Assembly: GCF_019879105.1 (NCBI RefSeq)
Contig: NZ_CP082247.1
Coordinates: forward strand, 62,001-126,000
Direction of reading: 5' to 3'
From: Natrinema sp. SYSU A 869
GTDB taxonomy: Archaea; Halobacteriota; Halobacteria; Halobacteriales; Natrialbaceae
Length of the DNA: 64,000 nt
Shown: positions 1-64,000 of the stretch, in pieces
Layout: each line of letters starts with the position of its first letter
How positions within the stretch are numbered: the stretch's first letter is position 1
The notes under the pieces: model-generated
What the model saw: only the letters and a program-made list of their open reading frames with translations
The model's database searches: none
Told to the model about the DNA's origin: nothing
Translations under genes and position numbers: made by a program

Positions 1-577
1 GTTCGGTGATGTCCGTGCGGATGAACCCCGGCGCCAGCGCGTTCACGTGCACGTCGTGTTCCGCCAGTTCGGTCGCGAACACCCTGGTCAGATTGTCCAC
101 GCCGGCCTTCGAGGCGCAGTAGGGAGCCCGCTGTGCGAACCCCTGCTGGCCGATCATGCTGCTGATGTTGACGATCTGCCCGCCGGTCCCCTGCTCGACC
201 ATCTGCCGGCCCGCCGCCTGCATCCCGAAGAAGACGCCGGTCAGGTTCACCTCGATCACGTTCCGCCAGTCGTCGGGATCCATCTCGAGAGCGGGGCCGA
301 TGACGGTGTTCCCGGCGTTGTTCACCATGACGTCGAGCGAGCCGAACTCGTTGACGGCGGCGTCGACGAGCGCCTGAACCTCGTCGCGATCACTGACGTC
401 CGCTCCGATCCCGACGGCCATCCCGCCGTCGGCGACGATCTCCTCGGCGACGGCCTCGGCGCGAGCGCCGTCCCGGGAGTTCGTGACGACGTTCGCGCCC
501 TCCGCGGCGAAGTGTTCCGCGAGTTCCTTGCCGATTCCCTTGCTCGAGCCGGTGACGATGACAGTGCTGTCGTCCAT
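1..577 (-). CDS. SDR-family oxidoreductase (FabG/glucose-dehydrogenase-like), 3' end outside window
   Basis: NAD(P)-dependent short-chain dehydrogenase/reductase, cytosolic. The protein opens MDDSTVIVTGSSKGIGKELA, giving the glycine-rich cofactor motif TGSSKGIG at residues 9-16. It continues with an NNAG motif near residue 90 and the catalytic Ser and Tyr-x3-Lys pair (NISS, then YCASK) near residues 140-160. The reading frame runs off the left edge after about 192 residues, so the C-terminal 50-60 residues are missing. The start is the only ATG that places the cofactor motif correctly. A dehydrogenase next to a sugar-acid type ABC transporter and dehydratase fits a catabolic cluster, but the substrate cannot be read from the sequence. 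Confidence 0.9.
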   Translation of the reverse strand, partial: MDDSTVIVTGSSKGIGKELAEHFAAEGANVVTNSRDGARAEAVAEEIVADGGMAVGIGADVSDRDEVQALVDAAVNEFGSLDVMVNNAGNTVIGPALEMDPDDWRNVIEVNLTGVFFGMQAAGRQMVEQGTGGQIVNISSMIGQQGFAQRAPYCASKAGVDNLTRVFATELAEHDVHVNALAPGFIRTDITE

Positions 578-750
578 GCGCTATCGTACTCGTCTCGGAA
601 CGCCGGTAAAACGTTTGCCACACTGTCCGTAATCCGGCGCCTATCGGTCGTCGCTCCGATTCGGCCGATTCGCCGTCGATATCACGACGGCGTCGACCCT
701 CGCGAATCGCCGTCCGAACTGCTAGCGACGCGTTCAGTCCACTCACTAAC

Positions 751-760
751 CTATAAATAC
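751..760 (+). promoter_or_regulatory. TATA box of a remnant gene
   Basis: CTATAAATAC lies about 27 bases before the ATG at 785. That is the spacing expected for a leaderless haloarchaeal transcript. The gene it served is now only a signal-peptide remnant. Confidence 0.45.
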
Positions 761-784
761 CACTTCGTGTAACTGTTTCTCGTG

Positions 785-928
785 ATGCGAGATACCGACT
801 CTCGAGGAAGTCGGCCGAACCGACGAGACATCCTCGAATGGGGCGGTGAGTGCGATAGCAGTGGGTGGAAGACGCCGAACAGTGACTGCTTCGAGACCGG
901 TTTGTCCGTCACTGACACCCATCCGTAA
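785..928 (+). pseudogene. Remnant of a third solute-binding-protein gene (Tat signal only)
   Basis: A 47-codon reading frame carries NRRDILEWGG, which resembles the Tat motif SRRDVLKYGA of the two downstream solute-binding proteins and follows a similar polar N-region. In the next frame the sequence continues with an alanine/glycine-rich stretch (AIAVGG) like a Tat h-region, so a one-base shift probably follows codon 21. Nothing resembling the mature receptor follows before the next promoter. I read it as the 5' stub of a deleted paralogue. It could instead be a tiny secreted peptide, but the composition after the shift argues against that. Confidence 0.45.
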
Positions 929-929
929 C

Positions 930-937
930 TATATATA
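930..937 (+). promoter_or_regulatory. TATA box of first solute-binding protein
   Basis: TATATATA sits 23-30 bases ahead of the ATG, so the transcript should be leaderless or nearly so. The stretch from here to the start codon closely resembles the one before the second solute-binding gene (TATA, then a C-run, then a GACTAG stretch), so promoter and gene appear to have been duplicated together. Confidence 0.6.
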
Positions 938-959
938 CCCCCTTCTATGACTAGAGAGC

Positions 960-2774
960 ATGCCAGATGGTAACAACCATCGGAGTGGCGATCATAGCCG
1001 ACGAGACGTCCTCAAATACGGCGCTGCGGGTGGCACGGCCCTCGTTGCCGGATGCCTCGGCGGGAGCAGTAGCACGGACCGATTCCGCGTCTTCGACCCG
1101 GAAACGAGTGGGACGCTTCCGTCCCAGCGCCACTGTAACCCATTCAACCCGACCCAGCGCGGAACGTGGCATCCGGGAGCACTCATCTGCGACCGCCCCG
1201 TGATGTACAGTCCAGCGGAGGTCGAGGCCTATCCCCTGATCGCGACCGACTGGGAGATGACCGACGACACCACGCTGGAGATGACGTTCAGCGATGAGTG
1301 GACCTGGCACAACGGCGATCAGCTCGTCGCCGACGACTGGGTCATGCAACTGCAGATGACGCTCGCGATTCTGGAGTTCCAGGCCGAGGACGGCGAGCGA
1401 CCCCACCAGTTCATCGAGTCCGCCGAGGCACCCGACGAGCAGACGGCGCGGATCAGCCTCTACGATCCGATCCCGGAGACGGTCGCGGTCCAGAACGCCA
1501 CCGCCGACATCCTCGGCGACGAGGGTCGCGGCATCTTCACCAAACACGACGACGACCAGTGGAGCGACTGGCACCAGCAACTCCAGGAGGCTGACGACTC
1601 CGAGATGGAGGCTCTCGTCGGTGAGCTCACGTCGGAGTCGTATCCGCTAGTCGAGGACGCGGTCGGCAACGGTCCGTTCCAAGTCGCCGACATCGGAGAT
1701 AACGTCATGGTCTTCGAGAAGTACGAGGATCATCCGAACGCCGACAACCTCAACTTCAGCGAGTTCTCGATCCACCTCTACCAGACCGACATCCCAACTC
1801 AGCCGTACGTCAACGGCGAGGTCGACGGTGCACATAACGAGTTCCCCGTGAAGGACGACGTTACGAGCCAACTCCCCGACGGGCACACGCTCGTCAGGGA
1901 AAACCTGTCGACCAACAAGCTGCTCACGTTCAATTGCGGCCACAGCGTCTCCTACGACACGCCGTTCGAGAGCGCGAACGTCCGCAAGGCGGTCTGTCAC
2001 GTCTTCGACCGCCAGCAGGTCACCGGGGTCCTCGAGGGCGTCAATCAGATATTCGACTGGCCGCCGTGTCGCGTCCCGGGGACCACTCTGGAGAGCGGTT
2101 CCCACGACGCCGCAGAGTGGGTCGGGGATTTCACCAAGTACGGCCAGAACGACACCGAGCGCGCCGCCGAACTCCTCGAGGGAGAGGGGTACACGCTCGA
2201 AGACGGGCAGTGGTACACGCCAGACGGTGAAGTCTTCGAGATCGATATCATGAACGGCTCCAAGCAGAAGCATATCGGCGTCCTCAAGGAGAATCTGAAG
2301 GGGTTCGGCATCGAGACGAATCAGGAGCAGGTCGACGATGCGACGTTCGACGAGCGCCGCCACGCCGGCGAGTATGACATGATGCCCGACACGTCGTCCG
2401 CCAACGGCGTCCGAGCGATGTGGGAACTGGACCTCGTGCCGACCTGGATCCAGTCGATCACGCACTTCGACCCCCAGGCGGAAATTCCGCTGCCCGTCGG
2501 CGATCCCGAGGGCTCGAGCGGGACGAAGACGTTCAACATCGAGGAACACATCCGGGACTGGCAGATCACCGACGACGACCAGTACCACCGCGAGCTGCTG
2601 TGGTGGTGGAACCAGACCGTCCCGCAGATGGAGGCGATGTTCCAGCCCGACGCCGGTGCCTACAACGGCGACAACTGGACGATCGACGGGCCGGACGGTA
2701 TCCTCCACGGGGTCGACGACGCGCTGTACCTCGTCACCAAGACGGACGAAGCGACGATGACGTATACGGGCTGA
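960..2774 (+). CDS. ABC transporter solute-binding protein, family 5, Tat lipoprotein (copy 1)
   Basis: Extracytoplasmic receptor of 604 residues for a peptide/nickel-class (family 5) importer. In archaea this class also carries sugars and oligosaccharides. The N-terminus has a twin-arginine signal (HSRRDVLKYG, about residues 13-22), a short hydrophobic stretch and the lipobox LVAGC. The Cys near residue 32 would be lipidated and would anchor the protein outside the membrane. The length is normal for the family. It heads a co-oriented set with a second receptor, two permeases and a double ATPase. It is highly similar along its whole length to the next gene, including the WEMTDDTTLEMTFSDEWTW region. 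Ligand specificity is unknown; a sugar acid or oligomer is inferred from the adjacent dehydratase and aldolase genes. Confidence 0.9.
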   Translation: MPDGNNHRSGDHSRRDVLKYGAAGGTALVAGCLGGSSSTDRFRVFDPETSGTLPSQRHCNPFNPTQRGTWHPGALICDRPVMYSPAEVEAYPLIATDWEMTDDTTLEMTFSDEWTWHNGDQLVADDWVMQLQMTLAILEFQAEDGERPHQFIESAEAPDEQTARISLYDPIPETVAVQNATADILGDEGRGIFTKHDDDQWSDWHQQLQEADDSEMEALVGELTSESYPLVEDAVGNGPFQVADIGDNVMVFEKYEDHPNADNLNFSEFSIHLYQTDIPTQPYVNGEVDGAHNEFPVKDDVTSQLPDGHTLVRENLSTNKLLTFNCGHSVSYDTPFESANVRKAVCHVFDRQQVTGVLEGVNQIFDWPPCRVPGTTLESGSHDAAEWVGDFTKYGQNDTERAAELLEGEGYTLEDGQWYTPDGEVFEIDIMNGSKQKHIGVLKENLKGFGIETNQEQVDDATFDERRHAGEYDMMPDTSSANGVRAMWELDLVPTWIQSITHFDPQAEIPLPVGDPEGSSGTKTFNIEEHIRDWQITDDDQYHRELLWWWNQTVPQMEAMFQPDAGAYNGDNWTIDGPDGILHGVDDALYLVTKTDEATMTYTG

Positions 2775-2989
2775 TATTTGGTTTCGTCGTCTCGAGCGAA
2801 ACTGTCGTCGGACCGTCACGGTCGACGGGTCGACATCAGTTCCGAATCGGTCCCCCGGAACTGCGGATCCATTCGGATTCACTGGCCAGCAGTTCGGTCC
2901 CGTTTCTGAACGAATCAGCACCGCTGACGGACTGTACTGAGCGAATATGTGACGAACTGTTTCATCCATCACTGATAACCGTCCAATAG

Positions 2990-3001
2990 TTAAATATATA
3001 T
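2990..3001 (+). promoter_or_regulatory. TATA box of second solute-binding protein
   Basis: TTAAATATATAT lies 22-33 bases before the ATG. The two receptor genes thus have separate, similar promoters, so each can be transcribed independently. Confidence 0.6.
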
Positions 3002-3022
3002 CCCCTTCCACGACTAGGGTGT

Positions 3023-4837
3023 ATGCCAGAGGGTAACAACTGGCGGACCAGCAGTCCTAGCCGTCGAGATGTCCTCAAATACAGCGCTGTCGGTGGGACA
3101 GCACTTGTTGCCGGATGTCTGGGTGGGAGTAGTAGCACAGATCGATTCAGAGTATTCGACGCGGAGACGAGCGGGACGCTTCCGTCCCAGCGTCACTGCA
3201 ACCCGTACAACCCGACCCAGCGCGGGACGTGGCACCCGGGGGCGCTCATCTTCGACCGACCCGTGATGTACAGTCCGGCGGAGGACTCGGCCTATCCCCT
3301 GATCGCGACCGACTGGGAGATGACCGACGACACTACGCTGGAGATGACGTTCAGCGACGAGTGGACCTGGCACAACGGTGATCAGCTCACTGCCGAGGAC
3401 TGGGTCATGCAGTTGCAGATGTCGCTCGCGATTCTGGAGTACCAGGCAGATGACGGGTCACGTCCTCACCAGTTCCTCGAGTCCGCCGAGGCGCCCGACG
3501 AGTATACGGCGCGGATCAACCTCCACGACTCGCTCTCGGAGACGGTCGCAGTCCAGAACGTCACCGCCGACCTCGTGGGCGACGAGAGCCGCGGAATCTT
3601 CACCAATTCCTCCGACGACCAGTGGAGCGAGTGGCACCAGCGGCTCCAAGAGGCAAGCGACTCCGAGATGGAGACCATCCTCGAGGAGATCACGTCCGAG
3701 GGGTATCCGATGCTCGAGGACGCGGTCGGGAACGGTCCGTTCCAGGTCGCCGATATCGGAGACAACGTCATGGTCTTCGAGAAGTACGAGGACCATCCGA
3801 ACGCCGACAACATCAACTTCAGCGAGTACTCGTTCCACCTCTACGAGAACAACAACCCGACCCAGCCGTACGCCAACGGCGAGGTCGACGCCACACACAC
3901 CCAGTTCCCCGTCGAGGACGATGTCAAAAGCCAACTCCCCAATGGGCACACGCTAATCAAGGAGAGCTTCTCGACTAACAAGCTGTTCACATTCAACTGC
4001 GGGTACGATGTTGAGTACGATACGCCCATGTCGAACGCGAACGTCCGCAAGGCGGTCTGCCACGTCTTCGACCGCCAGCGGGTCACCCAGGTCCTCGAGG
4101 GCGTCAATCGGATGTTCGACTGGGCACCGTGTCGCGTCCCGGGGAACGTCCTGGAAAACGGCACCCACGACGCCGCGGAGTGGGTCCAGGACTTCACCAA
4201 GTACGGCCAGAACGACACCGGGCGTGCCACCGAACTCCTCGAAAAGGAAGGATACACGCTCGAAGACGGTAAGTGGTATACGCCGGACGGCGAGCGCTTC
4301 GAGATCAACATCATGAACGGCTCCGAGCGGAAGGACTTGGGCGTTCTCAAGGACAATCTGAGAGAGTTCGGCATCAAGCCGAACCAGGAGCAGGTCGACG
4401 ACGCGACGTTCGACGAACGCCGCCAGGCCGGCGAGTACGACATGATGCCCGACGGCTCGTCTGCCAACGGTGTCCGGGCGATCTGGGCGCTGGATCTCGT
4501 GCCAAACTGGATCCAGTCGATCTCGCACTTCAATCCCGAAGCGGAGATTCCGATGCCCATCGGCGACCCCGAGGGATCCGAAGGCACGAAGACGATCAAC
4601 GTCGAGGAACACATCCGGCAGTGGCAGGTCACCGACGACGATCAGTACCACAAGGAACTGATGTGGTGGTGGAACCAGACCCTCCCGGAGATGGAAGTGA
4701 TGTTCCAACCCGACGCCGGCGCGTACAACGCCGATAACTGGCAACTCGACGCACCGGACGGTATCATCGACGGGACCGAGGACGCGCTGTACCTCATCCC
4801 CAAGACGGACGAAGCGAGCATGGAGTACATCGGCTAA
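3023..4837 (+). CDS. ABC transporter solute-binding protein, family 5, Tat lipoprotein (copy 2)
   Basis: Second receptor of 604 residues, the same length as copy 1 and similar throughout. It has a Tat motif (PSRRDVLKYS) and lipobox LVAGC near residues 13-32. Differences from copy 1 are spread over the protein and are partly conservative, so this is an older tandem duplication kept under selection. A recent assembly duplicate would be nearly identical. Having two receptors for one permease pair suggests that the transporter accepts two related ligands or two affinity ranges. The mature protein should sit on the outer face of the membrane and deliver its ligand to the permeases encoded about 450 bases downstream. 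Confidence 0.9.
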   Translation: MPEGNNWRTSSPSRRDVLKYSAVGGTALVAGCLGGSSSTDRFRVFDAETSGTLPSQRHCNPYNPTQRGTWHPGALIFDRPVMYSPAEDSAYPLIATDWEMTDDTTLEMTFSDEWTWHNGDQLTAEDWVMQLQMSLAILEYQADDGSRPHQFLESAEAPDEYTARINLHDSLSETVAVQNVTADLVGDESRGIFTNSSDDQWSEWHQRLQEASDSEMETILEEITSEGYPMLEDAVGNGPFQVADIGDNVMVFEKYEDHPNADNINFSEYSFHLYENNNPTQPYANGEVDATHTQFPVEDDVKSQLPNGHTLIKESFSTNKLFTFNCGYDVEYDTPMSNANVRKAVCHVFDRQRVTQVLEGVNRMFDWAPCRVPGNVLENGTHDAAEWVQDFTKYGQNDTGRATELLEKEGYTLEDGKWYTPDGERFEINIMNGSERKDLGVLKDNLREFGIKPNQEQVDDATFDERRQAGEYDMMPDGSSANGVRAIWALDLVPNWIQSISHFNPEAEIPMPIGDPEGSEGTKTINVEEHIRQWQVTDDDQYHKELMWWWNQTLPEMEVMFQPDAGAYNADNWQLDAPDGIIDGTEDALYLIPKTDEASMEYIG

Positions 4838-4889
4838 CGGATGTCCCATCACCGGCTCCGATAGGTACCATACTGTTCGTGCAGATCAA

Positions 4890-4897
4890 GATTTAAG
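4890..4897 (+). promoter_or_regulatory. TATA-like element of the 64-residue membrane protein
   Basis: ATTTAAGA is centred about 27 bases before the ATG at 4921, the spacing of a leaderless haloarchaeal promoter. Confidence 0.4.
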
Positions 4898-4920
4898 AGC
4901 GTCTCCGAGAACTAGTCCGC

Positions 4921-5115
4921 ATGGGATTCCTCCAAGCCGTTTCGCAGGTCGTTCTCGGTGTTAATTTTCTGTTCTTGGTACTGCTTGGGTTCTCGTTCAT
5001 CTTCATCGAGCCGGGGACGGGTCCGTACGTCATGGCAGTACTCACGCTCATTCCCGTCGTCCTCTCGCTGGTCGCGAGCGTTGCGATCATCTATACCGGC
5101 TGGGATCCGTTCTAG
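4921..5115 (+). CDS. Small two-helix membrane protein (64 residues)
   Basis: I do not recognise a named family. The protein has two clear hydrophobic segments, around residues 10-31 (VLGVNFLFLVLLGFSFIF) and 37-59 (YVMAVLTLIPVVLSLVASV), separated by a short loop containing EPGTG. The C-terminus is polar and short (YTGWDPF). It has its own TATA-like element and sits between the receptor genes and the permease genes on the same strand. It may be an accessory subunit of the transporter or an independent small membrane protein; sequence alone does not decide. The frame is free of disruptions and the composition is protein-like. Confidence 0.6.
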   Translation: MGFLQAVSQVVLGVNFLFLVLLGFSFIFIEPGTGPYVMAVLTLIPVVLSLVASVAIIYTGWDPF

Positions 5116-5295
5116 TCGGGTGCGACTGGCGTCCGTCCGGGCTCTGTCGGAAGTTCGATAGCTGTCGAGTTGGGGAGAATCTTCGCTCGGTTTGACAATT
5201 GTTTTTTCGTACTGTCGATATTGTCGACAGCTATCAGCTCTCGAGGGGCATGGGAACATTGATAATGAACCATTCTGAATAAATACCCATCCACT

Positions 5296-6288
5296 ATGGT
5301 AACAATAGACTGGCGTATTAGGAGACTCGGGCAAGCGGTGTTCACGGTGTGGGCCGTGATCACACTCTCGTTTGCGTTGGTACGGTTGATGCCCGGGAAC
5401 ATGATGGGTGCGATGGTTACCCGACTGGCCCGGAAGGGTATTAATCCGGCACGGGCCCGTGAACTCGTCGAATATCGGATGACGATCGACCCCGATGCAC
5501 CGCTCCTGCCTGCGTACGTCTCCTACGTCACGGACACGCTGCAGGGGAACCTAGGGCAATCCGTCTACTACAGTCGGCCAGTCGTGGATGTCCTCGCGGA
5601 GGCCGTTCCGTGGACGCTGTTCGTGCTGAGCTGGGCGGTGTTCATCAGCTTCTTTATCGGCATCTCCATCGGTGCGCTGATGGCCTACTGGGAGGGCGGA
5701 AAGCTGGACGTCGGGCTGACGTCGTACGCCGTCCTGATGGGGTCGATTCCGTTCTACGTGCTCGCGATCCTCCTGTTGATATTCATGTCGTACCGACTGG
5801 GTTGGTTCCCCACCGGCGGTCGTCAGCCGATCAGTGCCGATCCGGGATTCAATCTGGTGTACATCAGCGGGATCGTCCGCCACGCTACACTACCCGTTAT
5901 CTCGATGCTCGTCGCCTCCGGCGTCGCCTCGCTGGGAATGCGCGGAAACAGTATCCGCGTCCTCGGTGAGGACTACCTCCGCGTCGCCCGTCTTCGCGGT
6001 CTCTCGGACATTACGATCTCTACTCAGTACGTCGCCCGCAACGCCGTCCTGCCGATGTACACGACGCTGCTGATCAGTATCGGCGAGATGTTCGGCGGGT
6101 CGATCGTCTTAGAGCAGGTGTTCCAGTACCGCGGGGTCGGCTGGTACATGCTGTCCGCCACCCACCAGCGTGACTATCCGCTCATGATGGGCGGATTCAT
6201 GGTCATCACAGTGGCGATGGTCATCTCTCTGCTGCTGGCCGACCTGACCTACGGATACGTCGACCCGCGAGCACGGAGGTCACAATGA
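5296..6288 (+). CDS. ABC transporter permease, DppB/OppB type
   Basis: Inner-membrane permease subunit of 330 residues for the family-5 importer. It opens with a typical N-terminal helix (RRLGQAVFTVWAVITLSFAL) and then the RLMPGN stretch characteristic of DppB proteins. About six helices are visible. The conserved cytoplasmic loop that docks on the ATPase is present around residues 225-250 (DYLRVARLRGLS), and so is the typical PLMMGGFM segment near the C-terminus. Its stop overlaps the start of the next permease by four bases (ATGA), so the two are translationally coupled. A TATA-like GAATAAATAC precedes it. Confidence 0.92.
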   Translation: MVTIDWRIRRLGQAVFTVWAVITLSFALVRLMPGNMMGAMVTRLARKGINPARARELVEYRMTIDPDAPLLPAYVSYVTDTLQGNLGQSVYYSRPVVDVLAEAVPWTLFVLSWAVFISFFIGISIGALMAYWEGGKLDVGLTSYAVLMGSIPFYVLAILLLIFMSYRLGWFPTGGRQPISADPGFNLVYISGIVRHATLPVISMLVASGVASLGMRGNSIRVLGEDYLRVARLRGLSDITISTQYVARNAVLPMYTTLLISIGEMFGGSIVLEQVFQYRGVGWYMLSATHQRDYPLMMGGFMVITVAMVISLLLADLTYGYVDPRARRSQ

Positions 6289-7408
6289 CGCGAAATCCAG
6301 AGACGCCAACGGACGACGATGAACGGATGGACCTCGAGAGCGCAATCGTCGACGACACCGATGCCGAGGCGGACGCCGACGAGCGGATCGAAACCGACGG
6401 CGGCGTCGGCACGCCCTTCGAGGTCGTCTCCGAGTACGAGGAGACGCGACGTGATCGCTACCGCAAGCTGTACGACGCGTACATCTACACGCCGATCTCC
6501 ATCATCTGGCGCGACTGGCGCGCTCGAATCGGCTTCACGATCGTCGCGATGTACCTGCTGATGGGGACCGTCGGAACGATGTTCGTCGAACCGACGACCG
6601 TGACCGAAGGGACGGCGCTCGTCGCGCCGTTTGAGAACATGGAGTACCCCTTGGGACGGACAATCAGGGGCGAGACCTGCTCTCGCAGACGGTCCACTCG
6701 ACGTCGACGATCCTCAAGATGGTCCTCGCGGGTGCGGTGTTTACCGTCGGGATCGGCACGATCATCGGCTCCATCGCCGGCTACAAGGGCGGCATGACCG
6801 ACACGGTCCTGAGTTCGATCACCGACGTATTCATCAACATCCCCGGCTTCCCACTCGTGATGGTGCTGGGACTCATGTTCGACGACCAAATTCTCGGTAA
6901 CCCGATCGCAATCGGTGTGTTGCTGAGCATCGCGTCGTGGGGCGGACTCGCGCGGGCGATCAGATCGCAGATGCTCACGCTCCGGGAAGAATCGTTCGTC
7001 GAGGCCTCGCAGGCGATGGGTATCGGGACGCCGACGATCGTCTTCAAGGAAATCGTCCCGCACCTGATGCCGTTCGTGGTGATCAACCTCACGAACGCCG
7101 GCCGGAAGGTCATCTTCGAGGCGGTCGCCCTGTACTACCTCGGAATCTTACCCTTCGAGAACTTGAACTGGGGGAGCATCCTGAACCAAGCCTACGGGGC
7201 GAACGCGCATGCCCGCCCTGACGCACTTCATTGGTTCCTAGTCCCCATGTTCTCGATCGTGTTCATCTCGGTCGGACTGACCCTGCTGGGGCAGTCCCTC
7301 GACCGGGTGTTCAACCCGCGAGTCCGGGCCCGACACGAGAAGACGACCGCTAATGTCGAGGCCGAAGGCGACGGCGAAACGCAGACGCAAGATTCGATGG
7401 GTGTCTAA
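6285..7408 (+). CDS. ABC transporter permease, DppC/OppC type (one frameshift)
   Basis: Partner permease of the DppB-type subunit. It has a long acidic N-terminal extension of about 45 residues, then a first membrane helix near the start of the permease proper. The conserved sequence expected as PLGTDNQGRDLLSQ is split: the frame fails at a GGG run at 6653-6655 and resumes one base later (MVLAGAVFTVGIGTIIGSIA onward). Restoring one G gives an uninterrupted protein of about 374 residues with a normal DppC C-terminal half, including the ATPase-docking loop EASQAMGIGTPTIVFKEIVP. The single missing base in a homopolymer is most simply a sequencing error. If it is real, the transporter is dead. 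Confidence 0.85.
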
Positions 7409-7409
7409 C

Positions 7410-9605
7410 ATGACTGTTTCCGAAACCGACTACCAACCCGAACCGGCACAAGGCGATTCGATCCTCGAAATACGGAACGCGTCCGTCTCGTTCGACATGG
7501 ACCGCGGCGAATCGCGTGTCCTCGACGACGTCGATCTGGATATCGAGCGAAACGAAATCCTCGGCGTCGTCGGTGAGAGCGGCAGCGGGAATCCATGCTC
7601 GCGTCGGCGCTGCTCGACGCGATCGTCGACCCGGGCGTCCTCTCCGGGGACATTACGTACCATCCCCCGGACGGCAGCCCGATCAATATCCTCGATCTCG
7701 ATAAGCAGGGACTCAAGGAACTCCGCTGGGAGGAGATTTCGATGGTGTTCCAGGGCGCGATGAGTTCCTTCAACCCCGTCCGCAAGATCCGAACGCACTT
7801 CGTCGAGACGCTCGACGCCCACGACTACGACATCGACGAAGGCATGGAGCGAACGCGGGGCATCCTCGAGGACCTGTATCTCGATCCCGATCGTGTCCTC
7901 GACTCCTACCCCCACGAACTCTCGGGAGGGATGAACAGCGCGCGCTCATCGCCCTGAGTCTGGTGCTCGAACCCGAAGTGCTGGTAATGGACGAGCCGAC
8001 GGCCGCACTGGACCTCCTGATGCAGCGGTCGATCATCTCGCTGATCCAAGAGATCAAGGAGGAGTACGATCTCACGATCGTCTTCATTACGCACGACCTG
8101 CCGCTAGTCGCGGACATCGCGGATCGGATCGGGGTCCTCTACGCCTTCGAGTTCGTCGAACTCGGTCCGACCGACGAGATCCTCGAGAACGCCGCGCACC
8201 CGTACACGCGGTTACTGTTGAAGTCGACGCCGAATCTTGAGGCGCCGATCGAGACGATGCAGCCGGTCGAGGGATCGGCGCCGGACCCGGTGAACGTCCC
8301 GTCGGGCTGTTCGTTCCACAGGCGATGTCCGCTCGCCACCGAGGAGTGTCGCGACGTCGATCCCGGACCGTACGACGCCAGTTCGAACCACGTTTCCCAC
8401 TGTCACCACTGGGAAGAGGCGCGCGAAGAGATCCCGATGACGTACGACCTCGAGTCGATCGATACCGGATCCGAGACGGCGAAGATCGGCAAGGGAGACA
8501 CGGCCTCGCGGACCGCGTCGGCCCAACCGGTCGTCTCGCTCGATGATGTCGAGGTCCACTTCGAGAAGGAGAAGGGGTTCCTCGATATGTTCGACGAGCC
8601 CGACGTCGTCGAGGCCGTCGACGGCGTCTCGATGGATATCTACGAGAAGGACGTGGTCGTCCTCGTCGGCGAATCCGGCTGTGGGAAGACCACGCTGGGC
8701 AAGACGGCGGTCGGACTCCAGGAACCGACCGGCGGGAGCGTCAACTACCGGGGCCACGATATCTGGGACGTCAAGGCGGGCAACGGCGACGGCGAGCTCT
8801 CGTGGGACGAGATCCGCCGGTCGCTCCAGATCGTCCACCAGGATCCGGGCAGCGCCCTGAACCCCATCGTCGCGTCAAGGCGAGCCTCGAGGCCCCGCTC
8901 AAGCGCTGGAACGGCGAACTCGACGGCAACGACCGGAAACAGCGCATCCTAAGCCTGCTCGAGCACGTCGGGATGACGCCGCCGGAGGACTACATCGAGC
9001 GCTATCCGCACCAGCTCTCGGGCGGCGAACAACAGCGCGTCGCGCTCATCCGAGCGATGCTGATGAACCCCGACGTGATCATGGCCGATGAGCCGGTCAG
9101 CGCGCTCGACGTCTCGCTGCGCGTCGAGATGATGGATCTCATGATCCAGCTTCAGGATACGTTCGACACGTCGTACCTGTTCGTCTCCCACGACCTCTCG
9201 AACGCCCGCTACATCGCCGAGAAGACTGGCGGCCGGATCGGCGTCGTCTATCTCGGTCGGCTGGTCGAGATCGGGCCACCGGAGCAGATCATCCACAACC
9301 CGCAACATCCCTACACGCAAGCGCTGTGCTGGGCGACGCCGGAACTCGGTGCCGACAACGACGAGGAGTCGCCGATCCGCGAGATCGACATTCCCGACCC
9401 GACGAACCCGCCGAGTGGCTGTCGCTACCACACGCGCTGTGCCAAGGCACGAGAGGTCTGTCGGAGTCAGGATCCGGCGTCGTATGACGTCCCCGACGAC
9501 GCGTTACACGAGGCCGCGTGTTTCCGCGTCGAAGGCAACCACGAGTACTGGAACAGCGAGTCGATTACGGACGACGGCGAACTGCTCGAGCAGACGAACG
9601 ACTGA
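7410..9605 (+). CDS. Double ATP-binding protein of the ABC transporter (DppD-DppF fusion, three frameshifts)
   Basis: Cytoplasmic ATPase of the importer. Two complete ATPase domains appear to lie in one chain of about 732 residues. Domain 1 has Walker A GESGSGKS (broken here by a missing A at 7590), the signature LSGGMKQR (missing A at 7934) and Walker B VLVMDEPTAALD. It ends with the oligopeptide-transporter C-terminal motif (PSGCSFHRRCP). Domain 2 has Walker A GESGCGKTT, signature LSGGEQQR, Walker B VIMADEPVSALD and a second PSGCRYHTRC motif. No stop codon separates the domains; an internal ATG at 8438 leaves a two-protein arrangement possible. A third missing base lies in a C-run at 8862-8865. 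The three losses together restore the original frame, as expected if all are deletions. Confidence 0.85.
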
Positions 9606-9616
9606 CCGTCGACGAA

Positions 9617-9626
9617 CCGTTTTTGC
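9617..9626 (+). terminator. T-run between convergent operons
   Basis: CCGTTTTTGC lies just after the ATPase stop codon, in the gap before the convergent dehydratase operon. T-runs of this kind end archaeal transcripts. No hairpin is required, and I see none. Confidence 0.35.
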
Positions 9627-9714
9627 GTCTTCGTAGTAGCCGGTCACACTGTCCGATCGACGACCTGTTTTGTGTGGTTCGTGACGAGAATCAGCAGTCG
9701 GTACCAGCGGCCCG

Positions 9715-10896
9715 TCAGATCGACGGTCCGACGCGCGTGATCGCGAACGAGGTGACGCCGTGGCGCTCCGAACTCGTTGGCTCACCGTTCAGGACCGCCC
9801 GCAACGTCGTCAGCAGTTCGTCGGGCGTCGTCGTTCCAGCGAACGCGTCGAGGTCGTCGCGCAGCGCGGCGTACGTAGTGCGGTCGCCGGTGACCTTGAG
9901 CACCGGAACGATCGGGTGGCCTGCGGGAATCCCGTCGGCGGTGACGTGGATCACGACCTGTGCGCCGGCAGCCGCCAACGCCGTGGCCGCTTCGTCGAAC
10001 GCCGACGGCGTATCGACCAGCGCGACGCCGGCGTCGTGTGTGGCCCACTGTCCGTACTCGAGAACGTCCCGAACGGGGCGGTCACCCCAGAGTCGGCGTA
10101 CCTGATCCGAGGTCGCATCCGCGGCGCGCTTTCGTGTCGCGGTTACGGCTGCCGGCGAGTCGTACGCGCGGTCCGTCACGCCGTCCAGGCGCTCCTGTGC
10201 GTCGGCGGTGGTGACGCGCTCGCGAACGGCGTCGGCGTGGGCATGGACCCGCTCGTTGCCCGCGATCAGGGCGCGGCCGCCGGCGTCGACGATCCGCTCG
10301 ACGACGCCTCCCACGAGCGGATCCGCCGTCTCCAGCGACGAGGGCTGGCAATCACTGCTGACGACGCCGATCGTCGCCGCCTCGAGACCGACCCGCGAGC
10401 GCTCCGCCTCGGTCCGCTCGAGGAGATTCGTCGCGCGGTCGATTCCCGTCTCACGACACGCGTCGGTGCCGCCCGCCTGCTGGATCGCGACCTCCTCGAC
10501 CGGAACCCCGCGGTCGGCGATTTCGCCGGCGAGCCGGTCGCTCTGGACCGTCTCACAACCGAGTCCGACCGCGAGTGCGCCGGCGACGTTCGGGTTCGCC
10601 GCCACGCCGACCAGCGTCCGCTCGGTTCGCTCGCTGTCGTCGCCAAGTTGGCCACAGCCGTGGTCGTGGGGCGTGCTCACGGCACCGGGAACCTCGCTGG
10701 CGATTCGATCGGCGACCGTGTGCGAGCAGATGACCGACGGCACCACCAGCACGCGGTTCCGAACGCCGATACCGTCGCGGTCCCGATCGTAGGCCGTGAA
10801 TCCGGTTCCAGCGTCGTGATCGATCTCCGCGGTGTTCCCGGTCATCGCCTCCGCTTCCGGCTCCGCCTCCGCTTCTGAGCCGGTGTCTCGAGTCAT
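9715..10896 (-). CDS. UxaA-type dehydratase large-chain homologue, partner copy B
   Basis: Homologue of the catalytic C-terminal domain of altronate/galactarate dehydratases (UxaA family), 393 residues, probably dehydrating a sugar acid to a 2-keto-3-deoxy acid. It keeps the N-terminal pair of cysteine motifs (HDHGCGQLGDD near residue 78 and GLGCET near 112). It has lost the central motif found in active enzymes (ECGGSD..SG is replaced by SSDCQPSSLE), the TPGN..GG stretch and the GRG loop (HVTADGIPAGHP in place of FTTGRG). An acidic linker of about 35 residues precedes the domain. It is the last gene of a three-gene operon, overlapping the previous gene by four bases. The losses are complementary to those of copy A, which suggests a heteromeric enzyme. 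Confidence 0.8.
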   Translation of the reverse strand: MTRDTGSEAEAEPEAEAMTGNTAEIDHDAGTGFTAYDRDRDGIGVRNRVLVVPSVICSHTVADRIASEVPGAVSTPHDHGCGQLGDDSERTERTLVGVAANPNVAGALAVGLGCETVQSDRLAGEIADRGVPVEEVAIQQAGGTDACRETGIDRATNLLERTEAERSRVGLEAATIGVVSSDCQPSSLETADPLVGGVVERIVDAGGRALIAGNERVHAHADAVRERVTTADAQERLDGVTDRAYDSPAAVTATRKRAADATSDQVRRLWGDRPVRDVLEYGQWATHDAGVALVDTPSAFDEAATALAAAGAQVVIHVTADGIPAGHPIVPVLKVTGDRTTYAALRDDLDAFAGTTTPDELLTTLRAVLNGEPTSSERHGVTSFAITRVGPSI

Positions 10897-11213
10897 GCCG
10901 ATCCCTCCGCTAGATCGCCGCGGCCCCGGTTGCTCTCACAATTGTGGGTGTGGACCCACTCGCCCGGCTCGATCCGCTCGGTGGCCGTCCCGATGACCTC
11001 GCCGTACTTGCGGACCGGCTCGCCGGCGTCGATCACCGTCACGGCGAGCTTGTGGCCGAACGCGATCGGTTCGGCGACCTCGAGGGCCGATTGCTCGCCC
11101 GGGAGGTCGTCGGCCGCGATCGATCGCCCGGCCTCGAGATCGGCGATCGCCGTCGCCACCGTGTCACCGTCTGCCAGCAGGACCGCCGCGTCGTCGAGTA
11201 CGACGCCCTTCAC
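10893..11213 (-). CDS. SAF-domain subunit of UxaA-type sugar-acid dehydratase
   Basis: Protein of 106 residues corresponding to the N-terminal SAF domain of altronate dehydratase, encoded separately as is common in archaea. Diagnostic pieces are FGHKLAVTVIDAGEPVRKYG, an IG shortly after, and GEWVHTHNCES near the C-terminus, matching the GHK, KYG, IG and HxHN pattern of the family. The domain is thought to contribute to the substrate and metal site of the dehydratase. It sits between the two large-chain genes and overlaps both by four bases (ATGA junctions), so the three products should be made in similar amounts. Confidence 0.88.
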   Translation of the reverse strand: MKGVVLDDAAVLLADGDTVATAIADLEAGRSIAADDLPGEQSALEVAEPIAFGHKLAVTVIDAGEPVRKYGEVIGTATERIEPGEWVHTHNCESNRGRGDLAEGSA

Positions 11214-12397
11214 GTCGGATCACCCAGCGATGCCAGCTCCCGCGGCTGGAGTTCGTTGATCGCGAACTCCGCCATCCCGCGACGCTCCGCCTCGGTTTGG
11301 GTGCCGTCGGCGACGGACAGCAGCGTCTCGTAGACGCGTTCGCCGACAGCCTCGACCGACTCACCGTCCAAGACCGTGCTGGCGTCGACGTCCATGTTGT
11401 TCGCCATGCGATCCGCCGTCTGGGGGTTGCCGGTGACCTTGATCACCGGCGCGATCGGGTTCCCGGTCGTGCTGCCGCGGCCGGTGGTGAAGGCGATCAC
11501 CTGCGCGCCGCCGGCAACCTTGCCGACGACGCTCTCGACGTCGTAGCCGGGCGTGTCCATCACGACCAGCCCGCCGCCGACCGGAAGCGGGTCGGCGTAG
11601 TCGACGACGTCGCGGATCGGCGTCGTACCGCCCTTCGCGATGGCACCCAGACTCTTTTCCTCGATGGTCGTCAGCCCGCCCTCTTGGTTGCCCGGCGTCG
11701 GTTGGGTCCCCCTGAGATCGACGCCCATCAGGTCGGCAACGGCCTCGCGCCTGTCGACGCACTCCAGAAGTTGCTCGCGGACCGACTCGTCGACGCAGCG
11801 CTCCGCGAGGATATGTTCAGCGCCGATGAACTCCGGCGTCTCGCTGAAGCAACTCGTTCCACCGGCCTCGACGAGCCGGTCGCAGGCGTTCCCCACCGCG
11901 GGGTTAGCCGCGATCCCGCTGGTGGCGTCGCTGCCGCCGCACTCGACGCCGAAGACGAGTTCGCTCGCGTCCGCTGTCTCGAGGCGAGCGCGCGCCGTCT
12001 CCTCGAGGAGCGCGTCGACGGCCTCGCGGCCGCGTTCGACGGCCCCGCGCGTGCCGCCAGCGTCGCGAATCGATAGCGTCTCGACCGGCGTGTCGCCGTT
12101 CGCGATCTCGTCGGCGATCGCCGACGCGTCGGCAGCCTCGGTTCCCAGTTCGACCACGAGCGCGCCGCCGACGTTCGGATTGCGGCCGATACCGGCGAGC
12201 ACTCGTTCGGTCCGTTTGCGAGCCGGGTCCGGCTGATCGGTTCCCATCTGATGTGGCGTCGCCGTGACGCTCGACCCGGCATCGGCCGCGATTTGCTCGG
12301 AGACTGAACTCGCTGCGACGGACGTCGGTAAGACAGCGACCCGATTGCGGACACCGATCCGCCCATCGTCACGCCTGTATCCGGAGAACGTCTGCAT
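11210..12397 (-). CDS. UxaA-type dehydratase large-chain homologue, partner copy A
   Basis: First gene of the dehydratase operon, about 395 residues. The start is taken at MQTFSGYRRDDGRIGVRNRV because the residues encoded upstream are basic and unlike the family. The central motif ECGGSDATSGIAANPAVG, the FSETPEF stretch, TPGNQEGGLTTIEEKSLG and the loop FTTGRG followed by PVIKVTG are all present, as in E. coli UxaA. The two N-terminal cysteine motifs are lost: the usual GCG reads MGTDQP and the usual GCE reads LGTE. Copy B shows the opposite pattern. Likely reaction: dehydration of a hexonate or altronate-like acid in the cytosol. Confidence 0.85.
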   Translation of the reverse strand: MQTFSGYRRDDGRIGVRNRVAVLPTSVAASSVSEQIAADAGSSVTATPHQMGTDQPDPARKRTERVLAGIGRNPNVGGALVVELGTEAADASAIADEIANGDTPVETLSIRDAGGTRGAVERGREAVDALLEETARARLETADASELVFGVECGGSDATSGIAANPAVGNACDRLVEAGGTSCFSETPEFIGAEHILAERCVDESVREQLLECVDRREAVADLMGVDLRGTQPTPGNQEGGLTTIEEKSLGAIAKGGTTPIRDVVDYADPLPVGGGLVVMDTPGYDVESVVGKVAGGAQVIAFTTGRGSTTGNPIAPVIKVTGNPQTADRMANNMDVDASTVLDGESVEAVGERVYETLLSVADGTQTEAERRGMAEFAINELQPRELASLGDPT

Positions 12398-12565
12398 ATG
12401 CTTCTGTTTCACTGGAATCGCTATTATCCTTCTGGTAGGTGTTTGATAGGTTGGGCGAAGACGGGTTCGAACGGGGAGAATATTAAGGGTGAACGGTCTC
12501 GATCTCGTCGCAAATAGGCTGATTTGGGCGATGGATTTATGTTCTATGCGAGACATCGAGTTGCT

Positions 12566-13504
12566 ATGTCATCGTCAGCTGAGCAGGTGCGGAGCCACCT
12601 CCGTGGCGTTGCTGTCGGTTTATTGACGCCATTCAACGACGAGCGCGAGATTGAACACGAAAAGATCGCAGAAAACGCCCGAGAGCTATACGACGAGGGC
12701 ATTCGGACGTTTCTGGCGACTGCGAACATCAGCGAGTACCACTCCCTCTCCCGGAACGAGCGCATCGACGTCGCCGAGACGAGCGTGGACGCGCTTCCGT
12801 CGGACGCCTGCGTACTCGCCGGCGTCGGAGGAAGTACACCGGAAGCCCAAGCGCTGATTCGCGCATACGATCAGATCGACGTCGATGCGATGATGATTAT
12901 GCCGCCCGACCATACGTATCTCCACGAACAGGGGCTGCTGGACTACTATCAAAACCTCTCCTCGGTAACGGAGACACCACTCGTCCCCTACGTCCGCGGG
13001 TTCGATCCATCCATCGACTACCTGGCCAGTCTCACTCATGTCGAGGGCGTCGTCGGGATCAAGTACGCACTGAAGGATCCGGTTAAACTCGGTGCAGGCG
13101 TAGCTGCCGGTGCCGACGATGTCGTCTGGGTCGACGGTCTCGCGGAACCGTTCGCCGTCTCCTTCTGGGCCGAGGGTGCAGAGGGCTTTTCGGCGGGCGT
13201 CAGTAATTTCCGACCCGAGATCGGCCTCGAACTATTCGACGCACTCTCCGACGGAGACTGGGAGCGCGCCTGTCAACTTCGGAACATCTGCCTTCCCTAC
13301 CAGAACTTCCGAGACGAGACCGGACAGGAAAACGATATTCAGGGCGCTATTAGCGTCTCAGCAGTGAAAAAGGGGCTCGAGCTCGCTGGACTCAATGGCG
13401 GCAACGTTCGGGAACCGATTCGGCCCCTCGCACCCGAAGAAGAGCGGAAGGCCGAGGCGCTCTACAGCCAACTCGAGGACGACATCGAATCCCTCATCGA
13501 ATAA
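12566..13504 (+). CDS. Dihydrodipicolinate synthase/KDG-aldolase family protein
   Basis: TIM-barrel class I aldolase of the DapA superfamily, about 312 residues. The Schiff-base lysine is in GVVGIKYALKD and the partner tyrosine in PLVPYVRGFD. The start is taken at MSSSAEQVRSH; a TATA-like ATTTATG about 27 bases upstream fits leaderless transcription. The frame extends 14 codons further upstream but those residues are not family-like. It is divergently placed from the dehydratase operon across a 168-base gap, so both could share regulation. The natural role here is cleavage or further dehydration of a 2-keto-3-deoxy sugar acid made by the UxaA-type enzyme. True lysine-pathway DapA is less likely in this context. 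Confidence 0.85.
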   Translation: MSSSAEQVRSHLRGVAVGLLTPFNDEREIEHEKIAENARELYDEGIRTFLATANISEYHSLSRNERIDVAETSVDALPSDACVLAGVGGSTPEAQALIRAYDQIDVDAMMIMPPDHTYLHEQGLLDYYQNLSSVTETPLVPYVRGFDPSIDYLASLTHVEGVVGIKYALKDPVKLGAGVAAGADDVVWVDGLAEPFAVSFWAEGAEGFSAGVSNFRPEIGLELFDALSDGDWERACQLRNICLPYQNFRDETGQENDIQGAISVSAVKKGLELAGLNGGNVREPIRPLAPEEERKAEALYSQLEDDIESLIE

Positions 13505-13533
13505 CCGGTTCGCGGGCCGAGCGACAGATCGGA

Positions 13534-13617
13534 TATAGTAGCCACTGAAAGTCAATGCACACCCGATCGCACAGCAATCGTGCGATCGGCGTGTGAATAA
13601 TTGCAGTTGTTACTATA
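13534..13617 (+). mobile_element. MITE family 1, copy A (84-bp hairpin)
   Basis: A near-complete palindrome: the left arm TATAGTAGCCACTGAAAGTC mirrors the right arm ending in GTTACTATA, with arms of about 37 bases carrying GATCGCAC near the tip. Two diverged copies are at 35868-35950 and 53646-53768. No coding capacity, so any movement needs a transposase elsewhere. Confidence 0.65.
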
Positions 13618-13652
13618 GCAACCCGGACACGAGGAGCTATGTCGTCGGTTCG

Positions 13653-13705
13653 TCCACTGTTTTCGTTGGCTCATCCGCTGTTTTCGCCGGTGTGTCCGCT
13701 GTTCG
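13653..13705 (+). repeat. Three direct repeats with 21-bp period
   Basis: TCCACTGTTTTCG, TCCGCTGTTTTCG and TCCGCTGTTCG start at 13653, 13674 and 13695. The core TCCGCTGTT is also the core of the iterons around the first orc1/cdc6 gene read on the opposite strand, so these may be outlying Orc1-binding sites. Confidence 0.5.
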
Positions 13706-14553
13706 ATCAGTCATATCCGGTCCTCGAGAAGAGCCGAACATCGACCTAGCGTGCTCGACCTAGCGAAGATAGATACGCATCCGCTTGCCTGTGCCATCGG
13801 AGAACATGATATCGCAGCCACTATTCAATGGCCGTTCCATTCCCCTACTGGGAACGATATTCGATGCAAAACGCACGACCACGACTCAGGCTGATGATTC
13901 TGCCTCGAGGCCGCTCGCGCCGTGTCGACTCCGGTCAGTTATGGAATAAAGACAGAGAACCGTTCGATACCCAGAGGGAGACCATATCCGCTTAGACACG
14001 GTGGCTCATTACCATAGTCGTTCGCTGCTCCGAACGAATCGCTCTGAATTACTACCACTATCAATTGACGCAAACTGGACCCAGTCAGCGTTAGAAGTTC
14101 CCCTCTCGGGAATACCCCCATCCAGTGCCTCTGTGCGCCGATAGTTCGGAGTACAACGACTATCAATTCGGATATGCAGGAGGGAAAGCTCGATTCCGAG
14201 ACCAGAAACACACGAGAGAACCGGATTCGCCCAAATAGATTACATCCCTACTATTGTAATTGTTCGGGCAGAGAGAACCGACACTGCACTGTCGTCCGGA
14301 GAGAAGTACACCGATACTGCACTGTCGTTCGGAAGAAGCACAGTTAGCGAATAAGCCGTCGCCGTTAGAGGAACAGTATCAATGCCGTCAAATACCTGAT
14401 TCGTTTGATGATGAACCGTCGGCTCTGGGTTTACAGATGTACTATTGTACAATTCGAACGCGCCATCATATACTTCGGACCCGTGACGGATCGGGGCCAT
14501 TAGGGAGTGGTGAGACAGAACATTGAATACACGAGAGTCCCTACATTCGGGTA
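13706..14553. other. Non-coding stretch before rdfA
   Basis: No convincing gene on either strand. The short open frames have poor composition and no start signals. Two 23-bp direct copies of CCGAYACTGCACTGTCGTYC with a trailing GGA lie at 14278-14300 and 14311-14333, a 33-bp period, and could be regulatory sites for rdfA. Confidence 0.5.
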
Positions 14554-15201
14554 GTGACTGATCAAAATCGTTCGACAGAGCCAAATGCGTCGTGTGGATG
14601 TAAAATCGGCCGGATTTCGACCCAATACGAGTTTTCAGGACTCGACACTGCACTCATCGAGTACTGGACCGGTGAGGCAGACGACCAATATAGCACGCGG
14701 GAACTCGCAACGTACGTGAACAGGCAAGTACTCGAGGCTGCTCTCGAAGCAGCAGATGTCCCGGTCAAGGACGGAGAGGTCGAGAACACGTATCGGTTGC
14801 TCACTGACGACGACGTCAGTAGCGGGACGCGTGTACAGACTCGAAACGAACTCCAGCGTGACGGCGTCCCGATCGAGCAGGTAGAATCGAATTTCGTCTC
14901 CCACCAGACGGTCTACAATCATCTGACCGACTGCCTCGAAACGTCCCTCGAGGAACCGAGTGACGAGGAGCGTCTCGACCGAGGAGCGGAGAAACTCGGT
15001 GCACTCCAGAACCGAACGGCAGCGGTGACGACGAGTACGGTCGAACAACTCGAGCGAAACGATATCCTCACAATCGGGGACTTCAACGTGGTCGTCTCCG
15101 TAACGGTGACCTGTGAGGATTGCTTACAGGAGTATACCGTCAGGGAACTTCTCGAACAGGGGTCTTGCCAGTGCCATGAGTCACATTCAGACCATCACTG
15201 A
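14554..15201 (+). CDS. rdfA: RdfA-family protein (rod-determining factor)
   Basis: 215 residues with the layout of the haloarchaeal RdfA family. There is an N-terminal CGCKIGRI element, then the ELATYVNRQVLEAALEAADV helix, then GEVENTYRLLTDDDVSSGTR and the conserved VSHQTVYNHLTDCL block. The C-terminus carries CxxC and CxC pairs (CEDC and CQC), a possible zinc site. RdfA was named in Haloferax volcanii for its need in forming rod-shaped cells. The start is a GTG, as no ATG fits. The gene is followed by an SMC-like gene, the neighbour also seen beside rdfA elsewhere. It lies close to orc1/cdc6, so it may be carried by an integrated or secondary replicon, possibly as an extra copy. Confidence 0.82.
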   Translation: MTDQNRSTEPNASCGCKIGRISTQYEFSGLDTALIEYWTGEADDQYSTRELATYVNRQVLEAALEAADVPVKDGEVENTYRLLTDDDVSSGTRVQTRNELQRDGVPIEQVESNFVSHQTVYNHLTDCLETSLEEPSDEERLDRGAEKLGALQNRTAAVTTSTVEQLERNDILTIGDFNVVVSVTVTCEDCLQEYTVRELLEQGSCQCHESHSDHH

Positions 15202-15338
15202 CGCCGACCAATATTAATGTTATTCTCCTGACATCACCTCTGAAACGTATCAGCACCGACATATTATGACACCTACCGACACCGATATATCAATATGACG
15301 GTATAAAAACGCTATGCAGTGGTAATACCTATCTGTGC

Positions 15339-15346
15339 GGAGGTGA
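15339..15346 (+). promoter_or_regulatory. Strong Shine-Dalgarno site GGAGGTGA
   Basis: GGAGGTGA is the exact complement of the 16S rRNA 3' end in this window (TCACCTCC). It sits 11 bases before the ATG at 15358 and settles that start over an in-frame ATG 39 bases upstream. Most genes here are leaderless, so a perfect site is notable. A TATA-like TATAAAAAC is at 15302. Confidence 0.7.
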
Positions 15347-15357
15347 AATCCAAGAAT

Positions 15358-17316
15358 ATGGGAACTAGTTTGGATCCGGGGAAAGAAGCAGTTCCGGAGG
15401 AAGCGATACTTTCTGTCAGTAACATCGGCGGGATCGACGACACCGAGGTCAGCTTTCGCCGCGGGGTAACGATCCTTTCCGGTCGAAACGCGACCAACCG
15501 GACATCACTGTTACAGGCGATCATGGCCGCGCTCGGAAGCGATCAGGTGAGTCTCAAAGCCGATGCCGACGAGGGCCGTGCAACACTCGAGTTCGGCGAC
15601 GAGATTTATCGGCGGACGCTTCAGCGTCAAAACGGAACGATCACCACTGACGGCGAGCCCTATCTCGAGAACCCGGAACTCGCCGACCTGTTCGCCTTCC
15701 TGCTCGAATCGAACGAAGCGCGGCGGGCCGTCGAACGAGGCGATGACCTCCAGGAACTGATTATGCGACCGGTCGATACCGACGCGATCCAAGCCGAGAT
15801 CGACCGCTGTGAGCGGCGGAAAGACGAACTCGACGAGCAACTGGCGGAACTTGACCAACTCGAACAGCGTCTTCCCGATCTCGAGGCAAAGCGAACGCGG
15901 CTAACCGACGAGATCGACGGGCTCAGAGATGATCTGCAGACGGCACAAGCGCAACTCGAGGAAACGAACGTCGACGTCGAGGAACGCCGGGAAGAGAAGT
16001 CCGAGCTCGAAACGAAGCTATCAGAGCTGCGCGACACCCGATCCGAACTCGAACGGGTCCGCGACCGGATCGACACCGAACGCGAGAGTATCGACGCACT
16101 CGAGACCGAACAAACGGAGGTACAGGAACGACTCGATTCACTGTCCACGGGCGACGAATCGGAAATCAGCCGGCTTCGGGCGGAAATTGAGACGCTTCAG
16201 GACGAGAAAGACGACCTCTCGGAGGAGATCTCACAGCTCCAGAGCACGATCCAATTCAACGAACAACTCCTCGAAGACCCGAATTCGTTCCAGCCGAACG
16301 CGAGCCGCCCTGACGACGGTCCCGTGACGGACCAGTTGCTTCCCGATGCAGAGACAGTGACGTGCTGGACCTGTGGCTCGTCAGTCGCTCGAGACCAGAT
16401 CGAGACGACTATCGACCAGCTCCGGACTGCTCGGCAGGACCGTCTCGAGGAGCGCTCCGAAATCAGCGCTGAACTCGATGATCGGCGGCAGACGGTCTCC
16501 GACATCAAGGAAAACCGGACAGAATACGACGAGACGCGTCGCCGCCTCGAGTCGATCGATGACGAAATCAACCGGCGGAGCGACCGTCTCGAGGAACTGA
16601 CGGCCGAGCGCGAGGACCTAACCAATGCGATCGACGAACTCGAACGCGAGATTGACGAACTGGAGACGGACGATTACGGCGACATCCTCGACCAGCACAA
16701 GGAGGTCAACCAACTCGAGTTCGAACTCGAGCGAAAGGAACGCGAGCGCGACGAACTCGAGGCGGAAATCGCAACAATCGAGGAGCGACTCGACGGACGC
16801 GAGGATCTCAACGTACGTCGCGAAGACATCACCGAGGAATTAACGAACCTCCGCACACGGATCGGCCAGATCGAAACGAACGCGGTCGAAGCGTTCAATG
16901 AGCACATGGAAAACCTACTCGAAACGCTTGGATACGCCAATTTAGATCGCATCTGGATCGACCGAACCAGTCGTGAGGTCCGCGAAGGCCGACGAACCGT
17001 CACGAAGTCGTCGTTCGATCTCAAGATCGTGCGAAGTACCGATGATGGTGTGGCCTACGAGGACTCGATCGACCACCTGAGCGAGAGCGAACGGGAGGTG
17101 ACCGGCTTCGTGTTCGCGCTGGCCGGGTATCTCGTCCACGACGTCTACGAAACGGTCCCGTTCATGCTACTCGATTCGCTTGAAGCGATTGACTCGGAGC
17201 GAATCGCCGACCTCGTCGACTACTTCGAATCTTACGTCCCCTACCTCGTCGTCGCACTGCTAGACGAGGACGCACAGGCAATTGAAGAGGACCACGGGAT
17301 GATTGCAGATATCTGA
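15358..17316 (+). CDS. Archaea-specific SMC-like ATPase (Sph family) with zinc-hook CxxC
   Basis: 652 residues. Order: N-terminal ATPase half with an unusual Walker A (LSGRNATNRTSLLQAIMAAL, near residue 45), a long coiled coil (about residues 130-540) broken by CWTCGSSV near 340, then the C-terminal ATPase half. That half has the signature-like LSESEREVTGFVFALAGYL and Walker B VPFMLLDSLEAID. The CxxC at the coil apex recalls the Rad50 zinc hook, allowing dimerisation. The Sph family lies beside rdfA in other haloarchaea, and a role linking chromosome structure and cell shape is inferred. The protein should act in the cytosol on DNA or as a scaffold. The frame is intact. Confidence 0.85.
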   Translation: MGTSLDPGKEAVPEEAILSVSNIGGIDDTEVSFRRGVTILSGRNATNRTSLLQAIMAALGSDQVSLKADADEGRATLEFGDEIYRRTLQRQNGTITTDGEPYLENPELADLFAFLLESNEARRAVERGDDLQELIMRPVDTDAIQAEIDRCERRKDELDEQLAELDQLEQRLPDLEAKRTRLTDEIDGLRDDLQTAQAQLEETNVDVEERREEKSELETKLSELRDTRSELERVRDRIDTERESIDALETEQTEVQERLDSLSTGDESEISRLRAEIETLQDEKDDLSEEISQLQSTIQFNEQLLEDPNSFQPNASRPDDGPVTDQLLPDAETVTCWTCGSSVARDQIETTIDQLRTARQDRLEERSEISAELDDRRQTVSDIKENRTEYDETRRRLESIDDEINRRSDRLEELTAEREDLTNAIDELEREIDELETDDYGDILDQHKEVNQLEFELERKERERDELEAEIATIEERLDGREDLNVRREDITEELTNLRTRIGQIETNAVEAFNEHMENLLETLGYANLDRIWIDRTSREVREGRRTVTKSSFDLKIVRSTDDGVAYEDSIDHLSESEREVTGFVFALAGYLVHDVYETVPFMLLDSLEAIDSERIADLVDYFESYVPYLVVALLDEDAQAIEEDHGMIADI

Positions 17317-18442
17317 CTGGTCGTCGACCGAGTCCCTTCCACTTTCGTCACAGTAGCAGTTCGTTCTTCGCGAGCCACCAATCTGTGTTCCCGATTGCGG
17401 AACATTAACGGCACGCCCGCGAGAGGTCGATAGTTGAACCATAGTGGTCTCTCCCACAGACGAGATCTACTATGACGTTGCGGTCTAGCAGTGATACACG
17501 ACGGCCTGCTTCGATGACTGGCAGTGGTAGTCATATCGGGATCGATGATAACATCGTTCATCGGTGTCGACTATACCATTCCTCGAGAACTGTCATCGAG
17601 AGCACTCCAATTCATCGGGAGAAGAGACACCCTGAACGAGATCAAGATGATGGAGAGCGGTGATACTGGACGCTTAGGAGGAGAGCACCTCAAGGTCGAG
17701 ACGGAGCTGCCGGGAATCGACGAATGAGGTATCGAGTACGGGACGAACTGGTTTCGACGATGTTCGATACGACGGACTTTGAGGGAGAAGCGGAACCATC
17801 CAATGACGGCAGGGACTCGCAGTGAAGGAACGCTCAGCGTAACTGGATCGAGCCGCTAAGTGACAATCGACAACAGTCGGTCCGGTGCCAGGGGCTGTGA
17901 TCTGCCTAAGGGGGATGCCGACAAAGAGCTATGAGTAGAATAACTGTACGACTGTTCTCCTCGAGTAAGATCAGATGAGAACGGTATAACAAGCCCCGAA
18001 AAGTAGTCCGTCTCTGGCGAACGATACCCCATTTCCTCTCTGGAAAGGGATCGATGTATAGGGAGAGAGGATATTGCTGCGGAAGGGGGATACCACTGCG
18101 GAAAGAAAATACTGCTGAACAGGCGTGCACAATAGTTCGAACGATGGGATCAAACCGCAAGGTGGGAGGAGGGCGGCGAGGAATTTTTCGACTGCTTCCG
18201 AGAAAGAAGAGTCGGACGCCATCACGCCGACTGATGACGCCGAACGAGAATACGGCGAGGAAACGCTCTGGAGAACTACGGCCGATCGTCGAGGACGTAG
18301 TTCCCGGTTCCCGTTGCCGAGGAGGCGGATATCAGACTTGACGTCTAACTGGCAAACCCGCCGGTTTGCGAGGAGTAATACGAGATCGCGACGTGCTACT
18401 CGAAGAGTACGGTACTACCAGTACGCGATGGTCACGCATATT
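17317..18442. other. Non-coding, AT-richer stretch
   Basis: No gene I can support. A 67-codon frame at 17524-17727 has no recognisable motif. Three short direct repeats, each containing ACTGC or TTGCTGC after ATA, start at 18071, 18090 and 18109 (19-bp period). The stretch lies within the replication-gene region. Confidence 0.5.
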
Positions 18443-18544
18443 CTAGTCAGCTCCCTGTGGCGGGACGTACCCACATTCTTCACACATGAACTGCGGATAT
18501 TCGTATGGCGCAACCAACGTACAGTCACAGCTGTTGCAACGCAT
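18443..18544 (-). CDS. Zinc-finger microprotein (33 residues)
   Basis: A very short gene reading MRCNSCDCTLVAPYEYPQFM then CEECGYVPPQGAD. Two CxxC pairs (CNSC and CEEC) separated by 15 residues form a minimal zinc ribbon. Support for translation comes from a GGAGGT ribosome-binding site six bases before the ATG (complement at 18550-18555). Haloarchaea encode many such one-finger microproteins, several linked to stress or biofilm phenotypes. Which partner this one binds is unknown. It is flanked by repeats and non-coding sequence, so it stands as a single gene. Confidence 0.65.
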   Translation of the reverse strand: MRCNSCDCTLVAPYEYPQFMCEECGYVPPQGAD

Positions 18545-18870
18545 TGTGTACCTCCAATTGATACAACATCTAATAAAGATGTGTACGACAAATGTCGAAA
18601 GAAGAACGCCGAAAGCCACTCGATGAGGACGGATGGGGAAACACGGTGATCGCTGTGGTGGTCGGGTAGTCGTTGGCGATCAGCGCATCTTCACTTCGGA
18701 GTCGACCGTGACAGTACCGAATATCGACTCCAGGAGTGATTGGCCGTCGAAACACGAGAGGGCCGCACCGTCGAGACAGTCTCGAGGTTGTCGATCGTAA
18801 CGGACGGATTTGGACTTGACTGACTGGGGGTTGTCTCGGTCCAGCCGCTCATTGAATTCATTGAGCGATA

Positions 18871-18948
18871 CAGCGGCTGCGTGACGGTACAGCAACTGCG
18901 TGAACGGTACAGCGGCTGCATGAGCGTACAGCAACTGCGTCTGCAATA
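18871..18948 (+). repeat. Four tandem direct repeats of 19-20 bp
   Basis: Units start at 18871, 18890, 18910 and 18929 and alternate CAGCGGCTGC and CAGCAACTGC, each followed by a GTGA/ATGA-rich tail ending in GTA. The spacing near two helical turns suits a protein-binding array. A separate direct repeat of GCGTCTATCGATGAGA occurs twice near 19031 and 19049. Confidence 0.6.
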
Positions 18949-19325
18949 CTGGGCCGATATCTTGGACGCCATCTCTTCTGAACAGAGTTCAATAGCTGTC
19001 TGTATACTCGGGCGACACGGATGCATAACGGCGTCTATCGATGAGAGAGCGTCTATCGATGAGAGCCGAAAAGGCTAGTGGATCCGCTTGCTACGGGACA
19101 GCACGGAACTAGCTTTTCGGAGAGCTACGACAAGTGGCGCAGGTCACCCCAACTGATTTCGGGGCCAGAGCAGTTGCCAACTCATAGTCTGGTATCTTAC
19201 TGCATCTGTTAGCGCCGTGTGACGAGTTATTCCACCGGAATATAAATTCTGCTATCTGTCTACTATATATACATAAATAATGAATGTTGCCGCTCAGATT
19301 TCAGCGAGTGTTGCCGCGGTGCATA

Positions 19326-19956
19326 GAACAGCGGACACGATGGTGTCCCAGTACCAATCCAATGAGAGAGACAAGACTCGTTAAAATGTAACAACACTCG
19401 CTGAAACCTGCCTGCTGTTCTATGACGCCCGCCTGTGTTTCCGAGTGATAGGGTTCCGCCCAGTATATACCAGTGAATAGCGTAGTTCCCACTAGACAGC
19501 CACACTAGACACGAAGAGACTCGTGAGGTGAGTCATAGACTCACGAAGAGAACAGCGGACAGAGTGGTGTGAGATAGTGGATGGGCGGCTATTGCTCTAT
19601 CTGGGAGGCTGTGATATGAACCAATGAGAGAACCAGAGTGGACAAAGTGGAATTATGATATCGCTCGATGGTCAGCAAAAGAGGACACACCCACCCCACC
19701 ATGTCCGCTGTTCTCCTCCGAAGTTCAAACAAGTTGATGAGCCGAAGAATATTTCAACCATAACACCTGTGGAATTTGTTCCCGAAGTTGCCATTTGGAC
19801 TAGCTCTCATTACACCGTTTAAATATTCCTCTTTCTAGAGGACTCTTCTACTGGTAGTCCTAGTTGTGGAGATTACTGCGGACATGGTGGGGTGGGTGTG
19901 TCCTGCGATCTGATATAAATCAAGAGAACAGCGGACACTCCGGACAGGGTGGTTTT
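19326..19956 (+). repeat. Iteron family 1 upstream of orc1/cdc6 copy 1
   Basis: Copies of a GAACAGCGGACATGGTGG-type site occur at 19326 (+), 19550 (+), 19683 (-), 19878 (+) and 19924 (+), with a weak copy near 19630. The last overlaps the core promoter region of the orc1/cdc6 gene, suggesting autoregulation. Two more copies lie beyond the gene's 3' end. Gene-specific arrays of this kind are the usual Orc1/Cdc6 binding sites (ORBs) of haloarchaeal replicons. Confidence 0.75.
19683..19903. other. Candidate replication origin 1
   Basis: A perfect 26-bp inverted repeat (19683-19708 and 19878-19903; arm core CACCCACCCCACCATGTCCG) encloses about 170 bases of AT-rich sequence. It lies 92 bases before the orc1/cdc6 start. 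Inverted ORBs around an unwinding element, directly upstream of the initiator gene, is the standard archaeal origin layout. Origin activity is inferred, not shown. Confidence 0.7.
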
Positions 19957-19961
19957 ATAAA
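19953..19961 (+). promoter_or_regulatory. TATA box of orc1/cdc6 copy 1
   Basis: TTTTATAAA is placed about 34 bases before the ATG and is abutted by an iteron, so bound Orc1 could block its own promoter. Confidence 0.5.
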
Positions 19962-19994
19962 CCATGCTGCTAGAGGGACGCACAGACAACTCGA

Positions 19995-21254
19995 ATGAGT
20001 CTATTCGAACGCGACACTGAAATCTACAAAAATCGCGATGCGTTACGAGAGGATTATCAACCGAAACAACTCGTCGGTCGTGACGAAGAAATACAAATGT
20101 ATCAGGCTGCGTTACAGCCTGTGATCAATGGTGAACAGCCAAATAACGTCTTTCTCTACGGGAAAACCGGCGTCGGGAAGACTGCAGCAACTAGATATCT
20201 CCTCTCTCACCTCGAGGAAGACGCCGAACAGTACGACGACATCGATCTCCATCTCACTTTTCTCAACTGTGACGGTCTCACCTCATCGTACCAAATCGCG
20301 ACGCGGCTGGTTAACGAACTTCGAGACGAGACGAACCAGATTAGTACCACTGGGTATCCGCGGGCGACAGTCTACGAAATGCTGTGGGACGACCTCGACG
20401 AGATCGGCGGAACCAATCTGATCGTCCTCGACGAAGTCGACCACGTCGAAGACGATTCGATCCTCTATCAGCTTCCTCGAGCTCGAGCGAACAACAATCT
20501 CTCCGCGGCGAAGATCGGAATCATCGGCATCTCGAACGATTTCTCGTTCCGTGACGACCTCTCCCCGAAAGTGAAAAGCTCGCTCTGTGAACAGGAGATT
20601 CACTTCCCTGCCTACGACGCAGGCGACCTCCAGAAAATCCTCGAACAGCGTGCGGAAGTCGCATTTCACGATGATGTCCTTGATGACGCGGTGATTCCAT
20701 TGTGTGCAGCGTACGGCGCAAAAGACGCCGGTGATGCCCGTCAATCGATCGACCTTCTCATGAAAGCCGGGGATCTCGCTCGAGAAGAGGACGAGGCAAC
20801 GATCGTTACTGAAAGCCATGTAGAAGCGGGTCGTCATGACCTGGAACGCGGGCGTATTGAAGAGGGTATTAGCGGGCTTACGCAACACGGTCACTTGGTG
20901 TTGTACTCGTTGCTCACACTCCACCTCCAGGACGAAACCCCGATTCGGTCTCGAGATGTCCGCCCTCGCTACACCAACTTTGCGCAGCGGGCCGGACGAG
21001 ACCCGCTCGTTCCGCGTCGAATGCGCGATCATCTGTCGGAACTCGCCATGCTCGGACTCGTTTCGGTCACTGAGCGTAATGAGGGCCGACGTGGGGGCAC
21101 ATACCGCGAGTACACACTCGATATGGATGTCGAACTCATCGTTTCGGCACTCGATGAGATCCTTGACGATGTTGGTATCCATGATTCAATTCAAGATCAT
21201 TTAATTGACGCCGATTCGACCAATGAGAACACATCATTAGCTGAATTTTATTAA
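19995..21254 (+). CDS. orc1/cdc6: Orc1/Cdc6-type replication initiator, copy 1
   Basis: AAA+ initiator of 419 residues that binds origin repeats and loads the MCM helicase. Walker A is YGKTGVGKTAATR near residue 55 and Walker B LIVLDEVDHVED near 140. The AAA+ lid (GDARQSIDLLMKAGDLA) and a C-terminal winged helix (about residues 300-400, ending in the TYREYTLDMD region) complete the fold. The length is typical. Family-1 iterons flank both ends of the gene and none matches the repeats around copy 2, so each initiator seems to have its own origin. Orc paralogues of this type are usual on haloarchaeal plasmids and on integrated replicons. Confidence 0.92.
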   Translation: MSLFERDTEIYKNRDALREDYQPKQLVGRDEEIQMYQAALQPVINGEQPNNVFLYGKTGVGKTAATRYLLSHLEEDAEQYDDIDLHLTFLNCDGLTSSYQIATRLVNELRDETNQISTTGYPRATVYEMLWDDLDEIGGTNLIVLDEVDHVEDDSILYQLPRARANNNLSAAKIGIIGISNDFSFRDDLSPKVKSSLCEQEIHFPAYDAGDLQKILEQRAEVAFHDDVLDDAVIPLCAAYGAKDAGDARQSIDLLMKAGDLAREEDEATIVTESHVEAGRHDLERGRIEEGISGLTQHGHLVLYSLLTLHLQDETPIRSRDVRPRYTNFAQRAGRDPLVPRRMRDHLSELAMLGLVSVTERNEGRRGGTYREYTLDMDVELIVSALDEILDDVGIHDSIQDHLIDADSTNENTSLAEFY

Positions 21255-21317
21255 CTTCTCAGATATTATCAAATAGGAATCGTTGTGGTTCGGTACTCTG
21301 TGGTTTCTATTCCTATT

Positions 21318-21563
21318 TCACACCACCATGTCCGGAGTAACTTCGTTCTTCAGGGCCAATACCCAACATATACACTATCAAGAGGTAGATAGTATAGATT
21401 ATAAAACAGCACCTTTGTATTGTAAATAAAATAACTAAATATGGGTGATGGATATTGGTATGACGTACCGGTGAAAGATACCAATGTGAAGACTTTTATC
21501 TTCGATTACAACCACTGAATATCCAAGCTGCCAATAGAGTTAACACCACTATGTCCGCTGTTC
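21318..21563 (-). repeat. Iteron family 1 downstream copies
   Basis: Two inverted copies of the family-1 site (CACCACCATGTCCGG near 21320 and CACCACTATGTCCGCTGTTC near 21544) lie in an otherwise gene-free gap between orc1/cdc6 copy 1 and the IS605 element. Confidence 0.65.
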
Positions 21564-21940
21564 TTCTTCCAGTATTCCAATACTAGTCCACGGTTCTCTA
21601 ATTCACAACAGCGCAGTTCGAATCTCTCTTCTGAGTAGGAGAATACCGTCTTTCGTGAATCGCCTCGGTGTCAACGCTCGAGACGCTACATCTGGAAGGG
21701 AGGGAGTGAGACCCTGAGAGGGAACACCCGGAACAGAACTAATCTATTCTTCTGAGATAACGAACTAATGACTATGCACTGCTCAGTCGCACCCTGATAC
21801 AGAGCGATAGCGCATACCTCCGTCTTTAGGCGGAGGTCAAGCAATAGGCATTGTGTTAATTCACGAGTCTCCGCTACTGATTGATTTCCTACTCTTCATC
21901 GATGGTATTAAGGCGGTATGAACTATAGTATGCAACACGG

Positions 21941-22324
21941 ATGAAGACTACACGGCACGCGACCTACAACCTCAACTACCACATCGTGTGGTCGCCGAAG
22001 TACCGCCAGTCGGTATTCGTCAACGAGGTCGCTGACCGTGTGCGAAACATCCTCCACGAAATCGCCGACGAGAAGGGAGTAGAGATACTCGACATAACCG
22101 TCCAACCCGACCACATCCATCTGTTCGTCAGTAGCCCGCCGAAACACGCTCCCTCGCTTCTCGCTAACTGGTTCAAGGGAATTTCCTCGCGGAAATACAA
22201 CCACCGCTACGCCGATAACGAGAGTGAGAAGATTCGCTGGGCGCGAGGCTACTACGCAGGGACGGCGGGGAACGTCTCCAGCGAAACGGTTCAGGACTAC
22301 ATCCAGCGTCAACAGAACTCATGA
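21941..22324 (+). CDS. tnpA: IS200/IS605 transposase TnpA (Y1 HUH)
   Basis: 127 residues, the usual size for a Y1 transposase. It has the family opening YNLNYHIVWSPKYR, the HUH metal motif HIHLF near residue 65, and the catalytic tyrosine in the C-terminal helix (TVQDYIQRQ). It cuts and joins single-stranded DNA at the hairpin ends of the element. The frame is intact. Confidence 0.93.
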   Translation: MKTTRHATYNLNYHIVWSPKYRQSVFVNEVADRVRNILHEIADEKGVEILDITVQPDHIHLFVSSPPKHAPSLLANWFKGISSRKYNHRYADNESEKIRWARGYYAGTAGNVSSETVQDYIQRQQNS

Positions 22325-22340
22325 ATTCTGTTTGGCTCAC

Positions 22341-22361
22341 GAGAAACGCGGCGTGTTTCTC
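22341..22361 (+). other. Hairpin between tnpA and tnpB
   Basis: GAGAAAC and GTTTCTC pair around a seven-base loop (GCGGCGT) in the 61-base tnpA-tnpB gap. It could act in mRNA processing or attenuation; no function is proven. Confidence 0.4.
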
Positions 22362-22385
22362 GGGACGTCACGAGGAGGGTGACAC

Positions 22386-23624
22386 ATGACGGAACTCACC
22401 AAGACGCTGGAACTGAAACTGGTCGACCCAAACGCCCACAAGCAGAGGAAACTCCGTGAGACGCGGGACGCCTACCAGCAAGCCCTCGCGGATGCGTTCG
22501 ACGCTGGTTGTACCACCCAGACCGAAGCGAATGACGTGGTGGTCAACTACGACCTGTCAGGGTACGCGAAGAACGCACTCAAGAAGTACGTCCCGCAACT
22601 TACGACGACCTACAACGCGGGCGAACTTCACGACGACCACCCCGTTCGCTTCACCAATGAAGGACTGCGACTTGACCACAAGCCCGAGAACGCTATCGAG
22701 TGGTACGTCAAAATCCCCCATCACGAAGACTATCACCTCTGGATACCAGCACAACCGAATCCCGATCAGCGGGACTGGCTGGAAGCGTTGAACGCGGGAG
22801 ACGCCAAGATGGGCGAGAGTCGCCTATTCGAGCGGGACGGGATGTGGTATCTCCACGTCACCGCCACCCGAAACGTGGAGGACTATTCCGTGGTGTCTAC
22901 CGACGAACAGACACCCATTGGAGTAGACATCGGAGAAGCGTCACTCGTCACGGTGTGTCACCGCGACGACCACGGTTCTCCGACCGCGCCCGAACTGTGG
23001 GCTGACGAGGGCAAGACCGTCCGTCGGCTCCGTAAGACCTACTTCACTGCCACTCGCCGACTCCAGACGCGCGGGAGTGAGCGTATCGCGGAGTCCTTCA
23101 GGGACGACGTGTGGAACCTGATAGACGATATATTCCACACCGTCACCCGCGGAGTTGTGGAGTACGCCGAATCCGTCGAGAATCCTGTTCTTGTTCTAGA
23201 AGACCTGACGTACATACGGGAGTCGATGGACTACGGCGACTTCATGAATCGGCGTCTCCACGGATGGGGATTCGCCAAACTCCACGCGCAGATACGCTAC
23301 AAAGCTGTCGAGAAGGGTATCCCCGTCAAGACGGTGAACCCGCGCAACACATCGAAGGAGTGCCATTCGTGCGGTGAAGTGGGGTATCGTCCAAAGCAGG
23401 CGACGTTCAAATGCACGAACGACGGCTGTTGGATGGGCGAGTACCAAGCGGATGTGAACGGCGCGATAAACATCGCAGACCGCTACCTCAGCGGAGAGAG
23501 TCGTTTCAGAGAACACACGGACGACGATGACTCGGCTGAGGATGGGGCGCGTTTGACCGCGCCACAAGACAGCCAAGCCGATGCTGAAACCCAGCAGAAG
23601 ACGCTTGGAACGTATGCGTCTTGA
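22386..23624 (+). CDS. tnpB: RNA-guided nuclease TnpB of the IS605 element
   Basis: 412 residues. The RuvC-like nuclease is complete: first Asp in GVDIGEASLV (near residue 180), Glu in VLVLEDLTYIRES (near 270) and last Asp in QADVNGAINIADRY (near 360). A zinc finger with CHSC and CTNDGC sits between the second and third motifs. TnpB uses a right-end RNA as guide to cut the empty donor site and so preserve the element. The C-terminal tail after the last Asp is disordered and overlaps the predicted guide-RNA region. Confidence 0.92.
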   Translation: MTELTKTLELKLVDPNAHKQRKLRETRDAYQQALADAFDAGCTTQTEANDVVVNYDLSGYAKNALKKYVPQLTTTYNAGELHDDHPVRFTNEGLRLDHKPENAIEWYVKIPHHEDYHLWIPAQPNPDQRDWLEALNAGDAKMGESRLFERDGMWYLHVTATRNVEDYSVVSTDEQTPIGVDIGEASLVTVCHRDDHGSPTAPELWADEGKTVRRLRKTYFTATRRLQTRGSERIAESFRDDVWNLIDDIFHTVTRGVVEYAESVENPVLVLEDLTYIRESMDYGDFMNRRLHGWGFAKLHAQIRYKAVEKGIPVKTVNPRNTSKECHSCGEVGYRPKQATFKCTNDGCWMGEYQADVNGAINIADRYLSGESRFREHTDDDDSAEDGARLTAPQDSQADAETQQKTLGTYAS

Positions 23625-23699
23625 AACCATAGGGTCGTTGCACTCGGCCTGAAATCTCGTGGCGAGATTCCCGCGTCTTCAGGCGCGGGAGGAGGTCAA
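23540..23699 (+). ncRNA. Predicted omega/re-RNA of the IS605 element
   Basis: In IS605 systems the TnpB guide scaffold is transcribed from the 3' end of tnpB through the right end, with the guide read from the flank. Here the scaffold would include the GCGCGTTTGACCGCGCC hairpin and the right-end hairpin. The guide would begin at 23700 (TTGAAGCTCTCGACGG). The 378-bp elements keep the same hairpin order. Inferred from family knowledge. Confidence 0.55.
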
Positions 23700-23732
23700 T
23701 TGAAGCTCTCGACGGTTTTGGAAACGAAAGGA

Positions 23733-23962
23733 AAACACTTCGATAGAGGTGTGTCCGGGTTCTCAGGAATTGAAAAGCCACCAAGAGACGAGATAATCAC
23801 AGATCGAGGATAAATAGACATACCATCACTATACTGCATAGACCTGCTGGTCCCATACTGTATATAACAAATTGCTACGTTTCCAGCTCTCAGCTACCGT
23901 TGGTCGACATCACACATCGATAGAGGTGTGTGGTGGATGGAGAAACATATCGATAGAGGTGC
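23733..23962 (+). repeat. Iteron family 2, copies downstream of orc1/cdc6 copy 2
   Basis: Three copies of an ACACATCGATAGAGGTGTGT-type site near 23735, 23911 and 23944, all in the same orientation, lie just beyond the 3' end of the second orc1/cdc6 gene. Confidence 0.75.
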
Positions 23963-23980
23963 CTATCGAACCGAGCGGTG

Positions 23981-25420
23981 TCACGTCTCGTTTCGAACCT
24001 GTGCGTTGACGACACTCGTCACTTCGTCCGGAGAGACCATGTCGAGACGCGAATCTTCGCGAAGCGTTTCGAGGATCGTCTCGGGACGTTCGCCGAACTG
24101 GAACTCGAGGAACATCCCCGAACTCGGTCCGTGGCTCCGACGTTCGAAGTCGACGAGCGAGTACGTCGTCATCTCCTTCATCTTGTTGACGTAGGTTTCC
24201 TGGTGATACTGTTCGGCATCGATCGCGTCCGTGAGGAACTGGTACACTCTGTACCCAGTTGTACTGCGAGCGGATTCGTCGTTTGTCTCAGAAGCCACGG
24301 CTGCCGTTGCGTAGAGGCACAATTTCTTCTGTGTACTGATACCACGGACGACTTCGAGGACCCGGTTCTTCTCGACCTTGTCTTGGGCTTCGCGAACGTG
24401 TTCTTCACGGACGCTTCCATCACCTTCACGTTCTGCGAGCTCGCCAGCAACGCGCATCAGATCGATCGCCTTGCGAGCATCGCCGTGGGTCTGAGCCGCA
24501 AAGGCTGCCGCCAGCGGGATGACGTCCTCGTCGAGGACGTCCTCATAGAACGCGTCCTGGCGGCGACGGAGGATCGACTGAAGCTGGTTCGCATCGTAGT
24601 CGTCGAAATGGACGTCCTCGGGCGTGAACGAACTCAGGGCTCGACTACCAACCGACTCCATCATTTTCGTATCGTTAGAGATTGCGACGACAGAGACATG
24701 CGCAGTGAGATCGTTCGTTGCACCGGCTCGAGAGAGTTGATAGAGCAGTCGAGAGAACGCCGGCTCCTGTTTATCTCGCCGCCCGACGAGCATATCGAGT
24801 TCATCGAGGACGAATACCGCCGAATCGAAGTTCTCGTTGACGATACGATAGAGTTCGTCCCACTTTTCTTTCGTCGCGACGCCGTGTTTCGGGACTTCGA
24901 CCGCAACGTCGGCTTTGTCCGCAGCGCGACTCGCTAGTTCATAGACGGCGACGCCGAGAGTATCGAGATCCTGGCAGTTAACCTCGATCGTTCCGAACCG
25001 AATATCTCGCGTCTCACAGATGTTACTGATGTTCTTGCAGACGGCTTTCGTGATGAGTGATTTGCCAGTTCCGGAGGGACCGTAGAGAAAGAGATTTGGG
25101 GGGCGATTGTCGCCGAGAGCGACACGAAGCATCTTGGTAACTTCTTGGAGTTGCCTGTCGCGACCGACGATTCGATCTTCCTCGACGATATGATTTGGAT
25201 CGAGGAGCGATCGATCTCGAATGAGCCCTTCCTGTTGATCGAATTCGAGTAGCATATCCTCGATCGACTGTGATTCATCTGTCGTCGACGGCTCGGTCGA
25301 GGTGGGAGATGTCTCGGGCGTAGTGGAATCAGATGAGGGAACTGCCTGCTCTGTCGTCTCGTTTTCCGATGTCCCCGCCCCGTCTCGACGATCCTCAACG
25401 TCGTCCATACGATGATCCAT
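23981..25420 (-). CDS. orc1/cdc6: Orc1/Cdc6-type replication initiator, copy 2
   Basis: 479 residues. A disordered acidic, Ser/Thr-rich N-terminal extension of about 65 residues precedes the AAA+ core. Walker A is LYGPSGTGKSLITK near residue 112, Walker B SAVFVLDELDMLVG near 190, and the lid GDARKAIDLMRVAGELAE follows. A winged-helix domain occupies the last 110 residues. ATGs at codons 1 and 5 are both possible starts. It faces away from copy 1 and is surrounded by a different iteron family, so the two are not simple duplicates. It probably recognises its own origin. Confidence 0.92.
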   Translation of the reverse strand: MDHRMDDVEDRRDGAGTSENETTEQAVPSSDSTTPETSPTSTEPSTTDESQSIEDMLLEFDQQEGLIRDRSLLDPNHIVEEDRIVGRDRQLQEVTKMLRVALGDNRPPNLFLYGPSGTGKSLITKAVCKNISNICETRDIRFGTIEVNCQDLDTLGVAVYELASRAADKADVAVEVPKHGVATKEKWDELYRIVNENFDSAVFVLDELDMLVGRRDKQEPAFSRLLYQLSRAGATNDLTAHVSVVAISNDTKMMESVGSRALSSFTPEDVHFDDYDANQLQSILRRRQDAFYEDVLDEDVIPLAAAFAAQTHGDARKAIDLMRVAGELAEREGDGSVREEHVREAQDKVEKNRVLEVVRGISTQKKLCLYATAAVASETNDESARSTTGYRVYQFLTDAIDAEQYHQETYVNKMKEMTTYSLVDFERRSHGPSSGMFLEFQFGERPETILETLREDSRLDMVSPDEVTSVVNAQVRNET

Positions 25421-25444
25421 ACAGGGTAGGACTAAAAGTGTTCC

Positions 25445-26248
25445 CCACCCCTATCGATGTGTATATCCCCGATTGAACGGTTGATATACCGGTAATATAC
25501 GGAGAGAGAAAAGGACATGAGTGAATTAGGTTCTGACGAACGACGAAGTGTTCCGAACGCACAGTGACTTGACTGATCGATCCTAGAGACAGACACCCCT
25601 CTATCGATGTGTTTGAGACTTCGAGAGAGAGGGGGTAATTGACGAGCGTCGCTGAGGCGTGACCGGTAATAGAACATCGCTCCGTTGGATTTTGGGAATT
25701 GGGGTGTAGCGGACCAGAAAACAGGGTTCTCTTTTCTATTCTACTATACTACTAGACTAGATCTAGACTAGATACCCCCACACCCCTCTATCGATGTGTT
25801 CGATGTGTTTCGGCTTGATCGTATTCTGTCATCCTGCAAACGCGGTCCGCTGGACAACTCCTCGAGGACAGAATCATCCCTATACTCTGTCTATACTCCG
25901 ATCTATAACTATATTCTCGCAAGACGGGTCCCTTTTCTCTCCTGAATGGCCTCCTTCCCTCTTTGACCGTAGCCCAAAACACATCGATAGAGGGGTGTCT
26001 GTCTCCTCTATTCTTTCTCATCACATCTTCTGGAAGCGGTCTCACAATACAGAACATATCGATAGAGGCGTCTCTTGATGCGGTTCCTGGTCAGTAGTGG
26101 TCAATAACTGAGCCCGTAGTAAGTGAACACATTTTCATCGTTCTGAACTCAACCCTCTCATCGGTAGTCTCTCTTGAGCAGTGCCGACCTGATCAGCTCG
26201 AGACAAATGTGACTCCTTTGCAGAAACACATCGATAGAGGGGTGTCTG
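25445..26248. repeat. Iteron family 2, copies upstream of orc1/cdc6 copy 2
   Basis: Six sites with core ATCGATAGAGG (or its complement) lie near 25445 (-), 25593 (-), 25780 (-), 25978 (+), 26053 (+) and 26226 (+). Orientation switches between 25800 and 25978, so the sites point in opposite directions around a central segment. The intervening short open reading frames run through the repeats and are not genes. Confidence 0.78.
25780..25998. other. Candidate replication origin 2
   Basis: A perfect 21-bp inverted repeat (25780-25800 and 25978-25998; core ACACATCGATAGAGGGGTGT on the right arm) encloses about 177 bases. A very AT-rich patch with repeated CTAGACTAGAT lies just to the left (25735-25775). 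Scale and layout match candidate origin 1, but the repeat sequence is unrelated. Confidence 0.7.
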
Positions 26249-26930
26249 CATCGGTTTGGTATCTTCGTCTCCCGCTCACTTCGATTGTGACTGTTGTCGT
26301 TGAGGGTACGTCGATAGGACAGTCACGGTTGCTTTTCGATCGGTAGGACGGTCTCGATTGCTCTTGGTGCCAATTATCATCTCGCTCTGCGAGTCGCCTT
26401 TCACGCCCACGACAGTTGGCACGTTCCTCGGTGTACTGTGATATCTGATGGCGAGGATCATCCCCATCGAACGCTCTACCAATTCTTGGAAATTCTTGGA
26501 GTGGGATAGAGTAGATGTCTGAGGTCGAATACAGGTGAATCGGGAATCGAGTCTGCGATTTGTGTGCTAAACGAATTGCGAGACTGAGATCCGCCAGCCA
26601 GACTCCGATTCGACACGTGTTGGCCCAGTAGTCGTAGACACTCGGTGGAAAAACTCATTAGTCTAACCGAATAGTCTATCCAACAACCGCTTAGTCTATC
26701 GACTGCTTCGGTGCAACCGCGGAGAACAGGCAGACCGCAGAGAACAGGGCAGGTTAGCCACCGGCCTCGAGATCGCATCTCGAGCGTTCAACCTCATTGT
26801 GATGTCCCAGACACTGCGGACACTCTACGACATTCCGGATATTCACGGAGAGAGCCCTAAAGCGACGGGATGAATCCGACAACTTCTGTCCAATCTACCG
26901 TAGATAGCTACAAATCTTCAATATCCCAAA
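26249..26930. other. Gene-free stretch
   Basis: No supported gene. Short frames at 26276-26482 and 26476-26778 on the minus strand lack motifs and start signals. Three TTAGTCTAWC-like repeats occur around 26660-26700, and two GAGAACAGG sites near 26720 weakly resemble family-1 iterons. Confidence 0.45.
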
Positions 26931-26973
26931 TCCGGTCGGGAGTCCTTGTTCTTCAGCGCGAGGAGGATGTCAA
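26931..26973 (+). mobile_element. IS605-type right-end remnant
   Basis: A GGGAGTCC... hairpin region followed by GCGAGGAGGATGTCAA, the right-end signature seen at the intact element. No transposase gene is attached. The GTCAA end abuts the stop codon of a truncated gene. Confidence 0.6.
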
Positions 26974-27099
26974 TTACTTACCCCCGTTTTCGGTTTCAAT
27001 TTCATGTGCCGCTTGGAGAATTAGGTCATCGTCGATGCGTTCGAGAAGGTGCTGCTGACCGCGCTCACGCCGATGTTCGATTTCGCCGTCGGAGAGGTT
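26974..27099 (-). pseudogene. C-terminal fragment of an unrecognised gene
   Basis: About 41 codons read NLSDGEIEHRRERGQQHLLE and then ERIDDDLILQAAHEIETENGGK-type sequence before a TAA. The helical, charged, protein-like composition suggests a genuine C-terminus. It has no start: an in-frame TGA lies directly upstream. The stop codon begins at the base after the IS605 right end. Function not recognisable. Confidence 0.45.
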
Positions 27100-27309
27100 T
27101 CACATATCGTGTATTTAAACATTGCGGAACGTGGGCCTGTGGGTCTGAAACAGAACAGTGCAAGAAACTCGAACGACGCTGTATCCTCTCCCTGCTTGCG
27201 CCGTCGGCGCTCGCTGAGGAAGGGGTTTTGCAGCTGTCTCCCGCGACACATTTTCGGACAACCATATCATGAAATTCAAGCAATCTCGAACACAAGTAAG
27301 GTTGAGAGT

Positions 27310-28959
27310 ATGCGCGTTTCCTATCAACATGCGAACGTTCACAGCGGCAACGAGTCGACACTCCTCCGATTTATGACCGATGACGGAACACGCGCATGCG
27401 TTCTCATCGACTCTGGAGACGATGTCGATCTAGATTCGCTACTCGCAGATGACGAGTATTTGAACGCGATACTTCTTACACACGCTCACATCGATCACTA
27501 TCGGACACTTGCGAGAAGCGTTCGACACAACGCACCGATTTACACCTCGCCGGCGACAACAGCGATCCTCAAGCGCGTACTCCCGGAGGCACAGAAGGAT
27601 AACGATCTCGGGGATATTTCCGCTGCCGTCGACGCACTCGAGCCAATCGAGGACTGGACGTCAATTCTCCACGACCTCGAGGTTCGGCCGGTCCCTGCAG
27701 GGCATACACCCGGTGCAGTTGGCTTCGTGATCCGGTTTCGGGATGAGAACGCAGCCGACGACCGCTTGACCGGTGAGCACCACCTTTTGGCAACTGGTGA
27801 TTTCACGACTCGCCCCTGTGCAGGCTATTCAGGACTGGAGACCACTTACCCGTTCGAAATCGATGCTGTGCTTCTGAACGCCTCGACTGATGACTCCTAT
27901 ACGACTGCGCTCAATGCATCGTTGCAAACGGTTCTCGAACGAGCGTACGCCGGTTCGCAGGTCGTCGTCGCGACAAGTTCACTGACTGGAATTCACTATG
28001 CGACGCTAGTGGGCCACATCACCGCAGCACTCGATCGAGAACTCCCGGTCACGCTCGTCGGCCAGGCTGCCAAAGTGTACAATACACTCGAGTTGGACGT
28101 TCCCGGGATTGATACACAGGAAGTGTTCGAGCAGACTGCCAAGGTACTCGAACAGGGACGGGTGACGATCGCTGGACCTGATACGCCACGGAAAGGAAGC
28201 ACGTCTCGACTCCTGGATGCAATTGCGGACGACCCCACTGGTGTCTTTGTCCAGCTCGCAACAGGCGATACTACATCGGTCTCGAACGTGCGCTGTACGA
28301 CACGGGCCGTCGAACTTCGCAACCACCCACCTATCGAGACGATCGACGATGTCGTTCATGCCCTTGCGCCGACGCAAGTCGTCATCAAACACGCGACGGG
28401 CGACACGCTCAACCGGTTCCAACGCCGCTTCGATCACTGTTTCACCTGGGGGACGAACGACGAAGATATCCATCGGCTCTATGAGGACGGCGAGTGGCTG
28501 ACTCCTGAATGGATTACGGAGACGACTGCAACAAAGATTCAGACACGCCAATGGGAGGAAGCGCAAAAGCGGCCGTTCGATGGTACTGTAACACTCTCGT
28601 CCACTGGGTGGGACTCAGTTGATCTGGACGCGGAGGGGATCGATCTCGAGACACTCGAGACCGTCTTTGCTCGAGCGTCAACGAATCCCTATGTCACATC
28701 GGCTCCCGACGACGAGACAGACGCCGATACTGAGACGAACGGCTCCCAACAATACGCCGGAGATGAGTTTGTTGAGGCGGAACTTCTCGAGCGGCTCAAG
28801 ACTCTCAAAGCGAAACTCGATTGTCCCGAAGAAGAGACCGTTCAAGCACGTGTGTTTACCGATGGTGACGGTGAACAGTTTCTAAAACTCATGGAACAGG
28901 CCGATGTCGACGCAGGAGAGACTGTTGAGATCATGATCTCTGGGACTGAGCCCTCGTAG
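27310..28959 (+). CDS. Metallo-beta-lactamase-fold hydrolase, RNase-J-like
   Basis: 549 residues. The metal motif HxHxDH is LLTHAHIDHYRT near residue 62. A later histidine is in VPAGHTPG near 130, and the aspartate ligand is in LLATGDFTTRP near 155. The middle part resembles the beta-CASP insert of nucleases, with weak similarity only. An acidic, low-complexity region (around residue 480) and a charged C-terminus follow. The start at MRVSYQHANVHSG is chosen because upstream codons read through IS-derived sequence. It stands alone between the replication module and the TetR/VOC locus. RNA or DNA exonuclease activity is an inference from the fold. Confidence 0.8.
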   Translation: MRVSYQHANVHSGNESTLLRFMTDDGTRACVLIDSGDDVDLDSLLADDEYLNAILLTHAHIDHYRTLARSVRHNAPIYTSPATTAILKRVLPEAQKDNDLGDISAAVDALEPIEDWTSILHDLEVRPVPAGHTPGAVGFVIRFRDENAADDRLTGEHHLLATGDFTTRPCAGYSGLETTYPFEIDAVLLNASTDDSYTTALNASLQTVLERAYAGSQVVVATSSLTGIHYATLVGHITAALDRELPVTLVGQAAKVYNTLELDVPGIDTQEVFEQTAKVLEQGRVTIAGPDTPRKGSTSRLLDAIADDPTGVFVQLATGDTTSVSNVRCTTRAVELRNHPPIETIDDVVHALAPTQVVIKHATGDTLNRFQRRFDHCFTWGTNDEDIHRLYEDGEWLTPEWITETTATKIQTRQWEEAQKRPFDGTVTLSSTGWDSVDLDAEGIDLETLETVFARASTNPYVTSAPDDETDADTETNGSQQYAGDEFVEAELLERLKTLKAKLDCPEEETVQARVFTDGDGEQFLKLMEQADVDAGETVEIMISGTEPS

Positions 28960-29849
28960 GTCGTTCAAGCTAGCCGAATAAACTGGATCTCGGTTACGTC
29001 TGGGTTCGGAGCTAGAGTCGAGAGATGGGCAATTTTGACTCTGCTGACAGCAATTATCGGTATCAACGTGGTGTTGATCTATGCAGTGCCGGACTCGCCA
29101 GAGGCAGTAGGGATGCTGGTTGTCTGTGCCGTCGATGCCCTGGTCGTGCTCTTCAGATCCCCGGGAGACGGTCGAATCCGCAGTCGTAATGCAGTCGACG
29201 GTACGAATCCCTACGGTGGAATCGTCTCAATTTGGGAGTGGGCGATCGGTCCTGGTGGGTGACGATTGGAACCCACTATGGTTTCGCGTCACAAGCCGCC
29301 GTATCCGGACTCAAGACACTCGAACATGGGTGTATTTCGGAGAGGATACAAATTCCACTCCAACGTGATATGTAGAGACAGAACTGATCGTTCTATCGTT
29401 GACCCGTGCTTCCGAGCCCTCGACCGGCTTGAGGCGGAGGGGAGACTCGGCAGCGGTGTTGGGCGTTGGTACCGGCGAGAATCTGGAGACGATCAGGGGT
29501 CAACAGCAGGGAGCAGCGGTAGTGCTCGACGACAGCCAGGTGACAACGACTTCGGTGGAGTCGCCGCTTCGGACCGGAAGCTCCCACATTGGTCGAGTGG
29601 TCATCGTCGAGTCGACCGAGGGCGGTAACGGACGGACGCGAAGCCGGTACTACGAGGTCACTGACGGACATCTCGGGGATCCAGTCGATAGCCTGTCCCA
29701 CCAGGATATAGAGGTCTGCAACGACTTCCCGAAGTCGGTGTTCGGTACATGGCATGCTTGAGAGTCGGCCAAAGTCGCAAAGTGAAACGAACTCGCTCGA
29801 CCCGTTACCGAGTCCCCAGCTATCTTTTAGAGTTCCGAATATTACGGAG
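28960..29849. other. Degenerate stretch with membrane-protein remnant
   Basis: A frame around 29020-29160 encodes a two-helix hydrophobic patch (AIIGINVVLIYAVPDSPEA, then GMLVVCAVDALVVLF) but has no proper start and stops after about 75 codons. Overlapping 120-codon frames on both strands near 29393-29761 cannot be told apart by composition. I take the region as decayed. Confidence 0.4.
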
Positions 29850-29865
29850 TTGGCCGAGTGGCCAA
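29850..29865. promoter_or_regulatory. Second copy of the TetR-type operator palindrome
   Basis: TTGGCCGAGTGGCCAA, two bases from the tetR stop codon, has the same arms as the operator before the VOC gene. There is no obvious gene to regulate on its left today, so a former target may have been lost. A half-site TCGGCCAA lies near 29766. Confidence 0.55.
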
Positions 29866-29866
29866 T

Positions 29867-30472
29867 TCAATCGAAGTTATACTTAATAGTGAGCGCTGGG
29901 ATTATGTACTGGTCGATTGCCTCAAAAACGACCTGTCGGGTGTCTGTTCTCTCAAGAGTGAGGTCGGTATTCCGTGCTCCATCCACTGCGGTCACGAGAA
30001 ACACGGCGGTCTCCTCGGGGCCCACTGGCCGAAAAGTGCCGTCTTCGATACCACCAGCAATGACAGCTGCGCACTCGTTGACTACTTGTTGGTAGTTTCG
30101 GGTGAGTCGATGCCGTATCTCGTCGTCAAACGGTGCTCGAGCACGGAGTGCAAAGATAGCAAGAAAGTAGTTATCACCGCCCGACGGCTCTCGATCTGGA
30201 CCATACGCGTTCCATTTGAGGATGTGTTGTAGCTCTTGGACTGGGTTTCCAACATTTGGATCGCGGATCGATGCTGTCATCCTTTCAAGAAGGTGATCAA
30301 GTAGCGAGTAGACGAGGTCGTCTTTGTTTTCGAAGTGATAATGAAGTAATCCACGACTTTTATCAGCCTGACCGGCAACCGCTCGCATCGTCAGTCCCTC
30401 ATACCCTTTCGAGGCAAGCGTCTGGCGGGTCGCCTCCATTAGGGCTTTGTATGTCTCGTCAGCGTCGTTCAT
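29867..30472 (-). CDS. TetR-family transcriptional regulator
   Basis: 201 residues. The N-terminal helix-turn-helix is clear: ATRQTLASKGYEGLTMRAVA, then DKSRGLLHYHFENKDDLVYS (about residues 14-58). The C-terminal part is the variable ligand-binding and dimerisation domain. It is divergent from a VOC-family gene with a 90-base gap that holds a perfect-arm palindrome, so it most likely represses that gene and itself. The ligand cannot be predicted. The VOC partner is disrupted, which leaves the regulator without its obvious target. Confidence 0.88.
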   Translation of the reverse strand: MNDADETYKALMEATRQTLASKGYEGLTMRAVAGQADKSRGLLHYHFENKDDLVYSLLDHLLERMTASIRDPNVGNPVQELQHILKWNAYGPDREPSGGDNYFLAIFALRARAPFDDEIRHRLTRNYQQVVNECAAVIAGGIEDGTFRPVGPEETAVFLVTAVDGARNTDLTLERTDTRQVVFEAIDQYIIPALTIKYNFD

Positions 30473-30541
30473 ATTCGCAATTACGTTCTATTCCGGGAAT
30501 ACTTCACGGATCAGCGAAACGCTTATGCTTACATATCATTT

Positions 30542-30557
30542 TTGGCCAATCGGCCAA
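30542..30557. promoter_or_regulatory. TetR-type operator before the VOC gene
   Basis: TTGGCCAATCGGCCAA, with six-base perfect arms and a four-base centre, ends five bases before the VOC ATG. It follows a TATA-like TTACATATCA at about 30529. A repressor bound here would block initiation. Confidence 0.65.
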
Positions 30558-30704
30558 CAACCATGACCAATACCCTTGACTTCGCATCCGTTCAAGTAAG
30601 CGATCTCGACGCCGCTGAATCGTTTTATGGAAGTTACAAGGCTAAAACCCCGCCCTTCACAGTAGACGCCGAATCTAATTTGCACCGTTGCTGGTAGGGT
30701 CGCT

Positions 30705-31890
30705 ATGGTCGAGATTGATAAGGCAAAACAGGTCTGTCGTGCCGCCTCAACCGTCGTTTATCCAGCACTCGACTTTAGCATCAAACCGTGTGGGAGCTAC
30801 ACGAGAGAGGAGCTTCTCGAAGCTCTCTCTCTCGTGTCGCCTTCGAACAAGAGTTCGCCAATACAGCTGGAAAAACGTGCCAACTCAACAACGGCGAGCC
30901 CGTCGACGTCACGTCGACGGCTCGCAATGGACTCGCAAAATCACTTCTCTACCATCTCCGGAACCTGGAGGCGGACGCCATCGACGACCAGTTCGATGGC
31001 GTCCGCGATGATCTCTTCGAGATTCTCAGGAAACAACGGCTAGTGCCGGACTGTGTCGATGTTGCGATAGACCTCCATCAGTGGCGGTTTTACGGTGATG
31101 CAGACACTGACCACGTTCTGATCACCTATCCCGATCAGGGAACAACTCGAACCTACTGTTTTGCGACGATCTGTATCGTTGCACCAGGAACGCGGTTTAC
31201 ACTCGATGTACTGGCATTGGAGGCGAACGGCTTTCGCGCCAAGCGCGAAGCCGTTCGCTTGCTGCTCGAAACGGCACACAAGTACGTCTCGATCAGACAC
31301 GTCTCCTCGATAGAGGCTTCTATCAGGTTCACGTCATTGCGGAACTCGAACAGCTTGACATCAACTACATCGTCCGTGCACGCCCGAGTAAAGGGATGAA
31401 ATACCGTCTCAGCGCCGGCGCTGAGACGGTCGTCGATGAGTATCTCATACAACGAAAGCGGAAACCAACTGCTTCAGTTCCAGCAACTGTGTTTGCCGTT
31501 CCACATCGATCAACCGAAGACGAGCACGTCTGGTTCGTGACGAATCTTGAGCTCAAGACAGAGTCGGCGAGAGCGTACGCGGCGGCGTTCCGCCGCCGCT
31601 AGGGAATTGAAACATCCTATCGGCAGATCGGTGATTTTCTCCCGAGAACGTCGGCGCCGACGTTCTCGGTGCGGCTGTTCTACTTCCTGTTCGCAGTTGC
31701 GATGTACAATCTGTGGATCCTCACAAATGTGCTCGTCTCAGCTGGTGCCATACCAGAGAGACCGCCGATCTCGACGCGTCTCTTCCAGGAATTCGTCGTT
31801 GTGACTGACTACGGATAGCGGTTGATTGATCTGACCGAGCTTATCGGTCAGCACGCCATAACTGAGTGGAAACGCTCAGAAACGCCGCCA
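30705..31890 (+). pseudogene. ISH3-family transposase remnant
   Basis: The pieces line up as one DDE transposase of about 390 codons: MVEIDKAKQVCRAASTVVYP, then DVAIDLHQWRFYGDADTDHV (first catalytic Asp), then LLDRGFYQVHVIAELEQLDI (second Asp), then the RRRxGIETSYRQIGDF block with the catalytic Glu. Disruptions are a frameshift near 30840, one near 31300, a TAG in place of the Trp of RRRWGIE at 31600, and a second in-frame TAG at 31816. With four lesions including two nonsense codons this is real decay. No functional terminal repeats were identified. Confidence 0.75.
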
Positions 31891-32132
31891 GCAGCGGCGT
31901 TTCTTCGCTCCTTCCATCTCTGTATCGCCCAGAACATCGCTGCTTCACAATCCAAATCGCTTCATCAACTACGACTTCGCTCGGCCGTCGCGTCGAATCG
32001 GCAACTACTGTTCAGGGCGGGGATACAGCCGACAACTCTTCCACAATCCACCGTCGATAGCAAGGCCGGATATTCCACGTCAATCGACACTATTAAGAAA
32101 ACAGCGTTCATAACCAGTTATGAAGCCAGAAA

Positions 32133-33407
32133 ATGAGTCGAACCATCCGAACCTTCGAGGCCACGATACTGAACCAGCAACAGGTTCGTGACGACCTCAA
32201 CCAACTCGGATGGGCCGCCTCAAAACTCTGGAACGTCGGTCGCTACTACGCACAAGAACAGTGGGACGAAACGGGCGAGATTCCCGATGACGGGGAACTC
32301 AAAGCCGAATTCAAAAGCCACGAACGCTACACGGACTTACATTCTCAATCCAGTCAGCGCGTTCTCGAAGAACTCGCTGAAGCGTTCAACGGCTGGTTCG
32401 GCAAGCGTCGGAACGGCGACGACCGTGCCCGACCGCCCGGCTACCGCAAAAACGGAGACTCCCACCCACGTTCAACCGTGTCGTTCAAAGCGGCTGGCTT
32501 CAAGCACGACGCACAGTTCACCCGCGTTCGCCTCTCAAAAGGACGCAACCTCAAAGAACACCGTTCAGACTTCATCTTGTGCGAGTATCAGACTCGCCCA
32601 GATGTTGACCTGACCGAGTGGGACATTCAACAGGTTCGCGCCGTCTACAAACGTGACGAGTGGCGACTTCAATTCGTCTGTCGAACCACCATCGACCCGG
32701 AACCACCGGGAGACGAGGTGGCTGGTGTTGACCTCGGTATTTGCAACTTCGCCGCCGTCTCATTCGGCGGTGAGTCGGTGTTGTATCCGGGTGGCGCACT
32801 CAAAGAGGACGAATACTATTTCACCAAGAAGAAAGCCAAGTGCGACGATTCCTCGTCCCGTGAGGCGACTCGTCTCGACCGGACGCGAACGGGTCGTCGA
32901 ACACACTTCATGCACGCACTCTCGAAATCTATTGTCGAAGAGTGCGTTGAACGAAGTGTTGGTACGCTTGTCGTTGGTGACCTCGGTGGCATCCGAGAAG
33001 ACGACGAGAACGGCGAGCCTCGGAATTGGGGCGACCACGGCAATCTCGACTTGCACGGGTGGGCATTCGACAGCTTCACGACGCTTCTCGACTACAAGGC
33101 AGAATCCGAGGGCATCGACGTAGAGTTGGTGTCGGAACGCGATACGTCTAAGTCGTGTTCGGCGTGCGGCCACATAGACGATAACCAGCGCGTTGAACGC
33201 GGGTTGTACGTGTGTGAGGAGTGCGATACGGTTGCGAATGCGGACGTGAATGGTGCGGAGAACATTCGGCAGAAGGTACTCCCGAGTCTCGTCACGGATG
33301 GCGGTGATAGGGATAACGGCTGGTTGGCACAGCCAGCGGTTCACCTGTTCGACCGTAGTGAGGGCTGTTTCGCCCCACGAGAGCAGGTTGCTAACCGCGA
33401 ACCGTAA
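32133..33407 (+). CDS. tnpB: TnpB-type RNA-guided nuclease without TnpA, altered RuvC-II motif
   Basis: 424 residues with an open frame. RuvC-I is AGVDLGICNFAAVSFGG and RuvC-III NADVNGAENIRQK. The zinc finger has CSACG and CEEC. The middle motif reads LVVGDLGGIREDDEN, with Gly where the canonical Glu stands; a nearby Glu in GIRED may replace it, as reported for some TnpB lineages. There is no tnpA beside it, so any movement needs TnpA from elsewhere, such as the element at 21.8 kb. The tail beyond the last Asp overlaps the predicted guide-RNA scaffold. Confidence 0.88.
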   Translation: MSRTIRTFEATILNQQQVRDDLNQLGWAASKLWNVGRYYAQEQWDETGEIPDDGELKAEFKSHERYTDLHSQSSQRVLEELAEAFNGWFGKRRNGDDRARPPGYRKNGDSHPRSTVSFKAAGFKHDAQFTRVRLSKGRNLKEHRSDFILCEYQTRPDVDLTEWDIQQVRAVYKRDEWRLQFVCRTTIDPEPPGDEVAGVDLGICNFAAVSFGGESVLYPGGALKEDEYYFTKKKAKCDDSSSREATRLDRTRTGRRTHFMHALSKSIVEECVERSVGTLVVGDLGGIREDDENGEPRNWGDHGNLDLHGWAFDSFTTLLDYKAESEGIDVELVSERDTSKSCSACGHIDDNQRVERGLYVCEECDTVANADVNGAENIRQKVLPSLVTDGGDRDNGWLAQPAVHLFDRSEGCFAPREQVANREP

Positions 33408-33414
33408 TATCCCA

Positions 33415-33458
33415 ACGCGGTCGGGAATCCTCGCCCTTCAGGGCGGGGAGGATGTCAA
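33415..33458 (+). ncRNA. Right end and predicted guide-RNA 3' part of the TnpB-only element
   Basis: The CTCGCCCTTCAGGGCGGGG hairpin ends in GTCAA. The predicted guide is read from the VOC 3' half (ACAGATGTTCTCGGTAAACG). The scaffold probably begins inside the tnpB 3' end. Confidence 0.45.
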
Positions 33459-33913
33459 ACAGATGTTCTCGGTAAACGAGGACGACAGTCCACCCGTCGC
33501 TCGAGTCTTCGAGACCGAATCTGGCGCAATATTCGCAATTCGCGAACCGTTCAATTCTCTCCCCGACAACCCTGGAGTAGGGTGTTCGCTTTGATTCGAT
33601 GTTTCAGATCTCGATTCCGTTTACAATCGTGTTGTGGAATCTGATGCCAAGATCGTTTCTGGTCCTGAGCCAGGCAACTTCGGCCGGCAGTTTACCGTCC
33701 GTGATCCTGACGGATACATGCTAACGTTCCATCAGATGGACTGATTACACTCTCTAGTCTAGTGATTGGGGGCAGTCTCTCAACAGCATATTTATCAAGT
33801 TCATTCGGGGGAGGAGTGCTGTAAGCGTTATCTCAAAGGACTGCCGTATATGCAAGTCAATTACTCATATGCAAACAGTCTCATTCACCGATCAAAACGT
33901 ATTGGAGACCACC

Positions 33914-35740
33914 TTATTCGTCCTCAAGCAGCCCAGCCTTCTCGATCTCGTCTCGGACGATCGCCCGGATCTCGGCTTCGCTCCGACCAGTATCGTTCCG
34001 TGCAGCGGCGACCTCCTCGTTCAGCGCGGACATGAGTTCAAAGACATCCTCAAGCTGATCGTAGGCGTTCTTGTGCTCGCTCTCGAACATCTTCGCGGAC
34101 AGCGCCGCCGTATCGGGATCGGCCTCGCGTTCAACGGCAATCGGCGTCAACCGCCGGCTTCGGGTGACCGTCTCGACGCTGTCGACGTTCTTCGCGAGGT
34201 GGTTCCCGAGGTGCTCCTGGGCATAGTCTGGCCCGTGGATCAACGCGATCGTCTCCGGATCGACTGTCCGTGCGAAATCGAGTAGCCCTTGCTGGGAAGC
34301 GTGTCCGCTCAACCCGCCGACTATCGATACCCACCCGGTCGGGATTGTCGCTCGAGTCACGGGTTCGTTCGAATCCTCAGCAGTGATCCAGGTCACGTTA
34401 TCGGCAGCCGGCCAGTCGGTCCTAAAGGGTTCGGCGTTGGTGGTGAACTGTACCTCCTCTGTCTCAGCGTCGACTTGGTTCTGGATCGTCCGACCGGTCG
34501 TCTGCAGAGCCTGATATCCCGTGAGCAGAACGGTCGCAGCGTGGAACCGAGATGCGAGTTCAACGAGATATCGCGGGGAGTTTCCACCGGTCAGCATCCC
34601 CGAGGGAGCGATGATGATCGGCACCTTCCCGCCCGAGGATGGGTCGGCGTCCTCGAGAATCGCTCGCCGGTCGGCGTCGGTCTGGGGGAACTCGACCTGC
34701 GGTGGAGAAAACGGCGTGTCATCACCACTCTCTTTCGCACGATTCGTGATCGCCTCGTCCATATAGTCCGTATCGGTGACGTACTCGTGGTAGAGGTCCG
34801 TCGCCTCCTCTGCCATCCCGTCGACGACAAGTCGAACCCGGTCACTAAGATCGCCGGGCAGCGTATGAAGTCGATCGGAAAAGAGCAATTGGAGCGTCTG
34901 TGCCCGCCCGACAGCGAAGGTCGGGATCAAGACGGGCTCGCGGTTGTTCAACGCCCGTTCGACGGCGTTGTAGATCGTCGTCTGGGCGTCGCTGAATGCC
35001 GTATGGCTGTGTGTATCTCCGTAAGTGGACTCGAGGAACAAGACATCAGCCTGCGGTGGGGGCGTGATATCTGGAAGATGGCTCGCGCGGCCACCGAGAT
35101 CGCCGGAGAAAACGACACGATAGCCCTCGGTCTGGAGCATGAGCCACGCCGAACCGAGCAGGTGGGCAGCGTTTCCGTACTGATACATCAGCGGATCTCG
35201 GTCGACCTCGTCGGCAACGGCCTCGACACGACCGCCGCCGTAGTCAACGGGTTCGAAGCGATCAAACACTGCCTGTACATCTTGTTTAGTGAACTGCTGT
35301 GCCCCACCGCCGCGATTCGTCTCCCGGCGATGGATCTTCAACGAGTCCTCAAGCAGTGTCTTCGCGAGGTCGATCGTCGGTCGCGTCGCGATGATCGATG
35401 CATCATCGTTCAGGTACCCCTGTGCCTCGAGTACGGGCAACCCGCCGCAGTGATCGATATGAGCGTGGGTCAGAAAGACAGCGTCGACTGATTCTGGGCC
35501 GAGACCGCGGAAGTCGGGATAATCCCCCTCATCACCTTGATTGAGTCCACAATCGACGAGATAGGTACCATACTCTGTGTCGATTTGGTAGCAACTCCGT
35601 CCGACTTCGCGATCACCACCTCGTGGCGTGATGACAATCGGTCGATCTGCAGAGGGATGTACCTTAGCATGCTCGAGTGGATCAAATTCTTGGCCGGCAC
35701 CGGCGGGTATCCACGGTGTTTCAGGGTTTATTCCAGACAT
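33914..35740 (-). CDS. Beta-CASP metallo-beta-lactamase ribonuclease (RNase J/CPSF-like)
   Basis: 608 residues. The MBL domain has FLTHAHIDHCGGLP near residue 95, a later His in GNAAHLLGSAW and the Asp ligand in VVFSGDLGGR. The beta-CASP insert carries IPTFAVGRAQTLQLL and APSGMLTGGNSP. The C-terminal return to the MBL fold shows GLSGHASQQGLLDF and IALIHGPDYAQ, the motif set of RNase J and CPSF73-like nucleases. A helical acidic tail follows. The start at MSGINPETPW is chosen over an upstream ATG whose extra 41 residues are not family-like. It is not adjacent to KH-domain sequence, unlike the housekeeping aCPSF1, so it is probably an accessory nuclease. Confidence 0.88.
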   Translation of the reverse strand: MSGINPETPWIPAGAGQEFDPLEHAKVHPSADRPIVITPRGGDREVGRSCYQIDTEYGTYLVDCGLNQGDEGDYPDFRGLGPESVDAVFLTHAHIDHCGGLPVLEAQGYLNDDASIIATRPTIDLAKTLLEDSLKIHRRETNRGGGAQQFTKQDVQAVFDRFEPVDYGGGRVEAVADEVDRDPLMYQYGNAAHLLGSAWLMLQTEGYRVVFSGDLGGRASHLPDITPPPQADVLFLESTYGDTHSHTAFSDAQTTIYNAVERALNNREPVLIPTFAVGRAQTLQLLFSDRLHTLPGDLSDRVRLVVDGMAEEATDLYHEYVTDTDYMDEAITNRAKESGDDTPFSPPQVEFPQTDADRRAILEDADPSSGGKVPIIIAPSGMLTGGNSPRYLVELASRFHAATVLLTGYQALQTTGRTIQNQVDAETEEVQFTTNAEPFRTDWPAADNVTWITAEDSNEPVTRATIPTGWVSIVGGLSGHASQQGLLDFARTVDPETIALIHGPDYAQEHLGNHLAKNVDSVETVTRSRRLTPIAVEREADPDTAALSAKMFESEHKNAYDQLEDVFELMSALNEEVAAARNDTGRSEAEIRAIVRDEIEKAGLLEDE

Positions 35741-35867
35741 ATCCGAATAGAGAGACGGGGGCCACATGGGCTTTTGGTGCGCCAAATGAAAGCTACTCGT
35801 CAGCGTCGGCCTCGGTCTCGATGTCCAGTTGTCGCTTGAGTTCCTCGGCGTAGCTGGCAACATGACT

Positions 35868-35950
35868 TATAATAGTCGCTGAAAGTCAATACACACCTGA
35901 TCGCATGACGGCTGTGCGATCAGCTGTAAATCGCTTCAGTAGCTACTATA
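35868..35950 (+). mobile_element. MITE family 1, copy B
   Basis: TATAATAGTCGCTGAAAGTC on the left mirrors AGTAGCTACTATA on the right, with the GATCGCA/TGCGATC tip seen in copy A. Its right edge directly abuts the broken helix-turn-helix gene. Confidence 0.62.
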
Positions 35951-36520
35951 GTTCTCCCGTGCCGTTGAGGCCTATCACGATCTCGTCCGCCAGCACTCCC
36001 ACATCGACTTTTCCGAGTTGTTGACTGGCAAGGCCCTCGAGGAGCTTTATTACGGGAAGTCGAGGAGAAAGCCTCGCCCTTAGGGGCATAGCGAGAGCAA
36101 AGCTCTCGCTGCAACCGAAAAACTCCGCTTTTCGAGGACGGGTGTGAATATTTGACTAGCCACGAACAGTCGCCGAGGTAATCGAACAGAGCGACAACTA
36201 CCGCACCACCGTCAACCGAATCCTCAAGCGTCTCTGAGACCATGGGATCGTTGGCACAGATGACGGACGATACCACTTCAATGGGGACTTCGAGCAACTT
36301 CACGAGTTCGCGTCCGAACTTGTACACCATCTCCACCGACAGCGCCTCGAATCGGCTGCACCGAACGGGACGATTCTCTCGCGGCGGTATACGTCCGGGC
36401 TGCTTGTCGCGGGTGACCTCGACGATGTCGGCGTCGATGAGTCGATTGACGTCGGTGTACGCCGTCCCCTGCGCGAGATCAAGTGCGTCTACTATCACCT
36501 GAACAGTTGCATTATCCCCA
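35951..36520 (+). pseudogene. Broken helix-turn-helix regulator
   Basis: Fragments read FSRAVEAYHDLVRQHSHIDF and ELLTGKALEELYYG, then after a gap VIEQSDNYRTTVNRILKRL, an in-frame TGA, and DHGIVGTDDGRYHFNGDFEQ. This is a winged-helix regulator of the type common near haloarchaeal mobile DNA. About 110 bases of foreign DNA (36058-36165) split it, including the hairpin GCGAGAGCAAAGCTCTCGC at 36091. The 5' end is cut by the MITE. No functional product is expected. Confidence 0.5.
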
Positions 36521-36769
36521 CGCGAGAGTACGCGTATAGCTGGGTCAGCTGTGGTTCCTCGAGGAGCGCCTCATCCGTCAGGCGCGGAAAACAACTTCGA
36601 CGCAGATCCCTTTGACCTGCTGGACGCGGCCACTAGTGTCCTTCTGCCAGAGTTCTTCTTCACTCTGAAAATAATAGTGAGTAAGATCTGTATTCTGTGT
36701 TGAACAGCACCATGATCCTCACCGAGCAGAGCTACCCATAGCAAGTGACGCTTGGAGAGGTTGGGTTGG

Positions 36770-37715
36770 AACGGCTGTGTTGAATCGCTAGATGGCGGCG
36801 GGATAGGTCGCTAAATCAAAGGTGATGAAGCGGGAGGCTGCGAGTGTCTATGACGCAAATCTCCCGCTTCATTGGGGAAGTTGTTCCGGTCGCTCAAAGC
36901 GTTACTGGTGATGGAGACGAATCCGCCGCCCCGGAAGGAGGCGGCGGATTCGCCGACTATGCACTTGTTTCCCTCCATTGTCTGCGGATTTACCTCGATA
37001 CGTCCTACCGGATGACGATTGACTTGCTCAAGGAAATGCCACAAATAACCGGGGAGATCGGCCTCAGAGCGGCCGATCTCCCCTCGCCATCCACGTTATG
37101 TAAGGTATTCGACCGGATCAGTATGCGCGTCTGTCGAGTGTTGCTGCGCCAGTCGGCGCAGCTACACGATCCATCTGAACACGCTGCTATCGACGCGACA
37201 TTCTACGAACGAGATCGAGCGAGCCGTCACTACTGCCAACGAACGAATTACCGCGTTCAAACGCTCAAAGTCACAAAACTCGTCGATACAGCAACGCAAG
37301 CCGTTCTTGATCTCCACTGTTCGACGACGTTAGAAGGAAGCGACGCAGACCTCGCCGAGCAGATCGCCCGCCGGAACGCGGGCGATCTGCGGTCACTTGC
37401 TGCTGACAAAGGCTATGACAAGCAACAACTCCGAGAACGACTGCGTGAACTCGACATTCGCCCACTGATCAAACACCGGATCTTCGCTCCGTACGATCAC
37501 GCACATAACGCCCGTATTGACGAAGATCGGTACGCTCAGCGGTCAATGACCGAAACTGTCAACTCAGCCGTTAAGCGCTCGCTCGGCTACGCCGTGCGAG
37601 CGCGTACCTGGTATCGAGAGTTCCGTGAAATCGCCTTAATGTGTGTCGTCTATAACATCAAGCAGGCCGTCAAACAGTGAAATCCACCGCCTTACAGCGA
37701 TTCAACACAGCCGTT
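36770..37715 (+). mobile_element. IS5-family insertion sequence
   Basis: Terminal inverted repeats begin AACGGCTGTGTTGAATCGCT at the left. The right end is its exact complement over 20 bases, with further partial match inward. The length of 946 bp and single gene fit the family. The gene is open, so the copy may be active. It lies about 400 bases before the mature 16S sequence, close to the rRNA promoter region. Confidence 0.88.
36850..37680 (+). CDS. IS5-family transposase
   Basis: 276 residues from the ATG; a GTG two codons earlier is an alternative. The DDE triad is visible: Asp in HAAIDATFYERDRAS near residue 115, Asp in SLAADKGYDKQQLRE near 188, and Glu in RSMTETVNSAVKRSLG near 240. Short basic C-terminus. 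It moves the element by cut-and-paste at the terminal repeats. Confidence 0.9.
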   Translation: MTQISRFIGEVVPVAQSVTGDGDESAAPEGGGGFADYALVSLHCLRIYLDTSYRMTIDLLKEMPQITGEIGLRAADLPSPSTLCKVFDRISMRVCRVLLRQSAQLHDPSEHAAIDATFYERDRASRHYCQRTNYRVQTLKVTKLVDTATQAVLDLHCSTTLEGSDADLAEQIARRNAGDLRSLAADKGYDKQQLRERLRELDIRPLIKHRIFAPYDHAHNARIDEDRYAQRSMTETVNSAVKRSLGYAVRARTWYREFREIALMCVVYNIKQAVKQ

Positions 37716-37817
37716 GGAACCCACATTCCTTGCTGAAGGTAGTGTCGTTCACGGGGCGAAGGATATTACCTTGTAGCGCGTATGGTATTACCTACCTTCG
37801 TAGTTATAGTTCGTAGG

Positions 37818-37923
37818 CCTTAAGTAGTGATCGGCGATTCTGTATATATACGAAGAAGGAGGCGGCGTGTGTGATTCACTCCGCCACTTCGGATGGTTCG
37901 AATCCAAAGGGGTTATGTACCCC
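37818..37923 (+). promoter_or_regulatory. rRNA operon promoters (tentative)
   Basis: Two candidate cores, CCTTAAGTA at 37818-37826 and GGTTATGTACCCC at 37911-37923. The second resembles the TTTATGTACCCC core known from halobacterial rRNA promoters. Multiple tandem promoters are normal for haloarchaeal rRNA operons. The IS5 element ends about 100 bases before the first. Confidence 0.45.
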
Positions 37924-38131
37924 GGAGGGAGTACGAATACATCCGAAGGAGATGAGGATCCTACCCCTGCGGTCCGCCGTACAGATGGGATCTGATGTTA
38001 GCCTTGGTAGTTCGGTGACGCCCGTTTGGTCATCCGACCAGTGTCATCGAACGTGGACCATTTATGTGTGAGTGTGTTTGCAACATTCACCGCCAACAGA
38101 CCCTCCCCACTATGGGGAGTACATATATAGC

Positions 38132-39603
<1,472 letters not shown>

Positions 39604-39746
39604 ACAGATCGGGATCGGGGCGTCGCCCCGACCCACCTTAGCGGATTGCGGTTCCACGTTCGATCGACCACCGTATGGCCGATCGGGCACCTTTGAACTA
39701 CCGAGGCTAACATGATACGCTCTGTCCGCCCTTCGTGGGCGGACGT

Positions 39747-39818
39747 GGGCCCATAGCTCAGTGGTAGAGTGCCTCCTTTGCAAGGAGGATGCCCAGGGTT
39801 CGAATCCCTGTGGGTCCA
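39747..39818 (+). tRNA. tRNA-Ala (TGC) in the 16S-23S spacer
   Basis: 72 nt. The acceptor stem GGGCCCA pairs with TGGGTCC, discriminator A. The anticodon loop TTTGCAA gives TGC, and the T-loop is GTTCGAATC. CCA is not encoded. A spacer tRNA-Ala is standard in haloarchaea. Confidence 0.97.
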
Positions 39819-40042
39819 TGGCTCGTACTGGTCATCGAATCGTGCCCCTTAAGTGGGAGACGGCTCGATGATTGAGTACGATAGAACCGATGCACCATCC
39901 CGTGTAAACGCGGGTGGGAAGGGTTAATGCATGCCGCGTCTACGGCGTGCAGATGAGACCGTGTGTACGTGTAGTCCAGGCGTCCACTGGACCCGTTCCC
40001 GGGTCACTACGTGGTTGCTTTGCAACCGCCGATCCGATGAAC

Positions 40043-42955
<2,913 letters not shown>

Positions 42956-43083
42956 TTCATACATTACATCGCATTGGATCCGTGACGCGAGAACGGGTCC
43001 GGACGTAAACTGGACTACACGTACACACGGTTAGACACGCCACCGATATTGGCATGACAACGGTTCGATCCCGTTGATCGGCA

Positions 43084-43205
43084 TTAGGGCGGCCACAGCG
43101 GCGAGGTACCTCCCGTACCCATCCCGAACACGGAAGATAAGCTCGCCAGCGTTACGGTGAGTACTGGAGTGCGCGAGCCTCTGGGAAATTCGTTTCGCCG
43201 CCACC
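43084..43205 (+). rRNA. rrf: 5S ribosomal RNA
   Basis: 122 nt starting TTAGGGCGGCCACAGCGGCG and containing CCCATCCCGAACACGGAAGA, the conserved 5S loop. Spacing after 23S is about 130 bases. I find no tRNA-Cys after it, although that gene often follows in haloarchaea. Confidence 0.95.
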
Positions 43206-43635
43206 ATTCATACTCACATTCACACAGCGACCGCTAATAATACTCCTTATCAGAGAGACGAAACAGCAGGAAGAACCTCATAAACTCCATATGCCCTCCA
43301 AATCATGAAGGTGATATGGCCAAGATCTCCTGGACATTGAAACTGAGGTTCTGCCAAGTTGCCCTCAGCCGTTCGGCTTCATCGGGCTAAGAGTGTCAAT
43401 GTCTAAATAGATATAGACGACGCCCATGGGTAACGTATATTGTTATATAATCTCCATAACACAGTGGAAATACATGACCACCATATTTGATTATGAGAGT
43501 CGTGCCGACTGCAGAAACAATCACTAGATTCGATCGAAAGTGTCATTTTCATTTCGGCTTTCCAGATGGAGGCTTTGAGATAGAGTACTGATATCGCAGG
43601 AAAAGTTACTTTTTGCAGCGCGATTACTCGTGCGT
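43206..43635. other. Gene-free stretch after the rRNA operon
   Basis: No supported gene or tRNA. The segment just before the Lrp gene is AT-rich and should hold its promoter. Confidence 0.5.
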
Positions 43636-44106
43636 ATGAGCGACGAACCTCTTGATGATCTCGATAGACGTATTGTATATAGCCTTCAGCAGAACGCTCG
43701 CAAGACATCTGCAAGTGAAATCGCAGAACAGGCAGGCGTCTCGGCTAGTACAGTTCGGAACCGGATACGAAACTTGGAAAAGTCAGGCATCCTCACCGGA
43801 TATCGTCCTGAAGTAAACTACGAGGCTGCTAGTTACCAGCTACAAACACTTATTGTCTGTACTGCACCCATCCCTGATCGAGAGGTCCTTGCGCGGAAAG
43901 CTTTAGAGGTGCCAGGCGTTGTCGCAGTCAGAGAAATTATGACTGGCACTGAGAATGTTCACGTTGAAGCGATTGGATCAGATAGTGACGACCTCAGCCG
44001 GATCGGTAGAGACCTTGACGAGCTCGGCCTTGAAGTCGTTGATGAGGACTTAATACGAAACGAGTATGAGCGCGCTTTCCACGGGTTCAACGTCGAAAAC
44101 GTGTAG
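43636..44106 (+). CDS. Lrp/AsnC-family transcriptional regulator
   Basis: 156 residues. The N-terminal helix-turn-helix is DDLDRRIVYSLQQNARKTSA, then SEIAEQAGVSASTVRNRIRN and GILTGYRPEVNYEAA. The C-terminal ligand-binding (RAM-like) domain shows VPGVVAVREIMTGTENVHVE. The ATG is preferred over a GTG two codons upstream. It is followed on the same strand by an amino-acid permease with a 313-base gap, so it probably controls that permease in response to an amino acid. The gap contains two copies of TGCTGATCCG about 33 bases apart that could be its binding sites. Confidence 0.88.
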   Translation: MSDEPLDDLDRRIVYSLQQNARKTSASEIAEQAGVSASTVRNRIRNLEKSGILTGYRPEVNYEAASYQLQTLIVCTAPIPDREVLARKALEVPGVVAVREIMTGTENVHVEAIGSDSDDLSRIGRDLDELGLEVVDEDLIRNEYERAFHGFNVENV

Positions 44107-44419
44107 TAATTTCCGAAGTATCTCCTTTTCGTGATTAGTTAGGAGAGTCCGTGATATCGACGAACGCCGAGAATACTCGATATTATCTATATTGTATTCT
44201 ACAGGACAGTACCGCAGAATCCCGAGGTGTATTTTGCTGATCCGCGAATGAAACACTGTGTTTATGCTGATCCGGGTCAAATAACCTATACAGAACTAAT
44301 CACGAGTGGCTCCTTACCGACCCGCGCAACGTGAATATGTTGACTATATTGACGTTGATACCGTCTCTGGACCTCGCGACTAGGTGAAGAGGTAGCCGAA
44401 CAACTAACAATCTAAATTA

Positions 44420-46626
44420 ATGGCAAAAGAACTTGAACGAGACCTCGGACTGTTCGCAGTAGTCGCTATTAGTATCGGTGCAATGATTGGAAGCGGGATC
44501 TTCATACTCCCTGGCTTAGCACTGAAGACAGCAGGACCGGCTGTTATTCTCGCGTACCTACTTGCAGGGGTGCTTGTCCTCCCGGCCGCCCTAAGTAAGG
44601 CAGAGATGGCGACAGCGATGCCGGAGGCTGGTGGCACATACATCTACATTGAGCGGGGCATGGGTCCGCTACTCGGAACAATCGCTGGCGTCGGCACATG
44701 GTTTTCTCTGTCGTTCAAGGGCGCATTGGCGCTGGTCGGAGGCGTCCCCTATCTATTATACCTATTGACTTGCCGGTGAAGCCGGTTGCACTCGTGTTGG
44801 CGGCCGTTCTCGTACTCGTCAACCTCATTGGCGCAAAACAGACTGGGCGCTTGCAGGTCGTTATCGTTACAGTGATGCTCGCGGCGATGGTGTGGTTCGT
44901 CGTCGGTGGGCTCCCATCAACAACCAGCACCTACTACGGCGATTTCTTCAGTAAGGGTTCCGACGGTCTCCTTGCTGCCACCGGTCTTGTATTCGTCTCG
45001 TACGCGGGCGTGACCAAGATTGCGAGTGTGGCTGAGGAGGTGGAGAACCCAGATCGAAACATCCCTCTGGGGATCCTCGGATCGCTTTCCTTCACAACGC
45101 TCCTATACGTACTCATCGTCGTAGTGATGGTAGGCGTAACGCCGCCTGACCTGTTGAGTGACTCCGGAGTACCGATGATTCATGCGGCCGAAGCAACGCT
45201 TGCCTGGCCAGGCGTAGTTGCCGTCATCATTGCGGCTGTACTCGCACTGATCAGTACAGCCAATGCTGGTATTCTGTCATCGTCTCGGTATCCATTTGCG
45301 ATGGCTCGAGACAAGCTTGCACCGCCATCTCTGACGGAAATCCACGAGAAGTGGGGAACGCCCGTGCGGGCGATAACTCTTACTGGTGCTGTGATGTTGT
45401 TGCTCATTGCATTTGTCCCGATTCTCCAGATTGCGAAGCTGGCGAGTGCCTTCCAGATCATCGTATTTGCATTAGTCAATGGCGCGGTTATCGCGTTTCG
45501 TGAGGGGGACGTTGGGGAGTACGATCCCAGCTTCGAGTCGCCACTATATCCATGGACTCAGATCTTCGGGATCGCCGGCGGATTCCTTCTTATCGGGTAC
45601 ATGGGAACGATTCCGCTTGTCGGTGCTGTTATCATCATAGTCGGATCGGTGCTATGGTATGCTTATTACGCACGAGATCGCGTCCAGCGCGAGGGTGCTG
45701 CCACGGATGTCGTGCGGCGGACTGTCGGGAACAAAGCCGTTGAACGGACAAAGTCGACGTTCGAAGTGATCGACGGATATGAGGTGCTCGTTGCTATCAC
45801 CGAGGAAACGAGTGAGCAACGAGAGCGTACGCTGATTCGAATCGCCGCTGACATCGCCCGCGAGAATGACGGGGCTGTTACCGTTGTTCAGTTCGACGAG
45901 GTGGCTGATCAGGTATCGCTCCAACAGGCGTCAGAGACGCAGTCGCCAGCAGACATTGAGTTTGAGGAACAGACTGAACCTCTTACTGAGAAGTTTGATG
46001 TCCCCGTTCACTATGGCGAGATTGTCAGCCACGATACAAAGCGAGCAATCGCTAACTTTGCCGAACACGAGGGTGCAGACTTCCTTCTGCTCGAACGAAG
46101 TGACGACCCATTGTACGCACCAATATTCGGTACTACTGTTGAATGGATCTCCCGCAATGCTCCATGTGATGTCTTACTTATTGAGGACCGCGATTTGGAC
46201 CAGATTGACTCTGTCACAGTCATCACCAATCGCGGCCCCTTTGATCCGCAGAAGATCACTGTTGCGAATGCAGTGGCGAGTGAGGCAGGAGGGAGTATCG
46301 AATTGTTGTATCCTCTTGATAGTACGGCAACTGAGACTCAGTATGAGACAATAGACGAATATCTCGCAGAATTAGAGTCGTTATGTACGGTCCCTGTGAA
46401 TCGATCGGTTATCAAGACTGACGAACCTGAACAAGATTTCATCTCAGTGAGTAACACTTCCGATATACTTGTCATTGGAACGGATGGGGGTCGGATACGT
46501 GGGAATCTCTTCGGGCGGCCGGCAGATAGAATCATTGATAACGTTGATTGTACGGCGATCCAAGTCGAGCCAAAATGGGGTGGACCCGGTCCACTCCGTC
46601 GAGCCGTCGAGCGAATTGTATTCTGA
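44420..46626 (+). CDS. APC-family amino-acid permease with C-terminal universal-stress domains (one frameshift)
   Basis: Membrane transporter of about 735 residues after correction. It opens LFAVVAISIGAMIGSGIFIL, the first APC helix with its GSGIF motif, and shows ten to twelve helices up to residue 420. The C-terminal 300 residues are two universal-stress-type (UspA) domains, the usual haloarchaeal architecture. The frame breaks at a TT run at 44765-44766, where LFDLPVKP is expected, and resumes one base later. It looks like a missing T more than a decayed gene, as everything downstream is conserved. Likely substrate: an amino acid or polyamine. Confidence 0.87.
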
Positions 46627-46672
46627 CTTTTGGATATAACGGTTATCCCATTGCAAAGGTTTTCTACTTGAT

Positions 46673-47050
46673 ACAGAACGATAGCGCATACCCGCGTCTT
46701 CAGGCGCGGGTCGAGCGGTAGGCCTATCCGACCAACTGTCGTAGATGGCCGGAACGGATTTCCATCAAAACTGGTTTAGTGTGGTGCGTCGTAGCATAGA
46801 GTGCGACGAATACCGTGAGATGCCGTTCCTGAACCACAAAGGATGGCGAACCAGCGGTGGTTCGCACGGCGATGACATGGTATTCGACGGGGCCTGTTTG
46901 ACCGGGCCACAGCCCTATACAGGGGAGGAAACGAGAGTTCCCCCGGTGTGTCGCCGGTTCCCCTTGAGTGCGGGCTGGAACCTCGAACGCCACACCCGGC
47001 GGAAATCAGATGGTCGGATTCCACGCCCTGAAGGGCGTGGAGGAGGTCAA
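46673..47050 (+). mobile_element. IS605-derived non-autonomous element, copy 1 (378 bp)
   Basis: The left end ACAGAACGATAGCGCATACC and its CCCGCGTCTTCAGGCGCGGG hairpin match the left end of the intact IS605, again after TGAT. The right end hairpin CCACGCCCTGAAGGGCGTGG leads to GTCAA. Inside, GGGGCCTGTTTGACCGGGCC matches the 3' part of tnpB, where the guide scaffold begins. There is no transposase, so it depends on TnpA in trans. A 103-codon frame across it is not a gene. Confidence 0.85.
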
Positions 47051-47404
47051 TGGTCTGTTTGCATTTCGTCGTAGCGAACCGACAACGACACTCTCTATTT
47101 ACGAACTAATCCCTACCGTGTTCACAACGCTGTCACCCTCTTGATTTCCGATATTTCCTTGCATGACTGTAGATTCAACGCGTGTCGGTTCGTCGTCTAT
47201 AGTAGAATCTGGAAGTCTTTACAGGCCGATTGGTAGAGACAGGCTCTTTCCGACGGCTTTCGAGGTCACAACAGGAATGTGAGTAGAAACTTCTGAGGAT
47301 TACTATAGTTCCTAAGACTCAGCCGGAAGTAAGAGTTGAACGTTCCGCTCCCACCGAATTTCTTCGTTCGAAACTGCTTTTTTGGCGGGTCCGAAATTTG
47401 TGCC
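47051..47404. other. Intergenic stretch with a MITE
   Basis: No gene. It holds the MITE described separately and the upstream region of the MFS gene, with an inactive-looking TATA context. Confidence 0.4.
47197..47308 (+). mobile_element. MITE family 2, copy D (112 bp)
   Basis: CTATAGTAGAATCTGGAAGT at the left and GAGGATTACTATAG at the right form imperfect terminal inverted repeats of about 25 bases. A second copy (114 bp) interrupts the glucoamylase gene. Non-coding. Confidence 0.65.
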
Positions 47405-48759
47405 GTGAACGAAGATCGCCTGCAGTTCTGGTCACTCTATCTTGCCCGATTTGCGGAGGGGTTCGGTTTTGTCACGTTGATCACGCTGTTGCCGTACTAC
47501 ATCAACGCGCTCGAGCCGACCGACATGACGGTCCTCGGGCTAACGATTAGTGCCGGGCTCATCGTTGGTCTCTATACGACAGGGTTTACTTTCGCCCAGA
47601 CGCTCGCTGTCATCCCAGTCGCGTGGGCTGGTGACCGATTCGACAAACGGACCGTGTTACTTGTCATTCTCGGGATTGGGATTCTCGTCTACGGACTGTT
47701 TCCGATAGTCGACTCAAGCATCTCGTTTATCGCAATTCGAGGGCTGCAAGGGATTGTTGTTACGGGAACTGGATTAATGACACTCTCGCTCGTCGGGCAA
47801 CTTGCCGAGGTCGGTACACGGGCAAATTACATCGGCAAGGCCAATGCAGCGAGCTTCGCCGCGTCAATCGTTGGGAGCCTCAGTGCGGGGTGCTCTACGA
47901 GGCGTTCGGCTTCGGCTCAATCTTCGTGATTATCGTCGGTATTGTGCTCGTTGCATGGGTTGGGACGGTCTTCTATCTCGATCCCGACGAGACACGTGTC
48001 CATGGGTTTCCGTTTGCTGATCTTGCACTCAATCGCCGAATCCTCACCCTCTCGAGTTTTCGCTTCCAGTACGCTTTTTCGGTCACGCTCGTTCGAACGT
48101 GGGTCCCGATTTTCGCCGGTGTCTCCGCCGCCCAGGGTGGCCTCGCGTATGGTGGTCTCGCGGTCGCGCTCACTGTCGTTGCCGAGAAGTTCACCAATAT
48201 GTGCTGCCAGCCCTTCACAGGGCGGCTTTCGGACAACTATGGCCGGGCAATGTTCGTCTTCGCTGGTGGAGCGGCCTATGGCTTGATTGCACTGGTGGTC
48301 CCCTTTTCAACAGCGATTGGTATCACGCTCGGACTGCCCACAGCACTCTCAGTGGGGATCCCGGCAGCCATGGCTGGCGTGACGTTTCCCACGTGGCTGC
48401 CACTCGAGGCAGTACCGGCCCGAATCATGCTGTTCGGTGGTGTTTCCCCAGCATTTATTCCCTTGGTCACGCTCTCAGGGCTGCTGGGTATCGCGGATAG
48501 CTTCCGCGAACCAGCAAGTATGGCACTATTTGCTGATGAGGGAACAGATGATGGCGGTGTCGCCTCGAGTTTCGGGATTCGCGAACTCATCTGGCGACCG
48601 GGAAGCGTCATTGCACCGTTGCTTGGTGGCTGGCTCATGTACGAAATCAGCATGGCGTCGGTGTTCTATATCGGTGGTGCGTTCGCACTGACCGGCGTTG
48701 GATCGTTCCTCGTAATTCTGGTGTGGTTCCACGGTCCCGATGCACTCACTGAGTGGTGA
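47405..48759 (+). CDS. MFS transporter (one frameshift)
   Basis: Major-facilitator permease of about 451 residues, twelve helices. The loop 2-3 motif appears as AGDRFDKRTVLLVI near residue 80, and the equivalent GRLSDNYGRAMFVF in the second half near 275. The start is a GTG (MNEDRLQFWSLYLARFAEGF) because no ATG fits. The frame fails at a GGGG run at 47887-47890, where SAGVLYEAFG is expected, and resumes one base later with full conservation. Drug or sugar efflux are both possible; the substrate is not readable. Confidence 0.85.
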
Positions 48760-49113
48760 TAGTGGTCTGGGGCTTGGTGCTCGCAACCGGTGTAATCGAC
48801 GTTGTGCTTCCTCGTCCTCCACGGGAAGACAACCGGTAGTGTTCTCCTCCTAACCATCGTCAACTTTCAGGTGGTCGAGTATAGATATCAAAAGAACTAC
48901 CAGTTCTCGATACGAGAGATACTGATCGAAACGTATGTTGAGAGCGATTATTTCCTTTGACTGGAGCGACGATTGGTTACCTGTAGTGTAGCGTTATTTC
49001 ACTCTCTCTGAAGTCAACGAAATAGAATTTTAACTTCAGTTCCGTCTCAAGAAGATGCGATAATTCGCCAGAATAGGACACTGAAACGGATTTCTCGGTA
49101 CTGCAATCCGTCC
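48760..49113. other. Intergenic stretch between convergent genes
   Basis: I see no gene, repeat or RNA here. Confidence 0.4.
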
Positions 49114-49766
49114 TCACGAATTCCGCGTTCGCTGATAATCCAACTGGAGCGTACGGTTCGATTCTCGTTCTACCCATATAACTCCGTCAGCGAGTTCTGT
49201 AAGCGCAGTCATTGTTGATTCGCTGTGTTCTGTGTATTGGACGCTAAACACGGTTAGGACCGAGTCAGACTGTTGCCGTTTAATCAGTTGGTCAAGTACG
49301 TTGATGACACGTTCACAGCCGTTCGCAGCGAGTATGGGTGTGAGCGATCGAAGTACGAAGTGTGTTTTCGAACAAGATGGTGTGAGTGCAGTGTCTAGTT
49401 CCCTGAGGGCAAGCGCAATTTGGGCTAGTTCTCCTGGATGAGTGCGGTAAACGATAGGGGTTGGCTGATAGAGCGCATCACGATGGTTGTCAGCCGTTGT
49501 ATCGATGATTCCAAGACAGCTGTCTGCTATCGGCGAGATCGTTTTTGTTGATGGATCGTTTCTTCAGCCCCAGCCGTCGTCACGACAATTCGGCAATCGT
49601 CTGGATCCGCATATCGACTCGTAATATGAAGCGGAAGTGCGTAGCCAGTAAGAGGACTTGGTTTCGCAATACAAAGCGTTGATCTACTCGGAACAGTTTT
49701 CGGAAGCCCCTTGAAATTGATTGCGGTGTCGGAAACGATCTGATCGTCTGTCTCGGAATGTGTCAT
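49114..49766 (-). CDS. DUF7504-type (HTR-like) protein (one frameshift)
   Basis: About 217 residues after correction. The N-terminal part reads KTVPSRSTLCIAKPSPLTGY, and the C-terminal part LRSLTPILAANGCERVINVL and ADGVIWVERESNRTLQLDYQ. The overall pattern of a RecA-like core without Walker motifs matches the haloarchaeal DUF7504/HTR-like family, often placed beside signalling proteins. The frame breaks at a T-run at 49542-49546 (an A-run on the coding strand), where one more base restores it. It follows a zinc-finger microprotein gene on the same strand after 47 bases, so the two are probably co-transcribed. Role unknown; a regulatory adapter is the usual suggestion. Confidence 0.65.
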
Positions 49767-49813
49767 ATATTGGTTAATCAGTATGGTGGTTGTTTGTAGT
49801 CGATACTACACTG

Positions 49814-49990
49814 CTACGATGATGGGAATCCTTCCTGTCTGAGATCGGTGAGCGCTTGCTCTGGGTAGTGCCGTTCACCACAGACTCGGCATTCAGCGAC
49901 AATAACGGTCGTCTTGTTCTCACATTGGATCTCTGCTTTTCGGAGCTCACCTCCACACGCTGAACAGGGAAGATCGAATTCTGATGTCAT
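49814..49990 (-). CDS. Zinc-finger small protein (58 residues)
   Basis: Reads MTSEFDLPCSACGGELRKAE onward, with CSAC and CRVC pairs 24 residues apart forming one zinc ribbon, and a basic-to-acidic tail ending RQEGFPSS. The start is taken at the ATG giving a compact protein; upstream codons are basic and unlikely. It lies directly before the DUF7504-type gene. Such small ribbons are often paired with HTR-like proteins in haloarchaea, perhaps as a DNA- or protein-binding partner. Confidence 0.7.
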   Translation of the reverse strand: MTSEFDLPCSACGGELRKAEIQCENKTTVIVAECRVCGERHYPEQALTDLRQEGFPSS

Positions 49991-50276
49991 ATTTTGGCTG
50001 ATGTGGTCTCGTCCTGAAATGGCGCCCAATCGCAACACGCCCACTCTCAAATGTGGTCTATTCGTATTCGTGTCGGTCACCGCCAGCGAATAGCGCCAAA
50101 ACCGGCGCAGCAAAGGAAACGAGACCGCGAAGTCAGGCTATTTTTCTATACACAGTGGTAAATACGTTTCCCTGAAGATGAATCAAATATAATATATATG
50201 TTCTGACTTTCTGCATTCTAAGTAATACTCTCTTGGTGGAGTTTCTCTAATATCCTAATCCAGCATGTGGTACCAT

Positions 50277-50311
50277 GGGAGTCCTGCGTCTTCAGGCGGG
50301 GAGGATGTCAA
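50277..50311 (+). mobile_element. IS605-type right-end remnant
   Basis: GGGAGTCCTGCGTCTTCAGG, then CGGGGAGGATGTCAA. An isolated right-end hairpin with the GTCAA terminus but no genes, about 115 bases before the glucoamylase gene. Confidence 0.6.
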
Positions 50312-50426
50312 TTGCGGGTCAGTGCGTGCTCCGCTTTTTTCCTGCTGGTTCTTGAACGGGACATCATGTGCATCGTCTCACCCCTCGGATACTCCGTGTT
50401 CGATGCTTCCGTTCGCGCTGTAGGTA

Positions 50427-52404
50427 ATGTCGATGTCTGAGTATAGCACATATTCCCCGATTGAAGCCTACAGCATCGTCGGTAACCTCGAGACGTGTGC
50501 GCTCGTCGCGCCGAACGGATCGGTCGACTGGTTCCCCTTCCCGCACCTCGAGTCGCCGAGCATCCTCGCCGCGATTCTCGACGCCGAGCGCGGCGGTCGG
50601 TTCCGGATCACACCGGCTGATTCCTTTGAGACGGATCGACGCTACGTCAATAACACGAACGTCCTCGAGACGATCTTTCGAACCGACGGCGGCACCGCGA
50701 CGATGACGGACTTCCTCCCACCGGCCGGTCGAACCAACCACCCGAAGAAAGTCCTCTACCGCAAGCTCTCCTGTGCGGACGGAACCGTTGATTTCGAGGT
50801 CGAACTCGACCCGCAATTCGATTACGGGCGTGCAGGGACGACGATTGAATCCACGGATCGAGGCATTCTCGCCGAGGGTCAGGATGAACGGACGCTGCTC
50901 GAGAGCCCAATTGACCTCGAGATCAATACCGGGCGAATCACCGGCGAACTGTCGCTCGAGGCTGGCGAAACGGAGTGGTTTCTACTTCGGTGTACGGGTG
51001 CCGAGGACGCAAATACGGATCCGGACGCCGCGCTGGACGAGACGATCGAGTACTGGACTGACTGGGCACACAGCTGTGGCCCCGAGGACGACTGCGCGTT
51101 CGAGGGACCGTGGCACGACTTGGTCGTCCGTTCAGAGCTCGTTCTCAAGCTCCTCACACACGCCGAATCGGGGGCGATCGCAGCTGCGCCGACTACGTCG
51201 TTGCCCGAGGACATCGGTGGCGTCCGCAACTGGGACTATCGGTTCAACTGGCTTCGAGACGCTGGGTTCACCGTCCAGGCGCTGATGAACCTCGGCACCG
51301 CCGACGAGGCGAACGACTACTTCGACTGGTTCATGGATCTCTGTCAAGCCGACGAGCCAGACGCAATCCAACCGCTGTACAGCCTTCACGGCGAGTCCGA
51401 TCTTGAGGAGCGCGAACTCGATACCTTCGAAGGGTATCGCGGCTCGCGGCCGGTCCGGATCGGAAACGAAGCGGCACAACAGCGACAGCTCGATATCTAC
51501 GGGGAACTCCTGCTATAGTAGAGTTTGGAAGTCTTTGTAGTGGCACCCGCCGAAGATTGGCGTATCTCGTTGTCTCTCGAGGATCTGATGAGGGGAGTGA
51601 GTAGATACTTTTGGGGATTACTATAGCTGTCGACGAGATGCGCCAACATGGGCGGGAGCTGGCCGACGAGGAGTGGGAGCGGATCCGTGATATCGTCGAC
51701 TACGTTCGCGAAATCTGGGACGAGCCTGACGCAGGCATCTGGGAGGTTCGTGGCGGAAACGAGCACTTCGTCTATTCGAAAGTGATGTGTTGGGTTGCCC
51801 TTGATCGAGGTATCGCGATTGTGACCGACGGAGACCACGATGCCTCGCTTGAGGCATGGCGAGAGACCCGCGAGACGATCCGGATGGACGTCCTTGAGAA
51901 CGGGTACGACGAGGACATCGAAGCGTTTGTGCAATCGTACGGAACCGGTGCGCTCGATGCGACGGGGCTGTTGCTCCCGATTATCGGCTTCCTCCCCTTC
52001 GACGACGATCGTATTCAGAAAACGATCGACGCGATCGAGGAAAATTGGTCGACGATGATGTCTTCGTGCAGCGGTACGACGGCGACGACGGGCTCCCGGG
52101 CGACGAGGGGGCGTTCATCCTCTGTTCGTGCTGGCTCATCGACGCGCTCGCCCTCTCCGGTCACATCGAGGAGGCACAGTCCCGATTCAAGTCGCTACTT
52201 TCCTACCTGAATCCGCTCGGACTCGTTGCAGAGGAAGTCGATCCGGAAACCGGTGCGCACCTCGGAAACTACCCGCAGGCGTTCAGCCACATCGGGATCG
52301 TCAACAGCGCCCTCTATCTCGGCTATATGCGAGGAAACGAGACACCCGGGCCGGCACCAATGGGGATTCGGCTCGGTGATCCGGTCATATCTCTCGAGAA
52401 ATAA
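50427..52404 (+). pseudogene. GH15 glucoamylase/trehalase-like gene interrupted by a MITE
   Basis: Glycoside hydrolase family 15, about 620 residues when reassembled. It opens YSPIEAYSIVGNLETCALVA, a family hallmark. The catalytic-domain motif GGVRNWDYRFNWLRDAGFTV is near residue 270, and EEVDPETGAHLGNYPQAFSH near the C-terminus carries a likely catalytic Glu. The frame stops at ELLL where the MITE (51513-51626) is inserted, and coding resumes immediately after it at AVDEMRQHGRELADEEW. A second break at 52045 is a missing T (expected NLVDDDVFVQRY) and may be a sequencing error. The MITE insertion is a genuine disruption. Role when intact: hydrolysis of alpha-glucans or trehalose. Confidence 0.88.
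51513..51626 (+). mobile_element. MITE family 2, copy E, inside the glucoamylase gene (114 bp)
   Basis: CTATAGTAGAGTTTGGAAGT at the left and GGGGATTACTATAG at the right. It carries an in-frame TAG six bases in, which ends the upstream half of the gene. The duplicated target, if any, is short and cannot be fixed because the ends share bases with the flank. Confidence 0.75.
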
Positions 52405-52466
52405 TTCATGTTTATCAGGGAGTGACAACGGATCGTAGTCGAGACCGTCGTCCCGAGAACCGGCCG

Positions 52467-52906
52467 TCAGAACGTAATGATCTCGTTCTCGTCGATGCAC
52501 ACGAGACCAGCGTCCTCGACGGCCTCGTCTGCGCCGAACGCGCCGGCGCAGTAGTCGCAGACGGCCGCTTCGCCTTGCACCGCCTGATAGAGGTCGTGAT
52601 CCGAGGATGACTCCAGTCCTCGACGGATCGAATCGGAGTCTTCGTGCACTTCTTCGTTGACTTCTCGAACAATATCAGCGAAGGCGACGCTATTGACTGA
52701 CGCATCGATCCCGAACTCGTCGGCACGCTCATCGTCTCGAGGACTTCTGCGCGGTAGGCAGCATCTTCGAGGGGAATACAGCCGCGATTGAGGCAGGGGA
52801 CCTCCGAGATGTCCCTTCTCCACGACGGATTGACCGCGCTGCGCGGCCACGTTCGCCACGTCCAGGCCTGATCCGGAGCCAACCACCAGAAATCGCACTC
52901 CTGCAT
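52467..52906 (-). pseudogene. N-terminal fragment of a dihydrolipoamide-dehydrogenase-like gene
   Basis: The start reads MQECDF, and in the next frame VVGSGSGLDVANVAAQRGQS gives the FAD-binding GxGxxG fold. CLNRGCIP follows, the redox-active disulfide motif of this family, then ERADEFGIDASVNSVAFADI. Several one-base shifts of both signs separate the pieces, and the gene is cut after about 145 codons at ENEIITF, before the NAD and dimerisation domains. The mixture of losses and gains and the missing C-terminus argue for true decay. Confidence 0.7.
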
Positions 52907-53383
52907 GCGCTGGGGTGACACGTCCGTCGTAATGAAAAGAGAGTGGGAACCTCTTCGCGTCTGTGTGTGACTGCTGCATTGCCGAGAACCATTGAAACGA
53001 TTTCGAGGTGAGCAAACCGACACATGAACGATCAGCCGTCCTCACTGCGAAAACTGCCCCCGATTGGGTCACGGAAGTTCCGCCGAGTGCCAAATGATCA
53101 ACGGCTTGGTCGACGAACTATGTCTCGAGGAGCGCCCATTCCGAATCGGGACGGCACGCTCCCGTCATCGGTTGCTTCGAATTCCACGAGTACTTCGGTG
53201 TGATTCCAATCCGCGGGCGTCCGGGCCGGTGAACTATGGAACGATGGTTCTGAGTAGGGATGTCAGTCCCAGTGTATTCGAATGGCATTCTGAGGCCGTT
53301 TGTCACCTCACAGAGTCAACCCTATGCTCGCTGAGGGGTATTCTTAAGCGAGTCGATAGCAAAGAGTGGTATACGAAGTTGAG
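52907..53383. other. Intergenic stretch
   Basis: No supported gene. Short minus-strand frames in 53118-53306 and elsewhere lack recognisable motifs. A TATA-like TTCTTAAG near 53341 may serve the next gene. Confidence 0.4.
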
Positions 53384-53659
53384 ATGAACGATCTCTCTGA
53401 TCCACGGCCACCGCTTCCGCAGTGGATATTGGACACGTACGATGTCCTTTGTACTCACAGTCTTCATTCGGCCGAACATGAAGACGTGCAGTCGATCCCT
53501 CGAGAGCAAGCGCTTGAGGTCCTCCGCAATACCGACGAATTGGCTCTCGAACCCGAGGATGCGACCCATGCACTCACCCGGTTGATCGAGCGAGGCTACT
53601 TCTACGAGGTCGATAGCGAACTTCGTGTGACGACGCCGGAAGACCATAGTACCAACTGA
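53384..53659 (+). CDS. Conserved-looking small protein, winged-helix-like (91 residues)
   Basis: I do not recognise a named family. It starts MNDLSDPRPPLPQWILDTYD and shows an alpha-helical stretch followed by EPEDATHALTRLIERGYFYE, the shape of a recognition helix and wing. The product may be a small DNA-binding regulator. The last four codons lie within a MITE family-1 copy, so the natural C-terminus may have been replaced. The ATG is preferred over an upstream start because it follows a short spacer after a hydrophobic gap. Confidence 0.6.
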   Translation: MNDLSDPRPPLPQWILDTYDVLCTHSLHSAEHEDVQSIPREQALEVLRNTDELALEPEDATHALTRLIERGYFYEVDSELRVTTPEDHSTN

Positions 53660-53768
53660 AACGAGTTACACGTCGATCGCATGGCCCGCGGTTCGGAGCG
53701 AGCGACGTGAGCGAGAACCGCGCTCCCGTCGTACAATCGGGTGTGCAGTGACTGTCAGTGGCTACTAT
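53646..53768 (+). mobile_element. MITE family 1, copy C (diverged, 123 bp)
   Basis: The left arm TAGTACCAACTGAAACG and the right arm ending GTCAGTGGCTACTAT match the arms of copy A, while the centre has a different palindrome (CGCGGTTC with GAACCGCG). The left end overlaps the 3' end of the 91-residue gene. Confidence 0.5.
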
Positions 53769-53950
53769 CACTCGTGGACGTGGTTCGAAACGCAATACTG
53801 GCTTTATAGCGTAATCGAGTATCGGTTTCTGTGATCGTTCCTTCACCGATCTCCGCTGGATCGGTAGAAAACTGCTCGCCTTCATCGATCACGCCGATCC
53901 AAAATATGTGGCAGCGATAGTCTCAATCGGCGTCGACGATTGAGTATTCC

Positions 53951-54103
53951 TCAGAGGTCTGGCGACGCGACTCGACAGCCACACGGCGCCGCGACATGCT
54001 CCATCGGACCGCGTGTGTGTACTAGAATCACTGCTTTCCCACAGTGCGGACACGGCGGCAGCGCCCAGTCTTCCTCCTCTCCTGACTGTGTCTTCTCGCT
54101 CAT
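53951..54103 (-). CDS. Zinc-finger microprotein (50 residues)
   Basis: Reads MSEKTQSGEEEDWALPPCPH and continues CGKAVILVHTRGPMEHVAAP, CGCRVASPDL. The CPHC pair and CGC triplet about 20 residues apart form a small zinc ribbon. No start other than the ATG fits. A TATA-like TTTATAT lies about 65 bases upstream. Function unknown. It is one of three such microproteins in this window. Confidence 0.65.
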   Translation of the reverse strand: MSEKTQSGEEEDWALPPCPHCGKAVILVHTRGPMEHVAAPCGCRVASPDL

Positions 54104-54309
54104 AGCCACCTCGAGCGGCGACTATCTGGACTGATGGTTACTCGAGTACGATACGACTCTCGTGCGGGACGTTTATATCCCGTTAGAAGTAAGCGAAACA
54201 TGGCTTGCAAACCGCTCGTGTTTGGAAGCCACGTCTCGGGTGCTCCAGCACCCGGGGCATTTCAACGCATGCCCCCGCGACGAGGTGGAGCGCGGCTTCC
54301 ATCTTGATT
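54104..54309. other. Short intergenic stretch
   Basis: No convincing gene. A 35-codon frame starting at 54199 (MACKPLVFGSH) has no protein-like features. Confidence 0.35.
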
Positions 54310-54894
54310 AATGACACCTAGTTACTTATAGCATTGGGATTAGCACTCGAGAGAAACAGCTCGGCACCAATCCTGATTGTGACTCGATGACACAATCCAC
54401 TGACAATAGAACGGGTTGAGTTTCTAACCCATACATTCAAATAACAAGAACTGGTATCTCGTAGGAAGGTTAGGTCGGAACGGAGCGGATTCCGAACGGC
54501 CTTCGAAGGCGGTCTATCCGCCAACCCAATGAGACAGTATCCAAAACGCCGATGTGGTGAACGCGAACGTTAGAAGCGTTTGTCTTGGCCCGTCGGTTGA
54601 GCAAGCCCAAGATACCTCTGAATTCGCTGAAGCGTCAATGACCTCCTGCTGGCAAAAACAACAGTTGGGAGTCACCGATGCCGAGGATAGGAGTAACGGC
54701 GGTTTGGCACCGGCCTCAGAACGCAAGGCGTTCTGATGGGCTGCACGAGAGCTTCGCTCTCGTGAACGCCAGTTAGCCACCGACCACGACGACTGGGTTA
54801 AACGGGTTCCCGCAAAGTGGCGGTATCCATGGTTGCAAACCTGAAACTCCCACCGCTCGGGATTCCTCCGCATTTACGCGGAGGAGAATGTCAA
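54310..54894 (+). mobile_element. Decayed IS605/IS1341-type 3' end with right-end hairpin
   Basis: A frame near 54554-54736 contains PSVEQAQDTSEF and ends SERKAF, a tail like those of haloarchaeal TnpB proteins. It is followed by the hairpin CACGAGAGCTTCGCTCTCGT at 54746 and the right-end CCTCCGCATTTACGCGGAGG before GTCAA. Only the 3' tail remains. The right end looks intact as a substrate and as a guide-RNA 3' part. Confidence 0.5.
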
Positions 54895-55196
54895 CCGCGT
54901 GCCACAGGAGCTCACCTAATTCATCTGTACAGCGAACGGGCGTTTCAGAGAATAGTTCTTAAAGGAATTTCCACACATAACCCAGCCACAGGCATTTCAG
55001 GCGATTGCTATACGATGCGATTGATTCCCGATCATCTTCTGCAACAGAACGGGTGGCGTGAGATGGCCATGAGAAACACACTCTACTCCCTGTTTCAGGA
55101 TACGCTACACCATGAATTTGACGGCTCAGGAAAGTAGTGACCTTCAGTCTGATAGAGAGTAGGACAGAGGAATGGGTTGACGATCTGCCAGAACGT
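54895..55196. other. Intergenic stretch
   Basis: No gene. A frame near 54817-55137 has no features. This is the region just past the histidine kinase stop codon. Confidence 0.35.
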
Positions 55197-57491
55197 TCAC
55201 TCATCTGGGGCCTTTGCTGGAGGAAGCGTAAACGAGAATGTCGTTCCCTCGTCAGGTCCGGACTCGACCCAGATCTCCCCGCCGTGGCGCTCTATGATCC
55301 GTTGACAGATCGCCAGTCCGATTCCAGTACCAGAGTATTCCTCGTGGTTATGGAGCCGCTGGAATACCTCGAAGATACGGTCTTGGTCGTCAGAATCGAT
55401 GCCAATCCCTTCGTCGTGAACTGAGATCATCCATTTTTGTCCTCGTCGATCCGCTTCGACATCGATCTGTGGCGGTTCGTCTCCGCTGTACGTGATCGCG
55501 TTATTGAGGTGATTTTGGAATACCTGGCGTAACTGACTCTCGTCACCCTCTACATGGGGGAGTTCATCGATTGTGATCTCGGCGTTCGCCTCCTCGATCT
55601 GAAGGCGTAGATCCTCGAGTACGCCCTCGAGAACAGTATTTAGATCGACTGGTTCAAACGGATCGCCCTGTGTATCGACGCGTGAATACTTGAGTAGGCC
55701 GTCGATCATCTCACGCATCCGCTCAGCCCCATCAACAGCGAACTCGAGGAACTCCTCACCGTCTTCGTCGAGCGCATCGTCGTATCGCTCCTCGAGGAGT
55801 TGCAGATAACTTGATACCATCCGGAGTGGCTCTTGGAGGTCGTGTGAAGCCGCGTACGCGAACTGTTCGAGGCGCTCGTTCGATTCCTCGAGTTTGTGCT
55901 GGTGCTCTTTGCGCTCGGTGATGTCTTGAGCTATTGTCATCCCACCGAATACATCTCCGTCAGCGTCGTTGATGGGGACAACATGGACGACCCATTCTCG
56001 CTCGATATACTCGAGTTCGACTTCCTGTGGCTCCCCGTTGAGTGCAGCCTGAAACGCAGATTCGAGCGAACCAGAGACATGGTCGGGCCATACGTCTTGG
56101 ACTGATTCACCTTCGATGTCAGTTGGTGACACTGGAAGCTTGTCGAATGCTTGGCCTGTTGCGAGCTTGTATCGGAGATCATCGTCGAACAGAGTCACGA
56201 TGCCGTTTGGGAAGTTCTCAGCAAGCGTTCGATATTGCTGTTCAGACTCCCTGAGTCGTCGTTCGCGCTTCCGACGCTCAGTAATATCGCGGCAGACGGC
56301 TACCATATAATCTTGCTCCAACTCGACGTAGGTCACGTTGACTTCCGCCGGATAGGTCGTCCCACTTTTTCGCTCGTGTACACCTTCGATAGTCACTGCG
56401 TCCTCATTCTTCACATCCTCCACATGCGATTGCCAGTCTTCGATGTCAGTGAATCGCCGTTCTATATCAGGTGCTGCTAGCTCGAGCAGTTCGTTTCGGT
56501 CATATCCGAGGCGACGACAGGCGGTTTCGTTAACATCGAGGAACTGGCCTGTCTGGGGATTCATCACCAAGACGCTATCAGTGGTGTTATCGAGCAGTGT
56601 CCGGAATAACTCGAGTTCTTGCTCGCGCTCCTTTCGTTCAGTAATGTCCCGGAAGTAGACTGAGAGGCCAGTTTCCGAGGGATACGCTCGTACCTCAAAC
56701 CAGCTGCCGAGCGGTTCGGGGTAGTACTCCTCGAATGAAACGGTTTCCTGCTGGTACATCGCTTGCTCGTATTTCGGTTTAAACGACCGGTTGAGTGCAG
56801 CTGAAAACGCCTCCCAAATGTTCTTTCCAACTAACTCCTGGTTCTTGAGGTTGATCAAGTCGTGAGCGCGGTCATTGAGATAGGTAAAATTCCAGTCTTC
56901 GTCCAAGGCGAAGAACGCGTCCGAAATACGGCCATAAATCTCCTCAAGTTTCCGCTGAGTCTGCCGGTTCTCGATCGCCGTTGCAAGGACGTTTGCGACG
57001 CTCTTAACGAAGTTAGCGTCGTATTGTGTGAAATTCTTCTTCTCCGTTGTATGCGTTCCCAGCACGCCCCACGGGTCTTTGACCGAACCGATGATCACGC
57101 TGATCCCGCTGACAACATCGTGGTTGATGAGCAGGTCTGGCCCGGAGAACCGTTCTTCGGTCCGAAGATCGTCAACAATGATCGGCTGTTCGGATAGTAG
57201 CGTGTAGCCCGCTTGGGAATCTAAATCTGTCGGGACTGTTGCGTTCCCAACCAGCCCTTCCCGCCATCCAATTCCCTGTCGAAGAAAGACCTCGTCACCG
57301 TCGGGAAGCAACTCGAGAACTTTCGCGTACTCGTTATCCAGTGTCTCGGCAACGGCGACCGCAGCGTCTTGCATTAACTGGTCAAGATCGTCAGTCTCGA
57401 GCGCTTGCTGACCAAGTTCCGCAACGATCTCCTGCTGGCGGATCCGGATATGCGTTTCTGCGTCTGCATCCGCGTGAGGAGACGTAGGCAT
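55197..57491 (-). CDS. Multi-domain sensor histidine kinase (GAF, three PAS, HisKA, HATPase)
   Basis: 764 residues, no membrane segment, so it senses a cytosolic signal. Order: GAF domain (about 20-175), three PAS/PAC domains (about 180-300, 300-420, 430-545), HisKA with the phosphorylated His in AYAASHDLQEPLRMVSSYL near 555, and an HATPase with N box NHLNNAITYSGDEPPQIDV, G1 DEGIGID and G2 GTGIGLAICQRI. It should autophosphorylate and pass phosphate to a response regulator. The receiver protein encoded 1.5 kb away is a candidate. Its 5' end is followed by IS-derived DNA. Redox or light cues are possible but not readable from the sequence. Confidence 0.9.
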   Translation of the reverse strand: MPTSPHADADAETHIRIRQQEIVAELGQQALETDDLDQLMQDAAVAVAETLDNEYAKVLELLPDGDEVFLRQGIGWREGLVGNATVPTDLDSQAGYTLLSEQPIIVDDLRTEERFSGPDLLINHDVVSGISVIIGSVKDPWGVLGTHTTEKKNFTQYDANFVKSVANVLATAIENRQTQRKLEEIYGRISDAFFALDEDWNFTYLNDRAHDLINLKNQELVGKNIWEAFSAALNRSFKPKYEQAMYQQETVSFEEYYPEPLGSWFEVRAYPSETGLSVYFRDITERKEREQELELFRTLLDNTTDSVLVMNPQTGQFLDVNETACRRLGYDRNELLELAAPDIERRFTDIEDWQSHVEDVKNEDAVTIEGVHERKSGTTYPAEVNVTYVELEQDYMVAVCRDITERRKRERRLRESEQQYRTLAENFPNGIVTLFDDDLRYKLATGQAFDKLPVSPTDIEGESVQDVWPDHVSGSLESAFQAALNGEPQEVELEYIEREWVVHVVPINDADGDVFGGMTIAQDITERKEHQHKLEESNERLEQFAYAASHDLQEPLRMVSSYLQLLEERYDDALDEDGEEFLEFAVDGAERMREMIDGLLKYSRVDTQGDPFEPVDLNTVLEGVLEDLRLQIEEANAEITIDELPHVEGDESQLRQVFQNHLNNAITYSGDEPPQIDVEADRRGQKWMISVHDEGIGIDSDDQDRIFEVFQRLHNHEEYSGTGIGLAICQRIIERHGGEIWVESGPDEGTTFSFTLPPAKAPDE

Positions 57492-57616
57492 CCCAACAAA
57501 ATAGTATCGTACACCGGATAAAGGATTCTATCAAGGCTACGATACGACACTCACGTCTACAGGCGGAGCAGGCCGAGTGCCTCGGGGCTTGACCCCGAGG
57601 CGGTTCACCAAATGAT

Positions 57617-57993
57617 ACAGAACGATAGCGCATACCCGCGTCTTCAGGCGCGGGTCGAGCGGTAGGCCTATCCGACCAACTGTCGTAGATGGCCGGAACG
57701 GATTTCCATCAAAACTGTTTTAGTGTGGTGCGTCGTAGCATAGAGTGCGACGAATACCGTGAGATGCCGTTCCTGAACCACAAAGGATGGCGAACCAGCG
57801 GTGGTTCGCACGGCGATGACATGGTATTCGACGGGGCCTGTTTGACCGGGCCACAGCCCTATACAGGGGAGGAAACGAGAGTTCCCCGGTATGCTGCCGG
57901 TTCCCCTTGAGTGCGGGCTGGAACCTCAAACGCCACACCTGGCGGAAATCAGATGGTCGGATTCCACGCCCTTCAGGGCGTGGAGGAGGTCAA
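57617..57993 (+). mobile_element. IS605-derived non-autonomous element, copy 2 (377 bp)
   Basis: Nearly identical to the 378-bp copy at 46.7 kb, with the same left end, internal tnpB tail and right end. The main differences are in the right hairpin loop (CCCTTCAGGG in place of CCCTGAAGGG) and a few single bases. The identity of two distant copies implies recent mobility. It also follows a TGAT target. Confidence 0.85.
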
Positions 57994-58122
57994 TAACCTG
58001 CAGTCTCACACGCTAGTTCCCCTTCCTTTCGAGTCATCACAGACACCTTCACGGCTAAGCGGGTGGTGAACCCCAATTCGATGAAGTGTTCCTGAAATTG
58101 CTTGGCGGTAAGTATGGGCGAA

Positions 58123-58850
58123 TCACTCATCGATGAAACTGAAGTCAGTTTTCTCGATACGCTCATGGTCAGTCCCCTCGTCTACCGGGGAGAACGCTCG
58201 ACCATCCGAGTCGTGGATGAAATTCGTGATACCGAGATTAATACCGACAGTGTCCTCCATCTCGATGTCTTCCACGGCAGGTTTGGCTGGGTAGTCAGCA
58301 TCGTATTCAACCATGATGCTAATAGTTCAGTCGCCCGTTTTCTGTTTTCAGCGTGACTTGCTTGATGGAGGCGTCAGTTGGGAGTGGTCGGTGGAAATTC
58401 AAGTGAACCGTACCTATTTCGAGAGTTCAACCGTCGCGTGGTCAGTCCGGCCCGTGTTACTATCCACGTCAAAGCCAGACTGATTGTACGTAATACTGTG
58501 GTATTCTCGTGGGGATTTCCACTTGAGTTCACCTACATCGAAGCCGCATTCCTTCAGTGAGTCGAGGATTCGTTCACTGTTTTTGATGCGCCGGACAGCC
58601 ATTTGCAGGCATTTCGAGTACACGGTGGTCCACTCAGGCCATTTCCACTTCCACTGGGGCAGTTTGTTTTGCATCGTTCGGTACGATGGTTTGTCATACT
58701 CGGGAGCGGGTTTGTACTCCTGAGTGAGAGCGTGGTTATAGACTTCGCGGCAGGTCTGAATGTGGTTCCACGCACTCTCGGCAGTGGGTGCGTCCTCGGG
58801 CTCGGCAGCGTATCGGAACGCTTCTTCGACCACTATATACGGGTAGTCAA
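58123..58850 (-). pseudogene. TnpB-type gene remnant
   Basis: The 5' part reads VVEEAFRYAAEPEDAPTAES, then ECGFDVGELKWKSPREYHSI; the middle LNFHRPLPTDASIKQVTLK is shifted. The 3' part reads VEYDADYPAKPAVEDIEMED and GINLGITNFIHD. Here Asn replaces the first RuvC Asp of VGIDLGI. The frame ends after about 215 codons, before the rest of the nuclease. Several shifts and a missing C-terminus show decay. A hairpin of CCCCGCCC with GGACGGGG (about 58901-58960) on its upstream side may be its left end. Confidence 0.65.
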
Positions 58851-59005
58851 ACTTTCAACTTGAACGTTTGTAATTCACTTCTTGGGCGTACGGCTGTATC
58901 CCCGCCCTACTGCGCTCCTCACTTCACTGTCGCTCGCTTCGGTGCTCTTTGAGGACGGGGACTTAGACTGTAAGAGTTAAAGACAGCACTAACATAGAAG
59001 AGACA

Positions 59006-59461
59006 ATGGAATGGAAATCCTCTGTCTCCAGTCAGGAGGCGGAGATCCTGTTAGTAGAAGACAATCCCGGCGATGTTCGGCTCGTCAGAGAACTGTTCAT
59101 AGACGCGTCAATCGCAAATACGCTCCATGCGGTTGCTACTGAAGAAGAAGCACTCGATTTCTTGAATAAGCGCGGTGAGTTCGCGGACACTCCACGACCC
59201 GATATTATTTTGCTTGATTGGCATCTGCCACAAGCGACGGGTGAGGATGTTCTTCGTGCGATTAAGAACAATCACGAGTTAGACCAGGTACCTGTAATCG
59301 TGTTAACGGGCTCTACTGCAGGAGAAGACCTTCTCATTTCGTCTGAAGTCCAACCCGATGCCTATCTCACCAAGCCGCTTAATCCCGATGACTTTGTCTC
59401 ACTCATTCGTTCCTTCGAACTCTTTTGGCTAACCGTCCTTCGCTCGTCATCGAATCCGTAG
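59006..59461 (+). CDS. Stand-alone response regulator receiver protein
   Basis: 151 residues, one receiver domain. The acidic pocket is EILLVEDNPGD near residue 18, the phospho-acceptor Asp in IILLDWHLPQATG near 72, Thr in VIVLTGST near 100, and Lys in AYLTKPLNPDDF near 122. No output domain, so it acts through protein contacts, as in Rcp1-type regulators. It lies on the opposite strand to the histidine kinase 1.5 kb away, separated by IS remnants; partnership is plausible but unproven. Confidence 0.9.
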   Translation: MEWKSSVSSQEAEILLVEDNPGDVRLVRELFIDASIANTLHAVATEEEALDFLNKRGEFADTPRPDIILLDWHLPQATGEDVLRAIKNNHELDQVPVIVLTGSTAGEDLLISSEVQPDAYLTKPLNPDDFVSLIRSFELFWLTVLRSSSNP

Positions 59462-59676
59462 CAGTGGCAAATCCCTATTCACTATATAGGCCTACTTATA
59501 TGAGGATTCTCTCAACAGTCGTCCGACGAAACCAGACTCTCAGCCAAACATTTCGCTAACCGGGGGTCAATCCCTCCAGAGAATATTGTTCAGAAGGGCT
59601 GTTCTGAGCCAACCGCGCTGTAATCACGCATCTCGGACTACCGCCGAAGTTGAAGGAGCAGACGATTGGCAGCCAG

Positions 59677-60508
59677 TTAGTTCGTTTCTTGGATAAATGT
59701 GACCACCTCGTCGATGAATCGGTCTGGTGCGGTGTGCATTGCCATATGTTGTTCTCCTTCGAAGGTAGCGATTCGGCTGTTCGGGAGTGCTTCGTGAACT
59801 GCTTCCGTTGCGTCTTTGTAGAATGAGGGACTCTCACCGCCGGACAACAACAAGGTCGGCGGGGTCATGTCTGCAAATCGGGCGGGTTCAAACTCGTACT
59901 CGCTGATTGCCTGCAGCTCACGGGGAAGCGTATGGGCTGCGTCTACCATCTTCTGCCACATTGGCGTCGCACGCAACTCGTCAAGTTCATCGGGCGGGAG
60001 ACCAGCGATGTCACGCTCAAATAGTACGAGCGCCTGTTCGTTCTCCCCGCTCTCCACTAGCGTCTTCATCTCGGAAATTTCCTCGGCAATAGTGAGTTCA
60101 GTGTCACCGATTTGAATCGGCGGTTCGTACAAGATGAGTGTACGGAGGTTGTCGGCTCGCAGCGCCGCCTCTAGAGAATACAGGGCCCGCCGGAATGACC
60201 GAGCAATGTCACTCGCTCGTCGATTGCCTCAACGACTGCAACCACGTCCTCAGCCTCCCGTTCCAGTTTGTACTCGGCGGCGTCACCGCTCTCGCCGCGA
60301 CCCCGACGCTCAACCGCGTAGACCGTGTAGTGATCAGCGAACGCAGAACGGATGTCACCCTCCTCCCAGAATTGGTGAACGTCTCCATTTCCGCATACGA
60401 GTACAAGCGATGGACCATTCCCGTCCGTTCGAACGCAATTTCGACCCCATCGGCTGCCGTGACGGTCTCCATTTCTCTCCCTGCATCTGGTGGTGTTGCT
60501 TCTGCCAT
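59677..60508 (-). CDS. Alpha/beta-hydrolase (two frameshifts)
   Basis: About 277 residues when restored. It opens METVTAADGVEIAFERTG and continues in the next frame through VYAVERRGRGESGDAAEYKL, with the nucleophile elbow VTLLGHSGGP. The third piece starts LRTLILYEPPIQIGDTELTI and ends near GEQHMAMHTAPDRFIDEVV, which gives the catalytic His. Breaks occur at about 60421 (one G short in ACGGGG) and 60174 (one C short in CTCCTA). Both are single-base losses in short runs and restore a perfect fold, so they look like sequence errors. The start is the ATG before AEATPPD. Substrate unknown; ester or haloalkane type hydrolysis is typical. Confidence 0.78.
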
Positions 60509-61157
60509 AGGATGGTTCACCCTATTCATCTATGAGATACAATCACATAGATTCATCTCCTGAAAATCTCCGCGGTCTGAGCAGGGAGTACGACGCGCTG
60601 TGAGTCGAATACTCGCTGCAAGACCGAGTAGCCACAATCCGTTGGCTTCACACTAAGCCCATAGGTCAGGTTCCGCTCTGCTTTCGACTGTCACTGCACA
60701 CGAGACTATCCGCGACGCAGCCGACTCAGTTGTCGTCGCTTCGTGCTCGAGAGAATATTTCCGTTTCCATCCGTCTTGTAGCCAATTCGGTGGACAGGCT
60801 CCGATCGTGGCGTGTCGGCGTCAGTGGTGTGCCAGTTCGTTTCTGAGTGGCTCCGTCGTCCTTCGTCCCCAATTAGGTCCTCAATCCAATTGATTGTCTT
60901 CGAGGATGTGTCTACAGTCCTCACAGATCGTTTCGCGGCTGGTCTGTCGAACACTACCGTCATAGTCCGGATTGTCTGCTAATTTGGTTGGCCTATTCGA
61001 TTAGCCTAACCGACTAGGACGTCGACATCCTTCGCCTAAATCTGATAACAAGCTTCACCTCTCTATCGGAACTCCTTGCTGCTGGCTCATACGAACCTAT
61101 CCAATACGTCCTCGAGATGCCGATAGTCTTATTTATTCTAAATTGGGAATTCGAAGA
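60509..61157. other. Intergenic stretch between the hydrolase and nuclease genes
   Basis: No confident gene; an 85-codon candidate is listed separately. An imperfect palindrome GGTTGGCCTATTCGATTAGC (about 60985-61010) and a TATA-like TTATTTATTC at 61130 before the nuclease start are the only signals I see. Confidence 0.4.
60706..60963 (-). CDS. Unrecognised 85-residue frame
   Basis: Reads MTVVFDRPAAKRSVRTVDTS and includes INWIEDLIGDEGRRSHSETN. It is hydrophilic and has no known motif. It could be a real small protein or chance; composition is haloarchaeal-like but not decisive, and no start signal is visible. Confidence 0.25.
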   Translation of the reverse strand: MTVVFDRPAAKRSVRTVDTSSKTINWIEDLIGDEGRRSHSETNWHTTDADTPRSEPVHRIGYKTDGNGNILSSTKRRQLSRLRRG

Positions 61158-63741
61158 GTGTCACTCACGCGGGCAACATCTCTTGACAATCTCTATGAGC
61201 AGGTCTCGGACTACGATCTCGTTCTTGTTCCCGATGCACCGCTTGCGAGCGCGCTCAACCGACGGCTAGACCGACCGCATTTCGGCCCATTCGCGATTCC
61301 ACCTCGCCGTCTCGCTGCAGGCCGACATGAGACAGCAGAAGATCGAACTGCGTTCCTCGAGCTCATTTCACAGAGAGACCTTGATTGGAAACGCAACGCC
61401 TACGCTATCGGGAACATCCTCCAGTGCTGGGAACACCAAGGTCAAAGCGACTCGATCCTCGAGTACGACGCATACGCTGACGAAGTGACCAAAGACGCCG
61501 TGGCATATATCGATGACCTCCGAACGACGTCGGGACGGCTGACCGAGTACCAGATCGACGGCGATCAAGATGTCGCGGTCGTCGGGGAAGACCAGCTGAC
61601 CACGCTCGAGCGATCGATACTCCCTGCAAAGTACGACACCTACAGTCCGTTCAGTGACCATGCGTTCGACCAGCCACCGTTCAGAATCTTCGAGTCGACG
61701 TCAGCTATCGTCGATACACTCGTAGAGAGCATCTCAGTAGATAACGCCGAGAACGTTGCGGTCGTTCTCGATCAAGCGAGTGAGTATTCTCCAGTAGTAG
61801 AATCTGCGTTCGAATCGGCCGGGATCCCGTTCTACGGTGGCCCTGGCTTCATTGACAACCCAGATCATCGCGCGTTCTGTCAGCTACTCCGTGTCGCACA
61901 TCGCGGAACAGATACCGAGGTCCGTGATGTCAAACCGGTTCTGAGCAAACTCGGGATCGACCTAGACGTCGAACACGACGAAAACGACTCCACGACCTCG
62001 ACATGGCAGAGGTCGAGTGGATTCGAGATTTCTGTGACTCTATTGAAGAGCGAACCTTCGATCAGTCGATCACCGCGTTCGAGCAGCGAACCGGGTGTTC
62101 GATGGACGACTTCAGCGATGAGCTGGCCGCACTGTGTCTCAAGGACGAATTCGTCAGTGAGGTGGCTGTAGATCGACTCGAGTTCTATCTGCAGACCTAC
62201 GAGGTGCCGATCAACCGGGAAAACGAGGGTGTTCTCCTGGCCGACGCGAAGTCGGCCGCCTACGTCGATCGCCCCGTCGTGTTCTTCCTCGGCCTCGACG
62301 AGGGTTGGACGCACTCTGCACCGCGCCGTCCGTGGGTCGATCACGACCGCCAGTATACGAGAAACATCCAACAGTTCCAGCTCCTCCTCCAAAGTGGGGT
62401 CGATCAATACTACCTCGTTCAGGACACGACTGGTGGGTCACCAGTCACGCCCTGTCTGTACTTCGAGGAACTGCTCGACGAAGAGTTCGAGCGCTTCAGC
62501 GACCTTGAGTCGATAGCATACGCAAAAGCGCCCCGTGAACGAGGAGACGGGTTCGAGAAAGAGCCCGTCGACGCTACCACAACCGAGGTGGAAGCGGTTA
62601 GCCAGTCCAGTCTCAGTACGTACGTTAACTGCCCCCGTGACTATTTCTTCAGTCGCCTCGTCGATACCCCCGACAAGGACTACTTCAAAGAAGGGAACCT
62701 GTTCCACGATTTCGCCGAGTTCTACGTCGAACATCGAGACGTGGTCGACGAAACTGTGATCGAGGACGCCGTCGATGCGATGCTCAAGGAGACGCGGCCG
62801 TTCGTCAAGCGCGTCGACCAGAAGACGCGACGAACGAAGTACCGTGCTGGCCTCGAGACGATCTGTGAATTCCTGGACGAGAACGCACCGACCGACGGAT
62901 CGTTTCTCACAGCTGAGAGCGGGTGGGGGTCGAACTTCTTCGCTGAGCAGTATGATCGACCGGTCGAGACGCCGATCACCGAGCGATGGTTCGAGAACGA
63001 CGAACTCGGACTGAAAGGGAAGATCGACCTGATCCATGGTCCGACCCGCCTCGTCGATCACAAGAGCGGCAGCCGAAAGCGAGCCTCGCAGGTGGTGAAA
63101 AACTCGGCGCTTGATCCGCCGGGCGAGTCACCGAACTTTCAGGTGCTTCTGTACCTCACTCACTGGCGAACACAGCAGCCGGGGGACCGGTTGGAGTTCA
63201 CCTTTTCCATTTCCTCGAGATGCTCGACGATGTCGTCGCCGGTGATGCGGATCTCGAGGAGACGCTGACCACAGTCACATACTATCCGATGTCGTTCGAA
63301 GGACATGCTGAGTCGCGTGCAGTGTTCGAGTCTCTCCGAGACGACGGTGCTGGAAATTGTCGGAAGACGCTCGAGAAGGTCGAGTACGACGACTACAGAG
63401 CGATCTTCGAGGTGACACCGATGCCGGACACTCGAGACAGCGACGAACTCATCGAATCGGAGTTCGGTCAGGTGTTGACAGAGCGGATGAAAGACTGCGT
63501 CGGCGACTACAAGTACGTCTCAGCAGGGTGTAAACAGCTAATGCGTGAGCTGATGCGGATTCGGAGTCGCAACTACTTCCGAGAGGATATCGATGTATTC
63601 GAGGACTTCGTCGACGAGCGAATCGAGGAGTTGAATCGCCGGCGTCACGGTGAGGAACGATTCCCAGTCGAGGGACTCGCCGGCGAGCCGAACTACCGCT
63701 ACGTGGACAACCGTGATCTGATTTTGGAAACCGATGACTGA
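61158..63741 (+). CDS. RecB-like PD-(D/E)XK nuclease of AddB type (two frameshifts)
   Basis: About 861 residues when restored. The C-terminal nuclease shows a GLKGKIDLIHGPTRLVDHKS core near residue 620 (Asp, Asp, Lys of the PD-(D/E)XK motif), with SSLSTYVNCPRDYFFSRLVD and LFHDFAEFYVEHRD upstream. Helicase-like inactive domains precede it. The GTG start is preferred, with TATA 20-30 bases upstream. Frames break at 61990 (C-run; expected DSHDLDMAEVEW) and 63203 (T-run; expected TFFHFLEMLDDV), both one base short. It overlaps the next gene by eight bases. The pair resembles AddB/AddA or RecB-type DNA end processing. Confidence 0.8.
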
Positions 63742-64000
63742 ACCTAACACGCAACAGCGAGAACTCATCGAGAGCACTGAGGGCACCTATCTCGTCGACG
63801 CCGGCGCCGGAACCGGAAAGACGTTCGCAGTTACCCGACGCTATGCGAACATTGTCGAGCAGTCCGGCGTCGAACCGGACGACGTCCTCCTCGTTACCTT
63901 CACGAACAACGCCGCGACCGAGATGAAAGAGCGAATCGTCGGGCAGTGCCACTACGGAATGCGCGAGCTCGCCGACGCGCCGATCCAGACGTTCCATTCG
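63734..64000 (+). CDS. UvrD/RecB-type DNA helicase, 3' end outside window
   Basis: Starts ATG inside the end of the nuclease gene. The first 89 residues read TQQRELIESTEGTYLVDAGA, then Walker A AGTGKTFAVTRRYANIV, then VLLVTFTNNAATEMKERI (motif Ia). These are the first motifs of a superfamily-1 helicase of the UvrD/AddA class. No stop occurs before the window ends. With the overlapping nuclease it probably forms a helicase-nuclease complex for double-strand break resection. Confidence 0.85.
   Translation, partial: MTEPNTQQRELIESTEGTYLVDAGAGTGKTFAVTRRYANIVEQSGVEPDDVLLVTFTNNAATEMKERIVGQCHYGMRELADAPIQTFHS

Follow-up and report, generated by a model that had tools for sequence, protein, structure and literature searches.

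The locus described here, origin 2, very probably is a site where DNA replication starts on a large haloarchaeal replicon, with its own initiator, encoded by orc1/cdc6 copy 2, and nine boxes (ORBs). All positions refer to the window, the whole stretch of 64,000 nucleotides from Natrinema sp. SYSU A 869 that we have analyzed. As judged by its sequence, the locus is a member of a widespread family of haloarchaeal plasmid origins with a box of its own. We are confident, if short of certain, that it forms a self-contained replicator of the Orc1/Cdc6 type with plasmid ancestry, with a proposed scheme for unwinding, autorepression and titration. The original prediction, a second candidate origin with a private repeat family, is supported by the array itself, the adjoining intact Orc1/Cdc6 gene, the genome-wide exclusivity of the box and its conservation next to homologous Orcs in 67 of 68 related loci.

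This family of haloarchaeal plasmid origins, which has a sharply defined box and is found across many genera, makes three questions testable: where an archaeal initiator melts DNA, how two Orc lineages with boxes one fixed base apart coexist in one cell, and what difference, if any, the orientation of the unwinding core makes.

The box array

The 21-nt inverted repeat that had been proposed is real. Its arms (25780–25800 and 25978–25998) are 100% complementary, with a spacing of 177 nt. By chance, about 6e-4 such pairs are expected in the whole window, and 8e-6 within 400 bp. This repeat is the central portion of a nine-site set with the consensus AACACWTCGATAGAGGKGTGT. The estimate of about nine sites was accurate: There are nine ATCGATAGAGG-type sites, seven of them exact and two with one mismatch. 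Their placement has to be corrected. They were all said to lie upstream of orc copy 2; six do (25444–26244), while the other three are found beyond its stop codon (23735–23963). A longer perfect inverted repeat of 29 bp had been missed: 25586–25614 pairs with 25977–26005, enclosing the middle ORB, and its arms correspond to ORBs 2 and 4. The 20-mer ACACATCGATAGAGGGGTGT, allowing up to three mismatches, occurs 7 times in the window (0.01 expected). Like other haloarchaeal origins of the orc/cdc6-adjacent ORB type, the locus has two or more G-string-bearing ORBs in inverted orientation. The boxes and repeat arms are the following:

25444–25462, minus strand: ORB 1, promoter-proximal, abutting the orc promoter
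25586–25614, minus strand: ORB 2 and flanks, left arm of the 29-bp inverted repeat enclosing the core
25780–25800, minus strand: ORB 3, the core ORB, left arm of the 21-bp repeat; its G-string continues into the unwinding-type element
25977–26005, plus strand: right arm of the 29-bp inverted repeat, which includes ORB 4
25978–25998, plus strand: ORB 4, right arm of the 21-bp repeat
26054–26072, plus strand: ORB 5, with 3 mismatches
26226–26244, plus strand: ORB 6
23735–23753, plus strand: downstream ORB, putative titration cluster
23912–23930, plus strand: downstream ORB, putative titration cluster
23945–23963, plus strand: downstream ORB, putative titration cluster, right after the orc stop codon

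The initiator gene and its control

An intact orc1/cdc6 gene directly adjoins the array, another feature of haloarchaeal orc/cdc6-adjacent origins. The gene and its promoter are found at these positions:

23981–25420, minus strand: orc1/cdc6 copy 2, 479 aa from the first ATG, with AAA+, Cdc6 lid and winged-helix domains (TIGR02928, Cdc6_lid, Cdc6_C)
25432–25439, minus strand: TATA-like box ACTTTTAG upstream of orc copy 2, some 27 nt ahead of Met5, of the leaderless type, recognized from the sequence; its GGTGGGGAACACTTTT context is conserved in relatives

The protein scores 423.5 bits against TIGR02928 (cut-off 181.3), is above the cut-off for both Cdc6_lid and Cdc6_C, and shows sequence similarity to the archaeal Orc1/Cdc6 proteins of known structure, 2qby and 2v1u. 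Its true start is probably Met5 (25408), since the first codon is not kept as ATG in one relative (L039). The gene-proximal ORB ends in an ORB-TATA junction, GGTGGGGAACACTTTT, which is conserved in relatives, and the start codon follows about 27 nt further on. This is the distance expected for a leaderless archaeal promoter. Orc bound at ORB 1 would sit against the orc promoter, which suggests autorepression. A cluster of three cognate ORBs (23735–23963) lies directly downstream of the gene, an arrangement of the oriC2D type. It would fit titration of the initiator, by analogy with Haloarcula hispanica oriC2, for which deletion and plasmid tests support titration by the downstream ORB cluster oriC2D (PMC3936714).

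A possible course of initiation may be outlined. The product of orc copy 2 would recognize the nine ORBs of its own locus. If the solved archaeal Orc-DNA complexes are taken as a guide, the CATCGAT part of the box would be read by the winged helix and the GAGGGGTG G-string by the AAA+ domain. The initiator bound to the ORBs around 25586–26005 would open the weak CTAG/purine element at 25731–25775, and MCM would be loaded at the opened element, beside the G-string of ORB 3. Autorepression through ORB 1, together with titration by the three ORBs behind orc, may then limit the initiator, the latter restricting re-initiation.

Exclusivity of the box

The private character of the box holds for the whole 5.67-Mb genome. 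The 17-mer, with up to two mismatches, is found at the nine sites of the locus and at two isolated positions elsewhere. Sites equally common in other parts of the genome would have spoken against the prediction; the origin 2 locus is instead their sole cluster. The motif also differs, as proposed, from that of origin 1, which is AGAACAGCGGACA: The G-rich tail is the sole part that they share. The genome has five exact copies of AGAACAGCGGACA, all of them at origin 1, whose features are:

19325–19946, unstranded: origin 1 box array, AGAACAGCGGACA..TGGTGKGT, a different ORB
19995–21254, plus strand: orc1/cdc6 copy 1, neighbouring origin 1 and outside origin 2, 29% identical to copy 2

In a motif scan of the other Orc loci of the genome, most of them have a distinct box, usually with a CACACCCC-type G-string. 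Since most Orc loci carry different boxes, private boxes are the rule in this genome, and origin 2 is no oddity. Two pairs of loci on the contigs C1, the 891-kb replicon, and C2 have a box in common: G000 C2:254235 with C1:463714 (L014/L016), and C1:568206 with C2:520383 (L022/L023). These shared Orc/ORB sets could possibly mean cross-talk or duplicated origins between the replicons. Near origin 1, window positions 19031–19065 contain two 17-bp tandem copies of GCGTCTATCGATGAGAG, which include ATCGATAGACG; this is close to the origin 2 core and has no G-string.

Related loci

We retrieved 69 related loci and used 68 of them; they are not independent, so the counts given here overstate the number of events. 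Fifty are considered close relatives, those with at least 79% identity plus L104. They contain 237 upstream and 164 downstream ORB sites, and a reversed control pattern had no match in these 50 loci. Most have three to six upstream ORBs inverted around a core, as well as a downstream cluster whose sites point the same way, as do 161 of the 164 downstream sites. At least one downstream ORB is found within 700 bp of orc in 48 of the 50. The 20-mer is present in 81 of 293 genomes of the order, belonging to 32 of 87 genera; the control matches none. In 20 of the best 40 plasmid records, this Orc is the only one detected. Other Orcs on these plasmids should have shown, since the two 29%-identical paralogs of the window match at E ~1e-46.

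The ORB sequence is linked to the Orc family, a further characteristic of haloarchaeal orc/cdc6-adjacent ORB origins. A sister Orc clade (67–71% identity) has the related box AACAAATCGATAGRGGTG, with A in place of C at the fourth position of the ACAC core in essentially all its sites. Its downstream cluster has the opposite orientation to that of the close relatives. There are 46 near-fixed protein differences between the clades, seven of them within residues 424–441, in the winged-helix region. These seven are candidates for the specificity switch. Both clades are found together in at least four species: Halobellus captivus, Halorubrum salsamenti, Halocatena pleomorpha and Natrinema zhouii. 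In Natrinema versiforme (L041) and N. zhouii (L042), a homologue of orc copy 1 (94%) lies less than 4 kb downstream of the copy 2 homologue, which means that part of the genus has kept the double origin.

A candidate unwinding element

One element of the array stands out for its weak duplex and its conservation:

25731–25775, minus strand: CTAG/purine element adjoining the extended G-string of ORB 3, a candidate for the duplex unwinding element

Within it, 25734–25773 is the least stable 40-mer of the ori region, in the top 0.03% of the window. The space between the 21-bp arms is 50% AT as a whole; the AT-rich region expected between an inverted pair corresponds to 25731–25775 within the 29-bp pair, not to the 21-bp pair as a whole. 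In 63 of the 68 loci, one ORB far outscores the others for the sequence that follows the G-string; the score picks the best ORB by design, and the remaining ORBs at each locus provide the control, with the second-best mostly below 10. The high-scoring ORB has GT repeats after the G-string, followed by TCTAG..CTAGAAGAAGAGAAG. In Halorubrum and Halobellus, the form after the GT repeats is like TTAATAGAATAAGAGAAGAG. A strict element pattern is found in six genomes, at the ORB cluster wherever both lists are comparable. A search of the window for CTAGNNNNNCTAG gave no match, because the spacing is different in its own element. This conserved, very unstable GT/CTAG/purine element is likely the unwinding site.

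The core may be present in either orientation. The element-bearing ORB is oppositely oriented in about 8 of 49 close relatives. In the three that were tested (L071, L041 and L105), the segment enclosed by the flanking inverted ORBs gives a better alignment when inverted than in direct orientation (for example, 0.50 vs 0.26 and 0.51 vs 0.16), while in non-flipped pairs the direct alignment is the better one. The simplest reading of these alignments is that the core would flip by recombination between ORBs.

Triplets of the type [T/A]A[G/A] show a weak excess beside the box, with a mean longest run of 2.92 vs 2.07 in shuffles (63 related loci). The window's own element has only two consecutive triplets; elsewhere, L138 has AAG repeats, and L071 seven triplets. 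It is conceivable, if rather unlikely, that Orc1/Cdc6 origins of this family hold a discrete unwinding module comparable to the DnaA-box/DnaA-trio, which could be inverted via the flanking ORBs without loss of function. Such a module would consist of one specialised ORB, an extended GT-rich G-string, and a CTAG/purine or AAG-triplet tract.

Comparison with known origins

The kind of site is known. According to Wu et al. 2012 (PMC3528665), haloarchaeal orc/cdc6-adjacent origins have, like origin 2, an intact orc/cdc6 gene and inverted G-string ORBs in intergenic regions, sometimes with ORBs on both sides, and their ORB sequence is tied to the Orc family. Unlike those origins, the origin 2 copy and its genome are outside that study. 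Members of the orc copy 2 family are found on two replicons which it covers, Natronomonas pL131 and H. lacusprofundi pHLAC01. The single Orc of pL131, origin-associated in Table 1 of PMC3528665, belongs to this family and has the same ORB. We considered whether the pHLAC01 gene is the published two-ORB locus Hla_3512 and rejected it: The shared ORB given in that text is absent beside the gene.

Haloarcula hispanica oriC2-cdc6E has the same arrangement as origin 2, with the origin upstream of orc and an ORB cluster directly downstream; according to PMC3936714, its oriC2D cluster limits initiation, probably via initiator titration. The likeness is one of arrangement; there are three downstream ORBs at origin 2 vs eleven at oriC2D (PMC3936714). 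The ORB2-DUE-ORB3 region of Sulfolobus oriC1, with its ucm motif, also has inverted ORBs around an unwinding region with a short conserved non-ORB motif (PMC12141716). Unlike in Sulfolobus, the origin 2 element abuts the G-string of one ORB and is CTAG/purine-rich. The bacterial BUS/DnaA-trio (e.g., PMC8287927) has a comparable order of initiator box, spacer and [T/A]A[G/A] triplet run, which is found in some of our loci. This is an analogy only: The initiator is Orc/Cdc6, not DnaA, and the triplet likeness is weak and not universal.

A text search of the literature for the origin 2 box sequence gave no match. The available text of PMC3528665 has no account of the CTAG/purine element, of a flipping core or of the one-base difference in the ORB relative to the sister clade. 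No description of the conserved unwinding-type element, the flippable core and the self-control layout was found in the portions of these sources covered.

Activity and alternative explanations

From the sequence, we infer that initiation would take place at origin 2 in this genome. Nevertheless, C1 has at least six other intact Orc genes besides orc copy 2, at least seven in all, so the origin could be dormant: an intact replicator from an integrated plasmid, silent as other origins of the 891-kb replicon fire. This is a sub-case of the replicator explanation, as it concerns activity and not identity. We consider dormancy a real possibility, though not the one to be expected. Dormant haloarchaeal origins have been published (PMC4595724), transposase ORFs adjoin the locus, and a clear GC-skew signature is absent there: The skew extremes of the 891-kb contig are at 333 and 752 kb (minimum near 752 kb), away from the locus at about 87.9 kb, where the local change is marginal only. 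On the other hand, Orc is intact, and so are the ORBs, among them the promoter ORB and those of the downstream cluster, and on many plasmids the origin 2 Orc family is the only Orc.

The presence of plasmids with no other Orc also argues against the idea that the boxes serve orc chiefly as an autoregulatory operator array and do not form an origin. One ORB does abut the TATA-like box in a conserved junction, and three boxes are downstream of orc, as such an array might have. However, the boxes reach 800 bp upstream, in a conserved inverted layout with one conserved weak-duplex element, which makes this explanation very improbable. Even less credible is an iteron-like or partition-site array, bound by Rep or ParB and located beside orc by chance. 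Repeats flanking one gene on both sides are also typical of iterons and parS arrays, but no Rep or ParB gene was recognized beside the array among the ORFs examined, and the box, which has a G-string, varies with the Orc clade. A replicator with its own Orc remains the preferred explanation.

Some other features of the replicon may be mentioned. The GC content of C1 (891,417 bp) is 0.61–0.65 at about 0–80 and 760–891 kb, and mostly 0.52–0.60 in between, where the Orc genes lie; this uneven composition makes the replicon look composite. A TnpA-like ORF (21941–22324) and a TnpB-like ORF (22386–23624), as in IS200/IS605 elements, sit in the stretch that separates orc copy 1 from the origin 2 downstream ORBs. 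At 33914–35863, the window codes for a beta-CASP metallo-beta-lactamase protein, which matches the aCPSF1 and type VII CRISPR Cas14 models, both well below cut-off. A second TnpB-like ORF is found at 32133–33407.
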